Shown here in pieces: positions 1 to 64,000 of a stretch of 64,000 bases of DNA; the first letter of the stretch is position 1, and the number at the start of each line of letters is the position of its first letter. The stretch spans positions 2,790,001 through 2,854,000 of the forward strand of contig CP112982.1 in assembly GCA_041875495.1 (NCBI GenBank), given 5' to 3'. This DNA comes from Halomonas sp. CH40. GTDB lineage: Bacteria > Pseudomonadota > Gammaproteobacteria > Pseudomonadales > Halomonadaceae. The position numbers were made by a program, and so were the translations under genes. Below the pieces are notes generated by a model. The model did not search any database, was not told the DNA's origin, and was given only the letters and a program-made list of their open reading frames with translations.

Positions 1-304
1 GATCAAGGACGTTAACGATCAGCAGCAGCATGCCGAAGAACTGGCAACACTGCTGGATGAACTGCCTTGCAAGATCAACCTGATTCCATTTAACCCGTTT
101 CCCCATTCAGGTTATGAAAAGCCCTCACGCAATCAGTGCATGCGTTTCCAACAATGGCTTTACGATCTGAAACATACTGCTACCATTCGCACCACGCGCG
201 GTGACGATATTGATGCAGCCTGCGGCCAACTGGTGGGCCAGGTCAAAGACCGCACCAAACGCCATGCTCGCTATATTCAGTCGATCCAGATCGATGCCGA
301 TTAA
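1..304 (+). CDS. rlmN: Dual-specificity RNA methyltransferase RlmN, C-terminal part
   Basis: The reading frame is open from the window edge and ends at TAA 302-304, giving the last ~100 residues of a radical-SAM methyltransferase. RlmN methylates C2 of A2503 in 23S rRNA and A37 in some tRNAs. Visible family signatures are IKDVND near the edge, [12 protein letters not shown], and [14 protein letters not shown] close to the end. The cysteine in the DIDAACGQL block corresponds to the conserved catalytic C-terminal cysteine of RlmN. The N-terminal radical-SAM CxxxCxxC cluster lies outside the window. The next gene, pilW, follows about 110 bp downstream, the usual gammaproteobacterial order. Confidence 0.95.
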
Positions 305-417
305 GCTGGCCATGATAGCCTCTACTGGAATACGTCATCAGGCAGAGGCTTGACTTACGCCTTACACGGCGCTTTGATGGACACATTTTGACGACTCACC
401 CTGCACTGAGGATAGCG

Positions 418-1155
418 ATGATCAATCAACGCAGATGTCACCTCCCCCGTTCAGGGGCATTGCTGACAGCGCTATTGATCACGCTGTGGTTGTCTGGCTG
501 TGCCGCAAACACAGGCATGACAGCCCAGCAACGCCCTGAAGCTGTAGATGCCTACACACAACTGGGCGTTGCCTACTTTGAACGCAACAATCTGAGCCGC
601 GCCCTGGATGCGTTGAGTCGCGCGCTGGAAATTGCGCCTGAGCATGCCGAAGCACTTCAGGCACTGGCCTTGGTCTATCAGCAACAGGGCGAAATGGCCC
701 TTGCCAGAGAGCATTTTCAGGAAGCACTAGAGAATGCGCCGGATTTTACCCAGGCGCGCAATAACTTTGCTGCTTTTCTGTATGCACAGGGTGACTATCA
801 GGCGGCTTGTGAACAGCTTGAAACAGCCTCTCAAGCCGCCAACTATCCACGCAGATCACAGCTTTTTACTAATTTAGGCCAGTGCTATATTGCACAAGAT
901 CAGATTGACCCGGCGCGTAATGCCTTACAGCGCGCCCAACAGATAGACCCGCGCTATGCGCGCAGTTATTACCTTTTAGCCGAGTTAGAGTTTTCACAGG
1001 GCAATGATTCCCAAGCCTGGCGATCCATGCAGACTTATTTGCAGCTGGCAAATCCAAACCGTGAGGCACTGCAGATGGCCATTGATATTGCTTACAGTCG
1101 TGGCGAAGATGCCATTGCCGCCGACTACCAGCGTCAGCTTGACCAGTTCGAATAA
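418..1155 (+). CDS. pilW: Type IV pilus biogenesis/stability lipoprotein PilW (PilF)
   Basis: This 245-residue outer-membrane lipoprotein is made of tetratricopeptide repeats and is needed for assembly of the PilQ secretin of type IV pili. A signal peptide ends in the lipobox LWLSGC near residue 29, followed by TPR units (AYTQLGVAYFERNNLSRALD, then HAEALQALALVYQQQG, then ARNNFAAFLYAQGDY). The start was set at ATG 418 because TGAGGA at 407-412 lies at good spacing; a TTG at 388 in frame would add ten residues before the signal peptide. It sits between rlmN and rodZ, the conserved position of pilW/pilF. PilF is the Pseudomonas name. Confidence 0.92.
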   Translation: MINQRRCHLPRSGALLTALLITLWLSGCAANTGMTAQQRPEAVDAYTQLGVAYFERNNLSRALDALSRALEIAPEHAEALQALALVYQQQGEMALAREHFQEALENAPDFTQARNNFAAFLYAQGDYQAACEQLETASQAANYPRRSQLFTNLGQCYIAQDQIDPARNALQRAQQIDPRYARSYYLLAELEFSQGNDSQAWRSMQTYLQLANPNREALQMAIDIAYSRGEDAIAADYQRQLDQFE

Positions 1156-1204
1156 TGTTGCCTAAAGCCCTGTTCACCGCTTATTTATTGAAGGATGCTC
1201 AGCC

Positions 1205-2338
1205 ATGAGCGATACACACACCCCAGAACAATATAATCAAACGCCCACCGTTTCTCCCGGTGAGCAATTACAGCGTCAACGTGAACAACTTAACATTTCT
1301 GTTGAAGAGGCTGCCGAAGCGCTGCACCTGCGTCCTGCCGTTATTAACGGCCTTGAACACGACAATTACGACGAGATACCGGTACCTACCTATCGTCGTG
1401 GTTACCTGCGTGCCTATGCCAGGTATCTGAATATCGATGAAACGCTGGTGCTTGACGCCTATAAAGCGCGCAATGGCAGCCAGGAAACCACTGACCGCAA
1501 GGTATCGCCCGTATCAGTCAAAAAGCCGCCTTCACGCATCGGTGCCGTGCTGTTCAAACTGTTCACTCTGGCGGTAATCCTCGGCTTGATTGCGGTGACC
1601 GTGATGTGGTGGCAAAGCCGTGGTGGCAGCACTCCCCCAGGGTTGGAAGACTCCTCTCAGCTGAGCGCGGAAGATAGCAATATTGCAACCAGCAATTCGG
1701 CCGCCCGCAACGCCGATAACAACGCGGCGACAGCCATCACGGCTGATGACGACCAGCGCACAGACAACACCAGCACAGACAGCGCTGACCCAGAGGCGCC
1801 ACTGAATGATTCCATGCCCCTCACCCAGACCGATGAATCTGCTGACACTACCGGCACTGTCAACAATTCCCTGCCAGACACGGATACTGCGCAGATCAGC
1901 GCTGACGCCGGCACGACGTTACAGGACGCTGACCCACAGACCAGCAATGGGCAGGCTGACGACCAACTTGACGAAGAACAGACAAGCGATGAACAGCTTG
2001 GCGAAGAAGCACCCGAAAACGTAGAAACCCTGGCTGCTTCCCAGGAAACATCAGATACGGATGCAGCAGCAGACGATAGCACGACCGAGGATGTTAGCAA
2101 TCGCCTTGAACTCACCTTCAACCAGCAGTCCTGGACCGAGATATTCGATGCCAACAACCAGCGTGTCTTTGTTGGCCTTCAGGAGCCTGGCACGTCAGCA
2201 ACCGTTGAAGGAGAGCCGCCCTATCGGCTGACAATCGGTAACTCCACTGGCGTTGAATTGCGCTACCAGGGTGAGGCCGTCGATCTTGGCGAGCGCGCCG
2301 GTGCCAACAACGTTGCCCGCTTCACTTTAGGAGAGTAA
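1205..2338 (+). CDS. rodZ: Cytoskeleton protein RodZ
   Basis: RodZ anchors MreB filaments to the inner membrane and helps set rod shape. The 377-residue product has the expected order: an N-terminal cytoplasmic helix-turn-helix domain (about residues 18-90), one transmembrane helix (about 115-135, [18 protein letters not shown]), a long acidic, Asp/Thr/Ser-rich periplasmic linker (about 145-295), and a C-terminal DUF4115 beta domain that begins near [14 protein letters not shown]. The linker is of low complexity and rich in D, E, T and Q, fitting a halophile-like acidic exported region. It lies 8 bp upstream of ispG and is probably cotranscribed with pilW and ispG. Confidence 0.93.
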
Positions 2339-2346
2339 ATCACCGT

Positions 2347-3459
2347 ATGCATGCCCCATCCCCGATCAAACGTCGCCACTCGCGCCAGATTCATGTCGGT
2401 CATGTCGCTGTCGGTGGAGATGCGCCCATCTCAGTGCAGAGCATGACCAACACCAACACGCTGGATGTTGCGGCAACCGTGGCGCAGATCCGCCAGCTGG
2501 AAACCGCCGGTGCTGATATTGTGCGGGTTTCGGTGCCCGACATGGAGGCCGCCGAAGCCTTTGGCAAGATCAAGCGCGAAGTGCAGGTGCCCCTGGTGGC
2601 TGACATTCATTTCGATTACAAGATTGCCCTGCGCGTGGCTGAACTGGGCGTTGATTGCCTGCGCATCAACCCTGGCAATATTGGCCGTGAAGAGCGTGTC
2701 CGCGCGGTTGTCAGTGCCGCTCGTGATAACGGCATCCCGATTCGCATCGGGGTTAACGCCGGTTCGCTGGAAAAAGACCTGCAAAAGAAATACGGCGAAC
2801 CCACCCCCGCGGCCCTGGTTGAATCCGCCATGCGCCATATCGATCACCTTGACCGGCTGGATTTCCAGGAATTCAAGGTCAGCGTCAAGGCCTCAGATGT
2901 GTTCATGGCCGTGGCTGCCTATCGTGATCTGGCCAGCCGCATTGAACAGCCTCTGCATCTGGGCATTACCGAAGCGGGCGGGTTGCGTTCCGGTACGGTC
3001 AAGTCCTCGATTGGCCTGGGCATGCTGCTGATGGATGGTATCGGTGACACTATCCGCGTCTCTCTGGCCGCTGATCCGGTAGAAGAAATCAAGGTCGGCT
3101 TTGATATGCTAAAAAGCCTGAAACTGCGCGCCAAGGGCATCAACTTTATTGCCTGCCCAAGCTGCTCGCGCCAGAACTTTGATGTGATCGATACCATGAA
3201 CCAGCTTGAGGAACGTCTGGAAGATATCATGACGCCCCTTGATGTGTCGGTAATTGGCTGTGTGGTCAACGGCCCGGGGGAAGCCAAGGAAACCGATATC
3301 GGCCTGACTGGCGGTTCACCTGCCAACCTGGTTTATATCGACGGCAAGCCCGCTACCAAGCTGCGTAACGACCATCTGGTAGATGACCTTGAGCGAATGA
3401 TTCGCGATAAAGTGCATGAAAAAGAGCAGCGCGAACAGAACACTATTGCCCGCAGCTGA
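2347..3459 (+). CDS. ispG: 4-hydroxy-3-methylbut-2-en-1-yl diphosphate synthase IspG (GcpE)
   Basis: IspG is a [4Fe-4S] enzyme of the MEP isoprenoid pathway; it converts ME-cPP to HMBPP. The 370-residue protein has the N-terminal TIM-barrel motif [10 protein letters not shown], the cluster cysteines in CPSC and in [10 protein letters not shown], and the usual bacterial length without the insert of plant forms. It supplies the C5 precursors that the crt genes at 51-56 kb would draw on, although the two loci are far apart. It follows rodZ at 8 bp, as in most gammaproteobacteria, and is followed by a strong hairpin and then hisS. Confidence 0.97.
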
Positions 3460-3492
3460 CAGCGGCTCCCACGCAATATTGTCTGCCCCGTC

Positions 3493-3522
3493 GCTAAAGG
3501 TTGCCGGTTGGCAACCTTTAGC
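3493..3522 (+). terminator. Perfect 13-bp hairpin between ispG and hisS
   Basis: Arms GCTAAAGGTTGCC (3493-3505) and GGCAACCTTTAGC (3510-3522) pair perfectly around a GGTT loop, 33 bp after the ispG stop. No uridine tract follows, so it is not a textbook intrinsic terminator. It may be a weak terminator, an RNA 3'-end stabiliser, or an attenuation element that lowers readthrough into hisS. Confidence 0.55.
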
Positions 3523-3630
3523 CATTAAGCAGTGTCTGACAGTTTTATCCGGCTATCTGCACACAGCGGTATTTACTGAAGCGTCTTTGCAAAAGCGTCT
3601 TTGCAAATAAAGTCAAACAAGGAGTTATCA

Positions 3631-4932
3631 TTGAGCCAGCCTGCTGCCAAGTCTGCCAAGAAAATCCAAGCCATCCGGGGCATGAATGATCTTCTGCCCG
3701 GTGACAGCCCTCGCTGGCAGTTCTTCGAAAGCAAGGTTCGCCAGCTAATGGCGCGTTACGGCTTCGACGAAATCCGCACGCCGATTGTTGAGCAGACAGC
3801 CTTGTTCGCTCGCTCGATTGGCGAAGTCACTGATATTGTCGAAAAAGAAATGTACACCTTCGAAGATCGTAATGGCGACAGCCTGACCCTGCGGCCTGAA
3901 GGCACCGCCAGCTGCGTCCGGGCAGCAATGGAGCACGGCCTGCTGCACAACCAGACGCAGCGGCTTTGGTATCAGGGGCCGATGTTTCGCCATGAACGCC
4001 CGCAGAAAGGTCGCTATCGTCAGTTCCATCAGGTCGGGGTGGAAACCTACGGCTTTGAAGGCCCGGATATTGACGCCGAAGTAATTCTGCTCTCAGCGCG
4101 TCTATGGCAGGAACTCGGGCTCACCCAGCACGTGACCCTGGAGCTTAACTCGCTTGGCTCGGCTGAGGCTCGCGCAGCCTATCGCGAAACACTGGTGAGT
4201 TACTTTGAGCAGCACCGTGAGATTCTCGACGAAGACTCGCTGCGGCGCCTTTCCAGCAACCCGCTGCGGATATTGGATTCCAAGAACCCGGCCATGGCCG
4301 AGATGCTGGAAAACGCGCCGCGCCTGATGGATCACCTGGATCAAGAATCCCGCGAGCACTTTGAACAGCTCAAGGCCATGCTTGATGCGGCGGGTATTCA
4401 CTATGTGATTAATCCACGGCTGGTACGCGGCCTGGACTACTACTGCCGCACAGTGTTCGAGTGGACGACCCAAGCCCTGGGCAGCCAGGGTACGGTCTGT
4501 GCAGGTGGCCGCTACGATGGCCTGGTTGAACAGCTTGGCGGCAAGTCTACCCCAGCCGTTGGCTTTGCGATGGGCATTGAACGCCTGATTCTGTTGCTGG
4601 ATACCCTACAACTGGTGCCTGAAGAGGCGCTGGGTGGCTGCGATGTCTACCTGCTCCCCATGGATGAGGCCGCGACCCTCACGGCTCTCACCCTGGCCGA
4701 GCAGTTACGCAGCCAATTGCCCGAACTACGTTTGCAGCTGCACTGCGGCGGCGGCAGTTTCAAAAGCCGCATGAAGAAAGCCGATAAAAGCGGAGCGACG
4801 ATTGCCTTGCTGATTGGTGAGGACGAACGGCAAACCGATGCTGTTACGCTCAAGTTCCTACGCGAAGAGCGTGAACAGCAACGCCACCCCCAGGCAACAC
4901 TGCCTGAACGGTTGCAAGATCTGATTGCCTGA
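3631..4932 (+). CDS. hisS: Histidine--tRNA ligase
   Basis: HisRS is a class II aminoacyl-tRNA synthetase that charges tRNA-His. The 433-residue product starts at TTG 3631, preceded by AAGGAG at 3619-3624 (6-nt spacing). This start places [13 protein letters not shown] close to the N terminus, as in other HisRS. Motif 2 ([17 protein letters not shown]), the histidine-binding loop [15 protein letters not shown] and the motif 3 region ([10 protein letters not shown]) are intact, followed by the anticodon-binding domain. An in-frame TTG at 3601 would add ten residues but has no ribosome binding site. hisS lies between ispG and yfgM, the conserved order. Confidence 0.96.
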
Positions 4933-4995
4933 TATACCGATTTCCTGATCCATGCGCCCAAACGCCATGACAGAAGACAGATAAGGAGGCCGCCC

Positions 4996-5655
4996 ATGGC
5001 GGAGCTGAGAACAGAAGAAGAGCAGCTGGAAGCCATCAAACGCTGGTGGAAGGACAATGGAGCCTCGCTCATTGCTGGCGTTGCCATTGCGGCCGCGGGC
5101 GTGTTTGGCTGGAACGCTTGGCAAAACTACCAGGACAATCGCGCTGAAGCCGCATCAATACGCTACCAGGAACTGGTCAACCTGACCGCCAGCAACTCAA
5201 ATGATGACGCCATGCTGGCCCAGGCCCGCGAGCTGGTGACGGAAATCAACGACGAGTATGACGGCACTCTCTACGCCGAGCTTGCCCAGCTGCTGGACGC
5301 CCGTCTGGCGGTTCAGCAGCAAGACCTGGAAGGCGCTACCCGTGCCCTTGAGCAGGTGGTTGACAACTCTTCGCGCCTCTACGTACAGAGCCTGGCACGG
5401 CTGCGCCTGGCACGGCTGGCAATTGCCCGTGACGAACCACAAGAGGCGCTTGATCTATTGGATCAATCCATTGTTGATTCACTGGCAGCCCAGCGTGACG
5501 ACCTGCGTGGTGATGCCCATTTTGCCCTTAACCAACATGATGATGCTCGCGATGCCTGGCAAAATGCCCTGACGCTGGCACAGGAACAGAGTCAACCGCT
5601 TTACGGCGTACAGCTGAAGCTAGATGACCTCGGCACCAAGGAGACTGCGCTATGA
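4996..5655 (+). CDS. yfgM: YfgM-like TPR membrane protein (periplasmic chaperone, SecYEG-associated)
   Basis: This 219-residue single-pass protein begins with the family motif TEEEQLEAIKRWWKDNG, then a transmembrane helix (about 24-42, LIAGVAIAAAGVFGW) and a periplasmic TPR domain rich in Ala, Leu and Gln. YfgM acts with PpiD at the SecYEG translocon and in envelope stress signalling in E. coli. It sits directly before bamB and overlaps it by four bases (ATGA), so the two are translationally coupled. The ribosome binding site AAGGAGG at 4983-4989 precedes the start. Confidence 0.88.
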   Translation: MAELRTEEEQLEAIKRWWKDNGASLIAGVAIAAAGVFGWNAWQNYQDNRAEAASIRYQELVNLTASNSNDDAMLAQARELVTEINDEYDGTLYAELAQLLDARLAVQQQDLEGATRALEQVVDNSSRLYVQSLARLRLARLAIARDEPQEALDLLDQSIVDSLAAQRDDLRGDAHFALNQHDDARDAWQNALTLAQEQSQPLYGVQLKLDDLGTKETAL

Positions 5656-6848
5656 ACGCCCCCTCTTGTCTACACCCGGGCACTTCACGCCCACGTTTGC
5701 CACGCGCCCTGCGCCTGGCGCTAGGTGCCAGTATCGTGGCACTGGTGGCCGGCTGTGCCAGTAAAAGTGAGCCTATCTATACACCCAAAGAATTGCAGGC
5801 GTTTGAAGCCAGCGCTGAACTGCAGGAACGCTGGAGCACCCGCGTAGGCGATGGCCTTGGCCGCGCCCGCTACCCGATTGCCCCTGCACGCGATGGCAAC
5901 CGCCTGTTTGCCGCTGATGCTGACGGCGTCGTGGCTGCCTATAACGCAGACAACGGCCAGCGCCAATGGGAAGTTAACCTGGACGCAGACGTTTCCAGCG
6001 CCTTGAATGCCATTGCCGGTGAGCTTTATTTAGGCACCCGCAACGGCGAAGTGCTGGCACTTGACCAGGAGGACGGTAGCGTCCAGTGGCGTTCACGGGT
6101 ATCCAGTGATGTTCTCGCTGCCCCGCAGGCCAATCAACAGCAATTGATCGTACAGAGTACCGACGGGCGGATTACCGCACTGAACCGGGCCACCGGTGAT
6201 CAGTTATGGACCTATTCCAGTCAGCTGCCTGCCTTGACCCTGCGCGGCACGGGCACACCACAAACCATTGATCCGGTGACCTTTGCAGGCTTCTCCAACG
6301 GCCGCCTGGCCACCCTGGACAATCGCAATGGTCAGCCTCTGTGGGAACAGCAGATTGCCACACCCAGCGGGCGCAGCGATGTTGAACGCCTGGTTGATCT
6401 TGCGGGCCAGCCAGTGATCACTCCGGATGGCCGACTGTTTGTGACCAGCTATAACGGCGAAGTGGCGGCCCTTGAAGCCCTGCGCGGCGATGTCATGTGG
6501 TCACGTTCGCTGTCCAGCCGCCACACCCCTGTACTGGTGGGCGACCTGCTGTTTGTAGCCACGGATGAAAGTCACGTGGTTGCCCTGACCGCCGATAATG
6601 GCCAGGAAGTCTGGCGTAACCGCGACCTGGAAGGCCGCTGGATTACCGCCCCGGCCTTTGCCGATGGCAATCTGGTATTCGGTGATTATGAAGGTTACCT
6701 TCATCTTATTGATGCCCGCGACGGTGAACTGGCCGCACGCCATGAAGTCGACGATTCCGGCATCAGCGTTCGCCCGGTTACCGAAGGCAGCACCATTCAT
6801 GTTCAAGCCGACAATGGTCGGTTGGAAACTCTGGAAGTCACTCAATGA
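5652..6848 (+). CDS. bamB: Outer membrane protein assembly factor BamB
   Basis: BamB is a lipoprotein of the BAM complex, which inserts beta-barrel proteins into the outer membrane. The 398-residue product has a signal peptide with lipobox VAGC near residue 34, followed by repeated PQQ-like beta-propeller blades. The blades show as Trp-containing repeats such as [33 protein letters not shown] and [11 protein letters not shown]. Its start overlaps yfgM and its stop overlaps der by ATGA in both cases, so yfgM, bamB and der form one tightly coupled operon. Confidence 0.95.
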
Positions 6849-8248
6849 CACCTGTGATTGCCCTGGTTGGCCGCCCCAATGTGGGCAAGTCAACCTTGTT
6901 TAACCGCCTGACCCGCTCCCGCGATGCGCTGGTCGCTGATTTTCCTGGCCTGACCCGTGACCGCAAATACGGTAACGGCATGCTGGGCGGCAAGGCCTAC
7001 ACGGTGATTGATACCGGTGGCATCAGCGGTGACGAAGAAGGCATTGATGCGGCCATGGCCGAGCAGTCACTGGCCGCGATTGATGAAGCCGATATTGTCC
7101 TGTTTCTGGTTGATGCCCGTGCCGGTCTGAACGTGGCGGATGAAGCTATCGCCAACCACCTGCGCGTCAACCAGAAAAAAACCTGGCTGGTGGTCAACAA
7201 GACCGACGGCCTGGAAGAACATTCGGCCATGGCTGATTTCTGGGCCCTTGGGCTTGGCGACCCCTGGCCGATTGCCGCTGCCCATGGTCGTAACGTCTCG
7301 ACCCTGATGGATGTGGTCCTGGCGCCCTTTCCGGAGCGTGATGAAAGCATCCCTGCTGATACCGGCACCAAGGGCATCCGCATTGGCGTCATTGGGCGCC
7401 CCAATGTGGGCAAGTCCACCCTGGTCAACCGCCTGCTGGGCGAAGATCGTGTTGTCGTCTTTGATGAAGCCGGCACCACTCGGGATGCCATCGAAATACC
7501 TTTCGAGCGGCGCGGCAAACCCTATGTGCTGGTCGATACCGCAGGCGTCAGGCGGCGCAAGAATGTCAGCGAAATCGCCGAAAAGTTCTCCATCATCAAG
7601 ACCCTGGAAGCCATCAAGGAATGCCATGTAGCCATCATGGTGCTGGATGCGCGCAACGGCCTGGTAGAACAGGATCTGCACCTGCTTGACTATGTACTGA
7701 CCACAGGGCGCGCCCTGGTATTGGCCGTTAACAAGTGGGATGGCCTGGAGCAGGATGCCCGGGAAAAGATTCGCGCCGACATCAAGCGCCGCCTGGGGTT
7801 TGCCGACTATGCCGAGCTGCACTTTATTTCAGCGCTGCACGGCACGGCCGTTGGTGATCTTTACCCTTCGATTGAACGCGCCTTCAATGCTGCTAATGCC
7901 CACTGGTCAACCAACCGGCTGACGACTCTGCTTCAGGATGCCGTCAGCCAGCACCCGCCGCCGATGATTCATGGCCGACGGATCAAGCTGCGCATGGCCC
8001 ACCAGGGCGGCAGCAACCCGCCGATCATAGTGGTGCACGGCAACCAGACCGAATCACTGCCGGAGTCCTACCGGCGCTTTCTGATCAATACCTTCCGCAA
8101 GGTGCTCAAGGTACGCGGAACCCCCATGCGCTTTGAATTCCGTTCGGGCAATAACCCCTATGATCACATGGCAGGCGCCAGCGACAAGGAAAAGGCCAAG
8201 AAACGCGAACTCAACCGCACCAAGGAAGCTCGCCAGAAACGCCGTTAA
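6845..8248 (+). CDS. der: Ribosome biogenesis GTPase Der (EngA)
   Basis: Der is an essential GTPase with two tandem G domains that helps 50S subunit maturation. Both P-loops are present ([12 protein letters not shown] near residue 8 and [12 protein letters not shown] near residue 181), with DTGG and DTAG G3 motifs and NKTD and NKWD G4 motifs. A C-terminal KH-like domain follows, and the protein ends in a lysine/arginine-rich tail ([20 protein letters not shown]). Length 467 residues is normal. The start overlaps bamB by four bases. The stop abuts the convergent stop of the next gene. Confidence 0.97.
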
Positions 8249-9118
8249 TCAGGCGCCAGAATGCAGCCGTTTGCGACCCACCCATTGGGTTGCAAACTGC
8301 CACGCTGCCCGCCCGCTGCGACCACCGCGCAGGGTGGCAAACCGCACCGCTTCAGCTCGCGCCTCGGCGTTCCAGTCGCTGGCCTTACCCAGCTGAGATA
8401 CCCAGTGGCAACAGGCTTCCAGATAAACATCCTGATTGAAGGGATGAAAGCCCAGCCACAGCCCAAAGCGGTCTGACAGGGAGATTTTTTCCTCGACCGC
8501 ATCGCCATGGTGCAACTCCTCCCCCACCAACCGCGACCCAGCGTTATCGTCCATTGATTCAGGCATCAAATGACGACGATTGGACGTGGCATAGAGTAGG
8601 ACATTCTCTGGCGGCCCGGTCAGCGCCCCATCAAGCACGCTTTTCAGTGCCTTATAGGCATCATCATGGCCTTCAAAGGAAAGATCATCGCAATAGACGA
8701 TAAAACGTTGTGGCATACTGCATAGCTCTTTGACCAGCATCGGCAGGCTGCTTAAGTCATGGCGATCAACCTGAATCATGCGCAACCCTTCACCGGCCAG
8801 AGAGTTGAGCAGTGCTCGCATCAGTGACGACTTGCCGCTCCCCCGTGAGCCCCACAACAGCGTATGGTTGGCAGGATACCCCTGCAAGAATGCCTGGGTA
8901 TTATCCACCAGGGCCAGCTTCTGGCGCTCAATACCCAGCAGATCGTCCAGGCCAAGCGCGTCTCTCGGCGGCACAGGCACCAGACGGCCACCCAGTGGAT
9001 GAGGTTGCCATAAGGCAGCCACATGGGTGTTCCAGTCAACCTGCTCAGGCACTGGCGGCAACCAATGCTCAACCCTATCCAGCAACAGCGCCAGACGGCG
9101 CCCTAACTCAGCATCCAT
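8249..9118 (-). CDS. DUF815 family AAA-type ATP-binding protein
   Basis: This 289-residue protein belongs to the DUF815 group of P-loop ATPases, whose role is not established. A Walker A motif (GSRGSGKSS, residues 90-98) and a Walker B-like segment (RFIVYCDDLSFEG, about 138-150) are visible, followed by LLYATSNRRHLMPESMDDN, typical of the family. There is no signal peptide or membrane segment, so it should be cytosolic. It is convergent with der; the two stop codons are directly adjacent. A GGGGG ribosome binding site lies just upstream of ATG 9118. Confidence 0.85.
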   Translation of the reverse strand: MDAELGRRLALLLDRVEHWLPPVPEQVDWNTHVAALWQPHPLGGRLVPVPPRDALGLDDLLGIERQKLALVDNTQAFLQGYPANHTLLWGSRGSGKSSLMRALLNSLAGEGLRMIQVDRHDLSSLPMLVKELCSMPQRFIVYCDDLSFEGHDDAYKALKSVLDGALTGPPENVLLYATSNRRHLMPESMDDNAGSRLVGEELHHGDAVEEKISLSDRFGLWLGFHPFNQDVYLEACCHWVSQLGKASDWNAEARAEAVRFATLRGGRSGRAAWQFATQWVGRKRLHSGA

Positions 9119-9254
9119 ACAGCCCCCTTCTTAATGATTATTCATCCTTCAACACTCGCCCTATGATACCCATTGCGTTCTGGTGCAAGGAAGCTGACAA
9201 TTCAGAAGGAAATTCACACAAGTGTGACCCTGTTTCGACTACAAGGAAATGTTT

Positions 9255-10058
9255 ATGCGCTGGCTTCGCTTGATATCCATTATCACAGTCTGTGTATCAC
9301 TTACCGCCTGTTCGACATCACCTACCGGCCGCTCCCAACTGTTGCTGTTGTCAGAAGATCAGCTCAATCAGATGGGGCAACAGGCATTCAACCAATACCA
9401 GTCTGACCTGCCCGCCGCCAACGCGGCCAGTCAGCGCTATGTGCAGTGTATTACCCGCGCGATTGTGGCAGAGCTACCGGCTGAACAGCAGCAGATGGAC
9501 TGGCAGGCCAAGGTGTTCGAATCCGAACAGCCCAATGCCTTTGCATTGCCGGGGGGCTACATGGGCGTGAACAGCGGCATGCTCAAGGTGGCCAGCTCCC
9601 AGGATCAGCTCGCGTCTGTGGTCGGTCACGAAATTGCCCACGTTCTGGCACGTCACGCTAATGAGCGTGCTTCCACCAAGAGCGCCACCCAGATGGGGTT
9701 GTCGATTCTGGCCAGCACCTCCGGCATGCAAACACCGGGTGGCCAGCAGCTGATGGGCGTACTGGGAATGGGCGCCGAATACGGCATTATTCTGCCCTTC
9801 TCACGCAAGCATGAAAGCGAAGCGGATGTCATCGGGCTGGAGTTGATGGCCAGGGCCGGTTTTGACCCCCGCGCCAGCATTACCCTGTGGGAGAATATGC
9901 AGCAGGCCTCTGGCGGCGGCCAGCCACCGGCCTGGATGTCGACTCACCCAAGCCATGGCCAGCGAGTGGATGAGCTGGATGCCAACATGCAAAGCGCCCT
10001 GGCAATCTATGAACAGGCGCGTCAGCAAGGCCGCACACCTAACTGCCCACGCCCCTGA
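9255..10058 (+). CDS. M48 family metallopeptidase lipoprotein (LoiP/YcaL-like)
   Basis: This 267-residue exported zinc protease has a short signal peptide with lipobox SLTAC, the zinc-binding motif HEIAH in GHEIAHVLARHANE, and the third ligand region ESEADVIG. That makes it a predicted outer-membrane or periplasmic lipoprotein of the M48B/Oma1-like group, which degrades misfolded envelope proteins. The start was set at ATG 9255 because AAGGA (9243-9247) is 7 nt away; an ATG at 9249 is too close to it. The gene is divergent from the DUF815 ATPase and is followed by a small membrane protein. Confidence 0.9.
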   Translation: MRWLRLISIITVCVSLTACSTSPTGRSQLLLLSEDQLNQMGQQAFNQYQSDLPAANAASQRYVQCITRAIVAELPAEQQQMDWQAKVFESEQPNAFALPGGYMGVNSGMLKVASSQDQLASVVGHEIAHVLARHANERASTKSATQMGLSILASTSGMQTPGGQQLMGVLGMGAEYGIILPFSRKHESEADVIGLELMARAGFDPRASITLWENMQQASGGGQPPAWMSTHPSHGQRVDELDANMQSALAIYEQARQQGRTPNCPRP

Positions 10059-10094
10059 CAGGGGCCTTAACCACACACTGATAACGGGAGCGCC

Positions 10095-10352
10095 ATGATT
10101 CGCCTCGGGTTGTTACTACTGATTCTGCCACTGTTTGTGCTGATGGGCGTCTACTTCTGGGAGCTCAACGACGTTCGCGCCTGCCAATTGGACGGCGGCC
10201 ACTGGCACTACCTGACGGAAACCTGCCGTGAAACGCCTCAGCCCTTTGTGCCCTGGGTAGATCGCGCGCCGTTACTGGTTAACGGCGGTATGCTGCTGTC
10301 GGTGCTCGGGCTGGTACTGTGCATGATCGGGTTCTATCAAAAGCGGCGCTAA
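10095..10352 (+). CDS. Small two-helix membrane protein of unknown function
   Basis: This 85-residue protein has an N-terminal hydrophobic helix (about 3-22), a loop containing two cysteines (ACQLDGGHWHYLTETCRE), and a second helix (about 58-80) ending in KRR. The loop is probably periplasmic, where the cysteines could form a disulfide. ATG 10095 is preceded by a GGGAG ribosome binding site. I do not recognise a named family. It follows the M48 protease at 36 bp and its stop codon lies inside a terminator hairpin. Confidence 0.75.
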   Translation: MIRLGLLLLILPLFVLMGVYFWELNDVRACQLDGGHWHYLTETCRETPQPFVPWVDRAPLLVNGGMLLSVLGLVLCMIGFYQKRR

Positions 10353-10362
10353 GCCGCTTTTG
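10338..10362 (+). terminator. Intrinsic terminator overlapping the small membrane protein stop
   Basis: A 10-bp perfect stem (CAAAAGCGGC / GCCGCTTTTG) with loop GCTAA ends in TTTTG. The stop codon TAA at 10350-10352 is in the loop. It probably ends the M48 protease transcript. Confidence 0.7.
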
Positions 10363-10374
10363 TACTGACAGCCT

Positions 10375-10646
10375 ATTAGGGTCTGTTGACGTTTCATCGC
10401 GAACCGCGTTGCTGCGCCAAAGGGCGTCAGGCAAGGCGCGACACGACGGCAATGGTGGTGCCCTTACCGAGTGGCGCAACGCCGCATGGCGTCCTTTGGC
10501 GCGCAACCCGGAGGGACAGGGCCCTTTTGGCACAGCCCTGCGTTGTTCGTCGCTGATTGGGAACCACCCAACCACGCTCCTCACGCCTTGCTCTGCACCA
10601 AAAGGGCCTCTGTCGCGGCCGTGATGAAACGTCAACAGACCCTAAT
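10375..10646. repeat. 272-bp MITE-like element with 24-bp perfect terminal inverted repeats
   Basis: The ends 10375-10398 (starting ATTAGGGTCTGTTGACG) and 10623-10646 are perfect reverse complements over 24 bp. Two inner inverted repeats lie between them: GCGCCAAAGG (10414-10423) with CCTTTGGCGC (10493-10502), and GACAGGGCCCTTTTGG (10515-10530) with its near-complement at 10598-10614, which carries one extra base. The single strand could fold into a stem with two arms. There is no credible coding sequence. It fills the gap between a terminator and the 3' end of aroE. It resembles a miniature inverted-repeat element or other dispersed structured repeat; no target duplication could be assigned with confidence. 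Confidence 0.75.
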
Positions 10647-10672
10647 CGCATCTAATCGCATCGTACAGTCAA

Positions 10673-11491
10673 TCAGTAGTTAAGCGATTGACGCAGCGCT
10701 TCCCTGACAGAGGCGGTCTCAGGGCGCACATTGCGCCACAGAAAGAAGGATTCCGCCGCCTGCTCAACCAGCATCCCCAGGCCGTCCAGCAGCCTGGCGC
10801 CACGTGGGCCTGCCCACAGCAGAAACGCCGTCGGGTCAGCGCCATACATCATGTCGTAGGCCCAGGCGCCTTTGGCAAACAGATTCTCCGGTAGCGGTGG
10901 CACTTCTCCTGCGATACTGGCGCTGGTACCGTTGATGACCAGATCAAATTGCCCGCTGATCGCCTCAAAGCCACCGCCTTCAATCTTACCCAGATCCGTA
11001 AAGTCACTGGCCAGTGCAGTGGCTTTCTCGGCCGTGCGATTAGCGATCACTACTTCACTGGGAGAAGAAGCCAGTAGGGGTTCAAGAACACCGCGCACAG
11101 CCCCGCCTGCCCCGACGACCAATATCCGTTTGCCTGCCAGCGTCAGGCGATGATAGGCCAGATCCCGCACCAGGCCGATGCCGTCGGTGGTGTCACCATA
11201 AAGGCGCCCGTTACCGCCTACAATTAGCGTATTCACCGCCTTGGCCCGCTGCGCCCGATGGCTTAGCGTATCGCAGAGCGCAAAGGCTTCCTCCTTGAAA
11301 GGCAGGGTGACATTGGCACCGCGCCCACCTTCAGCCACAAAGGCCTGCCAGGCCTTGGCAAAACCGTCCAGCGGCGCTTCAATGGCGGTGTAGTCCAGTT
11401 TCTCGCCGGTATGATGAGCAAACTCGGCATGAATCATCGGCGATTTAGAATGACTCACTGGGTTACCAAATACGGCATAACGATCCGTCAT
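10673..11491 (-). CDS. aroE: Shikimate dehydrogenase (NADP+)
   Basis: AroE reduces 3-dehydroshikimate to shikimate in aromatic amino acid synthesis. The 272-residue product has the substrate motif [12 protein letters not shown], the catalytic Lys region VTLPFKEEA, the NADP-binding [10 protein letters not shown] and the NRT loop (ANRTAEKA), and the C-terminal [13 protein letters not shown] 11491 was chosen because AGGAG lies 7 nt upstream; a GTG three bases earlier is less likely. It is downstream of hemF and tsaC on the same strand, a common gammaproteobacterial cluster (tsaC-hemF-aroE). Confidence 0.96.
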
Positions 11492-11520
11492 CACAAGACT
11501 CCTGGCTTAGGGGTTAGGGA

Positions 11521-12465
<945 letters not shown>

Positions 12466-12505
12466 TTATGTCGTTGATTCGGGAGTGGGTGATAAACGGC
12501 CTTGA

Positions 12506-13063
12506 TCAGGGGCGTAGTACCTGGCCGCTGGCCAGATCGCGAATGGTGCTGGGGCGCGGGTTATCGCCCAACTCGCCGTGGATAACAGCGCCCAGCTCAT
12601 CACCAAATAGCGCTGACACTTCATAAGCCGTCATGGCCGGTGGCTCATTGGCAAGATTGGCCGAGGTAGACACCACAGGGCCACCAAAGGCGTTGCATAG
12701 TGCTTGCATAACAGGGTGTGCGGTGACCCGCAGAGCAACGCTCTGATGCGCGCCACGCACTAAAGCATGGCTACGCCCGTTGTCGGGCACCAACCAGGTA
12801 TTCGGGCCAGGCCAGCTGGCCACCAGAGGCGCGTGAAGCTCCAATGGCAGACCGGCAAGCCAGGGCTGCAGCTGATCTATCGAGGCAGCGACCACAATCA
12901 CCCCTTTGGCAGGGTCTCGCTGTTTCAGGCGCATCAGATGCGCCAGCGCTTCATCATTATCCGGGTCACAGCTCAGCCCCCAGACCGCTTCCGTGGGGCA
13001 TGCCACAATTTGCCCCTGACGCAGGGCGTGAACCGCTGATTGTATATCGAACGCCATCGACAT
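12506..13063 (-). CDS. tsaC: Threonylcarbamoyl-AMP synthase TsaC (Sua5/YrdC family)
   Basis: TsaC makes threonylcarbamoyl-AMP for the t6A37 modification of tRNAs that read ANN codons. The 185-residue length is that of the short TsaC form without the Sua5 C-terminal domain. The motifs ACPTEAVWGLSCDPDN, KQRDPAKGVIVVA, GPNTWLVP and STSANLANEPP are visible. AGGAG lies just upstream of ATG 13063; a second in-frame ATG at 13057 is possible. It is upstream of hemF and downstream of dprA, the conserved order. Interestingly, tcdA at 29.6-30.5 kb acts later on the same modification. Confidence 0.94.
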   Translation of the reverse strand: MSMAFDIQSAVHALRQGQIVACPTEAVWGLSCDPDNDEALAHLMRLKQRDPAKGVIVVAASIDQLQPWLAGLPLELHAPLVASWPGPNTWLVPDNGRSHALVRGAHQSVALRVTAHPVMQALCNAFGGPVVSTSANLANEPPAMTAYEVSALFGDELGAVIHGELGDNPRPSTIRDLASGQVLRP

Positions 13064-13114
13064 GAATCTCCTGACGATACGGTGGGCAGGTACAGATGTT
13101 TAACCGCTATCCTA

Positions 13115-14263
13115 TCATGGCCTCGGCAGCCGCACCCATCCTCCTGAGCGCTGTTCTACCCGGTTATCCAGCTCCAGCATCAAAAGCCGCCGTTGGCACT
13201 CGCTTACCGCTATGTCCGCCAGTTGCACCAGACGATCAATAGGCGTGGGTGTCTCACTCAGCAGTCTCAGCAGTTCATCGGGCAGGTCTTCTTCGAGTAA
13301 CGACAAAGGCTCAGGTGGGGAACCATCATTAGCGGAAGCAGCCGCTTGTTTCGGCTGCCCATTAACAGGCACGGGCGGCATGAAGTTCTCTGCCCAGTGC
13401 TGTAGCTCATCAAGAATATCCTGGCTACTGCGTGCCAGGGTCGCGCCGTTGCGTAACAGGCGCAGGCAACCATGAGCCTGAAGGTTATGTACCGAACTGG
13501 GAATGGCAAACAGCTCGCGCCCCTGCTCCAGGGCCAAGCGGGCACTGACCAGGGAACCACTCTTTTCAGCCGCTTCCACCACCAGAGTCCCCAGGGACAG
13601 CCCGGTGACAATGCGATTGCGACGCGGGAAAAACGCCGGCCGAGCCTGAGTGCCCAAAGGATGCTCAGCCAGCACCAGACCACCATCAGACTCGCTTAGA
13701 CGCTGGTAGAGATCGCGATGGCGGGCGGGGTAAATAGTATCAATACCGCTGGCCAAGACGGCAATGCTGGCGCCGCCTGCGTCCAGGGCAGCGCGCTGCG
13801 CCAGGGCATCCACGCCCAATGCCATACCGCTGACCACGCACCAGCCACGGCTTGCAAAATCCCGGGCGAAGGCCTGGGCGTTCTGCGCGCCTTCCGATGT
13901 CGGGTGACGCGTGCCGACCATGGCAAGCCCAGGCAATGCCAGCGTACTCAGGTCGCCTTGTGCCCACAGCACCGGAGGCGGGTCAGCAATTTCCCCCAGC
14001 AGCCCAGGCCAGGCCGAATGCCCAGGATGCAAAATAGCACGCCGAGGGCTGGCCGCTTCCCAGGCCAGGTTGTTTTCCAGCATGGTTTGCAGCGGGCTGC
14101 GATTGGGGTGATCCAACCACAGGCGCAGCTCGGAGGCTGCTTGCCCCGGCAGCAATGCCAACCAGCCATGGGGCCATTCAGGGGATTGCTCCGCCAGCTT
14201 GGCAATCAGCTGAGCACCCAGCCCCGGTAGGGCATTCAACACCAACCATTCACTCGCTTGCAT
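13115..14263 (-). CDS. dprA: DNA-processing protein DprA (Smf)
   Basis: DprA binds incoming single-stranded DNA during transformation and loads RecA. The 382-residue product has an N-terminal helical region, a Rossmann-like DNA_processg_A domain (MVGTRHPTSEGAQ, CVVSGMALGVDALAQRAAL, VLASGIDTIYPARHR, FFPRRNRIVTGLS, EAAEKSGSLVSARLALEQGR) and a C-terminal winged-helix region (about 310-375). ATG 14263 is preceded by an almost perfect AAGGAGGTGAT. Reading on upstream would only add non-homologous residues. Together with pilW it is consistent with, but does not prove, natural competence. Confidence 0.94.
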   Translation of the reverse strand: MQASEWLVLNALPGLGAQLIAKLAEQSPEWPHGWLALLPGQAASELRLWLDHPNRSPLQTMLENNLAWEAASPRRAILHPGHSAWPGLLGEIADPPPVLWAQGDLSTLALPGLAMVGTRHPTSEGAQNAQAFARDFASRGWCVVSGMALGVDALAQRAALDAGGASIAVLASGIDTIYPARHRDLYQRLSESDGGLVLAEHPLGTQARPAFFPRRNRIVTGLSLGTLVVEAAEKSGSLVSARLALEQGRELFAIPSSVHNLQAHGCLRLLRNGATLARSSQDILDELQHWAENFMPPVPVNGQPKQAAASANDGSPPEPLSLLEEDLPDELLRLLSETPTPIDRLVQLADIAVSECQRRLLMLELDNRVEQRSGGWVRLPRP

Positions 14264-14315
14264 ATCACCTCCTTGTTCTGAAGAGCCGCTATCCTTGCGT
14301 GATCTTACCCTCACT

Positions 14316-15407
14316 TCAGCGCGGCGTACGTACCGGATCACCGACTTCAAGCGTCCGCGATGCCTCCATGACCAGAGCATAGCTGACATGGTCATAAGGC
14401 TTGAAAACCATCAACAAACCGGCTTCTTCCGCGGGCATCTGGAGCACTTCCTGGGTGCGCGGATCATTCACCCGCTCACCTGCATGATCAATGCTTAGCA
14501 CATGCCCCGGTTGCAAGCCATCGCGGCTGCCCAGATCAATGGCAACCACCTGCAGGCGGCCAATAAAACGCACCCCTCCAGGAACTGCCAGAATCGTACC
14601 GGAAAGCTCAGCTCGCGGCGCACGGGGCATGAAGTTGTCATCCAGTACGGCCTCTTCCCTCGGCAATATCAGGTCGTCGTTGCGTACTTCCTGATTGGCG
14701 CGGCGAACTTCCAGCTGAATAATCTCGCCTTCGCGACGCGCAACATAGGCTTCCCCGATCTTGATCAACTCCAACCCCAGCATTTTACCGCTGGCACTCT
14801 GGTAGGGTTCGCCATGTCGATAGATCTCGACTGGATCTCCGCGTACGATGCGGTTTTGGCCCGCATCAGCGTCAGTCGAGCGGGCAAAGATCAGGTCACC
14901 GGCACCGCTGATCAGGCGCTGGTTATCGCCGGCGACCACATAAGCCAACTCCTCCAGCTCCTCTTTGTTATCGATAATACGGTGATCACGCAAAAAAGCC
15001 CTGACCGTTTCCAGAGGAAGCGGTGTAATGGCTTCGCGATGGGGCAAGGTGCGTACCTGAGGAGATAGCTTGACGGTCTGCTTGCCACGCTCCATGACAA
15101 TGCAAGGGCTTCCCCGGCAGTCATCAAGATTCAGATTATCACCAGGATAAATAAGGTGCGGATTCTCGATCTGCGGATTGGCACGCCATAGCTCGGGCCA
15201 CTGCCAGGGGGCATACAGAAATTCCCCGGCGATATCCCATAAGGTATCCCCCTTCCTGACGGTATATTGGGAAGGCGCATCATCGCGCACACGCTCCCAG
15301 GCCTGAACCGGCAACGCTGCCAACAGCAGGCCAACAACACTGAAAATACCCAGAGCGCGGGGCGCTCCGTGAACGCTTGAGAAAAGGTTACAGCTATGCG
15401 GCTTCAC
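14316..15407 (-). CDS. LysM peptidoglycan-binding exported protein
   Basis: This 363-residue protein has a signal peptide (about 1-36, ending near VQAWE), a single LysM domain (about 48-95, QYTVRKGDTLWDIAGEF) and a long C-terminal region without a named domain but rich in beta structure. Such LysM proteins occur between dprA and def in Halomonas and Pseudomonas. The start is GTG 15407 with GGGAG about 8 nt upstream. It lies on the same strand as dprA and is divergent from def, so the 150-bp gap upstream must contain promoters for both directions. Confidence 0.85.
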   Translation of the reverse strand: MKPHSCNLFSSVHGAPRALGIFSVVGLLLAALPVQAWERVRDDAPSQYTVRKGDTLWDIAGEFLYAPWQWPELWRANPQIENPHLIYPGDNLNLDDCRGSPCIVMERGKQTVKLSPQVRTLPHREAITPLPLETVRAFLRDHRIIDNKEELEELAYVVAGDNQRLISGAGDLIFARSTDADAGQNRIVRGDPVEIYRHGEPYQSASGKMLGLELIKIGEAYVARREGEIIQLEVRRANQEVRNDDLILPREEAVLDDNFMPRAPRAELSGTILAVPGGVRFIGRLQVVAIDLGSRDGLQPGHVLSIDHAGERVNDPRTQEVLQMPAEEAGLLMVFKPYDHVSYALVMEASRTLEVGDPVRTPR

Positions 15408-15557
15408 CGTGATGCTCCCGATTTATCCAAGACGACAATGGCGCCCCATGCTCAGTGGTTGTTGGCATGCTATAGTGGCCAGTAAATGGAACATCGCCAG
15501 TAAAAACTGTGTGGCATGTTCACTTCAAAGATTCAGCATAACGGTAATTGTAACGCT

Positions 15558-16070
15558 ATGGCCAAACTTGTGATTCTAGAATTTCCTGATGAGCGCCTGC
15601 GCACCAAGGCAGCAGAGGTTGAAAAGGTCGACGACGAAGTGCGTCAACTGGTCGATGACATGCTGGAAACCATGTATGACGCCAGTGGCATCGGCCTGGC
15701 AGCCACCCAGATTGATGTTCACCGCCGTGTGGTGGTCATGGATGTCAGCGATAATGGCAGCCAGCCGCTGGTATTGATTAACCCAAGCTATACGCCCATT
15801 GGGGATGACAAAGACTTCCTGTCTGAAGGTTGTCTCTCCATCCCTGAGTATTATGCTGAAGTGCCGCGCTATCTCAAGGTCAAACTCAATGCCCTCGACC
15901 GCAACGGCGACGCCTATGAGCTTGAAGCCGATGGCCTTCTGGCTCATTGTATCCAGCATGAGCTGGACCATCTGGAAGGCGTGCTGTTTGTCGACTACCT
16001 CTCCCCCCTGAAACGCAACCGGGTCGCCAAGAAAATGCAAAAACGCCATAAACAGATACAGGGTGCCTGA
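15558..16070 (+). CDS. def: Peptide deformylase
   Basis: Def removes the formyl group from nascent N-terminal methionine. The 170-residue type I enzyme has all three conserved motifs: GIGLAATQI (about 46-54), EGCLSIPEY (about 90-98) and the metal-binding HELDH (about 134-138). The start was set at ATG 15558 ([14 protein letters not shown]), which matches the family N terminus; longer readings lack homology. It is followed after 3 bp by fmt, its functional partner. Confidence 0.96.
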
Positions 16071-16073
16071 TTG

Positions 16074-17054
16074 ATGTCTCCACTGCGCGTTGTGTTTGCC
16101 GGCACCCCCGACTTTGCCGCCACCAGCCTGGCGGCGCTGCTTGAAAGCCCGCACCAGGTGGTGGGAGTCTTCACCCAGCCTGACCGCCCTGCTGGCAGGG
16201 GCAGAAAACTGGTACCTGGGCCGGTAAAACAGCTGGCGCTGGATAACAGCCTGCCCGTTTACCAGCCCACCTCGCTGAAAGCGGCGGATAGCCAGGCGGA
16301 GCTGGCCGCCCTGCAGGCAGATGTCATGGTGGTGGTTGCTTACGGCCTGCTGCTGCCGCAGGCAGTGCTGGACATTCCTCGCCTGGGCTGCGTTAACGTG
16401 CATGGCTCACTGCTGCCCCGCTGGCGCGGCGCGGCCCCGGTTCAGCGTGCAATAGAAGCCGGTGACAGCGAATCTGGCGTGGCCATCATGCAGATGGATG
16501 CAGGGCTTGATACCGGCGCCGTCTTCAGTAAAGCGCGTACGCCGATTACACCGACCACTACCGGCGGTGAACTGCATGACACCCTGGCTGAACTGGGCGC
16601 GGCGCTGCTGGTGGATACCCTCAATGCCCTGGCCAAGGGCGAGGCCACCGCTACGCCCCAGCCTGAAGCCGGGGTTACCTACGCGGCCAAGCTCACCAAG
16701 GCCGAGGCAGAACTCGACTTTACTCAACCGGCTGCCGTTTTGGCTGCCAGGATCCGCGCCTTCAACCCCTGGCCGGTGGCCTGGTGCGCTGCTGAAGACA
16801 AGCGCCTGCGTCTGTGGATGGCCACTGCTGGTGATGACGCCGATCAACCCGCAGCGCCCGGCACCCTGCTTTCCCCTGGCACCGACCATTTACGCATTGC
16901 CTGCGGGGCTGATGGGCGGCAGGTTCTTAATATCTATCAGGCGCAACTGCCCGGTGGCAAGGCGCTCTCTGCACGTGAACTGCTCAACGCTCAGCATGCG
17001 TTGCTGACACCGGGCAAACGGCTGGGTCAGCCGCTATCAGGAGGCCTCTCATGA
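16074..17054 (+). CDS. fmt: Methionyl-tRNA formyltransferase
   Basis: Fmt formylates initiator Met-tRNA. The 326-residue protein has the N-terminal RVVFAGTPDFAA, the folate/catalytic motif NVHGSLLPRWRGAAPVQRAI (Asn, His and a downstream Asp, in MQMDAGLDTG), and a C-terminal OB-like tRNA-binding domain. ATG 16074 follows the def stop by 3 bp; a TTG three bases earlier is in frame. Its end overlaps rsmB by ATGA. Confidence 0.96.
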   Translation: MSPLRVVFAGTPDFAATSLAALLESPHQVVGVFTQPDRPAGRGRKLVPGPVKQLALDNSLPVYQPTSLKAADSQAELAALQADVMVVVAYGLLLPQAVLDIPRLGCVNVHGSLLPRWRGAAPVQRAIEAGDSESGVAIMQMDAGLDTGAVFSKARTPITPTTTGGELHDTLAELGAALLVDTLNALAKGEATATPQPEAGVTYAAKLTKAEAELDFTQPAAVLAARIRAFNPWPVAWCAAEDKRLRLWMATAGDDADQPAAPGTLLSPGTDHLRIACGADGRQVLNIYQAQLPGGKALSARELLNAQHALLTPGKRLGQPLSGGLS

Positions 17055-18388
17055 AATCCACGCCATCCGCCCCTAGCGGTAGCGGTCAGGAAGTGCGCGC
17101 TGCGGCTGCACGCGCACTGTTGCCAGTATTAACCGACCAGGGGTCACTGGCTGGCCTTGATGAGCACAGCGTCATCGCGCGTGATCGTGCGCTGCTCAAG
17201 GAGCTGTGTTTTGGCACCTGCCGCCGCTTGCCGCGCCTTGAAGCGTTGGCGCGGCTGTTACTCAAGCAGCCGCTGAAAAAGCGCGACCAGGATATACAGG
17301 CACTGCTGCTCTTGGGCATTTATCAGTTGCTGTATATGCGCATTCCCGCCCATGCGGCAGTAGGTGAAACAGCCGGTGCGGCGCGCCTTTTGGGCAAGGA
17401 ATGGGCCACGCGGGTACTCAACGGCTGCCTGCGGCGCCTACAGCGGGAGTCAGAGGCTCTTCAGGCACAGGTTGATCAGGAAGTGCATATTGCCCTGGAA
17501 CACCCCGCATGGCTGCTAGCGGAATTGCGCGAAGCCTGGCCGGATCACTGGCAGGCGATTGCCACCGCCAACAACCAGCCTGGCCCCATGACACTGCGCG
17601 TCAACCAGCGCCATAACGACCGTGAAGCCTATATGGCCAAGCTTGATGAACAGGGCATACAGAGCCACCTCTGCCCCCACGCAGCGGATGGCATCACCCT
17701 GCAGACACCGTGTGATATCAGCATTCTGCCAGGCTTTGACCACGGTGATGTCAGCGTTCAGGATGAAGCGGCACAGATCAGCGCGGCGCTGCTCGGGCCA
17801 GCGATTGCCCCGCGCCCCGGCGCCCACGTGCTGGATGCCTGCTGCGCGCCGGGTGGCAAGACAGCGCATCTACTGGAGCAGTTCGATATTGCTCTCACCG
17901 CCGTCGATAGCGATAACGAACGCCTGGCACGGGTGGAAGACACCCTTAGCCGCTTGAAGCTGAAAGCCGATCTGCATCACGGCGATGCCACTGACCACCA
18001 ATGGTGGCAAGGCACCGCCTTTGACGCCATTCTGCTGGATGCCCCCTGCTCGGGCACCGGCGTGATACGCCGCCACCCGGATATCAAGAAGCTACGCCGC
18101 AAGGAAGATATCCGCCAGCTGGCAAAACTTCAGGCACGCCTGCTTGATAACCTCTGGCCGCTGCTCAACCCGGGCGGTACCCTGCTGTATGCCACCTGCT
18201 CCGTACTGCCTGAGGAAAATGCCCAGCAGATTGACAGCTTTCTCAAGCGTACCCCGGATGCCCGGGTGACCACGCCGAAAGCGCTTGCCTGGGGCATCGA
18301 AAGTGGCGCAGGAAGACAACTTTTCCCGCAGCCGGACAGTCACGACGGCTTTTTTTATGCGAGACTGGAAAAGCAGTCGGGCATCTAA
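17051..18388 (+). CDS. rsmB: 16S rRNA (cytosine(967)-C(5))-methyltransferase RsmB
   Basis: RsmB (Sun/Fmu) methylates C967 of 16S rRNA with SAM. The 445-residue product has an N-terminal NusB-like domain (about 8-140) and a C-terminal Rossmann methyltransferase. Motifs include VLDACCAPGGKTAHL, the DAPCSGTGVIRRHPDIK loop with the catalytic cysteine, and ATCSVLPEENAQQ with the second catalytic cysteine. The start overlaps fmt by four bases. def-fmt-rsmB is a conserved operon. Confidence 0.96.
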   Translation: MKSTPSAPSGSGQEVRAAAARALLPVLTDQGSLAGLDEHSVIARDRALLKELCFGTCRRLPRLEALARLLLKQPLKKRDQDIQALLLLGIYQLLYMRIPAHAAVGETAGAARLLGKEWATRVLNGCLRRLQRESEALQAQVDQEVHIALEHPAWLLAELREAWPDHWQAIATANNQPGPMTLRVNQRHNDREAYMAKLDEQGIQSHLCPHAADGITLQTPCDISILPGFDHGDVSVQDEAAQISAALLGPAIAPRPGAHVLDACCAPGGKTAHLLEQFDIALTAVDSDNERLARVEDTLSRLKLKADLHHGDATDHQWWQGTAFDAILLDAPCSGTGVIRRHPDIKKLRRKEDIRQLAKLQARLLDNLWPLLNPGGTLLYATCSVLPEENAQQIDSFLKRTPDARVTTPKALAWGIESGAGRQLFPQPDSHDGFFYARLEKQSGI

Positions 18389-18439
18389 GCGATGTGACGT
18401 CGGCTATTTAATCACTAACGACTTTCTGAGGAGTCATTC

Positions 18440-18646
18440 ATGAGCCATCATACCTACAAGCATATCGAACTTACCGGTTCGTCTCCCGCAGGTATCGAAG
18501 AAGCCGTGCAGAACGCCTTGGCCAAGGCCGCAGAAACCGTCAAGAACATGCGCTGGCTTGAAGTCACTGACACCCGTGGCCACATCGAAGATGGTCAGGT
18601 AGCCCACTGGCAGGTCACTATCAAGGTAGGCTTTACCCTCGAATGA
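18440..18646 (+). CDS. Dodecin family flavin-binding protein
   Basis: This 68-residue protein matches dodecins, small proteins that form dodecamers and store or buffer flavins. The family sequence is clear: [20 protein letters not shown], then [20 protein letters not shown] and [10 protein letters not shown]. The Trp in NMRWLEV is the residue that stacks on the flavin in known dodecins. GAGGAG at 18428-18433 precedes ATG 18440. It sits alone between rsmB and trkA and has its own terminator. Confidence 0.93.
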
Positions 18647-18663
18647 TGTGACCCTGCATTCTG

Positions 18664-18695
18664 GCGGCGACTGTTCATACGAGTCGCCGCTTTTT
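18664..18695 (+). terminator. Intrinsic terminator after the dodecin gene
   Basis: A 9-bp stem GCGGCGACT / AGTCGCCGC with a 9-nt loop is followed directly by TTTTT. This is a standard rho-independent terminator and separates the dodecin transcript from trkA. Confidence 0.88.
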
Positions 18696-18735
18696 ATTGC
18701 AATGTAACGTCTGCGCATTGAGATAACCGCAAACC

Positions 18736-20109
18736 ATGAAAATTATCATCCTCGGTGCTGGCCAGGTGGGCGGCACGCTGGCAGAACATCTCGCGCGTGA
18801 AGAAAATGACATCACCGTGATTGATACCGACGCAGACAGGCTGCGCGAGCTGCACACCAAGCTGGATATTCGCACCGTGACAGGGCCGGGCTCCTACCCC
18901 ATGGTATTGCGCCAGGCCGGCTGTGAAGACGCCGATATGCTGATCGCCGTGACCAGCGCCGATGAAATCAACATGATTGCCTGTCAGGTCGCTCACACCC
19001 TGTTTCGCACCCCGACCAAGATTGCTCGAGTGCGCGCCACCGCCTACCTGACGCGTAAAGGGTTATTTGCCCACGAAGCCATTCCGATTGATGTACTGAT
19101 CAGCCCCGAGCAGGTGGTGACCGACCATGTGCGCCGCCTGATTGAACACCCTGGTGCCCTTCAGGTGCTGGAGTTTGCCGGCGGTCTGGTGCAATTGGTG
19201 GCCGTCAAAGCCTTTTATGGTGGCCCTCTGGTCGGCCAGGATCTGGCTTTTCTGCGCCGCCATATGCCCAATGTGGACACTCGGGTAGCGGCCATCTATC
19301 GGCGGAACCGCCCTATTATTCCCCGTGGGGATACCGTCATCGAGGCAGATGACGAAGTGTTTTTTATCGCCGCCCGCCGTGATATCCGTGCGGTAATGAG
19401 CGAACTGCGCCGCGTTGAGCGTGACTTCAGACGCGTGGTGATTGCTGGCGGTGGCAATATCGGTGAGCGCCTGGCCGAACACCTTGAGCATAGCCACCAG
19501 GTCAAGATTATCGAACATAGCCTGGAGCGTTGCACCACCCTTTCCGAGCGGCTCGACCGCACTGTGGTGCTGCATGGGAGTGCCACCAGCAAGCGCCTGT
19601 TGGAAGAAGAAAATATCGAAGACTGCGATATTTTCTGTGCGCTGACCAATGATGACGAAGTCAATATCATGTCGTCACTGCTGGCCAAACGTCTGGGCGC
19701 CAAGAAAGTCCTGACCCTGATCAACAATGCTGCTTATGTGGATCTGGTGCAGGGGGGCGACATTGATATCGCCATTTCGCCCCAGCAGGCCACTATTGGC
19801 AGCCTTTTGACCCACGTGCGACGTGGCGATATTGTCAATGTCCACTCCCTGCGGCGTGGCGCCGCTGAGGCCATTGAAGCCATCGCCCATGGTGACAAGC
19901 AGTCTTCTCGGGTGGTGGGCCGGACCATTGGCGATATCGACCTGCCTGAAGGCACCACCATCGGTGCCATTGTGCGCGGCAAGGACGTACTGATTGCCCA
20001 CGATAACGTCATGGTCGAATCCGGTGATCACGTCATTCTGTTTGTCATCGACAAACGCCGCATCCGCGACGTGGAACGCCTGTTCCAGGTTGGCCTGACG
20101 TTCTTCTGA
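18736..20109 (+). CDS. trkA: Trk system potassium transporter subunit TrkA
   Basis: TrkA is the cytoplasmic NAD-binding regulatory subunit of the Trk K+ uptake system, important for osmoadaptation in halophiles. The 457-residue protein has two RCK units. The first begins [19 protein letters not shown] and the second [19 protein letters not shown] (near residue 235); each has a RCK_N and a RCK_C part. It is followed 39 bp downstream by trkH, the membrane subunit. Confidence 0.96.
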
Positions 20110-20148
20110 ACCGCCCTTGGGCAGTCAAACTAGGAGTAAACGCTTACC

Positions 20149-21597
20149 ATGAGCCTAAGGGTGATATTGCGGATTCTGGGGCTGTTGCTGATGCTATTCA
20201 GCCTGACCATGCTGCCGCCCATACTGATTTCGTTATGGTTTCGCGATGGCGTCTGGGAAGCCTTCCTGATTGGCATTGCCATCACGGTGCTGACGGGCCT
20301 GATACTTTATTTGCCCAACCGCCGCGCCCATAAGGAACTGCGTATTCGCGACGGTTTTATTATCGCCGCCATGTTCTGGACGGTACTGGCGCTGTTTGGT
20401 TCGCTGCCGCTGATGCTGTTCGGCGCTGATTCGCTATCGATTACCGATGCGGTGTTCGAGTCCTTTTCCGGGCTGACCACCACGGGCGCTACGGTGATCA
20501 CCGGTATCGACTTTCTGCCTGAATCGATTCTCTATTATCGCCAGCAGCTGCAATGGCTGGGCGGAATGGGGATTGTGGTGCTTGCCGTTGCGATTCTGCC
20601 AACGCTGGGCGTGGGTGGCATGGCGCTCTACCGCACAGAAATCCCCGGGCCGCTGAAAGACTCCAAGCTGACCCCGCGCATTACCGAAACCGCCAAGGCG
20701 CTATGGTATATCTACGCAGCGCTGACCGTGACCTGCATGGTGGCCTATATGGCGGCCGGCATGAACTGGTTTGACGCCCTGGGGCACAGCTTCTCGACCG
20801 TGGCGATTGGCGGTTTTTCCACCTACGATGCCAGCATCGGGCATTTTGACAGCGCGACCATTGAGCTGATCTGCGTCGCCTTCATGCTGATTTCCGCCTT
20901 GAGTTTCAGCCTGCACTTTATGGCCTGGCGAGAAAAAAGCCTAAGCCACTATTTTCAGGATCCGGAAGCACGTTTTTTACTGCTCTTCCTGCTGGGTCTG
21001 ACGACGATCACTGTGGTGTCTCTCTGGCTAACCGGCACTTACGATACTCAACTCGGCCTGCGCCACGGCTTGTTCGAAGTGGTTTCTGTGGCGACGACCG
21101 CCGGTTTTGCAGTGGCTGATTTTTCTGCCTGGCCAGGCGCTCTGCCCTTTCTGCTGTTTATGGCCGCCTTTGTGGGCGGCTGCTCCGGCTCTACCGGCGG
21201 CGGCATGAAGGTGATCCGCATCATTCTGATTATCAAGCAGGGTATGCGTGAGGTCATGCGCCTGATTCACCCTAATGCGGTCATTGCCGTCAAGGTTGGC
21301 AAGGTCAGCGTGCCTGATGGCATTGCCCAGGCCGTCTGGGGATTTTTCTCGGCCTACGTCATGCTGTTTTTCCTGATGCTGGTAGGCGTCATGGCCACCG
21401 GAGTGGATCAGGTAACCGCCTGGTCGACGGTTGGCTCAGCGCTTAACAACCTCGGCCCTGCACTGGGAGAGGCCAGCGGCCACTACGGCAACCTGCCGAC
21501 CCTGGCCAAGTGGATTCTGGTCTTGGCCATGCTGCTGGGTCGCCTGGAGATTTTCACTATTCTGGTGCTGTTTACCCCGGCTTTCTGGCGGCGTTGA
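20149..21597 (+). CDS. trkH: Trk potassium uptake channel subunit TrkH
   Basis: TrkH forms the K+-conducting pore that TrkA gates. The 482-residue membrane protein has the N-terminal MSLRVILRILGLLLMLFSLTMLPP and the four selectivity-filter loops: SFSGLTTTGATV, STVAIGGFSTYD, VSVATTAGFAVAD and GSALNNLGP. ATG 20149 has AGGAG twelve bases upstream, a long spacing, but the N terminus agrees with the family. trkA and trkH are probably cotranscribed. Confidence 0.95.
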   Translation: MSLRVILRILGLLLMLFSLTMLPPILISLWFRDGVWEAFLIGIAITVLTGLILYLPNRRAHKELRIRDGFIIAAMFWTVLALFGSLPLMLFGADSLSITDAVFESFSGLTTTGATVITGIDFLPESILYYRQQLQWLGGMGIVVLAVAILPTLGVGGMALYRTEIPGPLKDSKLTPRITETAKALWYIYAALTVTCMVAYMAAGMNWFDALGHSFSTVAIGGFSTYDASIGHFDSATIELICVAFMLISALSFSLHFMAWREKSLSHYFQDPEARFLLLFLLGLTTITVVSLWLTGTYDTQLGLRHGLFEVVSVATTAGFAVADFSAWPGALPFLLFMAAFVGGCSGSTGGGMKVIRIILIIKQGMREVMRLIHPNAVIAVKVGKVSVPDGIAQAVWGFFSAYVMLFFLMLVGVMATGVDQVTAWSTVGSALNNLGPALGEASGHYGNLPTLAKWILVLAMLLGRLEIFTILVLFTPAFWRR

Positions 21598-21671
21598 TCG
21601 CAGGGTTAACGCCTTGATCAATGCCCTGATTAACGCCTGCCTGCCTTTTACTTTTTTACTGAGAATACTGC

Positions 21672-22919
21672 ATGAGTCTCACTGATTCCTTATCAAATTC
21701 CGATTCAAGTACCTTGCCCGCGACCAGCGGGCCGCTCAAGACCCTGACCGTTGGCAATACTCGGTACACCTTGCTGGGCACCGCCCATGTGTCGGCGGAA
21801 AGTGCCGATGATGTCACCAAACTGATCGACACCGGCGCCTTTGATGCAGTAGCCATCGAGCTATGTGATGCCCGCCACCACAATATGGCCAACCCCGAGG
21901 CCATGGGCGAGCAGGATCTGTTTCAGGTGTTCAAGCAGGGCAAGGCTGGCATGGTCGCGGCCAGCCTTGCCCTGGGGGCTTTCCAGCAACGTATTGCCGA
22001 CCAGTCAGGCATTGAGCCAGGGGCTGAAATGCGTGCCGCCGTTGAACAGGCACAGCGCCGCAAGCTGCCTCTGCTGCTGATCGACCGGGATGTAGGTATC
22101 ACCCTCAAGCGTATCTACCGCAACGTGCCCTGGTGGCAGCGTTTTTCACTGTTTTCTGGCCTGCTGGGCAGCGTCCTGTCACGTCAGGATGTCTCTCATG
22201 AGGATATCGAGAAGCTCAAGGAAGGCGATATGCTGGAGGCCACCTTCAGTGAGTTCGCCGCCCAGTCAGAAGCCCTTTATACGCCCCTGATCCGCGAGCG
22301 TGACCGCTATATGGCGCTGCGCCTGGCCGAGGATGCACCGCCGGGACGCTACCAGCATGTACTGGTGGTGCTGGGGGCAGGCCACTTGAAGGGCACGGGT
22401 GAGCACCTGGAAGCACCGCTTCCCGAACAGCCGTCCACCGAGCGTCAGGCGCTGGAGCATTCCCCCCCGCCGGGAAAATTCTGGAAACTGCTGCCCTGGC
22501 TGATTACCGCTCTGGTACTGACCGGTTTTGCGATTGGTTTTTCGCGCAATACGGATCTCGGCTGGCAACTGGTGCTGGAATGGTTTCTGATCAACGGCGT
22601 CTTGTCCGGTGCGGCAACCATTGCCGCCCTGGCGCATCCGGTCACTGTGATTGCCACCTTCTTCGCGGCCCCGTTGACCTCGCTTAACCCGACCATTGGC
22701 GCAGGCTTTGTGGCCGCAGGCGTTGAGCTTTACATGCGCAAGCCCAAGGTGCGTGATTTCTCAACCCTGCGCCATGATGTCACCCAGCTCAAAGGTTGGT
22801 GGAAAAACCGCGTCTCTCGCACACTGCTGGTGTTTATCATGGCCACCTTAGGCTCAGCGGCGGGCACCTGGATTGCAGGCTTTCGTATTGCAGGCACCCT
22901 GTTTGGCCAACCTACCTAA
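21672..22919 (+). CDS. TraB/PrgY family (pheromone shutdown-related) membrane protein
   Basis: This 415-residue protein has the TraB/GumN-type N-terminal domain with LLGTAHVSAESADDV and AIELCDARHHN near residues 35-75, and the conserved GxGH-like VVLGAGHLKG near residue 240. The C-terminal third holds about four transmembrane helices (from about 280 on). TraB domains resemble Tiki/EreA metalloprotease folds; the Gx2H and GxxH histidines are present. The bacterial role is not established. It follows trkH at 75 bp. Confidence 0.85.
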   Translation: MSLTDSLSNSDSSTLPATSGPLKTLTVGNTRYTLLGTAHVSAESADDVTKLIDTGAFDAVAIELCDARHHNMANPEAMGEQDLFQVFKQGKAGMVAASLALGAFQQRIADQSGIEPGAEMRAAVEQAQRRKLPLLLIDRDVGITLKRIYRNVPWWQRFSLFSGLLGSVLSRQDVSHEDIEKLKEGDMLEATFSEFAAQSEALYTPLIRERDRYMALRLAEDAPPGRYQHVLVVLGAGHLKGTGEHLEAPLPEQPSTERQALEHSPPPGKFWKLLPWLITALVLTGFAIGFSRNTDLGWQLVLEWFLINGVLSGAATIAALAHPVTVIATFFAAPLTSLNPTIGAGFVAAGVELYMRKPKVRDFSTLRHDVTQLKGWWKNRVSRTLLVFIMATLGSAAGTWIAGFRIAGTLFGQPT

Positions 22920-22928
22920 ACGCTGGCG

Positions 22929-23666
22929 CTACCCCTTGCGATCTAACAACCGCTGCATGGCAGCGGTTGGTTGAGCAATTTTGCGATAGTAGCGGCTCTC
23001 TGCATAGCTATCGTTAAAGACATCAAAGTAATCGTCTAGCACATCAGCAGCATTCTCATCGCCACTTTGGCGCAGCAGCTCAATAGCCACTTCTGCCGTA
23101 CACAGGTGCGCTTTAGAGGCAGGTTTGCGGAGCCGATAGCGAGTCTCCCGCTCGGTGCGCAGCGGCAATACCGGCAGCGCATCCAAATAAGGGCTTTTGC
23201 GAAACATCCGCCGCGCCTGGCGCCACGTGCCATCTAAAATCACAAACACCGGAATACGTGCTTGCTGCTTCACCGCATGCACGGCGTTAATATCGACCAC
23301 GCGTTCTGCGTAATCAGGCTGGTCATCAGGAAATATCACAAAAGGCGCGTAGCGTGGGTCTTCAAGCAGCGCTGCCAATTCTTCGTCCGGCGCGGTGCGA
23401 TACCAGGTAAACACTCTGGTTTGCGTCAACACATCCCCAATTAACCGTCCCGTATTGGTGGGTTTGAAATGCTCAATAGAGTGAGTCAATAGCCATACCT
23501 GGGCGATGCTATCCGCTTTTACTTGGTAAGGGCACAGGCAGTTGAGCTCAGGAAGATTACACCCTTCGCAACGTGTGACAAAACTGCCTCGCGCCTTGAA
23601 TTCACGCCGCGGTGGACGTGGATGCCCGGTAGCGGGGTCACGTTCGCCATTCTCTGAATCAGACAT
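22929..23666 (-). CDS. tapT: DTW domain protein, probable tRNA-uridine aminocarboxypropyltransferase (TapT-like)
   Basis: DTW-domain enzymes transfer the 3-amino-3-carboxypropyl group of SAM to uridine (acp3U47 in tRNA, E. coli TapT/YfiP). The 245-residue product has an N-terminal cysteine cluster (RCEGCNLPELNCLC, about 32-45), likely a zinc site, and the signature ILDGTWRQARRMF with DGTW near residue 150. ATG 23666 was chosen for a GAAGG site; an upstream in-frame TTG at 23687 would add seven residues. The assignment to TapT rather than a paralogue is an inference. It is convergent with the TraB-like gene, and the stop codons lie about 10 bp apart. Confidence 0.82.
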   Translation of the reverse strand: MSDSENGERDPATGHPRPPRREFKARGSFVTRCEGCNLPELNCLCPYQVKADSIAQVWLLTHSIEHFKPTNTGRLIGDVLTQTRVFTWYRTAPDEELAALLEDPRYAPFVIFPDDQPDYAERVVDINAVHAVKQQARIPVFVILDGTWRQARRMFRKSPYLDALPVLPLRTERETRYRLRKPASKAHLCTAEVAIELLRQSGDENAADVLDDYFDVFNDSYAESRYYRKIAQPTAAMQRLLDRKG

Positions 23667-23770
23667 TAACGCCTTCACCTCTGGCAAAATCGGGCAAAAG
23701 GCGAGCAGTATACGGCAACGCGCCAGTGCCCACCATTAACGCAGGCATGGCGGATTGTCGTTAGCGGTCT

Positions 23771-24481
23771 TCAAGGCAGCATCAGGCTGCCCTGGCGCTG
23801 CCACTGACTGACCAGCGCGGGCACGCCTTCACCTGCTGTCGTGTTGATGGCCAGCACCCCGGGCGGGCTGAGGGCATCTGCATCAGGGTCAACAACGACA
23901 CAGGGCGTTTCCATGGCCACATGGTTCAAAAGCGATGCCGCTGGCATGACCGCCAGCGAGGTGCCGACCACCAGCAAAAAATCAGCCTCACTGACAATAT
24001 CGCAGGCCTCTGGAAACAGCGGTACCGATTCGCCGAACCACACCACATCCGGGCGCAGTTGGCTGCCCATATCGCAAAGATCCCCCATCCGGATGCCGCC
24101 TTTGGGCAGTGGGTAACGCATACGGTTATCCACCGACGAGCGGGCATTGAGAATCTCGCCATGCAGATGCAGCACATGGCGCGAGCCTGCCCGTTCATGC
24201 AGATCGTCGATATTCTGGGTAATCACGCTGACCTGAAACCCTGCCTGCTCCAGCGCAGCCAGCGCTTTATGAGCGGCATTGGGGCGAGACTTGCGCACCT
24301 GTTCACGGCGCTGATTGTAAAAATCCAGCACCCGCTGCGGGTCGCGCCGCCAGCCACCCGGCGTTGCCACGTCTTCAACAGGATGGTTATCCCACAGGCC
24401 ATCGCTGGCGCGAAACGTCTTGATGCCGCTTTCAGCACTAATGCCCGAACCGGTAAATACCACCAGGTGCGGTGCTGCCAT
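23771..24481 (-). CDS. Sir2 family NAD-dependent protein deacylase, lacking the zinc-cysteine tetrad
   Basis: This 236-residue sirtuin has the NAD-binding GSGISAESGIKTFR, the TQNIDDLHERAG block, the catalytic histidine in HLHGE and the late NAD loop VVGTSLAVMPAASL. The Tyr and Arg of FYNQRR, which favour succinyl-lysine in class III sirtuins such as CobB, are also present. The zinc module is degenerate: where CobB has four cysteines, this protein has only one (GDLCDMGSQLRP). It therefore belongs to the zinc-free bacterial sirtuin branch. ATG 24481 follows GAGGTG. It is downstream of aceK on the same strand. Confidence 0.88.
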   Translation of the reverse strand: MAAPHLVVFTGSGISAESGIKTFRASDGLWDNHPVEDVATPGGWRRDPQRVLDFYNQRREQVRKSRPNAAHKALAALEQAGFQVSVITQNIDDLHERAGSRHVLHLHGEILNARSSVDNRMRYPLPKGGIRMGDLCDMGSQLRPDVVWFGESVPLFPEACDIVSEADFLLVVGTSLAVMPAASLLNHVAMETPCVVVDPDADALSPPGVLAINTTAGEGVPALVSQWQRQGSLMLP

Positions 24482-24511
24482 ACCCACCTCATCGCTGTTA
24501 TGTTGGAAACA

Positions 24512-26266
24512 TCAATATACTAGCTGCCCCACACTGCCCGCAAAACGCTGCTTGTTTCGGTAGGGGTAGACATCAATCACACGCCCGTCGCGAATGGTCT
24601 GCTGCAACCCCTGCCAATAGTCTGCGTCCAGAAGCTCCGGGTGCAGTTCGAGGAAGCGTTCACGCAGTTTTGGGTTAGCAAACAGGAAGGGGCCGAATTC
24701 TTCCGGGAAAATATCGTTAGGCCCCACCGAAAACCCGGTATCACCGTCCAGATAGGATGACTTGGGAATATGGCGGAAGTTGCATTCGGTCAAGTAGCAG
24801 ATCTCATCATAATCGTAGAAAATCACCCGCTTTTGGCGGGTCACACCAAAATTTTTCAATAACATATCACCGGGAAAGATATTCGCCGCAGCCAACTGCT
24901 TGATAGCATTGCCGTAATCCTTGAGCACCATCAGCGTCTCTTCTTCGCTGCACTCCTCCAGATAGATATTCAGAGGCGTCATCATCCGCTCGGTATAACA
25001 GTGTTTGATGATGACCTTATCCCCTTTCAGGTACACCGTTGACGCACACACCTCCAGCAGATGTTCCAGACACTCTGGGTCAAAGTGATCCTGACGGGCA
25101 ATGAAATTGGAGAACTCCTGGGTATCCGCCATGCGCCCCACCCGATCGTGGCGTTTGACCAGACGATATTTTTCGCGCACATCCTCACGGCTCATTTCCT
25201 TGACCGGATCAAACTGGTCCTTGATGATCTTGAACACCGTTCTGGATGACGGCAAGACAAACACCGCCATCACCATGCCACGCACCCCAGGAGCAATAAT
25301 GAACTGGTCTTCACGCTTGGCTACCTGATGATTCAGGGCACGGAAAAATTCTGTCTTACCGTGCTTGAAAAAACCAATCGCCGCATACAGCTCACCTTCC
25401 GGCTTATGTGGCATCAGCTGCTGAAGATAGTTGACGAATTCACCCGGCACCGGCACATCCACCTGAAAGTAGGCGCGGGTGAATGAGAAGATGATCGAGA
25501 CCTCATCGGTTTCGATCAACACCGTATCCAGGTGCAGGCGGGAATCAGCGCCCTCCTGTTCGCCATACCCCTCACCGTGCAACACCGGCAGCACCAGCGG
25601 CACCTGCTCGCCGCCGCCCAGGATGCGCCCGACCAGATACGCCCCCTTGTTACGATAGAAAACCGGCATCAACAGCTCAACCTGGCTGTCATCGGCATCT
25701 AAAATCGCCTTGGGGAGATGATTTTCCAGAAAATTTGCGCCCAAGGCAGTATCACTGTCCAGGTCGGCAAACGGATTATTAAAGCCAGCGCCTTCCAGCG
25801 CCCATGCCAGGGCACCCTGCCAATCTCCATGAACTGCGCGGCGCCGACACAGCTCAATGCCCGAATGATGCGCGGCGTCTTCCCGGGAGCTATAGACGAA
25901 CATCCAGTCATTACGGATATGGCGGTGATGGAAAATCGAACAGAACAGCGAGTTGAAAAAGGTTTCCGCCAGCTCGTAATCCAGCCGTTGGCTGATCAGC
26001 TGTGCATAGTGGTTGCGTGCCTCGCGCCAGCATTCGCAGTGCGCCATGACTTCATGAGGGAAAGTACGCTGCATGCGCGCCAGCGTATCCCCTACTTTTT
26101 CTTCGTACAGGTTGATACGCTCAGCCGACGCCTGCTGGGCTTCTCGCCAGGCCGCTTCACAAAAACGCCGACTGGCATCCCGGGTGATTTCCTTGAAACG
26201 TGCCCGGTATTCATCAAAACCGTGCAGAATAGTCGTAGCCAAGCGATAGGCGGGGGATAATTTCAC
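24512..26266 (-). CDS. aceK: Isocitrate dehydrogenase kinase/phosphatase
   Basis: AceK controls flux between the TCA cycle and the glyoxylate shunt by phosphorylating isocitrate dehydrogenase. The 584-residue length is typical. The N-terminal regulatory half is followed by the kinase half, with the ATP-binding APGVRGMVMAVFVLPSSRTVFKIIKD region (about 315-345), MTPLNIYLE, the catalytic NIFPGDMLLKNFGV and the DYDEICYL metal site. The start is GTG 26266 with AGGAG 7 nt upstream; an out-of-frame ATG lies between. The presence of AceK implies use of acetate or fatty acids through isocitrate lyase, not seen in this window. Confidence 0.96.
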   Translation of the reverse strand: MKLSPAYRLATTILHGFDEYRARFKEITRDASRRFCEAAWREAQQASAERINLYEEKVGDTLARMQRTFPHEVMAHCECWREARNHYAQLISQRLDYELAETFFNSLFCSIFHHRHIRNDWMFVYSSREDAAHHSGIELCRRRAVHGDWQGALAWALEGAGFNNPFADLDSDTALGANFLENHLPKAILDADDSQVELLMPVFYRNKGAYLVGRILGGGEQVPLVLPVLHGEGYGEQEGADSRLHLDTVLIETDEVSIIFSFTRAYFQVDVPVPGEFVNYLQQLMPHKPEGELYAAIGFFKHGKTEFFRALNHQVAKREDQFIIAPGVRGMVMAVFVLPSSRTVFKIIKDQFDPVKEMSREDVREKYRLVKRHDRVGRMADTQEFSNFIARQDHFDPECLEHLLEVCASTVYLKGDKVIIKHCYTERMMTPLNIYLEECSEEETLMVLKDYGNAIKQLAAANIFPGDMLLKNFGVTRQKRVIFYDYDEICYLTECNFRHIPKSSYLDGDTGFSVGPNDIFPEEFGPFLFANPKLRERFLELHPELLDADYWQGLQQTIRDGRVIDVYPYRNKQRFAGSVGQLVY

Positions 26267-26447
26267 GGCACATCTCCTAAGGTTTTTGTTCAGCTTCCCT
26301 GACGGTGGCGCTGGATGCGAGGCGAACCTGATGAAGGTCAGCCACTCACTTTAGCAATACCCGGTTGGCGTGTAACGGGGACTTTGGCTTAGACTCATGT
26401 CTTATGGGCCAGCTTCAATCACCCGCCCATTGACTGCGGGAGTCACC

Positions 26448-27086
26448 ATGCTCAACTCAACCGATTGGAACCGTTTGCGCTATACGGCTTATGCGCCCCT
26501 CTATGATGCCGTTGCCGAACGCGCACTGCGTCGCCCAAGGCGGATTTCCGTTGGCCAGATAGACTGGCAGCCGGGCATGCGGGTGCTGTTGATCGGGGCG
26601 GGTACGGGCCTGGATATACCCTTCATCCCCCCGGATATTGAGCTGCATGCCACCGATCTATGCCCGGCCATGGTCAGGCGCAGCCAGCAGCGCGCTCAAG
26701 CGTTGCGCCGCGACGTGGCCTGTCAGGTAATGGATGCTGAAGCGCTGGCCTATCCGGATGGCCATTTTGATGTAGTGATCATGCACCTGATTATCGCCGT
26801 TATGCCCGACCCGGTGCGGGGCCTGGCGGAAGCTCACCGCGTGCTCAGCGATGACGGCCAACTAGGTGTGATGGACAAATTTCAGCCCGACGACCACCCT
26901 GCCGGAGCGCTGCGTCGCGGCTTCAACGTGGTAACCTCGGCACTGGCCACTGATATCACCCGCCAGGCGACCCCACTGCTAAACAACGCCGGTTTCAACA
27001 TCCGTCACGACGAACCCGTGATGATGAACGGCCTGTTCCGCGCCCTGCTGGCCGCTAAGCAAGCAACGCCTGACGCCACTCACTGA
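26448..27086 (+). CDS. Class I SAM-dependent methyltransferase
   Basis: This 212-residue protein has the Rossmann motif I VLLIGAGTGLDIPFIP (about 44-59), the ATDLCPAMVRRSQ motif II and the DAEALAYPDGHFDVVIMHLIIAVM post-motifs typical of Methyltransf_11 enzymes. Small-molecule or phospholipid N-methylation is possible (similar to bacterial phosphatidylethanolamine methyltransferases) but cannot be fixed from sequence alone. ATG 26448 with GGGAG upstream was preferred to an in-frame earlier ATG at 26397. It is divergent from aceK and may be cotranscribed with the next small gene. Confidence 0.82.
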   Translation: MLNSTDWNRLRYTAYAPLYDAVAERALRRPRRISVGQIDWQPGMRVLLIGAGTGLDIPFIPPDIELHATDLCPAMVRRSQQRAQALRRDVACQVMDAEALAYPDGHFDVVIMHLIIAVMPDPVRGLAEAHRVLSDDGQLGVMDKFQPDDHPAGALRRGFNVVTSALATDITRQATPLLNNAGFNIRHDEPVMMNGLFRALLAAKQATPDATH

Positions 27087-27106
27087 ATCAACAAGGAAAC
27101 ATCTTT

Positions 27107-27382
27107 ATGCCCTCAGCGGCCATCAAGCACTTTCGTCGGCTACCGGAAGATGAACAATCCCGGATCATTGAAATGGCCTGGGAAGACCGCACCCCCTTTG
27201 AAGCCATCGAAAGCCTCTTCGGGCTAGGCGAGCCGGACGTGATCAAGATCATGCGTCACCAGCTCAAACCCAACTCGTTCAAGCTCTGGCGCCAACGGGT
27301 CAGCGGGCGCAACACCAAACACAAGGCACTGCGCTCACCAGAAGTCAGCCGCGCCTACTGCCCCACCCAGTATAAGCGTTGA
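27107..27382 (+). CDS. TIGR03643 family protein (DUF2805)
   Basis: This 91-residue protein begins SAAIKHFRRLPEDEQSRIIEMAWEDRTPF and continues FGLGEPDVIKIMR and FKLWRQRVSGRNTKH, the conserved blocks of a small family of unknown role. It looks helical, with a central helix-turn-helix-like segment (AIESLFGLGEPDVIKIMRHQL) and a basic C terminus, so nucleic acid binding is conceivable. An AAGGAAA site precedes ATG 27107. It is convergent with the RecQ-type helicase, 7 bp away. Confidence 0.85.
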   Translation: MPSAAIKHFRRLPEDEQSRIIEMAWEDRTPFEAIESLFGLGEPDVIKIMRHQLKPNSFKLWRQRVSGRNTKHKALRSPEVSRAYCPTQYKR

Positions 27383-27389
27383 GCAATGC

Positions 27390-29393
27390 TCAGCTTGCTT
27401 CCAGAAACCCCGACGCCCATTTACGCACATCGCGGTAGCCGCGCTGCTCAAACACGCCAAAACCGTTAATGCTGCGAGCTTTGAGCGGGGTAAACACCGG
27501 CATGCTCAGGCCGCATAGAAAGTGGGCCAGCCGCTGGGCGTTGGGTGGCTGGCCCAACTGGGTCGTGTGGCGTTCAATAAAAGTGGCCGCGTAGCGGTTG
27601 ACATCAGCCTCGGTTAAACCGGGCAGAGGTGGCGCTTCGGGCAGCCGAGCGGGTTGGCCGTTACATACCGAACAATGGCCGCAGCGGCCCTGGGCGGTAT
27701 CTGGTGGCGCATCAAAGGTAGTGTCGCCAAAGTGCTCCGCCAGGCGCCGCGTCAGGCAGGTATCAAATTCAAACAGCGCCAGCATGGCATTAAGCCGTTC
27801 GATCTCGGCGCGCTCGCGCATCAGGCAGTCATCGTATAGCTGACGGGCAAGCGTCTCGATGGAAAAATCAGGCTGGCGGATGTCATAAACATCGGTCATC
27901 CGTTTGCCTTCCAGGGTCAGCCAGCCTTTTTCCTGGAAGTATTCAAGGGCGGTAATCACCCGGGCGTGGGAGGCGTCAATCTGGCCTGCCTGCCCGGCCT
28001 GGTGCAGGCGATCAAAATCCACGGTTCCCCAGGTGCGGGCAATCGGAATGTTATCGACCAGCAGGCGCACAAAGACCGCTCGCTCACCTTCAAAGCGGTT
28101 GATCAGCGCTTCGGGTGCCACATGGTAGCGCAGCCGGTATTCCGCCAGGAACGCAAAGCGCGGGGCAATGATGGCGTGCATTTCCAGACGCACCAACAGG
28201 GTTTTCAGCGGCAGCAGGCGGATATTGGTATCCCGCGAAAGGGTATTCAGCAGCACTTCCCATTGGCGATCCGGCGTTCGCGCCGCTGACTGTATCTCTT
28301 CCAGCAGGCGGCAAATACCGGCGTACTCAGGGGTATCGCCGTATACAAAGTTCTCCAGCACGCGCAAGCCATCACGCCCGGCGAGGGTCAGGCAGATCGC
28401 TGGCTGGCCATCGCGCCCAGCCCGACCAATTTCCTGGCTGTAGTTTTCGATCGATTTGGGCAGATCAAAATGTACCACGTTGCGGATGTTGCCTTTATCA
28501 ATACCCATACCAAAGGCAATAGTGGCCACAATGCAGGGCGATTCCCCCTGCATGAACTGGTGCTGAATAGCCTCTCGGCGAGCAGAATCCAGCCCCGCAT
28601 GGTAGGCCTGGGCTGCAATCCCCTGGGCACTAAGCGCCTTGGCCAGCTGCTCGGCCGTTTGTTGCAGGGTCACGTAAATAATGGTGGGCGCTTGATTACC
28701 TGGCTGCATCTGCGGCGCTAGCCACTCAATCAACTGCTGCTGGCGGTTTTCCATGGCTGGCGTCACCCACAGCGTCAGGTTGGGCCGGTAAAAACCGGTG
28801 GTGGTGACGTGCTCCTCGGCAATGGCAAATTTTTCGCGCATATCGGCAATGACTGCAGGCGTTGCCGTGGCGGTGAGCAGCAATACCTGGGGAATCGCAA
28901 ACTCTTGTTGATAAACCGCCAGCTTGAGGTAATCCGGGCGAAAGTTATGCCCCCATTCAGATAAGCAGTGAGCTTCATCCACCACCATCAGGGAAATACG
29001 CACCTGGCGCAAAAAGTGGCGAAAACGCTCGTTTTTCAGCCGTTCTACCGAGATCATCAGAATTTTCAGCTCGCCACGCCGGGCGCGCTCCATCACATCA
29101 CGCGCCGTGTCGCGATCCTGAGTAGAATCAATACTGGCCGCCGCAATGCCCAGGCGTTGGAGGAAGGCGAGCTGATCCTGCATCAGCGCCAACAGTGGCG
29201 ACACCACCAGGGTCAGATGCGGCAGGTGCAGCGCAGGCAACTGATAACACAGTGACTTACCCGCACCGGTGGCAAAAATGGCCGCCGCCGAATGCCCATT
29301 CAGAATATTCTCGACCACCGCCTGCTGGCCGCCGCGAAAGTCATCAAACCCGAATACATTTTTCAGCGTCTGCTGCGGTGTCGTCATCGTCAT
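27390..29393 (-). CDS. RecQ family ATP-dependent DNA helicase
   Basis: This 667-residue SF2 helicase has motif 0 GFDDFRGGQQAVV, Walker A ATGAGKSLCYQLPAL, DEAH box VVDEAHCLSEWGHNFRPDY, motif III TATATP, and motif VI GRAGRDGQ. It also has the RecQ zinc site, in degenerate form, within CLTRRLAEHF and CGHCSVCNG. The C-terminal part lacks a clear HRDC domain and resembles the RecQ-like paralogue group rather than canonical E. coli RecQ. The start was set at ATG 29393 (MTMTTPQQTL) with GGGGAG upstream. It lies downstream of a DUF1653 gene and tcdA on the same strand. Confidence 0.9.
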   Translation of the reverse strand: MTMTTPQQTLKNVFGFDDFRGGQQAVVENILNGHSAAAIFATGAGKSLCYQLPALHLPHLTLVVSPLLALMQDQLAFLQRLGIAAASIDSTQDRDTARDVMERARRGELKILMISVERLKNERFRHFLRQVRISLMVVDEAHCLSEWGHNFRPDYLKLAVYQQEFAIPQVLLLTATATPAVIADMREKFAIAEEHVTTTGFYRPNLTLWVTPAMENRQQQLIEWLAPQMQPGNQAPTIIYVTLQQTAEQLAKALSAQGIAAQAYHAGLDSARREAIQHQFMQGESPCIVATIAFGMGIDKGNIRNVVHFDLPKSIENYSQEIGRAGRDGQPAICLTLAGRDGLRVLENFVYGDTPEYAGICRLLEEIQSAARTPDRQWEVLLNTLSRDTNIRLLPLKTLLVRLEMHAIIAPRFAFLAEYRLRYHVAPEALINRFEGERAVFVRLLVDNIPIARTWGTVDFDRLHQAGQAGQIDASHARVITALEYFQEKGWLTLEGKRMTDVYDIRQPDFSIETLARQLYDDCLMRERAEIERLNAMLALFEFDTCLTRRLAEHFGDTTFDAPPDTAQGRCGHCSVCNGQPARLPEAPPLPGLTEADVNRYAATFIERHTTQLGQPPNAQRLAHFLCGLSMPVFTPLKARSINGFGVFEQRGYRDVRKWASGFLEAS

Positions 29394-29427
29394 GTCGCTC
29401 CCCTTCCCTGTGGGTATTGGTGCAGGC

Positions 29428-29646
29428 TTAAAATGGCTTCTCAAGAGCAAAACGCGGCTGGGGTTGACCGTCCCTGGTCACGCTTTCGGTAAACATATCA
29501 AGCGGACGTACCCAGAGGCCGTAATCGCCGTAGAGCGCCCGATAAACCACCAGCGGCTCTTCACTTTCGCTATGCTGCGCCGTTCCCAGCACTTCGTAAA
29601 GTGCGCCTTTATAGTGGCGGTAGATCCCTGGAGCTGGGAGTGTCAT
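29428..29646 (-). CDS. DUF1653 domain protein
   Basis: This 72-residue protein consists almost entirely of the DUF1653 domain: PGIYRHYKGALYEVLGTAQHSE, EPLVVYRALYGDYGLWVRPLDMF and a C-terminal PRFALEKPF. The domain is common in bacteria and has no assigned role. ATG 29646 is 8 nt from AGAGGAA; an ATG at 29652 overlaps the tcdA stop as ATGA and is an equally fair start, which would suggest translational coupling to tcdA. Confidence 0.85.
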   Translation of the reverse strand: MTLPAPGIYRHYKGALYEVLGTAQHSESEEPLVVYRALYGDYGLWVRPLDMFTESVTRDGQPQPRFALEKPF

Positions 29647-29648
29647 AG

Positions 29649-30482
29649 TCATTTCCTCTCGTGTGAAGTGGCTTTACGGGCCAGCCGCGCCAACACCCGT
29701 GAAGCGGCGACAAAGCCAAAGGTGCCGGTCACAAAGGTAGCGGCACCGAACCCCGAGGCACAATCCAGCCGGGTGGCGTCTGCGTTGGCTGGTTTCTGCG
29801 CGCAGACTTCGCCATCCGCGCCCGGATACATCAGCTGCTCATCCGAATAGACGCACTCCACCGCAAAGCGCCGCTTGGGGTTGCGCGAAAAACCATGGTC
29901 GCGACGCAGGCGCGAGCGCACCTTGGCCAGCAGAGGGTCCTGCTCGGTGCGGGTGATATCCGCCACCTGAATACGCGTCGGGTCGCTTTGCCCTCCGGCC
30001 GCTCCGGTAACGGTAATCGCTATCTTGCGCCGCTTGCACCAGGCGATCAGCGCCGCCTTGGCCACGACGCTGTCAATCGCATCCACCACATGGTCGGCGC
30101 TATCGGGAATGCGTTCAGCCAGATTCGTCGGCGTGACAAAGGCACTGTCAGCGATCACCTCCATCTCCGGGGCAATCAGCCGGCAGCGCTCGGCCAACAC
30201 CTCTACCTTGGGGCGGCCAATGGTGCCATCCAGTGCATGCAGTTGGCGGTTAACATTGGAGACACACACATCATCCAGGTCAATCAGGGTCAAGCGGCCA
30301 ATACCGGAACGCGCCAATGCCTCAGCGGCCCAACTGCCAACCCCACCAACACCTACCACCACTACATGCGCCGTGCGAAAGGCCTCTGCTGCACGGCGGC
30401 CATACAAGCGCCGGATGCCGCCAAAACGCAACTCATAATCCTGATCAGCTAGTTCACGCACAGGGCTTTCTTGCACCGCCAT
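29649..30482 (-). CDS. tcdA: tRNA threonylcarbamoyladenosine dehydratase TcdA (CsdL)
   Basis: TcdA is an E1-like ATP-dependent enzyme that cyclises t6A to ct6A in tRNAs. The 277-residue product starts with RFGGIRRLYGRRAAEAFRTAHVVVVGVGGVGSWAAEALARSG segments, containing the nucleotide-binding GVGGVGSW, then the adenylation residues LIDLDDVCVSNVNRQLHA. Later come DAIDSVVAKAALI, GAAGGQSDPTRI, and a C-terminal membrane-associating helix. The sequence NRQL and the lack of a zinc cysteine pair fit TcdA rather than MoeB/ThiF. GGAG lies 5 nt upstream of ATG 30482. Confidence 0.94.
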   Translation of the reverse strand: MAVQESPVRELADQDYELRFGGIRRLYGRRAAEAFRTAHVVVVGVGGVGSWAAEALARSGIGRLTLIDLDDVCVSNVNRQLHALDGTIGRPKVEVLAERCRLIAPEMEVIADSAFVTPTNLAERIPDSADHVVDAIDSVVAKAALIAWCKRRKIAITVTGAAGGQSDPTRIQVADITRTEQDPLLAKVRSRLRRDHGFSRNPKRRFAVECVYSDEQLMYPGADGEVCAQKPANADATRLDCASGFGAATFVTGTFGFVAASRVLARLARKATSHERK

Positions 30483-30515
30483 GAAAACTCCACAAAGATA
30501 ATCAACCAGCGATAT

Positions 30516-31292
30516 TCACACTGGAGAAATGGATGAACGGCCTTCACTGCAGGGCGGCGTCCGCACGCTATCCAGCGGCAGGTGCCCTGCCCAGCCGAGG
30601 TGTTCAAACAGTGCCGTCATGGTGTCATCCAAAGCACAACTGAGTTGAACGCGCTTGGCCTGTTGCGGGTGATCAAACGCCAGCCAGGTCGCTGCCAGCA
30701 GCAAGCGTGGGGCCGCAAAACGCTCGGCAAAAAAGCGGTTATGGATACTTTTGCCATGTTTGGCATCACCGATGATCGGGTAGCCACGCCGGGAAAGATG
30801 ACGGCGTATCTGGTGGCGTCGCCCGGTCAGCGGCCGTGCTTCAACCAGCGAATAGCGGGCCACCGGATAACGATCCACCTGCACCGGCAATTCTACGCTG
30901 TCCAGACGACGGATATCGGTCATGGCGGGCATTGCCGGCATTTGTGCCTTGGGGCGGGTGCCGTCTTCCTCGCGCAGCGGGTAATCCAGCCGCTCCTGCT
31001 CGGGGGCCACGCCACGCACCACCGCCAGGTAGCGTTTTTCTACCTGACGTTCCGAAAAGGAGGCACTTAGACGTGCCGCAACCTCGGACGAGAACCCAAA
31101 CACCATCACCCCTGAGGTCGGGCGATCCAACCGATGCACCGGATACACCCGCCTGTTCAGCTGGTTACGCAAACGCTGGAGCAGAAACTCTCGCTCTCCC
31201 CGAGCCAGTTGCGAACGGTGAACCAGAAGCCCAGCCGGTTTGTGAACCGCCACCAGATCATCATCCTGATAAAGTATTGTCAGTGGCAACAT
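30516..31292 (-). CDS. truC: tRNA pseudouridine(65) synthase TruC
   Basis: TruC isomerises U65 in tRNA-Ile1 and tRNA-Asp. The 258-residue RluA-family protein lacks an S4 domain and starts with the TruC-like LTILYQDDDLVAVHKPAGLLVHRS. The catalytic aspartate is in HRLDRPTSGVMVF (motif HRLDxxTSG), and GRRHQIRRHLSRRGYPIIGD is the RluA motif III. GGAGAG precedes ATG 31292. It is upstream of tcdA with a 33-bp gap on the same strand, so several tRNA-modification genes lie together here. Confidence 0.92.
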   Translation of the reverse strand: MLPLTILYQDDDLVAVHKPAGLLVHRSQLARGEREFLLQRLRNQLNRRVYPVHRLDRPTSGVMVFGFSSEVAARLSASFSERQVEKRYLAVVRGVAPEQERLDYPLREEDGTRPKAQMPAMPAMTDIRRLDSVELPVQVDRYPVARYSLVEARPLTGRRHQIRRHLSRRGYPIIGDAKHGKSIHNRFFAERFAAPRLLLAATWLAFDHPQQAKRVQLSCALDDTMTALFEHLGWAGHLPLDSVRTPPCSEGRSSISPV

Positions 31293-31395
31293 CCTACTCT
31301 CCGCCAGCGTTCAGCTGATCATCGTTAATCCTGATAGGGGTCAGGCAACCATTGTCGCGGCTTGCGGGAAGAATGTCATCCAGCTGTCAGATAAA

Positions 31396-31429
31396 GCATA
31401 ACGGGCAGCCGCTTGGCTGCCCGTTATGC
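31396..31429 (-). terminator. Intrinsic terminator for bfr
   Basis: A perfect 15-bp stem (GCATAACGGGCAGCC / GGCTGCCCGTTATGC) with loop GCTT lies 22 bp past the bfr stop. On the minus strand it is followed by TTTATC. A weaker bidirectional role towards truC is possible. Confidence 0.82.
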
Positions 31430-31451
31430 TTGTGAATACTTGCTGTATGGA

Positions 31452-31937
31452 TCACTCTTCGTCGGAGGCCAGCTGCATGTGCTTTTGCAGGTAGTTCTGG
31501 ATACCGATTTTTTCAATCAGGCCAAGCTGGGTCTCGATATGGTCAATGTGGCCTTCTTCATCGGCGAGGATATCGCGCAGCAGATCGCGGGTGACATAAT
31601 CCTTGACGCTTTCGCAGTAGGTAATGGCTTCGATGTAATCCTTGCGGCCGTCATGTTCAATCTTGAGATCGCACTCAAGCATCTCCTGAACATTTTCGCC
31701 GATATGCAGTTTGCCCAGATCCTGCAGATTGGGAATGCCTTCCAGAAAGAGAATACGCTCGATCAGCTTATCGGCGTGCTGCATTTCTTCGATGGACTCG
31801 TCGTACTCCCACTTGGCAAGCTCCTTGAAACCCCAGTCCTTGTACATCTTGGCATGCAGGAAATACTGATTGATGGCAACAAGCTCATTACCAAGAGCGA
31901 TATTCAGATGCTGGATAACTTTCGGATCACCTTTCAT
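31452..31937 (-). CDS. bfr: Bacterioferritin
   Basis: Bacterioferritin is a 24-subunit haem-containing iron store. The 161-residue product has the ferroxidase ligands in [11 protein letters not shown] (Glu), [15 protein letters not shown] (Glu and His) and [14 protein letters not shown] (Glu and His). The haem-binding methionine should be near [11 protein letters not shown]; this segment in standard bacterioferritins reads M in ADxLMxRILFLEG, while here it reads [13 protein letters not shown], so the haem-ligand methionine position appears to be Ile. It is downstream of bfd on the same strand. Confidence 0.93.
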
Positions 31938-32075
31938 GACGTCACCTTTATTGAGGTTAGTTTGCCCGCAGACAGAACGACTTAATTAAGAGTATAGATC
32001 ATAAAAAGCATACTCCCAACGTCCTGAGAGTAACAAGCTGAAGGTGAAAAACACAATAAAATCAAACCATTGATA

Positions 32076-32282
32076 TCAGACTGCGTAAGCAAGCCCCGCA
32101 TTGGCTTCATAGCGCGCATCCTGCACCGCTTCGCGGGTCACGGACTTGGCAAAACAGGCGCACTTGCCGCATTGGGTGGCGCAACCCGTGGCTTCACGCA
32201 CTTCACGCCAACTGCGCGCTCCGTCGCTGACCTGCTGGCGGATCTGATGGTCGGTTACTCCCTTGCAGACACAAACGTACAT
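32076..32282 (-). CDS. bfd: Bacterioferritin-associated ferredoxin Bfd
   Basis: Bfd is a [2Fe-2S] protein that delivers electrons to bacterioferritin for iron release. The 68-residue protein starts MYVCVCKGVTDHQIRQQV and has the four cluster cysteines as CxC near residues 4-6 and CGKC (CATQCGKCACF, about 34-44). It lies 138 bp upstream of bfr. A Fur-box-like site sits 31-45 bp upstream of its start, which fits induction under iron starvation. Confidence 0.93.
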   Translation of the reverse strand: MYVCVCKGVTDHQIRQQVSDGARSWREVREATGCATQCGKCACFAKSVTREAVQDARYEANAGLAYAV

Positions 32283-32312
32283 GGCGACACCTCATGAAAG
32301 TCATGAAGTGAA

Positions 32313-32327
32313 TGTAAATGATTCGCA
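32313..32327. promoter_or_regulatory. Putative Fur box upstream of bfd
   Basis: The 15-mer TGTAAATGATTCGCA matches the 7-1-7 Fur consensus TGATAATnATTATCA at 10 of 14 fixed positions, with an exact AATnATT core and TG/CA ends. It lies 31-45 bp upstream of bfd, a usual place for an iron-repressed promoter. Confidence 0.6.
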
Positions 32328-32365
32328 TGTATTTTTGCAAGTAGTTTCTGACTCGTCGTTATCGG

Positions 32366-32863
32366 CTATTGCTTAGCCTTATCCTTTCTGGATGCTGGCT
32401 TGGGCTGTACCACCGTCCGGGTGCCGGAGACAATATCCGGCCAGCTGCGCCGTTCACCATCAAACAGTACCCACCAGTAGCCCAATCCGAAAACGGCTAG
32501 CGAAACCCAGGCGGTCAAGCAGCGCACGGCACTTTGCAGCCAGGTAATCGAATACCCCTCTGGCGTTTGTACGCGTAATCGCCAGGCCTGCATGCCCAAC
32601 GTCATGCCGCCTCGAGTCCAGGAGTAGGCAAAGAAGAAAAATGCCGACAGCACCAGCAAAAGCCGCAGCGAGATAACCGCAAAAAGCGTCGGCCCGGCTT
32701 CTTCAAGGTTCTGTCCCAATACGAAGCGAAATAACGCAAGATGCGCTACCGTCACGCCAATCCAGATGGCAACGACCAGAAAGCCATCATAAATCATCGC
32801 CCCCAATCGTCGCCCCAGGGCGGAAGGCCATACGCTATCCAGTTGATCAAAACGTCGTTGCAT
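32366..32863 (-). CDS. RDD family membrane protein
   Basis: This 165-residue protein has about four transmembrane segments and the family's conserved start LGRRLGAMIYDGFLVVAIW, which carries the RR...D pattern of RDD proteins, followed by TLGMQAWRLRV and GYWWVLFDGERRSWPDIVSGT. RDD proteins have been linked to ion transport, including Na+/H+ exchange in some halophiles, but this one has no proven role. It lies downstream of lptG on the same strand, 30 bp away. Confidence 0.88.
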   Translation of the reverse strand: MQRRFDQLDSVWPSALGRRLGAMIYDGFLVVAIWIGVTVAHLALFRFVLGQNLEEAGPTLFAVISLRLLLVLSAFFFFAYSWTRGGMTLGMQAWRLRVQTPEGYSITWLQSAVRCLTAWVSLAVFGLGYWWVLFDGERRSWPDIVSGTRTVVQPKPASRKDKAKQ

Positions 32864-32893
32864 GATGCCTCTCTTGTGAATCAGTTTAGAGCG

Positions 32894-33958
32894 CTAACCA
32901 TTGCGGCGCAGAAAGTAAACACCCACCAGCGCACAGGCCAGCGTGGGCACCAGCACCGCCCAGACTGGTGAAAAACCAAACAGCGTCGACGCAGGCGCCA
33001 GCAAATCCTGGGTGTATTTGAACAGCAAACCGGTAATCACGCCGTAAAACACTCGGGTGCCTGCCGCCACACTGCGCAAAGGGCCAAACACAAAGGAAGC
33101 GGCAATCAGTACCAGTGACCCCATGGTCAACGGCATCAGCATCTTTTGCCAGAAATGCAGTAAGGGTTCATCCGCCTGCTGCCCCTGGGCGCGCAGAAAG
33201 CCGGCATAGGCATAGAGCTCACTGGGTGCCTGGCTATCAATATCGCGCAGTAGACGCTCCAGTTGCACAGGGGTCAGGTTGGTTTCCCAGCGCTGGGTGG
33301 CATGCTGTTCGGCTTCGGTGCGCTCCTCATACAGCCGAGTAGTGGCAACATTTTCCAACTGCCACTGATTACCTTCCCAGCGAGCCCGTTGGGCATAGGA
33401 GATTTCCACCAGCTGGCGATCATCAAAGCGATAGCGGGTAAGGTCCAGCACGACATTATCGGCGCGGATGGCGCCAAACCGGTAGATGCTGTCATTCTCG
33501 ATCTGCCAGCCGCTGCGGCTGGTCAGAACAGCGCCTGAGCCCTGGCGTTTTTCCAGCTTCCAGGCTTCGGCAAACTGCTCGGTACGCGGGCTGACATATT
33601 CTGCCACCAGCAGTACCACCACAATCACCAGCAGTACCGGTTTCATAACACCCCAGACAATACGGGCCAGCGAGCGCCCAGATGCGCGCATCACCGTCAG
33701 CTCATTGCTGGAGGCCATACTGCCCAGGCCAATCAGGGCACCGATCAATACCGCTACCGGCGCATACTGATAAAACCGCCAGGGTACGCGCATCAACAGA
33801 TACATCAGTGCATCCAGAGCGGTGTAACCCTGCTGCACATCGCCCAAATCATCGATATAGGCAATGGTGATATCCAGCCCCAAGAGTACAACCTGTACCA
33901 CGACAATGGCGGCCAGCACGTTGCGGGCAATGTAACGGTCCAGCTGATCCAGCAGCAT
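32894..33958 (-). CDS. lptG: LPS export ABC transporter permease LptG
   Basis: LptG and LptF form the transmembrane part of the LptB2FG complex, which extracts lipopolysaccharide from the inner membrane. The 354-residue protein has three N-terminal helices (MLLDQLDRYIARNVLAAIVV onward), a periplasmic beta-jellyroll domain (about 125-270) and three C-terminal helices. The conserved SSNELTVMRASG coupling helix, which contacts LptB, is near residue 100. ATG 33958 shares one base with the lptF stop (TAATG), so the pair is translationally coupled. Confidence 0.94.
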   Translation of the reverse strand: MLLDQLDRYIARNVLAAIVVVQVVLLGLDITIAYIDDLGDVQQGYTALDALMYLLMRVPWRFYQYAPVAVLIGALIGLGSMASSNELTVMRASGRSLARIVWGVMKPVLLVIVVVLLVAEYVSPRTEQFAEAWKLEKRQGSGAVLTSRSGWQIENDSIYRFGAIRADNVVLDLTRYRFDDRQLVEISYAQRARWEGNQWQLENVATTRLYEERTEAEQHATQRWETNLTPVQLERLLRDIDSQAPSELYAYAGFLRAQGQQADEPLLHFWQKMLMPLTMGSLVLIAASFVFGPLRSVAAGTRVFYGVITGLLFKYTQDLLAPASTLFGFSPVWAVLVPTLACALVGVYFLRRNG

Positions 33959-35034
33959 TAGCGCATCCCCTTGCGTTGTGAATGCCACAGTAACATCAGC
34001 CCCAGCACCAGGAATAACCCGTGAACCGGCCAGACGCCCAGCGTTGAAGGCCAGCTACCACTGCCGATCATGTCAACGGCTGCCAAGAGCAGACTAAGAT
34101 AGGCCACGTAGAGAAAAACCGCGGGCAGGAGTTTGGCAAAGCGCCCCTGACGCGGGTTAACCCGGGATAACGGCTGGGCCATCAGGGCGAGAATAAAGAC
34201 CATCAACGGCAACCCGGCTCGCCACTGCCATTGGGCCTGAGCGCGTGGGTCAGGGTTGGCCAGCAGGGCAGGCGTGGTGGCGTACTCCAGCGATTCCACC
34301 GCTTCGACCCGCCCGGTAGCGCCAAGCCGCAGGGTATAGCGCTCAAACATGAGTTTTTCTGCGCCAAAGCGGCCCGGGGTTACTCCGTAGCGTTCACCGT
34401 TTTCCAACACCAGAAAGCGGCTGCCAGTGTCATCACGCAACTCCTGATAGCCTCGGGCGGCACGGGTAACGTAATGATGTTCGCCTTCAGCCGTATTGCC
34501 CATTTCGTTAACGAAAACATTTTCCATCTCGGTGCCGTCGCTGGAAAAACCGCTGATATAGGCCGTGCGGCCCTGGCCAAACTCCTGAAAACGCCCGGGC
34601 GCCAGGATCGACACATCCAGGCGGCTGCGCTGCTCTTCCAGCATGGTTTCAGTATTGAACGCGCCCAGCGGCGTCAGCCACAGACTGCACACGCCCACCA
34701 GTACGGCCACCACGATCGCAGGCAACAGCGTTACCTTCAGCAAGCGCGTCGGGCTGACGCCGCAGGCCACCATTACGGTGATCTCGCTGTTCATATATAG
34801 CTGACCATAGGCGAGCAGGATGCCCAGAAAAAAGGCCAGCGGCAGAATCAGCTCCATAAAGCCGGGCAGATGAAAAAGCATCAGGCTACCCAGAATATTT
34901 AACGGAATATCGCCTTCGGCAGCGCTGGAAAAATAACGGATAAACCGGCTGCCCATGATCACCAGCAGCAGAATACCCGCCACTGCGGTCATGGTTAGTA
35001 GCACTTCGCGGGTTAAATAGCGAAATAAAATCAA
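33958..35034 (-). CDS. lptF: LPS export ABC transporter permease LptF
   Basis: LptF is the partner permease of LptG. The 358-residue product starts at TTG 35034 (MILFRYLTREVLLTM), preceded by GGAGA at a good distance; this matches the N terminus of E. coli LptF, whereas the more upstream in-frame codons add non-homologous residues. The coupling helix MNSEITVMVACGVSPTRL and the C-terminal NPRQGRFAKLLPA are conserved. lptF and lptG are divergent from pepA, the standard gammaproteobacterial arrangement; the 137-bp gap should hold both promoters. Confidence 0.94.
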   Translation of the reverse strand: MILFRYLTREVLLTMTAVAGILLLVIMGSRFIRYFSSAAEGDIPLNILGSLMLFHLPGFMELILPLAFFLGILLAYGQLYMNSEITVMVACGVSPTRLLKVTLLPAIVVAVLVGVCSLWLTPLGAFNTETMLEEQRSRLDVSILAPGRFQEFGQGRTAYISGFSSDGTEMENVFVNEMGNTAEGEHHYVTRAARGYQELRDDTGSRFLVLENGERYGVTPGRFGAEKLMFERYTLRLGATGRVEAVESLEYATTPALLANPDPRAQAQWQWRAGLPLMVFILALMAQPLSRVNPRQGRFAKLLPAVFLYVAYLSLLLAAVDMIGSGSWPSTLGVWPVHGLFLVLGLMLLWHSQRKGMR

Positions 35035-35171
35035 CGCGTTCTCCAGCCAATCGTGCAGGATGCCATGCAATGCGCCCAAGGCTTGGGTACACTTGCTTCA
35101 GAGGGCACAATAACAGCTCACTTTTGGGGCATTATCCCGAATCCTGCGATGCTTGTCTTGTTGGAGACGTC

Positions 35172-36692
35172 ATGGAATTTTCCGTTCATACCGCTAATCC
35201 GGCGAAAGCCGAAACCGCTTGTCTTGCTGTACCGGTGTTTAACGATAGTGAACTCCTTCCCGCGGTTGCGAAACTCGATGACGCCAGCGAGCGTCTGATC
35301 AGCCAGCTGGTTGAAAGCGGCGACTTCGACGCGGCACTGGGCAGCACCCTGATGTTGCCCTTTGCCCCCGGGCTTGGCACTGAGCGCTTGCTGCTGGTAG
35401 GGCTGGGAGCGCGCGAAAAATGCAAGGATGCCGCCTTTTTGAAAGCGCTGGACGCCGCTGCCAGCGCGCTTATCAAGCTTCCTATTGACGAGGCCTGCCT
35501 GGCGTTTACCGATGTGCCGCTGGAAGGCCGCGACTCAGCATGGAAAGCGCGCAAGATCATGGAAGCAGGCGAGCGCGCGCTTTACCGCTTTGATACCTTT
35601 AAATCGCAACCCGCCCCGCTTTCTTCCCTGCAGCGCTTTACTCTGCTGCTCAGCGATAGCGATGAAGCCGAGCAGGCACGGGAAGGTGCCCACATTGGTG
35701 TGGCGATCGGCCAGGGCATCAACGCCGCCCGCACCCTGGGCAACCTGCCGGGTAATGTCTGCACGCCGCGCTATCTGGCGGAGCAAGCTGAAAAGCTGGC
35801 CGCCGGTTCCGAAGGCCGCCTGACCACCGAAATTCTGGATGAAGACGCCCTAGAAACCCTTGGCGCCCATTCGCTACTGTCAGTCGGCCATGGCAGCCGC
35901 GAACCTTCACACCTGATTGTAATGCGCTATCAGGGCGCAGAAGACGCCGCAGACGCCCCCCATGTGCTGGTAGGCAAGGGTATCACCTTTGACACTGGCG
36001 GTATCTCGCTCAAGCCCGGCGAGGCCATGGACGAAATGAAGTTCGATATGTGCGGCGCCGCCAGCGTGTTTGGCACCGTTAATGCCGTTCTAGCCATCAA
36101 ACCCAGGCTCAATCTGGTGTTTATTGTAGCGGCGGCGGAAAACATGCCGGACGGCGCGGCCACCAAGCCGGGGGATATCATCAACACCCTCAAGGGCTTG
36201 ACGGTTGAAGTCCTCAACACCGATGCCGAAGGCCGTCTGGTGCTGTGCGATGCACTCACCTACGCCGAGCGTTTTGAACCCGCCAGCGTGGTGGATATTG
36301 CTACCCTGACTGGTGCCTGCATCATTGGGCTTGGCCACCACGCGACGGGGCTTTTATCCAACGATGATGACCTGGCGCTGGATATTCTCGATGCGGGCGA
36401 TACCGCCTGGGATCGCGCCTGGCACCTGCCGCTGTGGGATGAGTATCAGGAGCAGCTGGATTCCAACTTTGCCGACCTGGCTAACATTGGTGGGCGCCCA
36501 GCAGGCACCATCACCGCCGCCTGCTTTCTATCGCGCTTTGCGGATCACTTCCCCTGGGCACACCTGGATATCGCTGGCACCGCCTGGCATTCCGGCAAGC
36601 AGAAAGGCGCCACTGGCCGCCCGGTTGGGCTGCTAACTCAATACCTGCTGGACCGTGAAACCGATGTCCAGGTAGAAAATAGCGACGACTAA
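35172..36692 (+). CDS. pepA: Leucyl aminopeptidase PepA
   Basis: PepA is a hexameric M17 aminopeptidase that also binds DNA in some bacteria (XerCD sites, car operon). The 506-residue protein has the metal/catalytic blocks LVGKGITFDTGGISLKPG, the signature NTDAEGRLVL, and VDIATLTGACIIGLG. ATG 35172 with TTGGAG upstream gives the family start MEFSVHTANPAKAE. It heads the pepA-ilvE-holC group; in many gammaproteobacteria pepA is followed directly by holC and valS. Confidence 0.95.
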   Translation: MEFSVHTANPAKAETACLAVPVFNDSELLPAVAKLDDASERLISQLVESGDFDAALGSTLMLPFAPGLGTERLLLVGLGAREKCKDAAFLKALDAAASALIKLPIDEACLAFTDVPLEGRDSAWKARKIMEAGERALYRFDTFKSQPAPLSSLQRFTLLLSDSDEAEQAREGAHIGVAIGQGINAARTLGNLPGNVCTPRYLAEQAEKLAAGSEGRLTTEILDEDALETLGAHSLLSVGHGSREPSHLIVMRYQGAEDAADAPHVLVGKGITFDTGGISLKPGEAMDEMKFDMCGAASVFGTVNAVLAIKPRLNLVFIVAAAENMPDGAATKPGDIINTLKGLTVEVLNTDAEGRLVLCDALTYAERFEPASVVDIATLTGACIIGLGHHATGLLSNDDDLALDILDAGDTAWDRAWHLPLWDEYQEQLDSNFADLANIGGRPAGTITAACFLSRFADHFPWAHLDIAGTAWHSGKQKGATGRPVGLLTQYLLDRETDVQVENSDD

Positions 36693-36711
36693 CTTCAAAA
36701 TCAAGCACCTG

Positions 36712-36788
36712 ACGGTTGCCTTTCACTGACGCAACCGTTACATCTTGGGGCAGTGATACGTCGTGTAGGCACCGGGCTGGCCGGTGCC
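36712..36788 (+). other. Two hairpins in the pepA-ilvE gap
   Basis: The 150-bp gap holds two inverted repeats. The first is ACGGTTGC (36712-36719) with GCAACCGT (36731-36738). The second is GGCACCGG (36768-36775) with CCGGTGCC (36781-36788), loop GCTGG. Neither is followed by a clear T tract. They may form a weak terminator or a leader structure before ilvE; no leader peptide rich in Leu, Ile or Val was seen. Confidence 0.45.
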
Positions 36789-36842
36789 TCTATCTGGTTA
36801 ACAAGATTAAAAGCGTTTTAACGCTAGCTGTGGAGAATCATC

Positions 36843-37943
36843 GTGCCCACCGACCGCTTTACCCTGCTGCCATCCAATCAGCCGACGGCAGACAACATCC
36901 GCGATAACATCCTGCAAAACCCCGGGTTTGGCAGCCACTTTACCGATCATATGGCCCATGTACGCTGGACCCTTGATACCGGCTGGCATGCCCATGAAGT
37001 TCGCCCCTACGGCCCTTTGACCCTGGACCCGGCGGCTTCTGTGCTGCACTACGGCCAGGAAATTTTCGAGGGTATCAAGGCTTACCGGCATGCCGATGGT
37101 TCCGTATGGACATTCCGCCCGGAAAAGAATGCCGAGCGCTTTCGTCGTAGTGCCCGCCGTCTGGCCCTGCCGGAGCTGTCCGATGAAGACTTTATCGGCT
37201 CGCTGAAAGCCCTGCTGGCTCAGGATCATGCCTGGGTGCCCACGCCTGCCAGCGATTCCGACGAGTGCAGCCTCTATCTGCGCCCCTTCATGATTGCCTC
37301 AGAAGCTTTCCTGGGCGTACGCCCCGCTCACGAGGTCGATTATTACGTGATCGCTTCGCCTGCAGCGGCCTACTTCAAGGGCGGCATTGACCCAGTATCG
37401 ATCTGGCTATCCACCCACTACAACCGCGCGGCCCCAGGTGGCACCGGTTTTGCCAAGTGCGGCGGCAACTACGCCGCCTCACTGGCCGCCCAGAAAGAAG
37501 CCTCCGCTAACAGTTGCAGCCAGGTGGCGTTTCTGGACGCGGCGGAAGGCAAATGGATCGAAGAGCTTGGCGGTATGAATCTGTTCTTCGTGTTCAAGGA
37601 TGGCCGCGTCGTCACTCCGCGCCTGACTGACACCATTCTGGAAGGCGTCACCCGTAACTCAGTGCTGACCCTGGCCAAGGACGAAGGCCTGACGCCGGAA
37701 GAGCGCCCCATCAGCATCGATGAATGGCGCGAAGGCGCAGCTTCCGGCGAGATTACCGAAGTCTTTGCCTGCGGCACGGCAGCGGTGATTACCCCGGTAG
37801 GTGAGCTGGTCACCGACAACGAACGCATTACCCTGACCGCTGGCGGCAACAACGAGATTGCCAAGCGCATTCGCACCAAGCTGCTTGACCTGCAGTACGG
37901 CCGCAGCGAAGACAAGTACGGCTGGCTGACCCGGCTGGTCTGA
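36843..37943 (+). CDS. ilvE: Branched-chain amino acid aminotransferase
   Basis: IlvE transfers amino groups between branched-chain keto acids and glutamate. The 366-residue PLP enzyme is of the longer BCAT form, with HYGQEIFEGIKAYRHADG, LYLRPFMIASEAFLGV, the PLP-lysine block FAKCGGNYAASLAAQ, GGMNLFFVF and VFACGTAAVITPVG. The start is GTG 36843 with GGAGA about 8 nt upstream. It lies between pepA and holC. This placement is not the classical one, but may be normal in Halomonadaceae. Confidence 0.93.
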   Translation: MPTDRFTLLPSNQPTADNIRDNILQNPGFGSHFTDHMAHVRWTLDTGWHAHEVRPYGPLTLDPAASVLHYGQEIFEGIKAYRHADGSVWTFRPEKNAERFRRSARRLALPELSDEDFIGSLKALLAQDHAWVPTPASDSDECSLYLRPFMIASEAFLGVRPAHEVDYYVIASPAAAYFKGGIDPVSIWLSTHYNRAAPGGTGFAKCGGNYAASLAAQKEASANSCSQVAFLDAAEGKWIEELGGMNLFFVFKDGRVVTPRLTDTILEGVTRNSVLTLAKDEGLTPEERPISIDEWREGAASGEITEVFACGTAAVITPVGELVTDNERITLTAGGNNEIAKRIRTKLLDLQYGRSEDKYGWLTRLV

Positions 37944-37996
37944 CCCTCGCAAACGCCTGCTACCCAGATTGCGGGTGGCAGGCGCTGGAAACCGCC

Positions 37997-38428
37997 ATGG
38001 CCCGCATTGATTTCTACATCCTGCCAGACACCACTCTGGACGCCCGCCTACAGTTTGCCTGCAAATTGGCAGAGACCATCTGGCACAAGGGCTACCGGCT
38101 TCACCTGCACTGCGAGGACGAAGCCCTGGCCAGGCAGGCCGATGACGCCCTATGGAATTTTCGCCCAGACGCCTACCTGCCCCACGCCTTGGAAGACAGC
38201 GACCTGGCCGCCCAGGTGCCGGTCACCCTCGGCTGGAAGGCCCTCCCCGCCCCGGCACAAGACGCCGCCCTGCTCAACCTGCACCCGGAAATCCCCGACG
38301 GCTTCGACGCCTACGCCCGCGTTGCAGAAATCATCAACCAGCACCAGGACGTACTCATCGCCAAACGCGCCTGCTGGAAACGCTACAAGGAAATGGGCCA
38401 CGAAGTCGTGCCGCATCAACTGGGGTGA
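37997..38428 (+). CDS. holC: DNA polymerase III chi subunit HolC
   Basis: HolC links the clamp loader to SSB during replication. The 143-residue product has the family start ARIDFYILPD, then KLAETIWHKGYRLHLHCEDEALARQADDALWNF, and the C-terminal RACWKRYKEMGHEV. It follows ilvE by 53 bp. A different reading frame across this gene stays open into the next gene but carries no homology. holC is normally just upstream of valS; here about 4.5 kb of accessory DNA separate them. Confidence 0.94.
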   Translation: MARIDFYILPDTTLDARLQFACKLAETIWHKGYRLHLHCEDEALARQADDALWNFRPDAYLPHALEDSDLAAQVPVTLGWKALPAPAQDAALLNLHPEIPDGFDAYARVAEIINQHQDVLIAKRACWKRYKEMGHEVVPHQLG

Positions 38429-38447
38429 AGAGCAAGGAAGCATAACC

Positions 38448-39917
38448 ATGGATCAGAACCAACTGCTAAAAACACTCACCCGCGGCGAAGACAGCCGCCA
38501 CCAGTTCAAACGCGATGCTACCAATGCAGATGGTCTTGCAGCTGAGCTGGCGGCCTTTGCCAACAGTGGTGGCGGCTGGCTATTTCTGGGTGTTAATGAT
38601 GACGGCTCGATTGCCGGACTGGATGGCACTGCGGTTCGGCGGCTAAACCAGCTGCTTAGTAACGCCGCCTCACAGCATGTGCGCCCGCCAGTGCATCCGC
38701 TGACCGAGAATGTACAGACGGATCACGGCATCGTGATAGCGATGGAAATACCCGATGGGTTGGCCAAACCGTATCTTGATAATCAAGGTCGCATTTGGGT
38801 CAAGCAGGGCTCGGACAAGCGACATGTGACCTCCCGCGAAGAAATGCAGCGCATGTTCCAGCGCTCCGGCCTGGTGTATGCCGATGTGGTGCCGGTAGCG
38901 GGCACCTCGGTAGAGGATATCGACGACAAAGCATTTACCACCTATTTTAACCGCCGTTATGGTGAGGCCAGCGAATACGCTGGCCTGACACGGGAACAGC
39001 TGCTGCAAAACATAGGGCTGGGCGATGGGCAGGAGCTGAACCTGGCAGGACTGATGCTGTTCGGTCGCAATCCGCAGCGTTGGCGCCCTGCCTTTGAAAT
39101 AAAGGCGGTGGCCTTTCCCGGCACGGCTCTGCACGATACTCGCTACCTGGACAGCGAAGACATCAAGGGTTCTCTGCTGGAGCAGTTCCGGGGTGCCTTC
39201 GCCTTTATCAAGCGCAACCTGCACCATGTACAGCACGGGCGCAGTTTCAACACCCTAGGCGAGCTGGAAATTCCTGAGACAGCGCTGGAAGAGTTGCTGG
39301 TCAATGCCTTGATCCACCGCGACTACTTCACCAGCGCCTCTGTCCGCCTGATGGTGTTTGCCGACCGGGTGGAAATCGTCAGCCCTGGCCACCTGCCGGA
39401 TAGCCTGACCTCCGAGGACATTAGCCGAGGAAAATCCATCCGCCGCAATCCAACGCTCACTGAGCATGCATCCCATATTCTGCCTTATCGCGGCATGGGC
39501 AGTGGCATTCCTCGAGCACTTGAGGCGTGGCACCAAGTTGACTTGGTGAATGATTCTTCGGGTAATCAATTCAGCGTGATCGCCTGGCGTCCTGAAACAG
39601 AGTGGCGATCTGAGGCAAGCACCCCACAAGTCACCGACCAAGTCACCGACCAAGTCACCGACCAAGTCACCGACCAAGTTAGCAGGGAAGTATTCCGCCT
39701 GCTTGAATCTTTGAAGGGAGAAATGACGCGGTCCGAGCTACAGGATATTTTGGGTCTCAAACATCAGCCCCATTTCAGAAAAGCGTACCTAAGACCGGCA
39801 TTGAACGCTGGCTTGATTGAGCAAACGATTCCGGAAAAGCCCAATAGCCGCTTACAAAGATACCGTTTGACGGCTGCCGGTCAGCAGTGGGTAAAACATC
39901 AAGGAAGGCAGACTTGA
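38448..39917 (+). CDS. AlbA_2 (Schlafen-like) domain and HATPase_c_4 ATP-binding protein
   Basis: This 489-residue protein has an N-terminal AlbA_2/Schlafen-type domain (about 8-130, RHQFKRDATNADGLAAELAAFANSGGG then VKQGSDKRHVTSREE), and a central HATPase_c_4 domain (about 280-380, with LVNALIHRDY and YRGMGSGIPRAL). A four-times repeated QVTD linker (394-409) and a C-terminal winged helix (about 415-485) follow. Such proteins are annotated as ATP-binding transcriptional regulators or helicase-related and often sit in variable genome regions. AAGGAAG precedes ATG 38448. Its stop codon TGA (39915-39917) lies inside the target duplication of the adjacent insertion sequence, so the protein is intact. 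Confidence 0.85.
   Translation: MDQNQLLKTLTRGEDSRHQFKRDATNADGLAAELAAFANSGGGWLFLGVNDDGSIAGLDGTAVRRLNQLLSNAASQHVRPPVHPLTENVQTDHGIVIAMEIPDGLAKPYLDNQGRIWVKQGSDKRHVTSREEMQRMFQRSGLVYADVVPVAGTSVEDIDDKAFTTYFNRRYGEASEYAGLTREQLLQNIGLGDGQELNLAGLMLFGRNPQRWRPAFEIKAVAFPGTALHDTRYLDSEDIKGSLLEQFRGAFAFIKRNLHHVQHGRSFNTLGELEIPETALEELLVNALIHRDYFTSASVRLMVFADRVEIVSPGHLPDSLTSEDISRGKSIRRNPTLTEHASHILPYRGMGSGIPRALEAWHQVDLVNDSSGNQFSVIAWRPETEWRSEASTPQVTDQVTDQVTDQVTDQVSREVFRLLESLKGEMTRSELQDILGLKHQPHFRKAYLRPALNAGLIEQTIPEKPNSRLQRYRLTAAGQQWVKHQGRQT
39627..39674 (+). repeat. Four tandem copies of a 12-bp in-frame repeat (QVTD linker)
   Basis: CAAGTCACCGAC is repeated exactly four times, followed by a fifth degenerate start (CAAGTTAGC). 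It encodes QVTD repeats between the HATPase and winged-helix parts. Because the unit is 12 bp, copy-number change would alter linker length without shifting the frame. Confidence 0.92.
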
Positions 39918-39922
39918 AATAT
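39915..39922. repeat. Left target-site duplication of the ISL3-type element
   Basis: TGAAATAT directly abuts the left end of the insertion sequence and is repeated exactly at 41272-41279. Its first three bases are the stop codon of the upstream AlbA_2/HATPase gene. Confidence 0.93.
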
Positions 39923-41271
39923 GGCTCTTCGTCATTTCATGTGGATTTGGCCTGATCAAGCAGGCGGCCCACCGGGCTACCAATCAGGTAAATCATAGCA
40001 ATGAAATTAGCTTCATTTCGGTAGCCCCGTGCACGTGAACGAGCCGCCTGAAACAGGCCGTTCATTCCTTCTAGTCGCGCGTTTGTCAGCCCCGAGTGCC
40101 AGCGCCTGACTACCGCTTTAGCGTGTCGCTCAAGTGTCTCCAGCGCTTTCCCCATCGGCTTCAGTAGAGGCTTCTCAGAAACTGCTGCTTTCATGATTTT
40201 TAGGTAGTTCGTGATCCGCCAACGCGCTGCCCTGGGCGTTGACGCTTTCTGGATCCAGCTTAACTTTTCCTTGATCACCCAAGCATCGGCCGTGGCGCTC
40301 TGATCGGCAACCAGCTCCTGAAGTGCCGATATCTGTTTAGGTGTGTGGTTCTCATTTTCCAGGCTCTTCAACAGTGCCCAGCGCAGCGACTTGGGGTGTT
40401 TCTGCTCGCGGCGTTCTTTCTTGCGCACCTCGTCCAGTCGCTTGGTGAAGGTCTGCACGATATGGAACCAGTCGACCGTTACCTCCGCCTTGGGAAGAGA
40501 CTCGGTGACGCCACTAAGGAAAGCAGGTGACATGTCACAGACAACCTCGACCACATTGTCCACATCGCCACCATGAGCCGCCAGGAAGGCACTGAACGCC
40601 TTGATGGTGTCCTTGCCGCAGCCTGGAACAGCGAAAATCACCGGTTCCTGCTTGCGCTGCATATCGAGGAACACGGTGACGTAACGATGCCCGCGTCGGG
40701 ACGCGGTTTCGTCCACGCCAACCATGGTCACATTGGACAGATCCAGCTCTCCCAGCATGCGGTTCACGTAGTGGTGCACGATGCGCCATAGTCGTTTGTC
40801 GGAAATCTCCAACTGCCGGGAGACAGCCAGCACTGGCATCTCCTTGACGAGCGACATGGCCGCCTGCTCGAACAACAGGGTAAAGTCACTGCCGGGCCGC
40901 GCCCAGGGCACCTTTATGCGTTTGACGCCATGTTCAGGACACTTTGTACGAGGGACGCGAGCATGCAAGTAACAATGGTGCTGAAAGAAGTTCAGATGTC
41001 GCCAGGTTTTGTCAGCAAAGTCGTGAGCTTGGCAGGCCTTACCGCACTCTGGACAGGGATAGAGGCTGCCACGCTCCGCCTCGACATACAGCTCCAGGCG
41101 GTGAGGCGACACAGCGGTATCCAGGTGCTGATCCTTGAGAATCCAGGGCGCTTCCAGGCCAAGGCCGAGTGTTAAAATCTGGGTGCCGTCCATGTCGTAC
41201 CTCCTGCTAATATGGAGGCAATATTCTGGCTCAGCTCAGGGGGCGAATTCCACACCCAACGACGAAGAGCC
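39923..41271 (-). mobile_element. Complete ISL3-family insertion sequence, 1349 bp
   Basis: The ends are imperfect inverted repeats of about 30 bp: both begin GGCTCTTCGTC and match at roughly 23 of 30 positions. They are flanked by an exact 8-bp direct repeat TGAAATAT, the duplication length usual for ISL3 elements. The single transposase gene is intact and fills the element. Exact target duplication and an unbroken gene point to recent insertion and possible activity. The element landed at the stop codon of the AlbA_2/HATPase gene, leaving the coding sequence whole but separating it from its native downstream sequence. Confidence 0.95.
39937..41193 (-). CDS. ISL3 family transposase
   Basis: This 418-residue DDE transposase has the N-terminal zinc-finger region CPECGKACQAHDF, then KTWRHLNFFQHHCYLHARVPRTKCPEHGVKRIKVPWARPGSDFT in segments, typical of ISL3. 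The catalytic region includes VGVDETASRRGHRYVTV (first Asp), VCDMSPAFLSGV (second Asp) and SGLTNARLEGMNGLFQAARSRARGYRN (Glu). AGGAGGT precedes ATG 41193. It belongs to the insertion sequence spanning 39923-41271. No truncation or frameshift is visible. Confidence 0.96.
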   Translation of the reverse strand: MDGTQILTLGLGLEAPWILKDQHLDTAVSPHRLELYVEAERGSLYPCPECGKACQAHDFADKTWRHLNFFQHHCYLHARVPRTKCPEHGVKRIKVPWARPGSDFTLLFEQAAMSLVKEMPVLAVSRQLEISDKRLWRIVHHYVNRMLGELDLSNVTMVGVDETASRRGHRYVTVFLDMQRKQEPVIFAVPGCGKDTIKAFSAFLAAHGGDVDNVVEVVCDMSPAFLSGVTESLPKAEVTVDWFHIVQTFTKRLDEVRKKERREQKHPKSLRWALLKSLENENHTPKQISALQELVADQSATADAWVIKEKLSWIQKASTPRAARWRITNYLKIMKAAVSEKPLLKPMGKALETLERHAKAVVRRWHSGLTNARLEGMNGLFQAARSRARGYRNEANFIAMIYLIGSPVGRLLDQAKST

Positions 41272-41279
41272 TGAAATAT
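41272..41279. repeat. Right target-site duplication of the ISL3-type element
   Basis: TGAAATAT follows the right terminal repeat and equals the left copy at 39915-39922. Confidence 0.93.
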
Positions 41280-41294
41280 TATCCTAATCAACAG

Positions 41295-41319
41295 ATTGTG
41301 CAGACACTGTCTGCACAAT
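41295..41319. other. 25-bp perfect palindrome before the small lipoprotein gene
   Basis: ATTGTGCAGACA (41295-41306) and TGTCTGCACAAT (41308-41319) are perfect reverse complements around a single C. The site lies 19 bp upstream of ATG 41338. As RNA it would need the arms to open for a loop; as DNA it could be an operator. Before the insertion sequence arrived it lay about 15 bp after the AlbA_2/HATPase stop, so it may also have been its terminator. Confidence 0.7.
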
Positions 41320-41337
41320 TGTCCTGGAGCCATTTTA

Positions 41338-41718
41338 ATGAATAACACCAAAACATGGCTGACTCTCTTCTTCACCATGGCATTATCGGCCTGCTCGACG
41401 CTGGATGAAAATAAGACACCAAGAGTTACCCCGCTAAGCGAGCAGGATCAGTATGCGCTGGAGTTAGGGCATAAGGTGCTTGCTATTCAAGCTGCGCTGG
41501 AAAAACCCGAGCAGCCAGCTTCCATTGAAGCCGTTAAAGCACTTGGGCTGGATTCAAGGCATTATGTGATGGTCAGAGGCTGGCTGATTCAGGAGCTGCG
41601 TTCAGCCGAAAGTTGGCAAGAGACCTCCACTTACCAGACTTCCGTCGCCTATAAAAACACCACCGATAAGCGGATTAGCGCTTTGCGCCGTATGATACGC
41701 GCCATTGACCTGGAGTAG
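41338..41718 (+). CDS. Small predicted lipoprotein of unknown function
   Basis: This 126-residue protein has a signal peptide (MNNTKTWLTLFFTMALSACS) with lipobox ALSAC at about 15-19. A charged helical domain follows (TPLSEQDQYALELGHKVLAIQAALEKPEQ onward) ending MIRAIDLE. I recognise no family. GGAG lies 9 nt before ATG 41338. The gene ends 7 bp before the MFS transporter start and may share its transcript. It is probably anchored in an envelope membrane facing the periplasm. Confidence 0.75.
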   Translation: MNNTKTWLTLFFTMALSACSTLDENKTPRVTPLSEQDQYALELGHKVLAIQAALEKPEQPASIEAVKALGLDSRHYVMVRGWLIQELRSAESWQETSTYQTSVAYKNTTDKRISALRRMIRAIDLE

Positions 41719-41725
41719 CGCCACC

Positions 41726-42892
41726 ATGCTCAAACGCCACCCGCTGATCACTATCGTGATTGCCCAGTTATTCGGCACGTCGCTGTGGTTCAGCGTCAAT
41801 GGCGTGGGCACTGCTCTGCAGCAGTCTGCCGGACTGAGCGGCGCGGATCTCGGTCTGCTGACCATGGCAGTGCAGGCGGGGTTTATCAGCGGTACTCTGG
41901 TGATTGCCACTAGCGGCCTGGCCGACCGTCTGCTTGCCAGCCAGTTGTTTGCCATGGCTGCCGTCTGCGGGGCAATCATCAATGCGGCGTTTATTTTCAG
42001 CCTGGAAAGCCTGACGGGCGCCATCCTGCTGCGCTTTATGACTGGGCTTTGCCTGGCCGGTATTTACCCATTGGGCATGAAACTGGTGGTCAGCTGGACA
42101 CCACATCAGGCGGGTGCAGCGCTGGGCTGGCTGGTGGGTATGCTGACCTTGGGCACCGCCTCACCGCATCTGTTGCGCGGGGTAACCCTATACATGCCCT
42201 GGCAGACGCCCCTGCTGCTGTCCTCCTTGCTGGCGCTGGTGGCCGCCGCCATGATCTACCGTCTGGGGGTTGGCCCCCACCTGCCGCCGACGGCGGCAGG
42301 TGGTCGCCCCTGGGCGGGGCTGGCGGCCTTTCGTCGCCGTGACTTTCGCGCGGCAGCACTGGGTTATTTCGGCCACTGCTGGGAGCTTTATGCTTTCTGG
42401 ACGCTCACCCCTTTTCTGGTCGCCCGGGAGTTGGCTCGCCTGGACGCGCCGGTCACCCGTATTGCCTGGCTGAGCTTTGCGGTGATTGCCATCGGTATGC
42501 CCGGCTGCGTGCTGGCAGGCCGTGCCAGCCGACGCTTCGGCAGTGCCCGGGTAGCCTTTGTTGCCCTGGCCACCTCCGGCGCCCTTTGCTTCTTTTACCC
42601 CTGGCTGGGTAGCGCGCCGCCTTTAATGTTGCTGGCCTTACTGCTGCTGTGGGGCTTTAGCGTCATCGCCGATTCGGCACAGTTTTCTGCGCTTGCTTCA
42701 GTCTCGGCACCCAGCGACCGGTTGGGTGCCGCATTGGCGATGATGAATGCCATCGGCTTCAGCCTGACCCTGCCAGCCATTGCGCTGGTCACCTCGCTGT
42801 GGAGCACCCAGGGGCTGATGGTGATCTGGTGGCTGCTGCCCGGGCCGCTGCTTGGCTTGCTGGCCATGCGGCGGCTAACGCTCAAGGCCTGA
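41726..42892 (+). CDS. MFS family transporter (CynX/NimT-like or sugar-phosphate type)
   Basis: This 388-residue protein has about 12 transmembrane helices with the MFS pattern: an N-terminal half starting PLITIVIAQLFGTSLWFSVNGV, a motif A-like GLADRLLASQ after helix 2, RFMTGLCLAGIYPLGMKLVVSW in helix 4, and a charged central loop (about 195-220). The second half has a motif A-like AGRASRRFGSARV. The substrate cannot be told from sequence. ATG 41726 was chosen because it gives the expected short N terminus; GGAG is 11 nt away. It precedes valS with about 100 bp between. Confidence 0.85.
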   Translation: MLKRHPLITIVIAQLFGTSLWFSVNGVGTALQQSAGLSGADLGLLTMAVQAGFISGTLVIATSGLADRLLASQLFAMAAVCGAIINAAFIFSLESLTGAILLRFMTGLCLAGIYPLGMKLVVSWTPHQAGAALGWLVGMLTLGTASPHLLRGVTLYMPWQTPLLLSSLLALVAAAMIYRLGVGPHLPPTAAGGRPWAGLAAFRRRDFRAAALGYFGHCWELYAFWTLTPFLVARELARLDAPVTRIAWLSFAVIAIGMPGCVLAGRASRRFGSARVAFVALATSGALCFFYPWLGSAPPLMLLALLLLWGFSVIADSAQFSALASVSAPSDRLGAALAMMNAIGFSLTLPAIALVTSLWSTQGLMVIWWLLPGPLLGLLAMRRLTLKA

Positions 42893-42992
42893 CGTCAGCG
42901 CCTGTGACGCGCTATACTAACGGCCATTTTGCGAACCCAATCAATGCATTCGCTGCCCGGTAACGCTGGGCACCGCCGCTGTGAGCCAATCC

Positions 42993-45839
42993 ATGGAAAA
43001 GACCTACCAACCCGAACAGATCGAAACCCGCTGGTACGCGCGCTGGGAAGCCGATAACCGCTTTGCCCCTTCCGGCCAGGGCGAGCCTTACGCCATCATG
43101 ATTCCGCCGCCCAACGTGACCGGCAGCCTGCATATGGGCCATGCGTTTCAGGATACCATCATGGATACCCTGATCCGCTTCAAGCGCATGCAGGGCAACA
43201 ATACCCTCTGGCAGATCGGCACCGATCACGCCGGTATCGCCACCCAGATGCTGGTGGAGCGCAAGGTGGCCGCTGAGGAAGGCAAGACCCGCCATGAGCT
43301 GGGCCGCGATGCGTTTATCGACAAGGTGTGGGAGTGGAAGGAAGAATCCGGCGGCCATATTACCCGCCAGCTGCGCCGCATGGGTGCCAGCGTGGATTGG
43401 TCGCGGGAACGTTTCACCATGGATGACGGCTTCTACAAGGCCGTGCAGGAAGTTTTCGTGCGCCTGCATGAAGACAACCTTATCTATCGCGGCAAGCGGT
43501 TGGTCAACTGGGACCCAACCCTGCACACTGCCATTTCCGACCTGGAAGTGGAAAACAAGGACCAGCAAGGCAGCTTCTGGCATTTCCGCTACCCGCTGGC
43601 TGATGGCGTGACCACCGCCGATGGCAAGGATTATCTGGTCGTGGCGACCACTCGCCCGGAAACCCTGCTGGGGGATACCGGCGTGGCGGTCAACCCGGAC
43701 GACGAACGCTATGCCTCACTGGTCGGCAAGTTTATCGAGCTGCCGCTGGTCGGTCGGCGTATTCCTATCGTCGCCGATGAGCATGCCGATAGGGAAAAAG
43801 GCTCCGGCTGCGTCAAGATTACCCCGGCCCACGACTTTAACGACTACGAAGTCGGCAAGCGCCAGAATCACCTGCTGATCAATGTGTTCAGCAAGGATGC
43901 CACTATTCTTGAGCGCGCCGAGATTTTTGACCTCAAGGGACAGCCACAGCCTGAAGAAGACGCCACCCTGCCCGTCAAATACGCAGGGCTTGACCGCTTC
44001 GAGGCACGCAAGCAGATCGTCGCCGATATGGACGCCCTGGGTTTGCTGGCGCAGGTCGAAACGGTCAACAACACCCTGCCCTATGGCGACCGTTCCGGCG
44101 ATGTGATTGAGCCACTGCTCACTGATCAGTGGTTTGTCGCGGTGGAAGAGCTGGCCAAACCCGCCATTGCCGCGGTGGAAAACGGCGATATCCAGTTCGT
44201 GCCCAAGAACTACGAAAACATGTACTTCGCCTGGATGCGCGACCTCCAGGACTGGTGTATCTCCCGCCAGCTGTGGTGGGGCCACCGTATTCCCGCCTGG
44301 TACGATGCGGACGGTAATGTCTATGTGGCGCGCAGCGAAGAAGAAGCCCGCGAAAAGCACAAGCTGTCGGCAGACATCACCCTGACCCAGGACGAAGATG
44401 TTCTCGATACCTGGTTCAGCTCAGGCCTGTGGACCTTTGGCACCCTGGGCTGGCCGGAAAAGACCCCGGAACTGGAAACCTTTCACCCCACCAGCGTGCT
44501 GGTCACCGGTTTTGACATCATCTTCTTCTGGGTCGCCCGGATGATCATGATGACGCTGAAGTTCATGGACGAAGTACCGTTCAAGACCGTCTATGTGCAT
44601 GGCCTGGTGCGCGATGGCCAGGGCCAGAAGATGTCCAAATCCAAGGGCAACGTGCTGGACCCCATCGACCTGATTGACGGCATCAGCCTGGAAGATCTGG
44701 TTGAAAAACGCACCGGCAACATGATGCAGCCGCAGAAAGCCAAGGCGATTGCCAAAGCGACCAAGGATGAGTTCAAGGACGGCATTGAAGCCCACGGCAC
44801 CGATGCATTGCGCTTCACCTTCCTTTCCCAGGCCACCACCGGGCGGGATATCAAGTTTGATATGAACCGCCTGGACGGCTACCGCAACTTCTGCAACAAG
44901 CTCTGGAATGCCTCGCGCTACGTGCTGATGAACGCCGAAGGCGAGGATTGCGGCGCAGAAGGCGGCGAGGTGAGCCTCTCCCTGGCGGATCGCTGGATCA
45001 TTTCTCAGCTGCAGAAGACCGAAACCCAGGTGACCAAGGCGCTGGACGAATATCGCTTCGACCATGCCTCCCAGGCGCTGTATGAGTTTGTCTGGAACGA
45101 ATATTGCGACTGGTACCTGGAGCTATCCAAGCCGGTACTCTGGGACGAAAATGCCAGCGAATCCGCTAAACGCGGCACGCGGCGAACCCTGGTGCGGGTG
45201 CTGGAAGTGATTCTGCGCCTTGCCCATCCGATGATGCCGTATATCTCCGAAGAGATCTGGCAGCGGGTTGCGCCACTGGCGGGCACCTACGCCGGTGATA
45301 ACCCTTCTATCATGAACCAGCCCTGGCCACAGGCCGATGAAAACCGCATTGACGAGCAGGCCACCCGGGATATCGAATGGCTGAAGGGCGTGATTATCGC
45401 GGTGCGTAATATCCGCGCTGAGATGAACATTGCCCCCGGCAAGCCGCTGGATATCCTCCTCACCAAAGGCAAGCCGGAAGATGCCGAACGTCTTGAAAGC
45501 AATCGCCACTTTCTGGCCAAACTGGCCAAGCTGGAAAGCGCCACCTGGCTGGCCAACCCAGACGACGCACCGCTGTCAGCCACCCAGCTGGTGGGTGATA
45601 TGGAAGTCCTGGTGCCCATGGCGGATCTGATTGATAAAGACGCCGAACTCAAGCGGCTGGCCAAGGAAATCGACAAGCAGGACAAGCTGATCAGCGGCAT
45701 TGAGAAAAAACTCGGCAACGAAGGCTTTATCGCCAAAGCCCCGAAAGCCGTGGTGGAAAAGGAACGCGGCAAACTCGCCGAATTCCAGGCCGCTAAAAAA
45801 CTCTTGGAAGAACAGCAAACTAAAATCTCCGCTTTATAA
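42993..45839 (+). CDS. valS: Valine--tRNA ligase
   Basis: ValRS is a class I synthetase with an editing domain. The 948-residue product starts [15 protein letters not shown], the family N terminus; an upstream in-frame GTG at 42981 would add four residues. The HIGH-type motif [15 protein letters not shown] is near residue 40, the CP1 editing domain spans about 190-345, [12 protein letters not shown] is near residue 545, and a C-terminal coiled coil (about 880-948, [20 protein letters not shown]) is present. valS normally follows holC. Confidence 0.97.
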
Positions 45840-45852
45840 AGCGGCTACGTCA

Positions 45853-45888
45853 AAACAGCAACGGCACCATTAGGTGCCGTTGCTGTTT
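45853..45888. terminator. Bidirectional terminator between valS and the alcohol dehydrogenase gene
   Basis: A 16-bp perfect stem (AAACAGCAACGGCACC / GGTGCCGTTGCTGTTT) with loop ATTA. On the plus strand it continues TTTATTATT; on the minus strand the mirror arm ends in TTTTG. It serves both convergent genes. Confidence 0.9.
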
Positions 45889-45922
45889 ATTATTATTAAT
45901 GATTGGCGTTAACGCTTGGCGA

Positions 45923-46981
45923 CTAGGCCGCGTTTTTCATTGATGCCATGTCGATGACAAAGCGGTAACGCACGTCGCCTTTTTGCATGCGCTCAAACGC
46001 GGTGTTGATGGTTTGCATATCAATCATTTCCACGTCGCAGGTGATCTTGTGCTCAGCGCAGAAATCCAGAAGCTCTTGGGTTTCGGCAATACCGCCGATC
46101 AGCGAACCTGCCAGAACACGACGTTTGAAAATCAGGTTGGCGCCTTGAACAGCCGGTTCAATTGGGTCCATCAGGCCAACCATGATATGGGTGCCATCGT
46201 AGCGCAGCGCGGCGAGGTAAGGATTGATATCGTGCTGCACCGGCACGGTATCCAGCATGAAGTCAAAGGTTTCGGCAACGGCTTCCATCTGTGCCTCATC
46301 TGACGAGACCACCACATGGTCGGCACCATGCTGTTTGGCCTCTTCCACCTTGGCATCAGAACGGGTGAAGACCGTCACCTCGGCGCCCAGCGCTTTGGCA
46401 AGCTTCACGCCCATGTGGCCAAGACCACCCATGCCGATAACGCCCACCTTGTGGCCCTTACCCACACCATGATGGCGCAGCGGTGAATAGGTAGTAATAC
46501 CCGCGCACAGAATTGGCGCAGCTGACGGCAGATCGATGCCTTCCGGCATGGTCAGCACAAAGTGCTCGCTGACCACAATAGATTCGGAATAACCCCCTTG
46601 GGTCATGGTACCATCATGACGGTCATCGCTGCCGTAGGTCATGGTGAAGCCGTTCAGGCAGTATTGCTCCACATCATCCTGGCAGGCAGAACAGGTGCGG
46701 CAAGAATCTACCATACAGCCCACGCCCACCACATCGCCGGGCTTGAAACGCGTGACATCGCTGCCAACACCGGTCACCCGGCCAACAATTTCATGGCCTG
46801 GCACAACAGGGTAGCGGGTTAAGCCCCAGTCATTTTTAGCGAAGTGCAGATCACTATGACAAACGCCGCAGTACAGAATCTCAATGGCCACGTCATCGGG
46901 ACGCGGGTTGCGGCGGTCAATTGACAGGGGCGCCAGTGGTTGATCATCAGCATGGGCAGCAAAGGCTTTAACTTCAGTCAT
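45923..46981 (-). CDS. NAD(P)-dependent zinc alcohol dehydrogenase (YahK/CAD-like)
   Basis: This 352-residue medium-chain dehydrogenase has the catalytic zinc sites CGVCHSDLH and PGHEIVGRV and the structural zinc lobe CRTCSACQDDVEQYC. The nucleotide motif is GVIGMGGLGHMGVKLAKALGAEVTVFTRS, in which the residues after beta-2 (TRS) suggest NADPH. The pattern fits the cinnamyl-alcohol/aldehyde reductase group of broad aldehyde reductases (E. coli YahK/YjgB). It is convergent with valS and starts with GGAGA upstream of ATG 46981. Confidence 0.92.
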   Translation of the reverse strand: MTEVKAFAAHADDQPLAPLSIDRRNPRPDDVAIEILYCGVCHSDLHFAKNDWGLTRYPVVPGHEIVGRVTGVGSDVTRFKPGDVVGVGCMVDSCRTCSACQDDVEQYCLNGFTMTYGSDDRHDGTMTQGGYSESIVVSEHFVLTMPEGIDLPSAAPILCAGITTYSPLRHHGVGKGHKVGVIGMGGLGHMGVKLAKALGAEVTVFTRSDAKVEEAKQHGADHVVVSSDEAQMEAVAETFDFMLDTVPVQHDINPYLAALRYDGTHIMVGLMDPIEPAVQGANLIFKRRVLAGSLIGGIAETQELLDFCAEHKITCDVEMIDMQTINTAFERMQKGDVRYRFVIDMASMKNAA

Positions 46982-47404
46982 TATATTCTCCGTTAAATTC
47001 GCTAATGATGGTGCGCTTCAGAATGTTTAACTGTCAAGGAAGGGCTGGTTCGAGGTGCTTGTTCAAGATACCTGTTTGCCGTGTCCATCCAAGTCAGTTA
47101 ATTAACCCAACACTAAATTAGTTAATGAAATATCTATTTCTTATTCTCACGCCGCTGCGTGGAAATGCATACAAAATTAATATAATACAATTAGCCTTAG
47201 ATATAATACGTAAATTATACCTGTCTTTTAAATAGGTTCTGGACGGCAGCTATCAACCTCGGCACAGTAAGCAGGCTGACCAACCTGAAAAGGGTCGAGG
47301 CACCAACCAAAGCACGGGTCTGGCCGCATCGTCGATGCCAGGCAGTTATGTATTTTTGTCGAAACCCTATTAATAGAACTTCGGCCATTCTTTGAGGACT
47401 CATC
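46982..47404. other. AT-rich intergenic region with no clear gene
   Basis: This 423-bp gap lies between two divergent genes and is visibly richer in A and T than its surroundings around 47080-47220. It contains the 10-bp palindrome GTTAATTAAC (47097-47106) followed 20 bp on by a related TTAGTTAATGA. I find no convincing coding sequence or RNA gene. It must carry the promoters for the alcohol dehydrogenase (-) and the PAS-GGDEF-EAL gene (+); no strong sigma-70 pair was found by eye. Confidence 0.6.
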
Positions 47405-49180
47405 ATGGATGACTCAGCTATTGCATCTATTGATCAATTCCCAGTGGGCTGCCTGGTTTCAGACATTAATCGCCAGATTCACTACAGTAACCAGTATTTT
47501 GAAAAACGTTACGGCTATGCACACAATGAACTCCTTGGCTGCGACATTTTTGTTTTGCTCAGCAAGGCATCACAAATAATGTACGACAGCTTCATCATGC
47601 CAATGATTGTTTATGAAGGCTGCTGTGACGAAATACGGGTAACCTTGACAACAAAGGCCGGAAACCCAATTCCCGCCGTAGTTAGCGCTTATCGCGACCC
47701 GGAAAAAAATGAGCGGATTTTCTGGAGCATCGGTAGTGCCGCGCGCTCTGAACAACTGTTTCAGGAACTGAATGAAACCAAGGAGCTGCTTAGCAAGAAA
47801 GTCTCACTTTTGCGGTCATTATCGGAAACAGATCCGTTAACCGGCTTACCTAATCGCAGTGCCTTGACACAGCACCTGGATCACGAAATGACATATCGTG
47901 ATCCTGAAAAGCTGGCGTTTACGCTGGCCTTCATTGATCTTGATGGCTTCAAGGAAGTCAACGATACCTATGGTCATGATATGGGCGACGAAGTGCTGCG
48001 CTGCTCAGCCAACCGCCTGGTCAAAAACCTTAAGAAAGAGGATGTGGTGGCCCGATTTGGCGGCGATGAATTTGTTGTTTTTCTGGATACCCTGGATAAC
48101 GTTGCCTCGGCGAAAAAGGTTTTCAATCGCCTGATCAAAAAACTGTCTGAGCCGTTTGAAGTTGACTCAGTGACGATTCAAGTCTCTGCCAGCATTGGTA
48201 TTACGTTTTATCCTCAGGCGGAAAACGTCGATACCGGCCAGCTGCTGCGCCAGGCAGACCAGGCTATGTATCAGGCCAAGATTGCAGGGCGCAACCGGCT
48301 CAGCGTTTTCGACACAGCGACCGAACAGCATCAGAAATATACACTTAAAAGCCGCAACGTGGTTCAAACCGCGATGCTGAATAACCAGTTTGAACTTTAT
48401 TACCAACCCAAAGTTAATATGCGCACTGGCACCGTCCTCGGGGTTGAAGCACTTCTGCGCTGGAATCACCCCGATGAGGGAGTGAAGAGCCCGGCCACTT
48501 TTCTGCCTGCAATAAGCGGCACCACCACAGGGTTGAGCCTGGGCAGGTGGGTGCTCATTACGGCACTGACTCAGCTTCAGCAATGGCTCGATCAAGGACT
48601 GGACATGTCTGTCAGCATCAATATTGATGGCTATCATCTGCAGCATCCTGAATTTCTTAACGACCTGACCACAGCGCTATCCGGCTTCCCAGACCTCCCT
48701 CTCCAACGGCTTGAACTGGAAGTGATTGAAACCAGCGCCATTGAGGATATCAACCGCGTTGCAACGGTGGTTACCTCGTGCCGTAAAATCGGTATCCGGG
48801 TTTCTCTGGACGATTTTGGAACCGGCTATTCGACGTTAGGGCATCTGAGAGACCTGTCAGTCGATGTATTGAAAATTGATCGCAGCTTTGTCCAGAACAT
48901 GCTGGACAGCAGTGGCGACCTGGCCATTATCAAAGGCGTAGTCGGTTTTGCATCCGCTTTCGAATGCAGCCTGATCGCTGAAGGTGTTGAAACCTTACAG
49001 CATGCCCAGAGCCTAATGGAACTGGGCTGCGAAGGTGGTCAAGGCTTTTATATTGCGCGCCCCATGCCCGCCCATAAGCTTGGGAGCTGGGTAGAAAACT
49101 GGCAGCAACAAGGATTCACCCGACAATTTCACTACCTAAGCCCTAATATCCCAATACAGCTAGAGCACAGAACCAGATGA
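47405..49180 (+). CDS. PAS-GGDEF-EAL cyclic-di-GMP signalling protein with an RsbP-type PAS domain
   Basis: This 591-residue cytosolic protein joins a PAS sensor (about 8-112), a short coiled linker, a GGDEF diguanylate cyclase domain (about 140-305, intact RFGGDEF at 217-223) and an EAL phosphodiesterase domain (about 325-575). The EAL part keeps GVEALLRW, EVIET, LDDFGTGYS, KIDRSF, AEGVET and QGF, so both activities look possible. The GGDEF inhibitory site RxxD reads KxxD (210-213), so product inhibition may be weak. The PAS sequence resembles that of Bacillus RsbP (pattern FxxPM..YEGCCDEIRVTLTTKAG.PIP). It overlaps the RsbQ-like hydrolase by ATGA, which strongly suggests a working pair. GAGGA precedes ATG 47405. 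Confidence 0.93.
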   Translation: MDDSAIASIDQFPVGCLVSDINRQIHYSNQYFEKRYGYAHNELLGCDIFVLLSKASQIMYDSFIMPMIVYEGCCDEIRVTLTTKAGNPIPAVVSAYRDPEKNERIFWSIGSAARSEQLFQELNETKELLSKKVSLLRSLSETDPLTGLPNRSALTQHLDHEMTYRDPEKLAFTLAFIDLDGFKEVNDTYGHDMGDEVLRCSANRLVKNLKKEDVVARFGGDEFVVFLDTLDNVASAKKVFNRLIKKLSEPFEVDSVTIQVSASIGITFYPQAENVDTGQLLRQADQAMYQAKIAGRNRLSVFDTATEQHQKYTLKSRNVVQTAMLNNQFELYYQPKVNMRTGTVLGVEALLRWNHPDEGVKSPATFLPAISGTTTGLSLGRWVLITALTQLQQWLDQGLDMSVSINIDGYHLQHPEFLNDLTTALSGFPDLPLQRLELEVIETSAIEDINRVATVVTSCRKIGIRVSLDDFGTGYSTLGHLRDLSVDVLKIDRSFVQNMLDSSGDLAIIKGVVGFASAFECSLIAEGVETLQHAQSLMELGCEGGQGFYIARPMPAHKLGSWVENWQQQGFTRQFHYLSPNIPIQLEHRTR

Positions 49181-49995
49181 TACTGACGAAAGAAAAAGTC
49201 ATTGCCCGCAATAACATAGAAATTTTTGGCTCAGGAAATACGACCTTACTGATGGCCCATGGTTTTGGCTGCAACCAGACCATGTGGTATCGCCTGACGC
49301 CGGAATTGCAAAGCCGCTATACGCTTGTCCTATTCGATTATGTCGGCTCTGGCCAGTCCCAGTTGTCTGCCTACAGTGAAGCCCGCTACAGCTCGCTGGA
49401 AGGTTACGCTGCGGATATCAACGAGATCTGCACCACCCTTGACCTGACACAGGTTCATCTGGTTGGCCATTCGGTCAGCTGTACCATTGGCATGCTCGCG
49501 GCCAATAACGACCCGGAACGCTTTGCCAGCCAGATCATGGTGTGCCCATCGCCGTGCTTTTTGAACCTGCCACCTGATTACCATGGCGGTTTTGAGCGCT
49601 CAGACCTGGAAGAACTGGTTCAACTGATGGATCGTAACCATATGGGCTGGGCCAGCTATCTCGCCCCGCTGGTAATGGGCAGCGCCAGCCCGGACTTAAT
49701 GGTGGGTGAACTTTCCGACAGCTTCTGCTCAACGGACCCTCTGGTGGCCAAGACCTTTGCCCAGGCGACGTTCTTTTCTGACTATCGCCACCTGCTGCCC
49801 AACAACCAACACCCTACCCTGCTGCTGCAAAGCCAGGTTGATGCCCTTGCCAGTGAAAGCATTGGCCATTATATGCAGGCACATATGCCCAAGAGCACGC
49901 TTCATGTACTGCCCACCGAAGGCCATTGTATTCACATGACACACCCGGACCTGATCAGCCAGGAAATGATCACCTGGCTGGATAGGGCGGCTTGA
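49177..49995 (+). CDS. RsbQ-like alpha/beta hydrolase, probable ligand sensor paired with the PAS protein
   Basis: This 272-residue protein closely follows Bacillus subtilis RsbQ along its length: LLMAHGFGCNQTMW, LFDYVGSGQSQLSAY, RYSSLEGYAADI, GHSVS, MVCPSPCFLNLPPDYHGGFE, FCSTDPLVAKTFAQATFFSDYR and GHCIHMTHP. The catalytic triad is Ser99, Asp222 and His250. In Bacillus, RsbQ works with the PAS domain of RsbP to report energy stress, and its fold is that of the plant D14/KAI2 receptors. Here its partner is the overlapping PAS-GGDEF-EAL gene, so it should feed a c-di-GMP output. The ligand is unknown. It ends 263 bp before the rhodopsin gene. Confidence 0.92.
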   Translation: MILTKEKVIARNNIEIFGSGNTTLLMAHGFGCNQTMWYRLTPELQSRYTLVLFDYVGSGQSQLSAYSEARYSSLEGYAADINEICTTLDLTQVHLVGHSVSCTIGMLAANNDPERFASQIMVCPSPCFLNLPPDYHGGFERSDLEELVQLMDRNHMGWASYLAPLVMGSASPDLMVGELSDSFCSTDPLVAKTFAQATFFSDYRHLLPNNQHPTLLLQSQVDALASESIGHYMQAHMPKSTLHVLPTEGHCIHMTHPDLISQEMITWLDRAA

Positions 49996-50044
49996 ACGTT
50001 CACTAAGGACTGCATTCAAAAAAGCTAAATTAAAAAGCATTTAC

Positions 50045-50081
50045 TTATACAATAGTATTGATTTGAATAAATTCTGTATAA
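50045..50081. promoter_or_regulatory. Inverted repeat TTATACA-N23-TGTATAA upstream of rhodopsin
   Basis: TTATACA (50045-50051) and TGTATAA (50075-50081) are exact reverse complements, centre to centre 30 bp apart, about three helical turns. Between them are CAATAGTATTG (50050-50060) and GAATAAATTC (50065-50074), both small palindromes. This arrangement fits a dimeric regulator's operator, but no protein can be named. Confidence 0.45.
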
Positions 50082-50093
50082 CTTCTTGAAGTT
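50080..50093. promoter_or_regulatory. Palindrome AACTTC-TT-GAAGTT upstream of rhodopsin
   Basis: A perfect 6-bp inverted repeat around TT, directly next to the TGTATAA half-site. It could be part of a compound operator. Confidence 0.4.
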
Positions 50094-50119
50094 CAGCTCC
50101 AGCAGGACTAGTCTCACTT

Positions 50120-50151
50120 AAGTTATCCAGCACTTGAATGCTGAATAACTT
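50120..50151. promoter_or_regulatory. 13-bp hairpin/palindrome about 107 bp upstream of the rhodopsin start
   Basis: AAGTTATCCAGCA (50120-50132) and TGCTGAATAACTT (50139-50151) pair at 12 of 13 positions around the loop CTTGAA. No T tract follows, so it is not a normal terminator. It may be an operator or a structure in the leader RNA. Confidence 0.6.
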
Positions 50152-50257
50152 CTGTAACGGATTATCTGTCGGCAGTTCACCGCTTGCGTGCTTACATGCA
50201 TCACAAAGTGCGTATTCGGTGCCTGCTTGCATAACCAACGCTGCTGGAGACAAACTC

Positions 50258-51079
50258 ATGGAAATTGAAGCTTTATCCCTAGGGCAATATTCATTCGTAC
50301 AGAATGGCTATTCGTTCGGCTTTGCTGTCATGGCAGCTGCCACCCTGTTCTTCTGGTTGATGAAATCAGAAATCGCACCATCTTACCGCCTCGCCATTAC
50401 TATTACCGGTCTGGTAACCGCGGTAGCGGCCTATCACTACCTGCAGATCATGCTGTCGTGGAATGCCGCCGCTGACGTCACCACAGGTGAAGTACTGGCG
50501 ACCGGCAAGCCCTTTAACCAGGCTTACCGATATGTCGACTGGTTATTGACCGTACCACTTCTGCTCATTGAGCTGATTCTGGTCATGCGCCTATCCAAGG
50601 CAGAAACCATCAAGAAATCAACCGTTCTGGGTGGTGCTGCAGCATTGATGATCGTCCTGGGCTATCCGGGCGAAGTATCCAGCGTAGGCGGTCTGCGCTT
50701 TGTATTCTGGGTACTTTCCATGATCCCGTTCGTATTTATCGTGTACCAGCTGGTAGTGGGCCTGAAGGAGTCCATCTCCAAGCAGCCTGAAAGCGTCCAG
50801 AACCTTGTACAGATCTCTATTTACCTGGTCATCGGTTCCTGGTTGTTCTACCCGATCGTCTACCTCTTCCCGTTGGTAGGCCTGGACGGTGGCGCCGCCA
50901 TCACAGCTGTCGAAATCGGCTACACAGTGGCAGATATCGTGGCGAAAGCAGTCTTCGGTGTATTCATCTTCGTCATTGCGATGCGCAAGTCGCAGGCCGA
51001 AAGTGAAGAAGCCAACGGCGCGACTGCCACACTGGCAGACGATAACGCTGAAGGCGAAGAAACGTCGAAACTCTCGTAA
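50258..51079 (+). CDS. Proton-pumping rhodopsin, xanthorhodopsin-like clade
   Basis: This 273-residue seven-helix retinal protein starts at ATG 50258 with GGAGA 7 nt upstream. Helix C reads RYVDWLLTVPLLLIELIL: Arg91, Asp94 (Schiff-base acceptor), Thr98 and Glu105 (donor) form the DTE motif of outward proton pumps. Leu102, at the spectral tuning position, predicts green absorption. His60 pairs with Asp94, and Lys230 in YTVADIVAKAVFG binds retinal, with Asp226 as second counterion. The sequence is closer to Salinibacter xanthorhodopsin (ALMIVLGYPGEVS, LSMIPF) than to SAR86 proteorhodopsin. The residue that is Gly156 in xanthorhodopsin, needed for carotenoid antenna binding, is Trp151 here. The C-terminal tail is acidic. 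It heads the crtEIBY-blh cluster. Confidence 0.96.
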   Translation: MEIEALSLGQYSFVQNGYSFGFAVMAAATLFFWLMKSEIAPSYRLAITITGLVTAVAAYHYLQIMLSWNAAADVTTGEVLATGKPFNQAYRYVDWLLTVPLLLIELILVMRLSKAETIKKSTVLGGAAALMIVLGYPGEVSSVGGLRFVFWVLSMIPFVFIVYQLVVGLKESISKQPESVQNLVQISIYLVIGSWLFYPIVYLFPLVGLDGGAAITAVEIGYTVADIVAKAVFGVFIFVIAMRKSQAESEEANGATATLADDNAEGEETSKLS

Positions 51080-51113
51080 GCCTCGGCCTTTCATAACAGG
51101 AGTTTTACCGGCC

Positions 51114-52274
51114 ATGGATGGCCATGATCAAAAGGACGTTGGTATGGTCACTGCAACACTAAATCAAACTGCCATGTTCAATGTCACAGGTGCTGTCAGC
51201 ATCGATCAGCCATTGTCGGAGCACGCCGACGTTTCTGTTACCGACAGCATTGATGTCGACATTGATAGTGAACTTGTCCGCGTCGGGGAACTGATGCGCA
51301 GCAGTCTGAATGCACCTGTCAGCTGGCCTGCAACTGCCGCCAGCCTTTATCATCTGAATACCCAAGGTAGCCAATTACGTGCACGTCTGGCGCTCTTGAG
51401 CGGCATGGCGTTTGGCGCTTCAATCAGCCACCGCACCGCGGCTGCAGCTGCCGCAGAACTGATTCATAACGCTTCACTGGTTCACGATGACCTGTGCGAT
51501 GGTGATGCTCAGCGTCGTGGGCAAGCGTCCGTCTGGAAACGCTACAACCCCAATGTGGCGCTATGCACTGGAGATATGATGCTGACTGCGGCTTTTCGGG
51601 CTGCTCTGGCAAGTGACTCCTCTAAACACCAGTTAGCACTTGTACAACTATTAACTGACCGCACTAGTCAGGTGATTGCCGGGCAAAGCATTGAAATTGC
51701 CAACCCTACAACATTCACTGAGAAGTCTTCTGAAAGCACTCCTCAGTTTTCCAATAAGCATCAGAAAAAAGTCTGTTTGACCGACTACCTGCAGGCGACA
51801 TTAGCAAAGACAGCTCCCCTGATTGCTCTGCCCCTTGAGGCTGGCGCATTGGGCGGTAAGTTGACTAGCGGGGAACATGACCAGATCCGCTATTTTGCCA
51901 ATGCCGTCGGGCTGGCCTATCAGATTATTGATGACCTTGACGATGTCGATGTCACCCATCTGAGCGATTGCCAGCCAGATAACTTTCATGACTATCACGC
52001 CTGGCCGCAACACTGGCCGCCCGGTTCCACACACTCTGGTTCCACGCACTCTGGTTTCACATACCCTGGCGGCCCAATAGCAAGCACCATGCAACGCGCC
52101 GTGCGTCATGCCTCAGCGGCACTGTCACGCGCTGAAAGGCTGATTGAGCATTTCCCTGACCAGCTGGCAAGCGCCTTAGCCGCCATACTTGCCAAACTTC
52201 GCCAGCAGCTTGTGGAACATCGCCAGTCAATCGCGAGCCACCTTCATCATTACCCAGGGAAATCGGCCTCATGA
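51114..52274 (+). CDS. crtE: Geranylgeranyl diphosphate synthase CrtE, divergent
   Basis: CrtE condenses isoprenoid units to C20 GGPP, the first committed precursor here. The 386-residue product has both aspartate-rich motifs: DDLCD (125-129), followed by QRRG, and DDLDD (273-277). It is unusual: an N-terminal extension of about 55 residues, a charged insertion near 200-220, and a Ser/Thr/His/Pro-rich stretch (285-320) in place of the usual GK..G(x)D segment after the second motif. The start was placed at ATG 51114 (AGGAG 11 nt away); ATG 51144 with AAGGA 7 nt upstream is an equal alternative. It follows rhodopsin by 34 bp and overlaps crtI by ATGA. Confidence 0.9.
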   Translation: MDGHDQKDVGMVTATLNQTAMFNVTGAVSIDQPLSEHADVSVTDSIDVDIDSELVRVGELMRSSLNAPVSWPATAASLYHLNTQGSQLRARLALLSGMAFGASISHRTAAAAAAELIHNASLVHDDLCDGDAQRRGQASVWKRYNPNVALCTGDMMLTAAFRAALASDSSKHQLALVQLLTDRTSQVIAGQSIEIANPTTFTEKSSESTPQFSNKHQKKVCLTDYLQATLAKTAPLIALPLEAGALGGKLTSGEHDQIRYFANAVGLAYQIIDDLDDVDVTHLSDCQPDNFHDYHAWPQHWPPGSTHSGSTHSGFTYPGGPIASTMQRAVRHASAALSRAERLIEHFPDQLASALAAILAKLRQQLVEHRQSIASHLHHYPGKSAS

Positions 52275-53845
52275 ATACATCCGACGCCTTTGCAGCGCAC
52301 TCATCCGCCGACTCGGTCAGCCACACGAACAAGGCGGTTGTCATTGGTTCAGGCTTTGGCGGGCTGGCCATTGCTCTGCGTCTCTTGTCAGACGGCTGGA
52401 ATGTGGAGCTGCTGGAGCGTCATGGTGACCTTGGTGGCCGGGCCCGGGTATTCCATCTTGATGGGGTGGCTTTTGATGCCGGCCCCACCGTCATTACCGC
52501 CCCATTTCTCTTTGAAGAATTATTTGAGCGTTTTGGGGAAAAATTTGATCAACATGTAACGCTTTTGCCAGTCGAGCCTTTCTATCGGATGGATTATTCC
52601 GATGGCAGTTATTTTGATTATAAAAGCACTACCGATGAGATCATGGCTGAAATTGAGCGCCTGGCACCTGGCACCAGCAACCGCTATAACGACTTCTTGA
52701 CGGCCACAGAGAAGATGTATCAGCGCGGCTTTGTTGATCTGGCCGAGCAGCCGTTCACCAAGGTTACCGATATGCTCAAGGTGCTGCCGGATCTGGTGCG
52801 CCTGCGGGCAGATAAAAGTTTGTACACCTTTGTCTCGCGCTTTTTTGATGACGAACGCCTGAGGCGGGCGTTTTCCGTGCCTTCCCTGCTGGTTGGAGGA
52901 CATCCGTTTCGCACCTCTTCGCTGTATGGCTTGATCCATGCATTGGAACGCCGCGGTGGCGTCTGGTTTCCCAAAGGCGGTACAGGCGCCCTGGTCACGG
53001 CACTTGCCGAGCTTTTCCAGCGCCACGGCGGTGTTATCCGCACCCATCAGGAAGTGACTGCTCTGAGCGTTGAGGAAAACCGCGTGACCGGCGTTGAAGT
53101 CAGTGGCCGTCAACACTACCCGGCCGATATTGTGGTCAGCAATGCTGACCCTTTGCATGTCTATGAAAACTGGCTGCCCATGAAGCGCTGGGGCAAGCTC
53201 CTGAATGGTTTTCGGCGGCGCATGAAACAATCCATGGGGCTCTTGGTTGTGTACTTTGTCACCAAGCGCCGCTACACCGAGCTTGAGCACCACACCATCG
53301 TATTTGGCGACACCTTCAAGGAAATCCTCGATACCATTTTTGATGATTACGAAGTACCTGAAGATCTGAGCCTATATCTGCACAGGCCCAGCGCCACCGA
53401 CCCGGAGATGGCGCCGCCAGAGGGCGATGCCTTCTATGTTCTGGCGCCGGTGCCTAACCTTCAGGGCCGTCAGGACTGGGAGACACTCGAACCGCAGATG
53501 ACTCAGAATATCCTGTCGACCTTGCAGCAGCGCCTGATGCCGGATCTATTTGAACAGCTTGGCGCGACCCACACGGTGTCGCCGCGCTATTTCCACGACG
53601 CACTTTCCAGCCCGTTCGGCAGCGGCTTTTCCATCGCCCCGACGCTGACCCAGTCAGCGGGTTTTCGCTACCATAACCGCTCACCGCATTATCAGAACCT
53701 CTATTTTGTCGGCGCGGGCACTCACCCTGGCGCCGGGGTGCCTGGTGTGGTGTCGTCGGCCGGCGTGGTGGAAAAGCTGGTCAGGGAAGATCACGCCGTC
53801 AGCCGTGAACAACTCACTGCGGTTCAGGACAAGACTGCCGTATGA
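52271..53845 (+). CDS. crtI: Phytoene desaturase CrtI
   Basis: CrtI oxidises phytoene to lycopene in four steps using FAD. The 524-residue protein has the dinucleotide motif VVIGSGFGGLAIALRL (about 24-39), then LLERHGDLGGRARVFHLDGVAFDAGPTVI blocks, and the C-terminal FAD/carotenoid motif FVGAGTHPGAGVPGVVSSA near 480-498. These are the bacterial-type CrtI signatures. Start and stop overlap crtE and crtB by ATGA. The number of desaturation steps (three or four) cannot be read from sequence, but crtY downstream implies lycopene. Confidence 0.95.
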   Translation: MNTSDAFAAHSSADSVSHTNKAVVIGSGFGGLAIALRLLSDGWNVELLERHGDLGGRARVFHLDGVAFDAGPTVITAPFLFEELFERFGEKFDQHVTLLPVEPFYRMDYSDGSYFDYKSTTDEIMAEIERLAPGTSNRYNDFLTATEKMYQRGFVDLAEQPFTKVTDMLKVLPDLVRLRADKSLYTFVSRFFDDERLRRAFSVPSLLVGGHPFRTSSLYGLIHALERRGGVWFPKGGTGALVTALAELFQRHGGVIRTHQEVTALSVEENRVTGVEVSGRQHYPADIVVSNADPLHVYENWLPMKRWGKLLNGFRRRMKQSMGLLVVYFVTKRRYTELEHHTIVFGDTFKEILDTIFDDYEVPEDLSLYLHRPSATDPEMAPPEGDAFYVLAPVPNLQGRQDWETLEPQMTQNILSTLQQRLMPDLFEQLGATHTVSPRYFHDALSSPFGSGFSIAPTLTQSAGFRYHNRSPHYQNLYFVGAGTHPGAGVPGVVSSAGVVEKLVREDHAVSREQLTAVQDKTAV

Positions 53846-54921
53846 CCACAGCAGCCGCGACCTCCCAGGCCACCCTGCGCCAGCATGGGAAAAGCTTTCA
53901 CTGGGCAGGATTTTTTCTGCCCCGCGAGCAGCTACAGGATGGCGCGCGGCTGTATCACGTCTGCCGCCAGGTGGATGATATTGCCGATAATGCCGCAACC
54001 GATGCAGAGCGCCAGCGCGCTCTAAAAATGCTTACCTGCCTGCAATCCAGGCTAAATGCCCGACCGCAACCCCAGCTGACAGCCGCGGAAACCGGCACTA
54101 AGCCAAGCACCGAGTCCAGGCTGTCAAACAGCGAGCAACAACTTGTTAGTGCTCTCGAAGCCGATATTGTTGCGCTGTTTGCGCAGGATTCACGCTGCCT
54201 GCACGCCATGCAGGATCTGGTGGCCACCATGGTCATTGACCTCTCCCCCGTTCAGCTTGAGGATGAGCAGGCCCTGCTGGGCTATGCCTACGGCGCTGCG
54301 GGTACTGTCGGGGTGATGATGTGCCAGCTGATGGGCGCGCGTGAGCCGGATCACTCCCTGGCCTTTGCGATTGATCTGGGGGTGGCGATGCAGATGACCA
54401 ATATCGCTCGAGATGTGCTGGAAGATGCCCAACGCGGTCGGGTTTACCTGCCGCAAACTTGGCTGAAGCAGCCGATAACAGCTGACGCTATTGCCCATGG
54501 CGAACCACAGGCGCGCCACCAGGCCTGGCAAGCAGTTGGTCAGCTGATTGAACGGGCGGAAGCCTATTACACCAGCGGCTGGCAGGGGCTGGCGTATCTA
54601 CCCCCGCGTACCCGGCTAGCCATCGGCATTGCCCTGCGGGTGTATCGTCAGATCGGGCGGCGCATTCAAGGTTTAAGCGCAGAGGACTACTGGGCTCAGC
54701 GGGTGGTGGTGCCCAAAAGCCGCAAGCTGCAGCAAAGCCTGCTGGCGCTGCCAGCGCTGTTTAACACCTCAGCCGCCTGGCACGATGCGGCCTTGCATCA
54801 GCCGCTGGAAGCCCAACTGTCAGGCTATGCGCTGACTCCCAGAACCCTTGACAATACTGCTGCTCCCCAGCCAGAAGCTCATTCGCCTGGAAGGGAACAG
54901 CGCCATTCAGGGAAGGCATGA
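53842..54921 (+). CDS. crtB: Phytoene synthase CrtB
   Basis: CrtB joins two GGPP molecules head to head into phytoene. The 359-residue product has the first aspartate motif in CRQVDDIADN (45-49), YAYGAAGTVGVMMCQLMG, and the second motif NIARDVLEDAQRGRVYLPQTWL. Compared with typical CrtB it carries an insertion of about 25 residues near 70-95 (rich in Thr, Ser and Glu) and a C-terminal tail of low complexity. It overlaps crtI, and its stop falls 2 bp before the favoured crtY start. Confidence 0.94.
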   Translation: MTTAAATSQATLRQHGKSFHWAGFFLPREQLQDGARLYHVCRQVDDIADNAATDAERQRALKMLTCLQSRLNARPQPQLTAAETGTKPSTESRLSNSEQQLVSALEADIVALFAQDSRCLHAMQDLVATMVIDLSPVQLEDEQALLGYAYGAAGTVGVMMCQLMGAREPDHSLAFAIDLGVAMQMTNIARDVLEDAQRGRVYLPQTWLKQPITADAIAHGEPQARHQAWQAVGQLIERAEAYYTSGWQGLAYLPPRTRLAIGIALRVYRQIGRRIQGLSAEDYWAQRVVVPKSRKLQQSLLALPALFNTSAAWHDAALHQPLEAQLSGYALTPRTLDNTAAPQPEAHSPGREQRHSGKA

Positions 54922-54923
54922 CC

Positions 54924-56123
54924 ATGAGCCTGCCAAAGGAAACTGACATTGCCATTCTCGGCGCTGGACTGGCGGGGTTGAGTATTGCCAGCTGGCTGGA
55001 TGAGCTGGCACCCAAAAACGCAGTAATGCCACGCCTGCATCTGCTTGAAGCCCGCGAAGAAGATACTCACGACCGCACCTGGTGTTTCTGGGATCAAGCT
55101 CCTCACCCCTTTGGGGATGCCATCAGCCACCGCTGGCCAAACTGGCAGGTCAGCCATGCAGGTAAAAAGGTGGAATATAGCGATCCCGACCATCCTTACG
55201 CCATGCTACCCGCCGATGCCATGCGCCGCTCGGCCTACAACAGGATAGCAATACGCGATGAATTCTCGCTGGTGCGAGGCGTCAAGGTTAATGCCATCGC
55301 GCCGCAAAGTGAGTCACTGCGCATCACCACTTCCCAGGGCCAGCTCAACGCCAAGGTGGTGATTGATACTCGCCCGCCGCCATTGAACACGCTGGCAGAA
55401 TCACAGGGCGTCTGGCAGGTGTTCCACGGCGTGGAAGTTCATCAGCCCCACCACGGCCATGATCTGTCAAAAGTCTGCCTGATGGATTTTCAGGCCGGGC
55501 ACAGCGGCATCCATTTTGTCTATCTGCTTCCACTGGATGAGCACCACCTGCTGGTAGAGTGGACCTGCTTTGCGGCTGACAGACACAGTGAGGTATGCCA
55601 GACCCTGCTGGCGGCCGAGTTACCCTGGATGTTGGCAAGCTGGCTGGATGATCATCTCGGCAAGGGGTGGGTTGTACAGCGCAGCGAAACCGGCTGCCTG
55701 CCCATGATGCCGGTCACCCCTCCCAGCCTGAATTCACGCTATCTGTCTGCAGGGATTCGCGGCGGTTGGATGCGCCCGGCGACCGGCTATATGTTTGCCA
55801 GCTGCCAGCAGGGGGCCGCCGATGTGGCCAGACAGCTACTCAATGCGCATACTCACAACCGCTGGTATCTGACCCCACCACGCCTGCGCTCACCGGCGCT
55901 TGGCTGGATGGACAAGGTCTTTCTACAGGCAATTCGACAGCACCCGGACGCGGCTTCCGGCTGGTTTCTACGCCTGTTCGCCAACACCACGGCAGCTCAG
56001 CAGCGGCGTTTTCTGGGTGACCAGCCCAGCGCTGGCGACCTGCTGGCTATCATGCAGGCCTTGCCCCCTGGCCCCTTCATGCGCGCTGCATTGCCGCGTT
56101 TTTCAACATCAGGAGGGCACTGA
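54924..56123 (+). CDS. crtY: Lycopene beta-cyclase CrtY
   Basis: CrtY turns lycopene into beta-carotene by closing both ends. The 399-residue FAD-dependent protein has ILGAGLAGLSIASWL at the N terminus, the DRTWCFWDQ motif (about 45-54) typical of CrtY, and later YLLPLDEHHLLVEWTCF and GIRGGWMRPATGYMFA. ATG 54924 was chosen because AGGGAAGG (54909-54916) is at the right distance; an ATG at 54918 overlapping the crtB stop is a possible coupled start. No ketolase or hydroxylase gene follows, so beta-carotene should be the end product of the crt part. Confidence 0.93.
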   Translation: MSLPKETDIAILGAGLAGLSIASWLDELAPKNAVMPRLHLLEAREEDTHDRTWCFWDQAPHPFGDAISHRWPNWQVSHAGKKVEYSDPDHPYAMLPADAMRRSAYNRIAIRDEFSLVRGVKVNAIAPQSESLRITTSQGQLNAKVVIDTRPPPLNTLAESQGVWQVFHGVEVHQPHHGHDLSKVCLMDFQAGHSGIHFVYLLPLDEHHLLVEWTCFAADRHSEVCQTLLAAELPWMLASWLDDHLGKGWVVQRSETGCLPMMPVTPPSLNSRYLSAGIRGGWMRPATGYMFASCQQGAADVARQLLNAHTHNRWYLTPPRLRSPALGWMDKVFLQAIRQHPDAASGWFLRLFANTTAAQQRRFLGDQPSAGDLLAIMQALPPGPFMRAALPRFSTSGGH

Positions 56124-56124
56124 T

Positions 56125-56988
56125 ATGCAGGCGACTGACCGTCCACCCGCTTTCTGGCTGTTTCCCATTGGCTTGGTCGTTGCTCTGGGCGTTTCGGCAC
56201 TGCCCGGCGAATGGCCGCTGTATGCCATCCTTGCGATCAGTACCGCAGTGCTCGGCCTGCCCCATGGCAGCCTGGATACCGCTGTGGCCAAGCAGCATCT
56301 ACCGCTGAAAGGCCCCTTGCAGTTGGTCGGGTTCCATCTGGGGTATCTGGCACTGGGCGGAGTGGTGCTGGCGATCTGGTGGCAGGCGCCCAATGCGGCA
56401 TTGGCAGCTTTTCTGCTCTATTCAGCGGTACATTTTGCCGATGATATTGCCGTGCGGATTGGCCATATAGGCGGTACCGCCTATGGGCTTGGGGTGCTGT
56501 CACTTCCAGTCACCTTTCACCCTGAACAGGTGCAGCCGCTGTTTGAAATGCTCGGCGCTGATCAGGCCGCTCAGATTGTCGCAGTGGCGCCTTATACCCT
56601 GGCACTTGGCGGTGGGGTGTTAGCCATCTGCCTGGCGCTGCGCCCCCAGCGGGCAACCAGCGACTGGCGTGACCCCTTGCTGCTGGCAGCCGGAGCCGCC
56701 CTGCTTCACCCGCTGGCCTATTTCATTGCCTACTGGTGTTTTCTGCACAGCCCGCGCCACCTTGAGCTGGCCGCGCGAGATCTGGGCATCTACGGCTGGC
56801 GTGAGCGCCTCAAGGCGGTCGCGCCCATCACCCTGGCGACCTACGCCCTGGCTCTGGCCGCCCTACCGTTCCTGATGGAACTGCCCAGTGATGCCGCCCT
56901 GATGCGCATCGTTTTTATCGGGCTGGCCGCCTTGACGGTGCCCCACATGGTGTTGGAGCTGATTGCTAGCCCGCGTCGTGCGGGCTAG
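56125..56988 (+). CDS. blh: Beta-carotene 15,15'-dioxygenase, Brp/Blh family (retinal-forming)
   Basis: Blh cleaves beta-carotene into two molecules of retinal, the rhodopsin chromophore. The 287-residue integral membrane enzyme has the family histidines: His47 in GLPHGSLDT, His103 in SAVHFADD, His208 and His212 in FLHSPRHLEL, and His274 in VPHMVLEL. About seven hydrophobic segments are visible. ATG 56125 has AGGAGGG (56111-56117) 7 nt upstream. It follows crtY by 1 bp and ends the cluster. With the opsin gene present, this makes a complete light-driven proton pump cassette. Confidence 0.95.
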   Translation: MQATDRPPAFWLFPIGLVVALGVSALPGEWPLYAILAISTAVLGLPHGSLDTAVAKQHLPLKGPLQLVGFHLGYLALGGVVLAIWWQAPNAALAAFLLYSAVHFADDIAVRIGHIGGTAYGLGVLSLPVTFHPEQVQPLFEMLGADQAAQIVAVAPYTLALGGGVLAICLALRPQRATSDWRDPLLLAAGAALLHPLAYFIAYWCFLHSPRHLELAARDLGIYGWRERLKAVAPITLATYALALAALPFLMELPSDAALMRIVFIGLAALTVPHMVLELIASPRRAG

Positions 56989-56989
56989 C
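56965..56989 (+). terminator. Hairpin at the 3' end of blh
   Basis: A perfect 10-bp stem GCTAGCCCGC / GCGGGCTAGC with loop GTCGT overlaps the last codons and stop of blh and is followed by TTCATT. It probably ends the rhodopsin operon, though the T tract is poor. Confidence 0.6.
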
Positions 56990-57015
56990 TTCATTAGACC
57001 AATTTATTGGTAACT

Positions 57016-58506
57016 CTATAAAATATCGCCGCTGGCCACTTCACACAATAATTCGTCGCGCCAGCGTTCCGCCTGTTCACGTGGAATCCAGGGCAGAATG
57101 ATCCGCCCTCCGGCGGCGCGCACATCCAGGCTGGCCAGCCCCAGGCGGCGCTGCCAAAGGGGCTGCAGCAGCGACACAGACTGCACACGTGCGGTCGGCA
57201 CCCAGCGCACAGTGCGCCCAAACACCCCCTGACTAAGCCCCACCCAGCTCGCGTCACGGCACAGTCGCAGGCGCCACCAGCCGAGGGCGGAAACCATGCT
57301 GATCACAAGCGCCACCGCCGCCAACGAGACCAGTAAAGAACCCGGCGCCCCTTGCAGCATCAAGGCGCCGATCAAGAGTGCACCCAGCACCCACCAGCGT
57401 CCTCCCCCCGTCAACATGGCGCCGATATGCGGACGCTGCCAGTCAGGGCGATGCGGCAAGTGCAGCTCCTGCGCCAGCGCTTCCAGGGCAGGCCTGTTCA
57501 GTACCGGCACCACAAAACGCTCGGTGTCCTGACCTGCCTGCCGATCACCGGCCTTGCTGATCACCAGCGAATGACGCCCCAGCAGTCGTCCCATCCAGCT
57601 AAGGCGTACCGTCACCATCTGAATGCGCTGCCTGCGCACACTGCGGGTCAACACAGTCGTCAAACCGGCGCGATAGCGGAACTGCTCACCATGGCGCTCC
57701 AGCCGATAGCCGTGATAGCGCACCAGCCCCAGCACCACCGAAACCAGCGCCAGTAGCAGCAGCATGCCGAGCAGCAACCCACCAACCGCCAGGAACCGCT
57801 GCCCTCCGGCCAAGGACTCGGCGGTCAGCCAGTTCGGCGCGATCACGGCGATGACTTCTTCGAGACGGCGCAGCAGCATCTCTGAAAAAGGCGCCAGCAC
57901 CGGCAGGATGACCAGCAAGGTATTGTGCATCAGGCCATAGCGCAGCACTTCAGAACGGGGCAGAAAAAGGGTGAAGTCGGCGCTGGCATCGGGCTCTTGC
58001 GTCTCTGTTGCCGCGGGGCCCGCCTGGGCACGCACGATCAGAATCTGCTCGCGCAGGGCTTCGGCGCGCGCCGCTGGAATGCCGGACAAATGCAGCGTCT
58101 CACCGCTGGCGCCAGCGCTGTCAAGGCTTAGCACGGCCAGCCCAAAGGGCCGATAATACCAGGGCACTTGCACATCGGCCTGCTGAACGCGCTGAAAATC
58201 CAGCGTCAGCGTGCGACGTCGAAAGACGCCCTGACGCAACAGGATTCGCTCGTCGCTGACGGCATACAGAAAGGTCAGGTACCAGGCCAGCGCTCCGCCT
58301 GACAGCAACACCAGTGCTGCCAGTGGCCCATAATTGATGGCCAGCTGGCGCAGGGTGTCATTGAAAAGCACCACCACCAACAAGGGCGCCAGGTTGGCCG
58401 ATGCGCCCACCAGCCGACGCAGCCCGTGCAAGGCGAAGAACACAACGGCAACCGGTGACACCCGCTGCCAGTGAACGGGCTGGCAAGAATCGTCGTCAGG
58501 CTTCAT
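57016..58506 (-). CDS. YdbT-like membrane protein with bacterial PH (bPH_2) domains
   Basis: This 496-residue membrane protein has several helix pairs alternating with bPH_2 (YdbS/YdbT) domains. The repeated DUF304 signature is seen as YAVSDERILLRQGVFRRRTLTLDFQRVQQADV in segments (about 80-115), then GLTTVLTRSVRRQRIQMVTVRLSWMGRL (about 285-310) and GVFGRTVRWVPTARVQSVSLLQPLWQRRLGLASL (about 435-465). The family role is not firmly known. It overlaps the YdbS-like gene upstream by ATGA, so the two should act together. Confidence 0.88.
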   Translation of the reverse strand: MKPDDDSCQPVHWQRVSPVAVVFFALHGLRRLVGASANLAPLLVVVLFNDTLRQLAINYGPLAALVLLSGGALAWYLTFLYAVSDERILLRQGVFRRRTLTLDFQRVQQADVQVPWYYRPFGLAVLSLDSAGASGETLHLSGIPAARAEALREQILIVRAQAGPAATETQEPDASADFTLFLPRSEVLRYGLMHNTLLVILPVLAPFSEMLLRRLEEVIAVIAPNWLTAESLAGGQRFLAVGGLLLGMLLLLALVSVVLGLVRYHGYRLERHGEQFRYRAGLTTVLTRSVRRQRIQMVTVRLSWMGRLLGRHSLVISKAGDRQAGQDTERFVVPVLNRPALEALAQELHLPHRPDWQRPHIGAMLTGGGRWWVLGALLIGALMLQGAPGSLLVSLAAVALVISMVSALGWWRLRLCRDASWVGLSQGVFGRTVRWVPTARVQSVSLLQPLWQRRLGLASLDVRAAGGRIILPWIPREQAERWRDELLCEVASGDIL

Positions 58507-59069
58507 GCGTCGCCCTCCGCTGCCTCCCGCTCCCCTGCTTCAGGCTCACCCAGTTGCTGTAGCACATGCAGCCTTAGCTGGTCAGCACGCGCCTTTGCCA
58601 AGCCTGGAATGGCCAGATCCTGGCCACTGCCACCAGCGGTGTAAACCAGCAGGCGGGCAATACCCAACAAGCGCTCCAGCGGCCCTTGGCTGACTTCCAG
58701 ATGCTGGATGCGGTTCAGGGTAACCGAGGTGGTACGCCGCCACAGCGCGCCGGTACGCAGGTGCAAGTCATGCTGTCGCAGGCAATAACCGGTCAGCCGA
58801 TAACGCCTGGGCGCCCAGAACAGGGCCATCAGGATTACAACAACGCCGGGTAGCAGCAGAGCCAGGCTAGCAACCAGCGGCAGGCTGATGGGTAGCTGGT
58901 ACAGCTGCCACCCAAGGGGCGCAGCCAGTAGCAGGACAGGTAGCAGTGTTAGCCGCAATTGCTTCAGGTAGGCGGGATCTACAGGCTGGAAATCCGCCTC
59001 CTGCAGAGGCGTAAAACGGTCTGGTTCAAGTACAGGGTTTGCCTGCTCAGTCATCAGCGATTCTGCCAT
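58503..59069 (-). CDS. YdbS-like membrane protein with one bPH_2 domain
   Basis: This protein of about 188 residues has two transmembrane helices (LPVLLLAAPLGWQLYQL and ISLPLVASLALLLPGVVVILMAL) followed by one bPH_2 domain (YRLTGYCLRQHDLHLRTGALWRRTTSVTLNRIQHLEVSQ in pieces). It is the partner of the overlapping YdbT-like gene. The start is uncertain: ATGs at 59105, 59069 and 59054 are in frame and none has a strong ribosome binding site; 59069 is used here. Family members near RND pumps are not common knowledge to me. Confidence 0.82.
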   Translation of the reverse strand: MAESLMTEQANPVLEPDRFTPLQEADFQPVDPAYLKQLRLTLLPVLLLAAPLGWQLYQLPISLPLVASLALLLPGVVVILMALFWAPRRYRLTGYCLRQHDLHLRTGALWRRTTSVTLNRIQHLEVSQGPLERLLGIARLLVYTAGGSGQDLAIPGLAKARADQLRLHVLQQLGEPEAGEREAAEGDA

Positions 59070-59141
59070 TTCGTGACTATTTGTGGGCTGTCGCACCCAG
59101 GTCATCAGGTGCTGGAACTGATCGCCAGCGGGCAGGCTAGC

Positions 59142-59501
59142 TCAGGGGTTAACCGGGTTGACGCTTTCTACCTGCAGCAGGCGGCCCGTTTCCCGCGAGA
59201 AGCTGAAGTGGCCTTCTACTTCCACTTCCTTGCCCAGATGCGGGGCAATCAGTTCGTGCGGTTTGATTTCCACCCGGTTGAGATCAACATCTTCGATCCA
59301 GTAATGCAGCGGCTCATCAAATGAACGCACCCGGCCTTCAGTGACCACCTTTTGCTCGTCATGGGCACTACTATTGGCGACCAGTACGGCGAGTGTGACC
59401 TCCCGCGGCTTGTCAGCGTCACTGCCGCATCCAGTCATCAGCAGGGCCATTACCAGCCCAGCGGCCAGTGCCGCCGGGGCAGCGGTGAGTTTTATCCTCA
59501 T
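59142..59501 (-). CDS. Small lipoprotein, possible OB-fold
   Basis: This 119-residue product has a signal peptide ending in lipobox LMTGC (about 21-25) and a domain whose pattern (VVTEGRVRSFDEPLHYWIEDVDLNRVEI, then LIAPHLGKEVEVEGHFSFSRETGRLLQVESV in pieces) resembles small OB-fold periplasmic domains that occur with nucleic-acid or carbohydrate-binding folds. No family name is certain. It sits between a small cysteine-rich gene and the YdbS/YdbT pair, all on the minus strand behind the RND pump. Confidence 0.75.
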   Translation of the reverse strand: MRIKLTAAPAALAAGLVMALLMTGCGSDADKPREVTLAVLVANSSAHDEQKVVTEGRVRSFDEPLHYWIEDVDLNRVEIKPHELIAPHLGKEVEVEGHFSFSRETGRLLQVESVNPVNP

Positions 59502-59534
59502 GACGTCCCTCGCATCAGGTGGGCTTGTGCGCTG

Positions 59535-59657
59535 TTAACGCGCTGGCATCCGCCAGGGGCGGCCGCCACAGGTGGCAAAGTTCTTGCAGTCAGCGGTGCA
59601 GCCCCGGCAAGGCAGGCGAGTAGGCTGAGCGGTATTGGGTGTGGTAGGCGTCGTCAT
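59535..59657 (-). CDS. 40-residue cysteine-rich small protein
   Basis: Reading from ATG 59657 to TAA 59535-59537 gives a 40-residue protein starting MTTPTTPNTAQPTR. It then has the cysteine pattern CRGCTADCKNFATCGGRPWR: CxxCxxxCxxxxxCGG, a plausible zinc or metal site. It has no signal peptide. A weak AAGAGA site lies 6-9 nt upstream. The start codon is 13 bp from a long heptanucleotide repeat. The tight cysteine array and the position behind the RND pump suggest a real small gene; function is unknown. Confidence 0.65.
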   Translation of the reverse strand: MTTPTTPNTAQPTRLPCRGCTADCKNFATCGGRPWRMPAR

Positions 59658-59670
59658 GGCAGTCTCTTTT

Positions 59671-59760
59671 GTGAATCGTGAATCGTGAATCGTGAATCGT
59701 GAATCGTGAATCGTGAATCGTGAATCGTGAATCGTGAATCGTGAATCGTGAATCGTGAAT
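59671..59760. repeat. Heptanucleotide tandem repeat (GTGAATC)n, about 12.9 copies
   Basis: GTGAATC is repeated twelve times without a mismatch, then GTGAAT, ending at 59760. It lies between the RND permease stop (59790) and the start of the 40-residue protein (59657), 13 bp upstream of that start on the minus strand. A 7-bp unit changes both the reading frame and the spacing of signals when copy number changes. Confidence 0.97.
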
Positions 59761-59789
59761 TAATAGTAGCCTGATAGCAATCAGGCGTT

Positions 59790-62700
59790 TCAACCCTTTT
59801 GCGGCTGCATTCTCTCGCGGGCATTTTCCAGCCAGGACAACAAGGCGGGAATCACCAACAGCACCAGAAAAGTCGAGCCCCCCAACCCAAAGGCAATCGA
59901 GGTGGCCATCGGGATCAGGAACTGGGCCTGCAGCGAGGTTTCAAACAGCAGCGGCAAGAGGCCACCGATAGTGGTCAATGAGGTCAGCAGCACCGCCCTG
60001 ACCCGCTGAACCACCGCCTCGTTGAGGGCAGCGGTAATATCCAGCCCCTTGCCGCGCTGCTGGCGGTAGAAGCTGACCAGAATAATGGCGTTGTTCACCA
60101 CGATACCGGAGAGCCCGAACAGGCCAAACAGCGACAGTATCGTCAGGTCGATCCCCAGCGCCCAATGGCCCAGCAAGGCTCCTACCAGTGAGAACGGTAT
60201 AATCGCCATCACAATCAATGGCAGGCTCCAGGACGCAAACACCCAGGTCAGAACCCCGTACATCAGCCCCAGCCCGATCACCAGGCCAGTGCGCATATCC
60301 GCCAGGGTTTCACGCTGGTCAGCGGCGCGCCCTTCAAAGCTGGCCTGGAGGAAATACTCGCGCTCCAACTGAGGGATCAGCTCGGCGGAAAGGCTATCAA
60401 GCACCTCCTCGGCTGACGTCACCTCGCCGTTGATTTCCGCCGTGACCTCAACCGCCAGCTGGCCTTCTGCGTGGCGCAGGGTCTCAAAGCCCTGGCGATG
60501 GGAGAATTCCACCACCTGGGCAAGCGGTACCTTGCGACCATCGGCCAGATTGACCGCCAGCTGCGACAGGGTCGAAAGGCTTTCGCGCTGCTCTCTGGGC
60601 AGCTGGACACGCACTTCGATTTCATCCGCGCCAGACTGGTGAATCTGCACAATCTGGCCATCAAAAGCAGTACGCAGCTGGCTGCCCAGGTCTTCAGTGG
60701 TCAAGCCCAGCGCCTCACCGTAGGCGTTAACCCGATAGATCAGCTGCTCGCGCCCCCAGGGCATATCATCTGCGGTGCTCAACACCCCAGGCAACCCGGC
60801 CATTCCTTGGCCCAGGCGGTCAGCCGCTTCTCGTAGCCCTTCGGCGTCTTCGCCGGTCAGGCGCACATTAACATCCTTGCCCGGCGGGCCTGCCGCGCGT
60901 TCGTTGATATTCAGGCTATCCAGTCCAGCGGGCCGCCGGATGCGCTCCCGCCAGGCCTCGATAAAGGCGGCATTGCGCACCTCGCGGGCATCCGGCGAGA
61001 TCATTTCCACCATCACTGAGCCCACCCCATCACCGCTGCGGGCAGACCCGTCGCCAGACTGGCTGGTGCCGTAGTGAGAGACCGCCGTACGCACCAGGCC
61101 GCCGCCCATTGCCGCGTCGGTTTCTTCCAGCGTGGTTTGCAGGTGGTCAACAAAGTCTTCCATGCGGGAACGCTCGGTACCCGCCACAAAGCTGGCGTTC
61201 GCGTAGATAATGCTCGATTCGGGCGATGGAAAGAAGTTGAAGCCCACGCGCCCACCGGCCAGAAGCCCAGCGGTGACCAGGGTCACCGCCAGTGCAGACG
61301 CGACAGTGGCGCCACGGTGACGCAGAGTAAACATCGAAAAGCGCCGGAAAGGCCCTTCGCGGAACGCATCAAAGCGCGCTTCGAAGCCTTCTCGCAGCCG
61401 CTCCACGCTGAATGTTGAACGGCGGGGTTGCTTGGCAGGTGTCTTTTTCGGCAGAAAGGCGTTGCGCAGGTGGGCGGGCAGAACAATAAAGCATTCCATC
61501 AGGGACGCGATCAGCACGCAGATCATGATGACCGGAATATCACCGAGGATATTGCCGATCACCCCGCCCACCATCAACAGCGGCATAAACGCCGCTACCG
61601 TGGTCAGCGAGGACGCCACCACCGGCCACAGCATGCGCCGCGCGGCCCCTGCGGAGGCCAGCCTGGGATCTTCCCCCATACGATGATGGGCATCGGCGTC
61701 TTCACCCACCACAATGGCGTCATCGACAATCACCCCCAGCGCCATGATCAGCGCAAACAGCGACAGCATATTGATCGAACCGCCAATCAACCAGAACACA
61801 CCCAGGGATGCCATAAACGCGGTCGGAATCCCCACCGCCACCCAGAACGCCACCTGAGCAGGCAAAAAGAAATACAACAGCACCACCACCAGCAGCAGAC
61901 CGGTCAGGCCGTTCACCAGCAGCAGCGAAATACGTTCGTCAATCAGCTGCCAGGACTCATCAAACACCTTAAGCTCGACCCCAGGCGGCAAGGTCGGGCG
62001 CGCTTGCTTTAACCAGTTATCCAGACGCTTTGCAGCTTCCAGCGAATCGCCGCTTTCAGCGCGCTGAAGTATCATCTCCGCGGCGGGCTCGCCACCATAG
62101 GAAAGGGTCACTTCCCCTTCGCGTGCTTCCTGATGGATGATGGCAATATCCCCCAGGCGCAGCTGCAGACGATCACTGCTCATCACCGTAACATCTTCAA
62201 ACCCCAGCGCATCGCGGCGCTGCTCCAGCGAGCGCAGTTCGCGGGTGCTGTCCTGCTGGCCAAGCAGCCCGGCAGGCAGATCCCGAGACATGCCCTGCAC
62301 CCGGGAGGCAATTTCCTCAAGCGAAAGCCCCAGCGTCTGCAGGCGCTCAGAAGGCACTTCAATACTGATTTGCTGAGCAGGCAGGCCATTGATTTCAACC
62401 CGGTCAATGCCGTTCATCAGCAGTTCGTCTTCAAAGCGCTGAGTTACCTGGCGCAGTTCCTGAGGCGCCATATTGCCATGCACCAGCAAGCGGGCCACCG
62501 GCTCATAGCGGGCCAGGCGCGACACTTCCGGGGCTTCGGCATCCGCCGGCAGGTTGGTAAAGCTATCCACCTGCTGGCGCACGTCATCCAGCACCAGGAC
62601 AGGATCGCTGCCTTCCTCAAACTCCAGGGTGATGTTGGAAACCCCCTGGGCCGAGGTCGAGGTCATGCGTTTCAGGCTATCCAGGCTGCGCAGGCGCTGC

Positions 62701-62915
62701 TCAAGGGGATTGGTGATGCCCTGTTCAATGTCTTCGGCAGAGGCACCGCTCCACACCACTCGCACGTTGACCACATCCAGCGCAAAGGTGGGGAAAAACT
62801 GGATATTCATACGCGCAATGCCCAGCGCACCGCCCAGCAGCATCACCAGCATTATCAGGTTGGCGGCCACCCTGTGGTGGACAAAAAAACCGATCAGGCC
62901 ACCGCGTTGCATCAT
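59790..62915 (-). CDS. Efflux RND transporter permease (AcrB/MMPL-type, HAE family)
   Basis: This 1041-residue inner-membrane pump has the RND plan: helix 1 (RVAANLIMLVMLLGGALGI), a large periplasmic loop starting VDVVNVRVVWSGAS-like sequence, helices 2-6 with the proton-relay pair Asp-Asp in ALGVIVDDAIVVGEDADAHHRMGE, and a second half with helix 7, loop and helices 8-12. It is closer to the group of smaller HAE/CusA-unlike proteins of Halomonas and Marinobacter than to AcrB itself; the substrate is unknown. Its start overlaps the adaptor stop by ATGA. An outer-membrane channel gene is not in the window. Confidence 0.93.
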   Translation of the reverse strand: MMQRGGLIGFFVHHRVAANLIMLVMLLGGALGIARMNIQFFPTFALDVVNVRVVWSGASAEDIEQGITNPLEQRLRSLDSLKRMTSTSAQGVSNITLEFEEGSDPVLVLDDVRQQVDSFTNLPADAEAPEVSRLARYEPVARLLVHGNMAPQELRQVTQRFEDELLMNGIDRVEINGLPAQQISIEVPSERLQTLGLSLEEIASRVQGMSRDLPAGLLGQQDSTRELRSLEQRRDALGFEDVTVMSSDRLQLRLGDIAIIHQEAREGEVTLSYGGEPAAEMILQRAESGDSLEAAKRLDNWLKQARPTLPPGVELKVFDESWQLIDERISLLLVNGLTGLLLVVVLLYFFLPAQVAFWVAVGIPTAFMASLGVFWLIGGSINMLSLFALIMALGVIVDDAIVVGEDADAHHRMGEDPRLASAGAARRMLWPVVASSLTTVAAFMPLLMVGGVIGNILGDIPVIMICVLIASLMECFIVLPAHLRNAFLPKKTPAKQPRRSTFSVERLREGFEARFDAFREGPFRRFSMFTLRHRGATVASALAVTLVTAGLLAGGRVGFNFFPSPESSIIYANASFVAGTERSRMEDFVDHLQTTLEETDAAMGGGLVRTAVSHYGTSQSGDGSARSGDGVGSVMVEMISPDAREVRNAAFIEAWRERIRRPAGLDSLNINERAAGPPGKDVNVRLTGEDAEGLREAADRLGQGMAGLPGVLSTADDMPWGREQLIYRVNAYGEALGLTTEDLGSQLRTAFDGQIVQIHQSGADEIEVRVQLPREQRESLSTLSQLAVNLADGRKVPLAQVVEFSHRQGFETLRHAEGQLAVEVTAEINGEVTSAEEVLDSLSAELIPQLEREYFLQASFEGRAADQRETLADMRTGLVIGLGLMYGVLTWVFASWSLPLIVMAIIPFSLVGALLGHWALGIDLTILSLFGLFGLSGIVVNNAIILVSFYRQQRGKGLDITAALNEAVVQRVRAVLLTSLTTIGGLLPLLFETSLQAQFLIPMATSIAFGLGGSTFLVLLVIPALLSWLENARERMQPQKG

Positions 62916-64000
62916 GAATCCTGCCCTGTTTGTGCTGGCCCGTTAGTCACTTCCACACGCAGGCCCTGCACCGCATTGGGCAAATGGGTCGACATGATAC
63001 GCTCGCCGTCATTCAACGCCTCAGCGCGTACCAGCAGCCAGCGCCCACCATCACGCTGGCGAACTTCACCCAAGCGCTTGACCCGCTGGCGCTCAAGGCG
63101 ATTATCGGCGTTGATACGGTAAATGAGGTCAGCGCCATGCAGAGCGGCATAAGGCACCGCCAGGGCATCTTCCACCGCTGGGCGGCGCAGCTGCAGCGTG
63201 ACCATGGCCCCTGGGCGTAGCCCGCTGGTCTCGTCCTCCACTGCAAAAATGGCTTCGATACCGATGGGGTCACTTTCTCCCGCCAGGCGTTCCAGCCTGA
63301 AGCGCTGACCGTCTTCACCCACGGCCACCAGGGGCGTGCCCGCATCGAGCGCGGCTTCCAGCTCTGCCTGAAAACGGCGTGGAATACGTGCGCGCACTTC
63401 CAGGCCATCCAGAGGGAAGAATGACAAGAGCGATGCCCGGGCGGCGACATCATCACCGGGGGCCACGTCAACACGGGTGACCCGGCCATCAAAAGGCGCT
63501 TCTACGCGGCCACGGGCCAGATCTCGGCGGGCGTTTTCCTCCACCACTTGGGCACGGGACAGGCGCGCTTCCAGGCTTGCTCGCCGCGAAGGGTACTCGG
63601 CAATGGCACTTTCCCGGTTGGCAACATTCAGCTGTGCGCGGGCCACGGCATCCCGGGCAGCATCCACATCGGCCTGAGATGTCAGGTTACGCCCTGCCAG
63701 CGAGCGGCTGCGCTCAAGCTGGCGGTTGGCGCTGGCCAGAATGTTGCGCTCCTGGGTTAATAGCTGGCGATTGTTCTCATGGCGAATACGTTCATTTTCC
63801 AGCTGAGCTTCCAGGTCAGCTACCTCGGCCTCAGCCTGGCGCACCGGTGATAGAAGGTCCTCATCATCCAGCGCCACCAGCAGCTCACCCTCAGCCACCC
63901 GCTGGCCATCGCTGACCGGACGGGCCGTCACGCGGGCGGCAATGGGTGCCACCAGATTGACCATCTCAGGCGCCACCACTTCACCATAAAGCGGCAGTAG
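62912..64000 (-). CDS. RND efflux periplasmic adaptor (membrane fusion protein), 5' end cut by the window
   Basis: The frame is open to the window's right edge (LLPLYGEVVAPEMVNLVAP at the edge) and ends at TGA 62912-62914. Known adaptor parts are visible: a lipoyl/barrel-sandwich half (VAPIAARVTARPVSDGQRVAEGELL), a long alpha hairpin rich in Glu, Arg and Gln (about VRQAEAEVADLEAQLENERI to RASLEARLSRAQ), the second lipoyl half (VEAPFDGRVTRVDVAPGDDV), and the C-terminal beta-barrel and membrane-proximal domain. The stop overlaps the RND permease start, so the pair is coupled. The N terminus and signal peptide lie outside the window. Confidence 0.92.
   Translation of the reverse strand, partial: LLPLYGEVVAPEMVNLVAPIAARVTARPVSDGQRVAEGELLVALDDEDLLSPVRQAEAEVADLEAQLENERIRHENNRQLLTQERNILASANRQLERSRSLAGRNLTSQADVDAARDAVARAQLNVANRESAIAEYPSRRASLEARLSRAQVVEENARRDLARGRVEAPFDGRVTRVDVAPGDDVAARASLLSFFPLDGLEVRARIPRRFQAELEAALDAGTPLVAVGEDGQRFRLERLAGESDPIGIEAIFAVEDETSGLRPGAMVTLQLRRPAVEDALAVPYAALHGADLIYRINADNRLERQRVKRLGEVRQRDGGRWLLVRAEALNDGERIMSTHLPNAVQGLRVEVTNGPAQTGQDS

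Follow-up and report, generated by a model that had tools for sequence, protein, structure and literature searches.

Does the adjacency of an RsbQ-like hydrolase gene and a PAS-GGDEF-EAL gene in Halomonas sp. CH40 reflect a sensing pair connected to cyclic di-GMP (c-di-GMP)? The two genes sit in the 3.67-Mb single-contig genome of this strain, within the 64,000-nucleotide stretch of DNA that was analyzed (the window, whose positions are used throughout). The output gene is referred to as P, the hydrolase gene as Q, and the features of the locus are as follows.

47405..49180, plus strand: output gene P, encoding a PAS-helical linker-GGDEF-EAL protein of 591 aa (ORF list, Pfam, AlphaFold2, alignment, Foldseek)
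47426..47791, plus strand: RsbP-type PAS domain, approximately residues 8-129 including the hinge (profile A2, E 1.9e-29)
47738..47824, plus strand: predicted PAS-GGDEF helix, residues 112-140, of low to moderate confidence (AlphaFold2 model)
47825..48298, plus strand: GGDEF domain, residues 141-298, with an intact motif and an I-site that reads KKED in place of RxxD (Pfam, alignment)
48359..49063, plus strand: EAL domain, residues 319-553, with no variation at the motif residues in 21/21 aligned rows (Pfam, alignment)
49177..49180, plus strand: ATGA stop/start overlap of P and Q, not conserved in the clade of related loci
49177..49995, plus strand: hydrolase gene Q, encoding an RsbQ-like alpha/beta hydrolase of 272 aa with the triad Ser99-Asp222-His250 (structure matches, alignment)
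47038..50019, no strand: pair-bearing segment missing at the equivalent site of genome G018, where 131 non-aligning bp occur (genome alignment)

Both open reading frames are present and overlap as the preliminary description had it, the start ATG of Q occupying 49177-49179 and the stop TGA of P 49178-49180, with the 4 bases ATGA shared. The order, output gene first and hydrolase second, is the opposite of that in Bacillus rsbQP. Elsewhere in the clade (20 loci) the stop codon of P is found about 5-182 bp upstream of the aligned hydrolase start (actual start codons may differ), and because the overlap is not conserved it was discarded as a sign of coupling. A promoter and terminator scan of the locus gave counts no different from the range of shuffles.

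A precedent for such a pairing was described by Nadezhdin, Brody and Price (2011, PMC3183031) as the RsbQ-PAS bipartite sensing module, of which 45 cases were reported with phosphatase, kinase (histidine kinase) or cyclase (diguanylate cyclase) outputs. Three cyclases of the 45 modules carried an additional EAL domain, and one Psychromonas held two copies of the module, both apparently acting on c-di-GMP; the wiring of RsbQ-PAS to c-di-GMP is an idea already proposed and tabulated there, GGDEF-EAL included. According to the same source, RsbQ binds the PAS domain of RsbP, the catalytic triad is required in Bacillus, and the substitution F55A in Bacillus RsbP abolishes signalling as well as disrupting the binding of RsbQ. 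As of 2011, no ligand had been found with RsbP-PAS and the target of the module was known only in Bacillus. The hydrolase was upstream in 45/45 cases, an order that the search had required and that is not counted here as defining. More recently, an AlphaFold model has placed RsbQ between the PAS domains and linkers of RsbP, and a coiled-coil-linker mechanism common to phosphatases, kinases and cyclases has been proposed (PMC12143880). A search of the open-access literature, mostly of titles and abstracts and with subscription journals largely outside it, found no experiment on an RsbQ-PAS module with a c-di-GMP output, and nothing after 2011 that settles the signal of the module or its target outside Bacillus. 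A c-di-GMP output offers a simple read-out for a module whose signal was unknown in 2011. The clade of the locus also appears to contain Halomonas sp. TD01, an engineered strain of laboratory and industry that serves elsewhere as a non-pathogenic chassis (PMC13297420).

Like the published module, the locus consists of an RsbQ-like hydrolase adjoining a gene with an N-terminal RsbP-type PAS domain and an exchangeable output, but the gene order is reversed, and PAS positions 10, 53 and 55 and the hinge Arg are unlike the usual. The PPM phosphatase output that characterizes the sigma-B energy-stress pathway (RsbQP proper) is not found, the partner of Bacillus RsbQ (1wom, 1wpr) being such a phosphatase whereas P is a GGDEF-EAL protein. 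The Psychromonas GGDEF-EAL protein described in detail there, A1SX34 (PMC3183031), has a second PAS in between, whereas P has a single PAS. DgcY of Halomonas hydrothermalis, a six-transmembrane cyclase (PMC12421958), was set aside as a different system.

Q has the alpha/beta hydrolase fold by Pfam and was modeled with a mean pLDDT of 94.0. The claim that it is RsbQ-like along its length with an intact triad was borne out: residues 7-262, nearly the whole protein, align with RsbQ 1wom (E 3.2e-77), and among 111 aligned hydrolases Ser99 and Asp222 are each found in 111 and His250 in 110. Its nearest solved structures are Olei00960 (3qvm) and RsbQ (1wom), with identities on the aligned model of 54% to 3qvm, 42% to 1wom (270 residues) and 40% to 1wpr. 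The next structural relatives, at 28-36% identity, are the KAI2 and D14 proteins, butenolide receptors of plants. The closest named match, among the best 80 of 572 loci, is from Vreelandella azerica (96% identity). RsbQ-like hydrolases also occur in 67 plasmid records, each at less than 60% identity.

The PAS domain of P is called by Pfam only below threshold (8e-05), and searching the PDB with its sequence and profile gave weak matches only. Profile A2 was built from 36 PAS domains adjoining RsbQ-like hydrolases in other bacteria, drawn from the 65 hydrolase-first PAS domains listed, with the source clade left out. Against the source genome it retrieved the PAS of P at E 1.9e-29 (103.7 bits), the runner-up among 14 matches standing at E 1.7e-3 (19.9 bits). 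A profile placing the domain outside the RsbP group had been named beforehand as the outcome that would speak against the preliminary description; the domain fell inside the group, and on this result P's PAS belongs to the RsbQ-PAS bipartite sensing module. Concordantly, this RsbP-type PAS is the most N-terminal domain of the partner, Q is a member of the RsbQ family with intact triad, the two genes are directly adjacent with a 4-base overlap, and the DIT motif is absent from the end of the PAS, as the module requires, the end reading FWSIGSAARSEQ. Nine distinctive PAS residues (C10, L13, L48, Q53, F55, C56, Y59, E72, P86) are here V, L, L, Q, M, Y, F, E and P, that is, 5/9 identical. PAS positions given here and below are inferred ones, since the B. 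subtilis RsbP numbering was transferred through the partner protein of Bacillus sp. BA3 (L165) and not from B. subtilis itself.

Alternatively, Q could be an ordinary metabolic esterase that merely shares an operon with a c-di-GMP enzyme, and solo RsbQ-like hydrolases do exist in relatives. In view of the pairing among named loci given below, this alternative is very improbable. In 117 related genomes the PAS was matched in 24 and the hydrolase in 34, with both in 22 as compared to 7.0 expected (24x34/117, kinship ignored), and the genes are adjacent in 22/22. Among the 12 remaining genomes with a hydrolase, a more distant PAS partner is adjacent in 6, and none was recognised in the other 6 (G002, G007, G025, G040, G069, G115). 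The tabulation of RsbQ homologues beside RsbP-type PAS domains that the preliminary description had proposed gave an adjacent partner in 71/80 named loci (the best 80 of 572) from several phyla, 65 hydrolase-first and 6 output-first. By profiles grown locally from six probes, with Pfam run on 10 neighbours, the outputs of these 71 loci among the best 80 of 572 are exchangeable, comprising GGDEF (31), GGDEF-EAL (7), kinase (19), kinase-receiver (8) and PPM (2), while 4 have a PAS without recognised output. No partner was recognised in 9/80 of the same best 80 of 572 loci (L110, L118, L119, L122, L123, L132, L136, L143, L164), of which L119 stops at its contig end.

The P-Q pair is the only unit common to all 21 loci of the clade. 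No third conserved gene was found in more than 9/21 of them, within about 9.5 kb or the available stretch. In this neighbour-family count the P family also took in nearby GGDEF proteins (9 of its members lie on the opposite strand). Q was assigned to its family in 20/21 loci; that of L057 was missed at the ORF step and found by a separate search. Hydrolase-PAS fusions were not found among 15 PAS-region proteins, all from close relatives. Two genomes with a PAS match only show natural decay of the pair: in G004 (L184) a full-length P is kept and Q is reduced to a stretch matching about 30 residues, while in G012 (L185) only a PAS fragment is left. The full-length P without Q in G004, together with the 6/34 genomes and 9/80 loci (best 80 of 572) without partner, counts against the reading of Q as the switch of P.

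The idea of a modular input pair predicts that the hydrolase should diverge with the PAS and not with the output, which is what was observed. Across 39 hydrolase-first GGDEF loci, the distance between two hydrolases tracks that between their PAS domains (r 0.80) and much less that between their GGDEF domains (r 0.23), in a test of loci retrieved by hydrolase similarity in which the species tree is not accounted for. The partial correlation of hydrolase and PAS given GGDEF is 0.79, a value reached by 0/2000 permutations, and that of hydrolase and GGDEF given PAS is -0.04. Five named loci duplicating whole-genome loci (L087, L089, L090, L091, L122) were excluded from the tree and distances. With the source clade added (60 loci) the values are 0.76 for hydrolase-PAS and 0.41 for hydrolase-GGDEF; within the clade by itself (21 loci) the two are equal at 0.843, which would be expected if the block has since moved together. 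That the hydrolase follows the PAS and ignores the GGDEF gives the idea of a swappable input cassette quantitative backing, argues further against the esterase alternative, and suggests that hydrolase and PAS were inherited separately from the output domains. Residue covariation between hydrolase and PAS (96 pairs) gave a top-10 mean of 0.358, above all 60 within-output-class shuffles, the highest of which gave 0.204. The top pairs were not accepted as contacts, because clade-separating positions (e.g. PAS W107, L118 and F119) seem to dominate them. Taken with the intact output motifs, these results support the assignment of Q and P as an RsbQ-PAS bipartite sensing module with a c-di-GMP-metabolising output; membership of the module, pairing and intact motifs are demonstrated here.

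The output domains were recovered by Pfam at 1.2e-48 (GGDEF) and 3.3e-67 (EAL), and the motif residues are present in the alignment, so that their description as intact holds, with the qualification that the I-site is altered: RxxD reads KKED (residues 210-213), Arg being replaced by Lys. Alignment A3 has 21 rows, 20 of them from the clade, with L044 excluded, as it nearly duplicates L043. None of the EAL motif residues varies in the 21 rows, while GGDEF is intact in 20/21 (the exception being GADEF in L052 of G056, whose named counterpart, L091, is Vreelandella aquamarina) and RxxD is intact in 16/20 clade rows and lost in 4/20. P is thus predicted, from its motif residues, to be a catalytically competent GGDEF-EAL enzyme. 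The invariance of EAL beside the variation of GGDEF and RxxD points to EAL as the protected activity, and we read P as mainly degrading c-di-GMP, possibly acting in both directions.

The AlphaFold2 model of P (mean pLDDT 82.7) comprises a PAS-like domain and the helix 112-140, then GGDEF and EAL, with block pLDDT values of 54-63 across residues 111-140. Its best Foldseek match as a whole is the PAS-GGDEF-EAL structure 5xge of PA0861 (E 4.9e-42, 27% identity), a Pseudomonas protein solved alone, with GTP and with c-di-GMP. The domain order of P is that of PA0861 and other PAS-GGDEF-EAL enzymes. PA0861, which we take to be the protein named RbdA, has input parts other than those of P, and to our knowledge has no RsbQ partner. 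Elsewhere in the source genome (G000), 33 places, the locus itself included, match residues 1-265 of P at E <=1e-3, indicating a large c-di-GMP network.

In the hydrolase tree (111 rows), the output-first GGDEF-EAL loci group together as a single clade with 21 members (support 98/87), made up of 20 genomes of the source genus and L088, a MAG labelled Marinobacter. The next relatives are the solo hydrolases L058 and L059, followed with weak support by L060, a hydrolase-first GGDEF-EAL locus; L060 and the clade are placed among gammaproteobacterial hydrolase-first GGDEF loci. Since the output-first loci form a single clade within hydrolase-first ones, the order was probably reversed once. This applies to this clade only: L160, from Planktothrix paucivesiculata, is also output-first, its hydrolase being preceded by a PAS protein of 353 aa in which the probe profiles recognised no output domain, and in L062 (G115) a stretch of 68 residues that matches the end of P at 51% identity stops where the hydrolase gene starts, perhaps a remnant of another output-first pair. 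No report of the reversed order was found in the open-access literature, searched mostly by titles and abstracts.

The clade also differs from hydrolase-first partners at the PAS face and hinge. Position 55 is M, I, L or V in 21/21 clade rows and F in 61/74 hydrolase-first partners; at position 10 the clade has V, I or M in 21/21 and the partners have C in 50/74; position 53 is Q in 20/21 and R in 1/21. At the PAS-linker hinge Arg occurs in 67/68 hydrolase-first rows (the divergent rows L068-L073 being omitted, hence 68 rows compared to 74 for position 55), while 21/21 clade rows have Ser or Thr; in A3 the residue just before it is Arg in the 20 clade rows. Given that position 55 is never Phe and position 10 never Cys, the contact between Q and the PAS may differ or be lost. 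The clade might accordingly have drifted from the classic contact, the genes staying together while another face or the hinge signals, or while one partner alone matters. Besides the substitutions, P kept without Q in G004 favors such drift; yet the clade retains L or F at position 48, P62, E72, P86 and an aromatic at 59 (the last four fixed in 21/21), and Q and P are adjacent in all 20 clade genomes keeping both, which leaves it doubtful. A further, equally tentative proposal is that the order reversal, the rebuilt PAS face (10, 53, 55) and the hinge Arg shift mark a separately evolved RsbQ-PAS switch in which hydrolase and PAS would touch, and move the helix leading into GGDEF-EAL, in a different geometry, perhaps with inverted sign, so that ligand lowers c-di-GMP instead of raising it. 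The altered interface signature of the clade is worth testing.

On balance it is somewhat probable that Q switches the activity of P through the PAS. For the clade we infer control of c-di-GMP, a ligand, a direction, a dimer and the existence of the contact. Under this scheme a small molecule would enter the Ser-His-Asp pocket of Q, and the occupied or turning-over hydrolase would then dock on a putative P dimer, at the F-alpha face of its PAS domains. Docking may alter the geometry of the PAS-GGDEF helix (112-140) and so switch the GGDEF-EAL part, the net effect probably falling on EAL breakdown of c-di-GMP with the GGDEF as a GTP-binding modulator or cyclase. Nadezhdin et al. offered, as their Model 1, that the product of the hydrolase is instead handed to the PAS cavity, the PAS being the true sensor and catalysis the signal. 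The triad is conserved in nearly all 111 hydrolases and is needed for signalling in Bacillus (PMC3183031), but as of 2011 no ligand of RsbP-PAS had been found, and the present data do not separate catalysis from occupancy signalling; we regard Model 1 as possible though rather unlikely. The alternatives overlap with switching of P by Q through the PAS, and their likelihoods need not total one.

The signal might also be sought in the neighbourhood. Because the receptors for plant hormones derived from carotenoids (KAI2 and D14) are similar to RsbQ, the rhodopsin neighbourhood was tested for meaning. A rhodopsin gene starts 262 bp downstream of the pair and is followed by Pfam matches of crtE, crtI, crtB, crtY and beta-carotene 15,15'-dioxygenase (Blh) type; together these genes occupy 50258-56988, all on the plus strand, and look like a full retinal-rhodopsin cluster. 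This proximity and the structural kinship of Q to KAI2/D14 could suggest that what the module senses is a breakdown product of carotenoids or retinal. The plant receptors partner with F-box proteins, not PAS proteins. However, rhodopsin occurs in 12/117 genomes and beside the pair in only 2, the source and its sister G016, while the pair stands without any rhodopsin match (at E 1e-15) in the 18 other clade genomes. In G018, the adh-rhodopsin site is the same and the pair is missing: valS, adh, rhodopsin and crt genes stand in matching order, with 131 non-aligning bp where the pair would be (the flanks align up to 47037 and again from 50020). The link was rejected as lineage-specific, carotenoid sensing is regarded as highly improbable, and an accidental insertion or loss at this site is the best reading of the adjacency.

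Other arrangements of RsbQ-like hydrolases were observed among the relatives. The solo hydrolases L058 and L059 (G040, G069), in whose genomes the own-locus PAS query was unmatched at E 1e-5, are candidates for an independent enzyme role. A second, divergent cassette occurs in the same genus at L068, L069, L070 and L072 (G037, G001, G051, G014), with a hydrolase 37-39% identical, then a PAS-GGDEF protein of 329-344 aa and, in 3/4, a GGDEF-EAL-like protein of about 1060 aa; G001 holds both cassettes. In L065 (G025) and L122 (Halomonas salicampi) the hydrolase is followed by a 162-aa protein, without Pfam match in L065, that is possibly another type of partner, and in L065 a 382-aa GGDEF protein with no PAS match also lies downstream.
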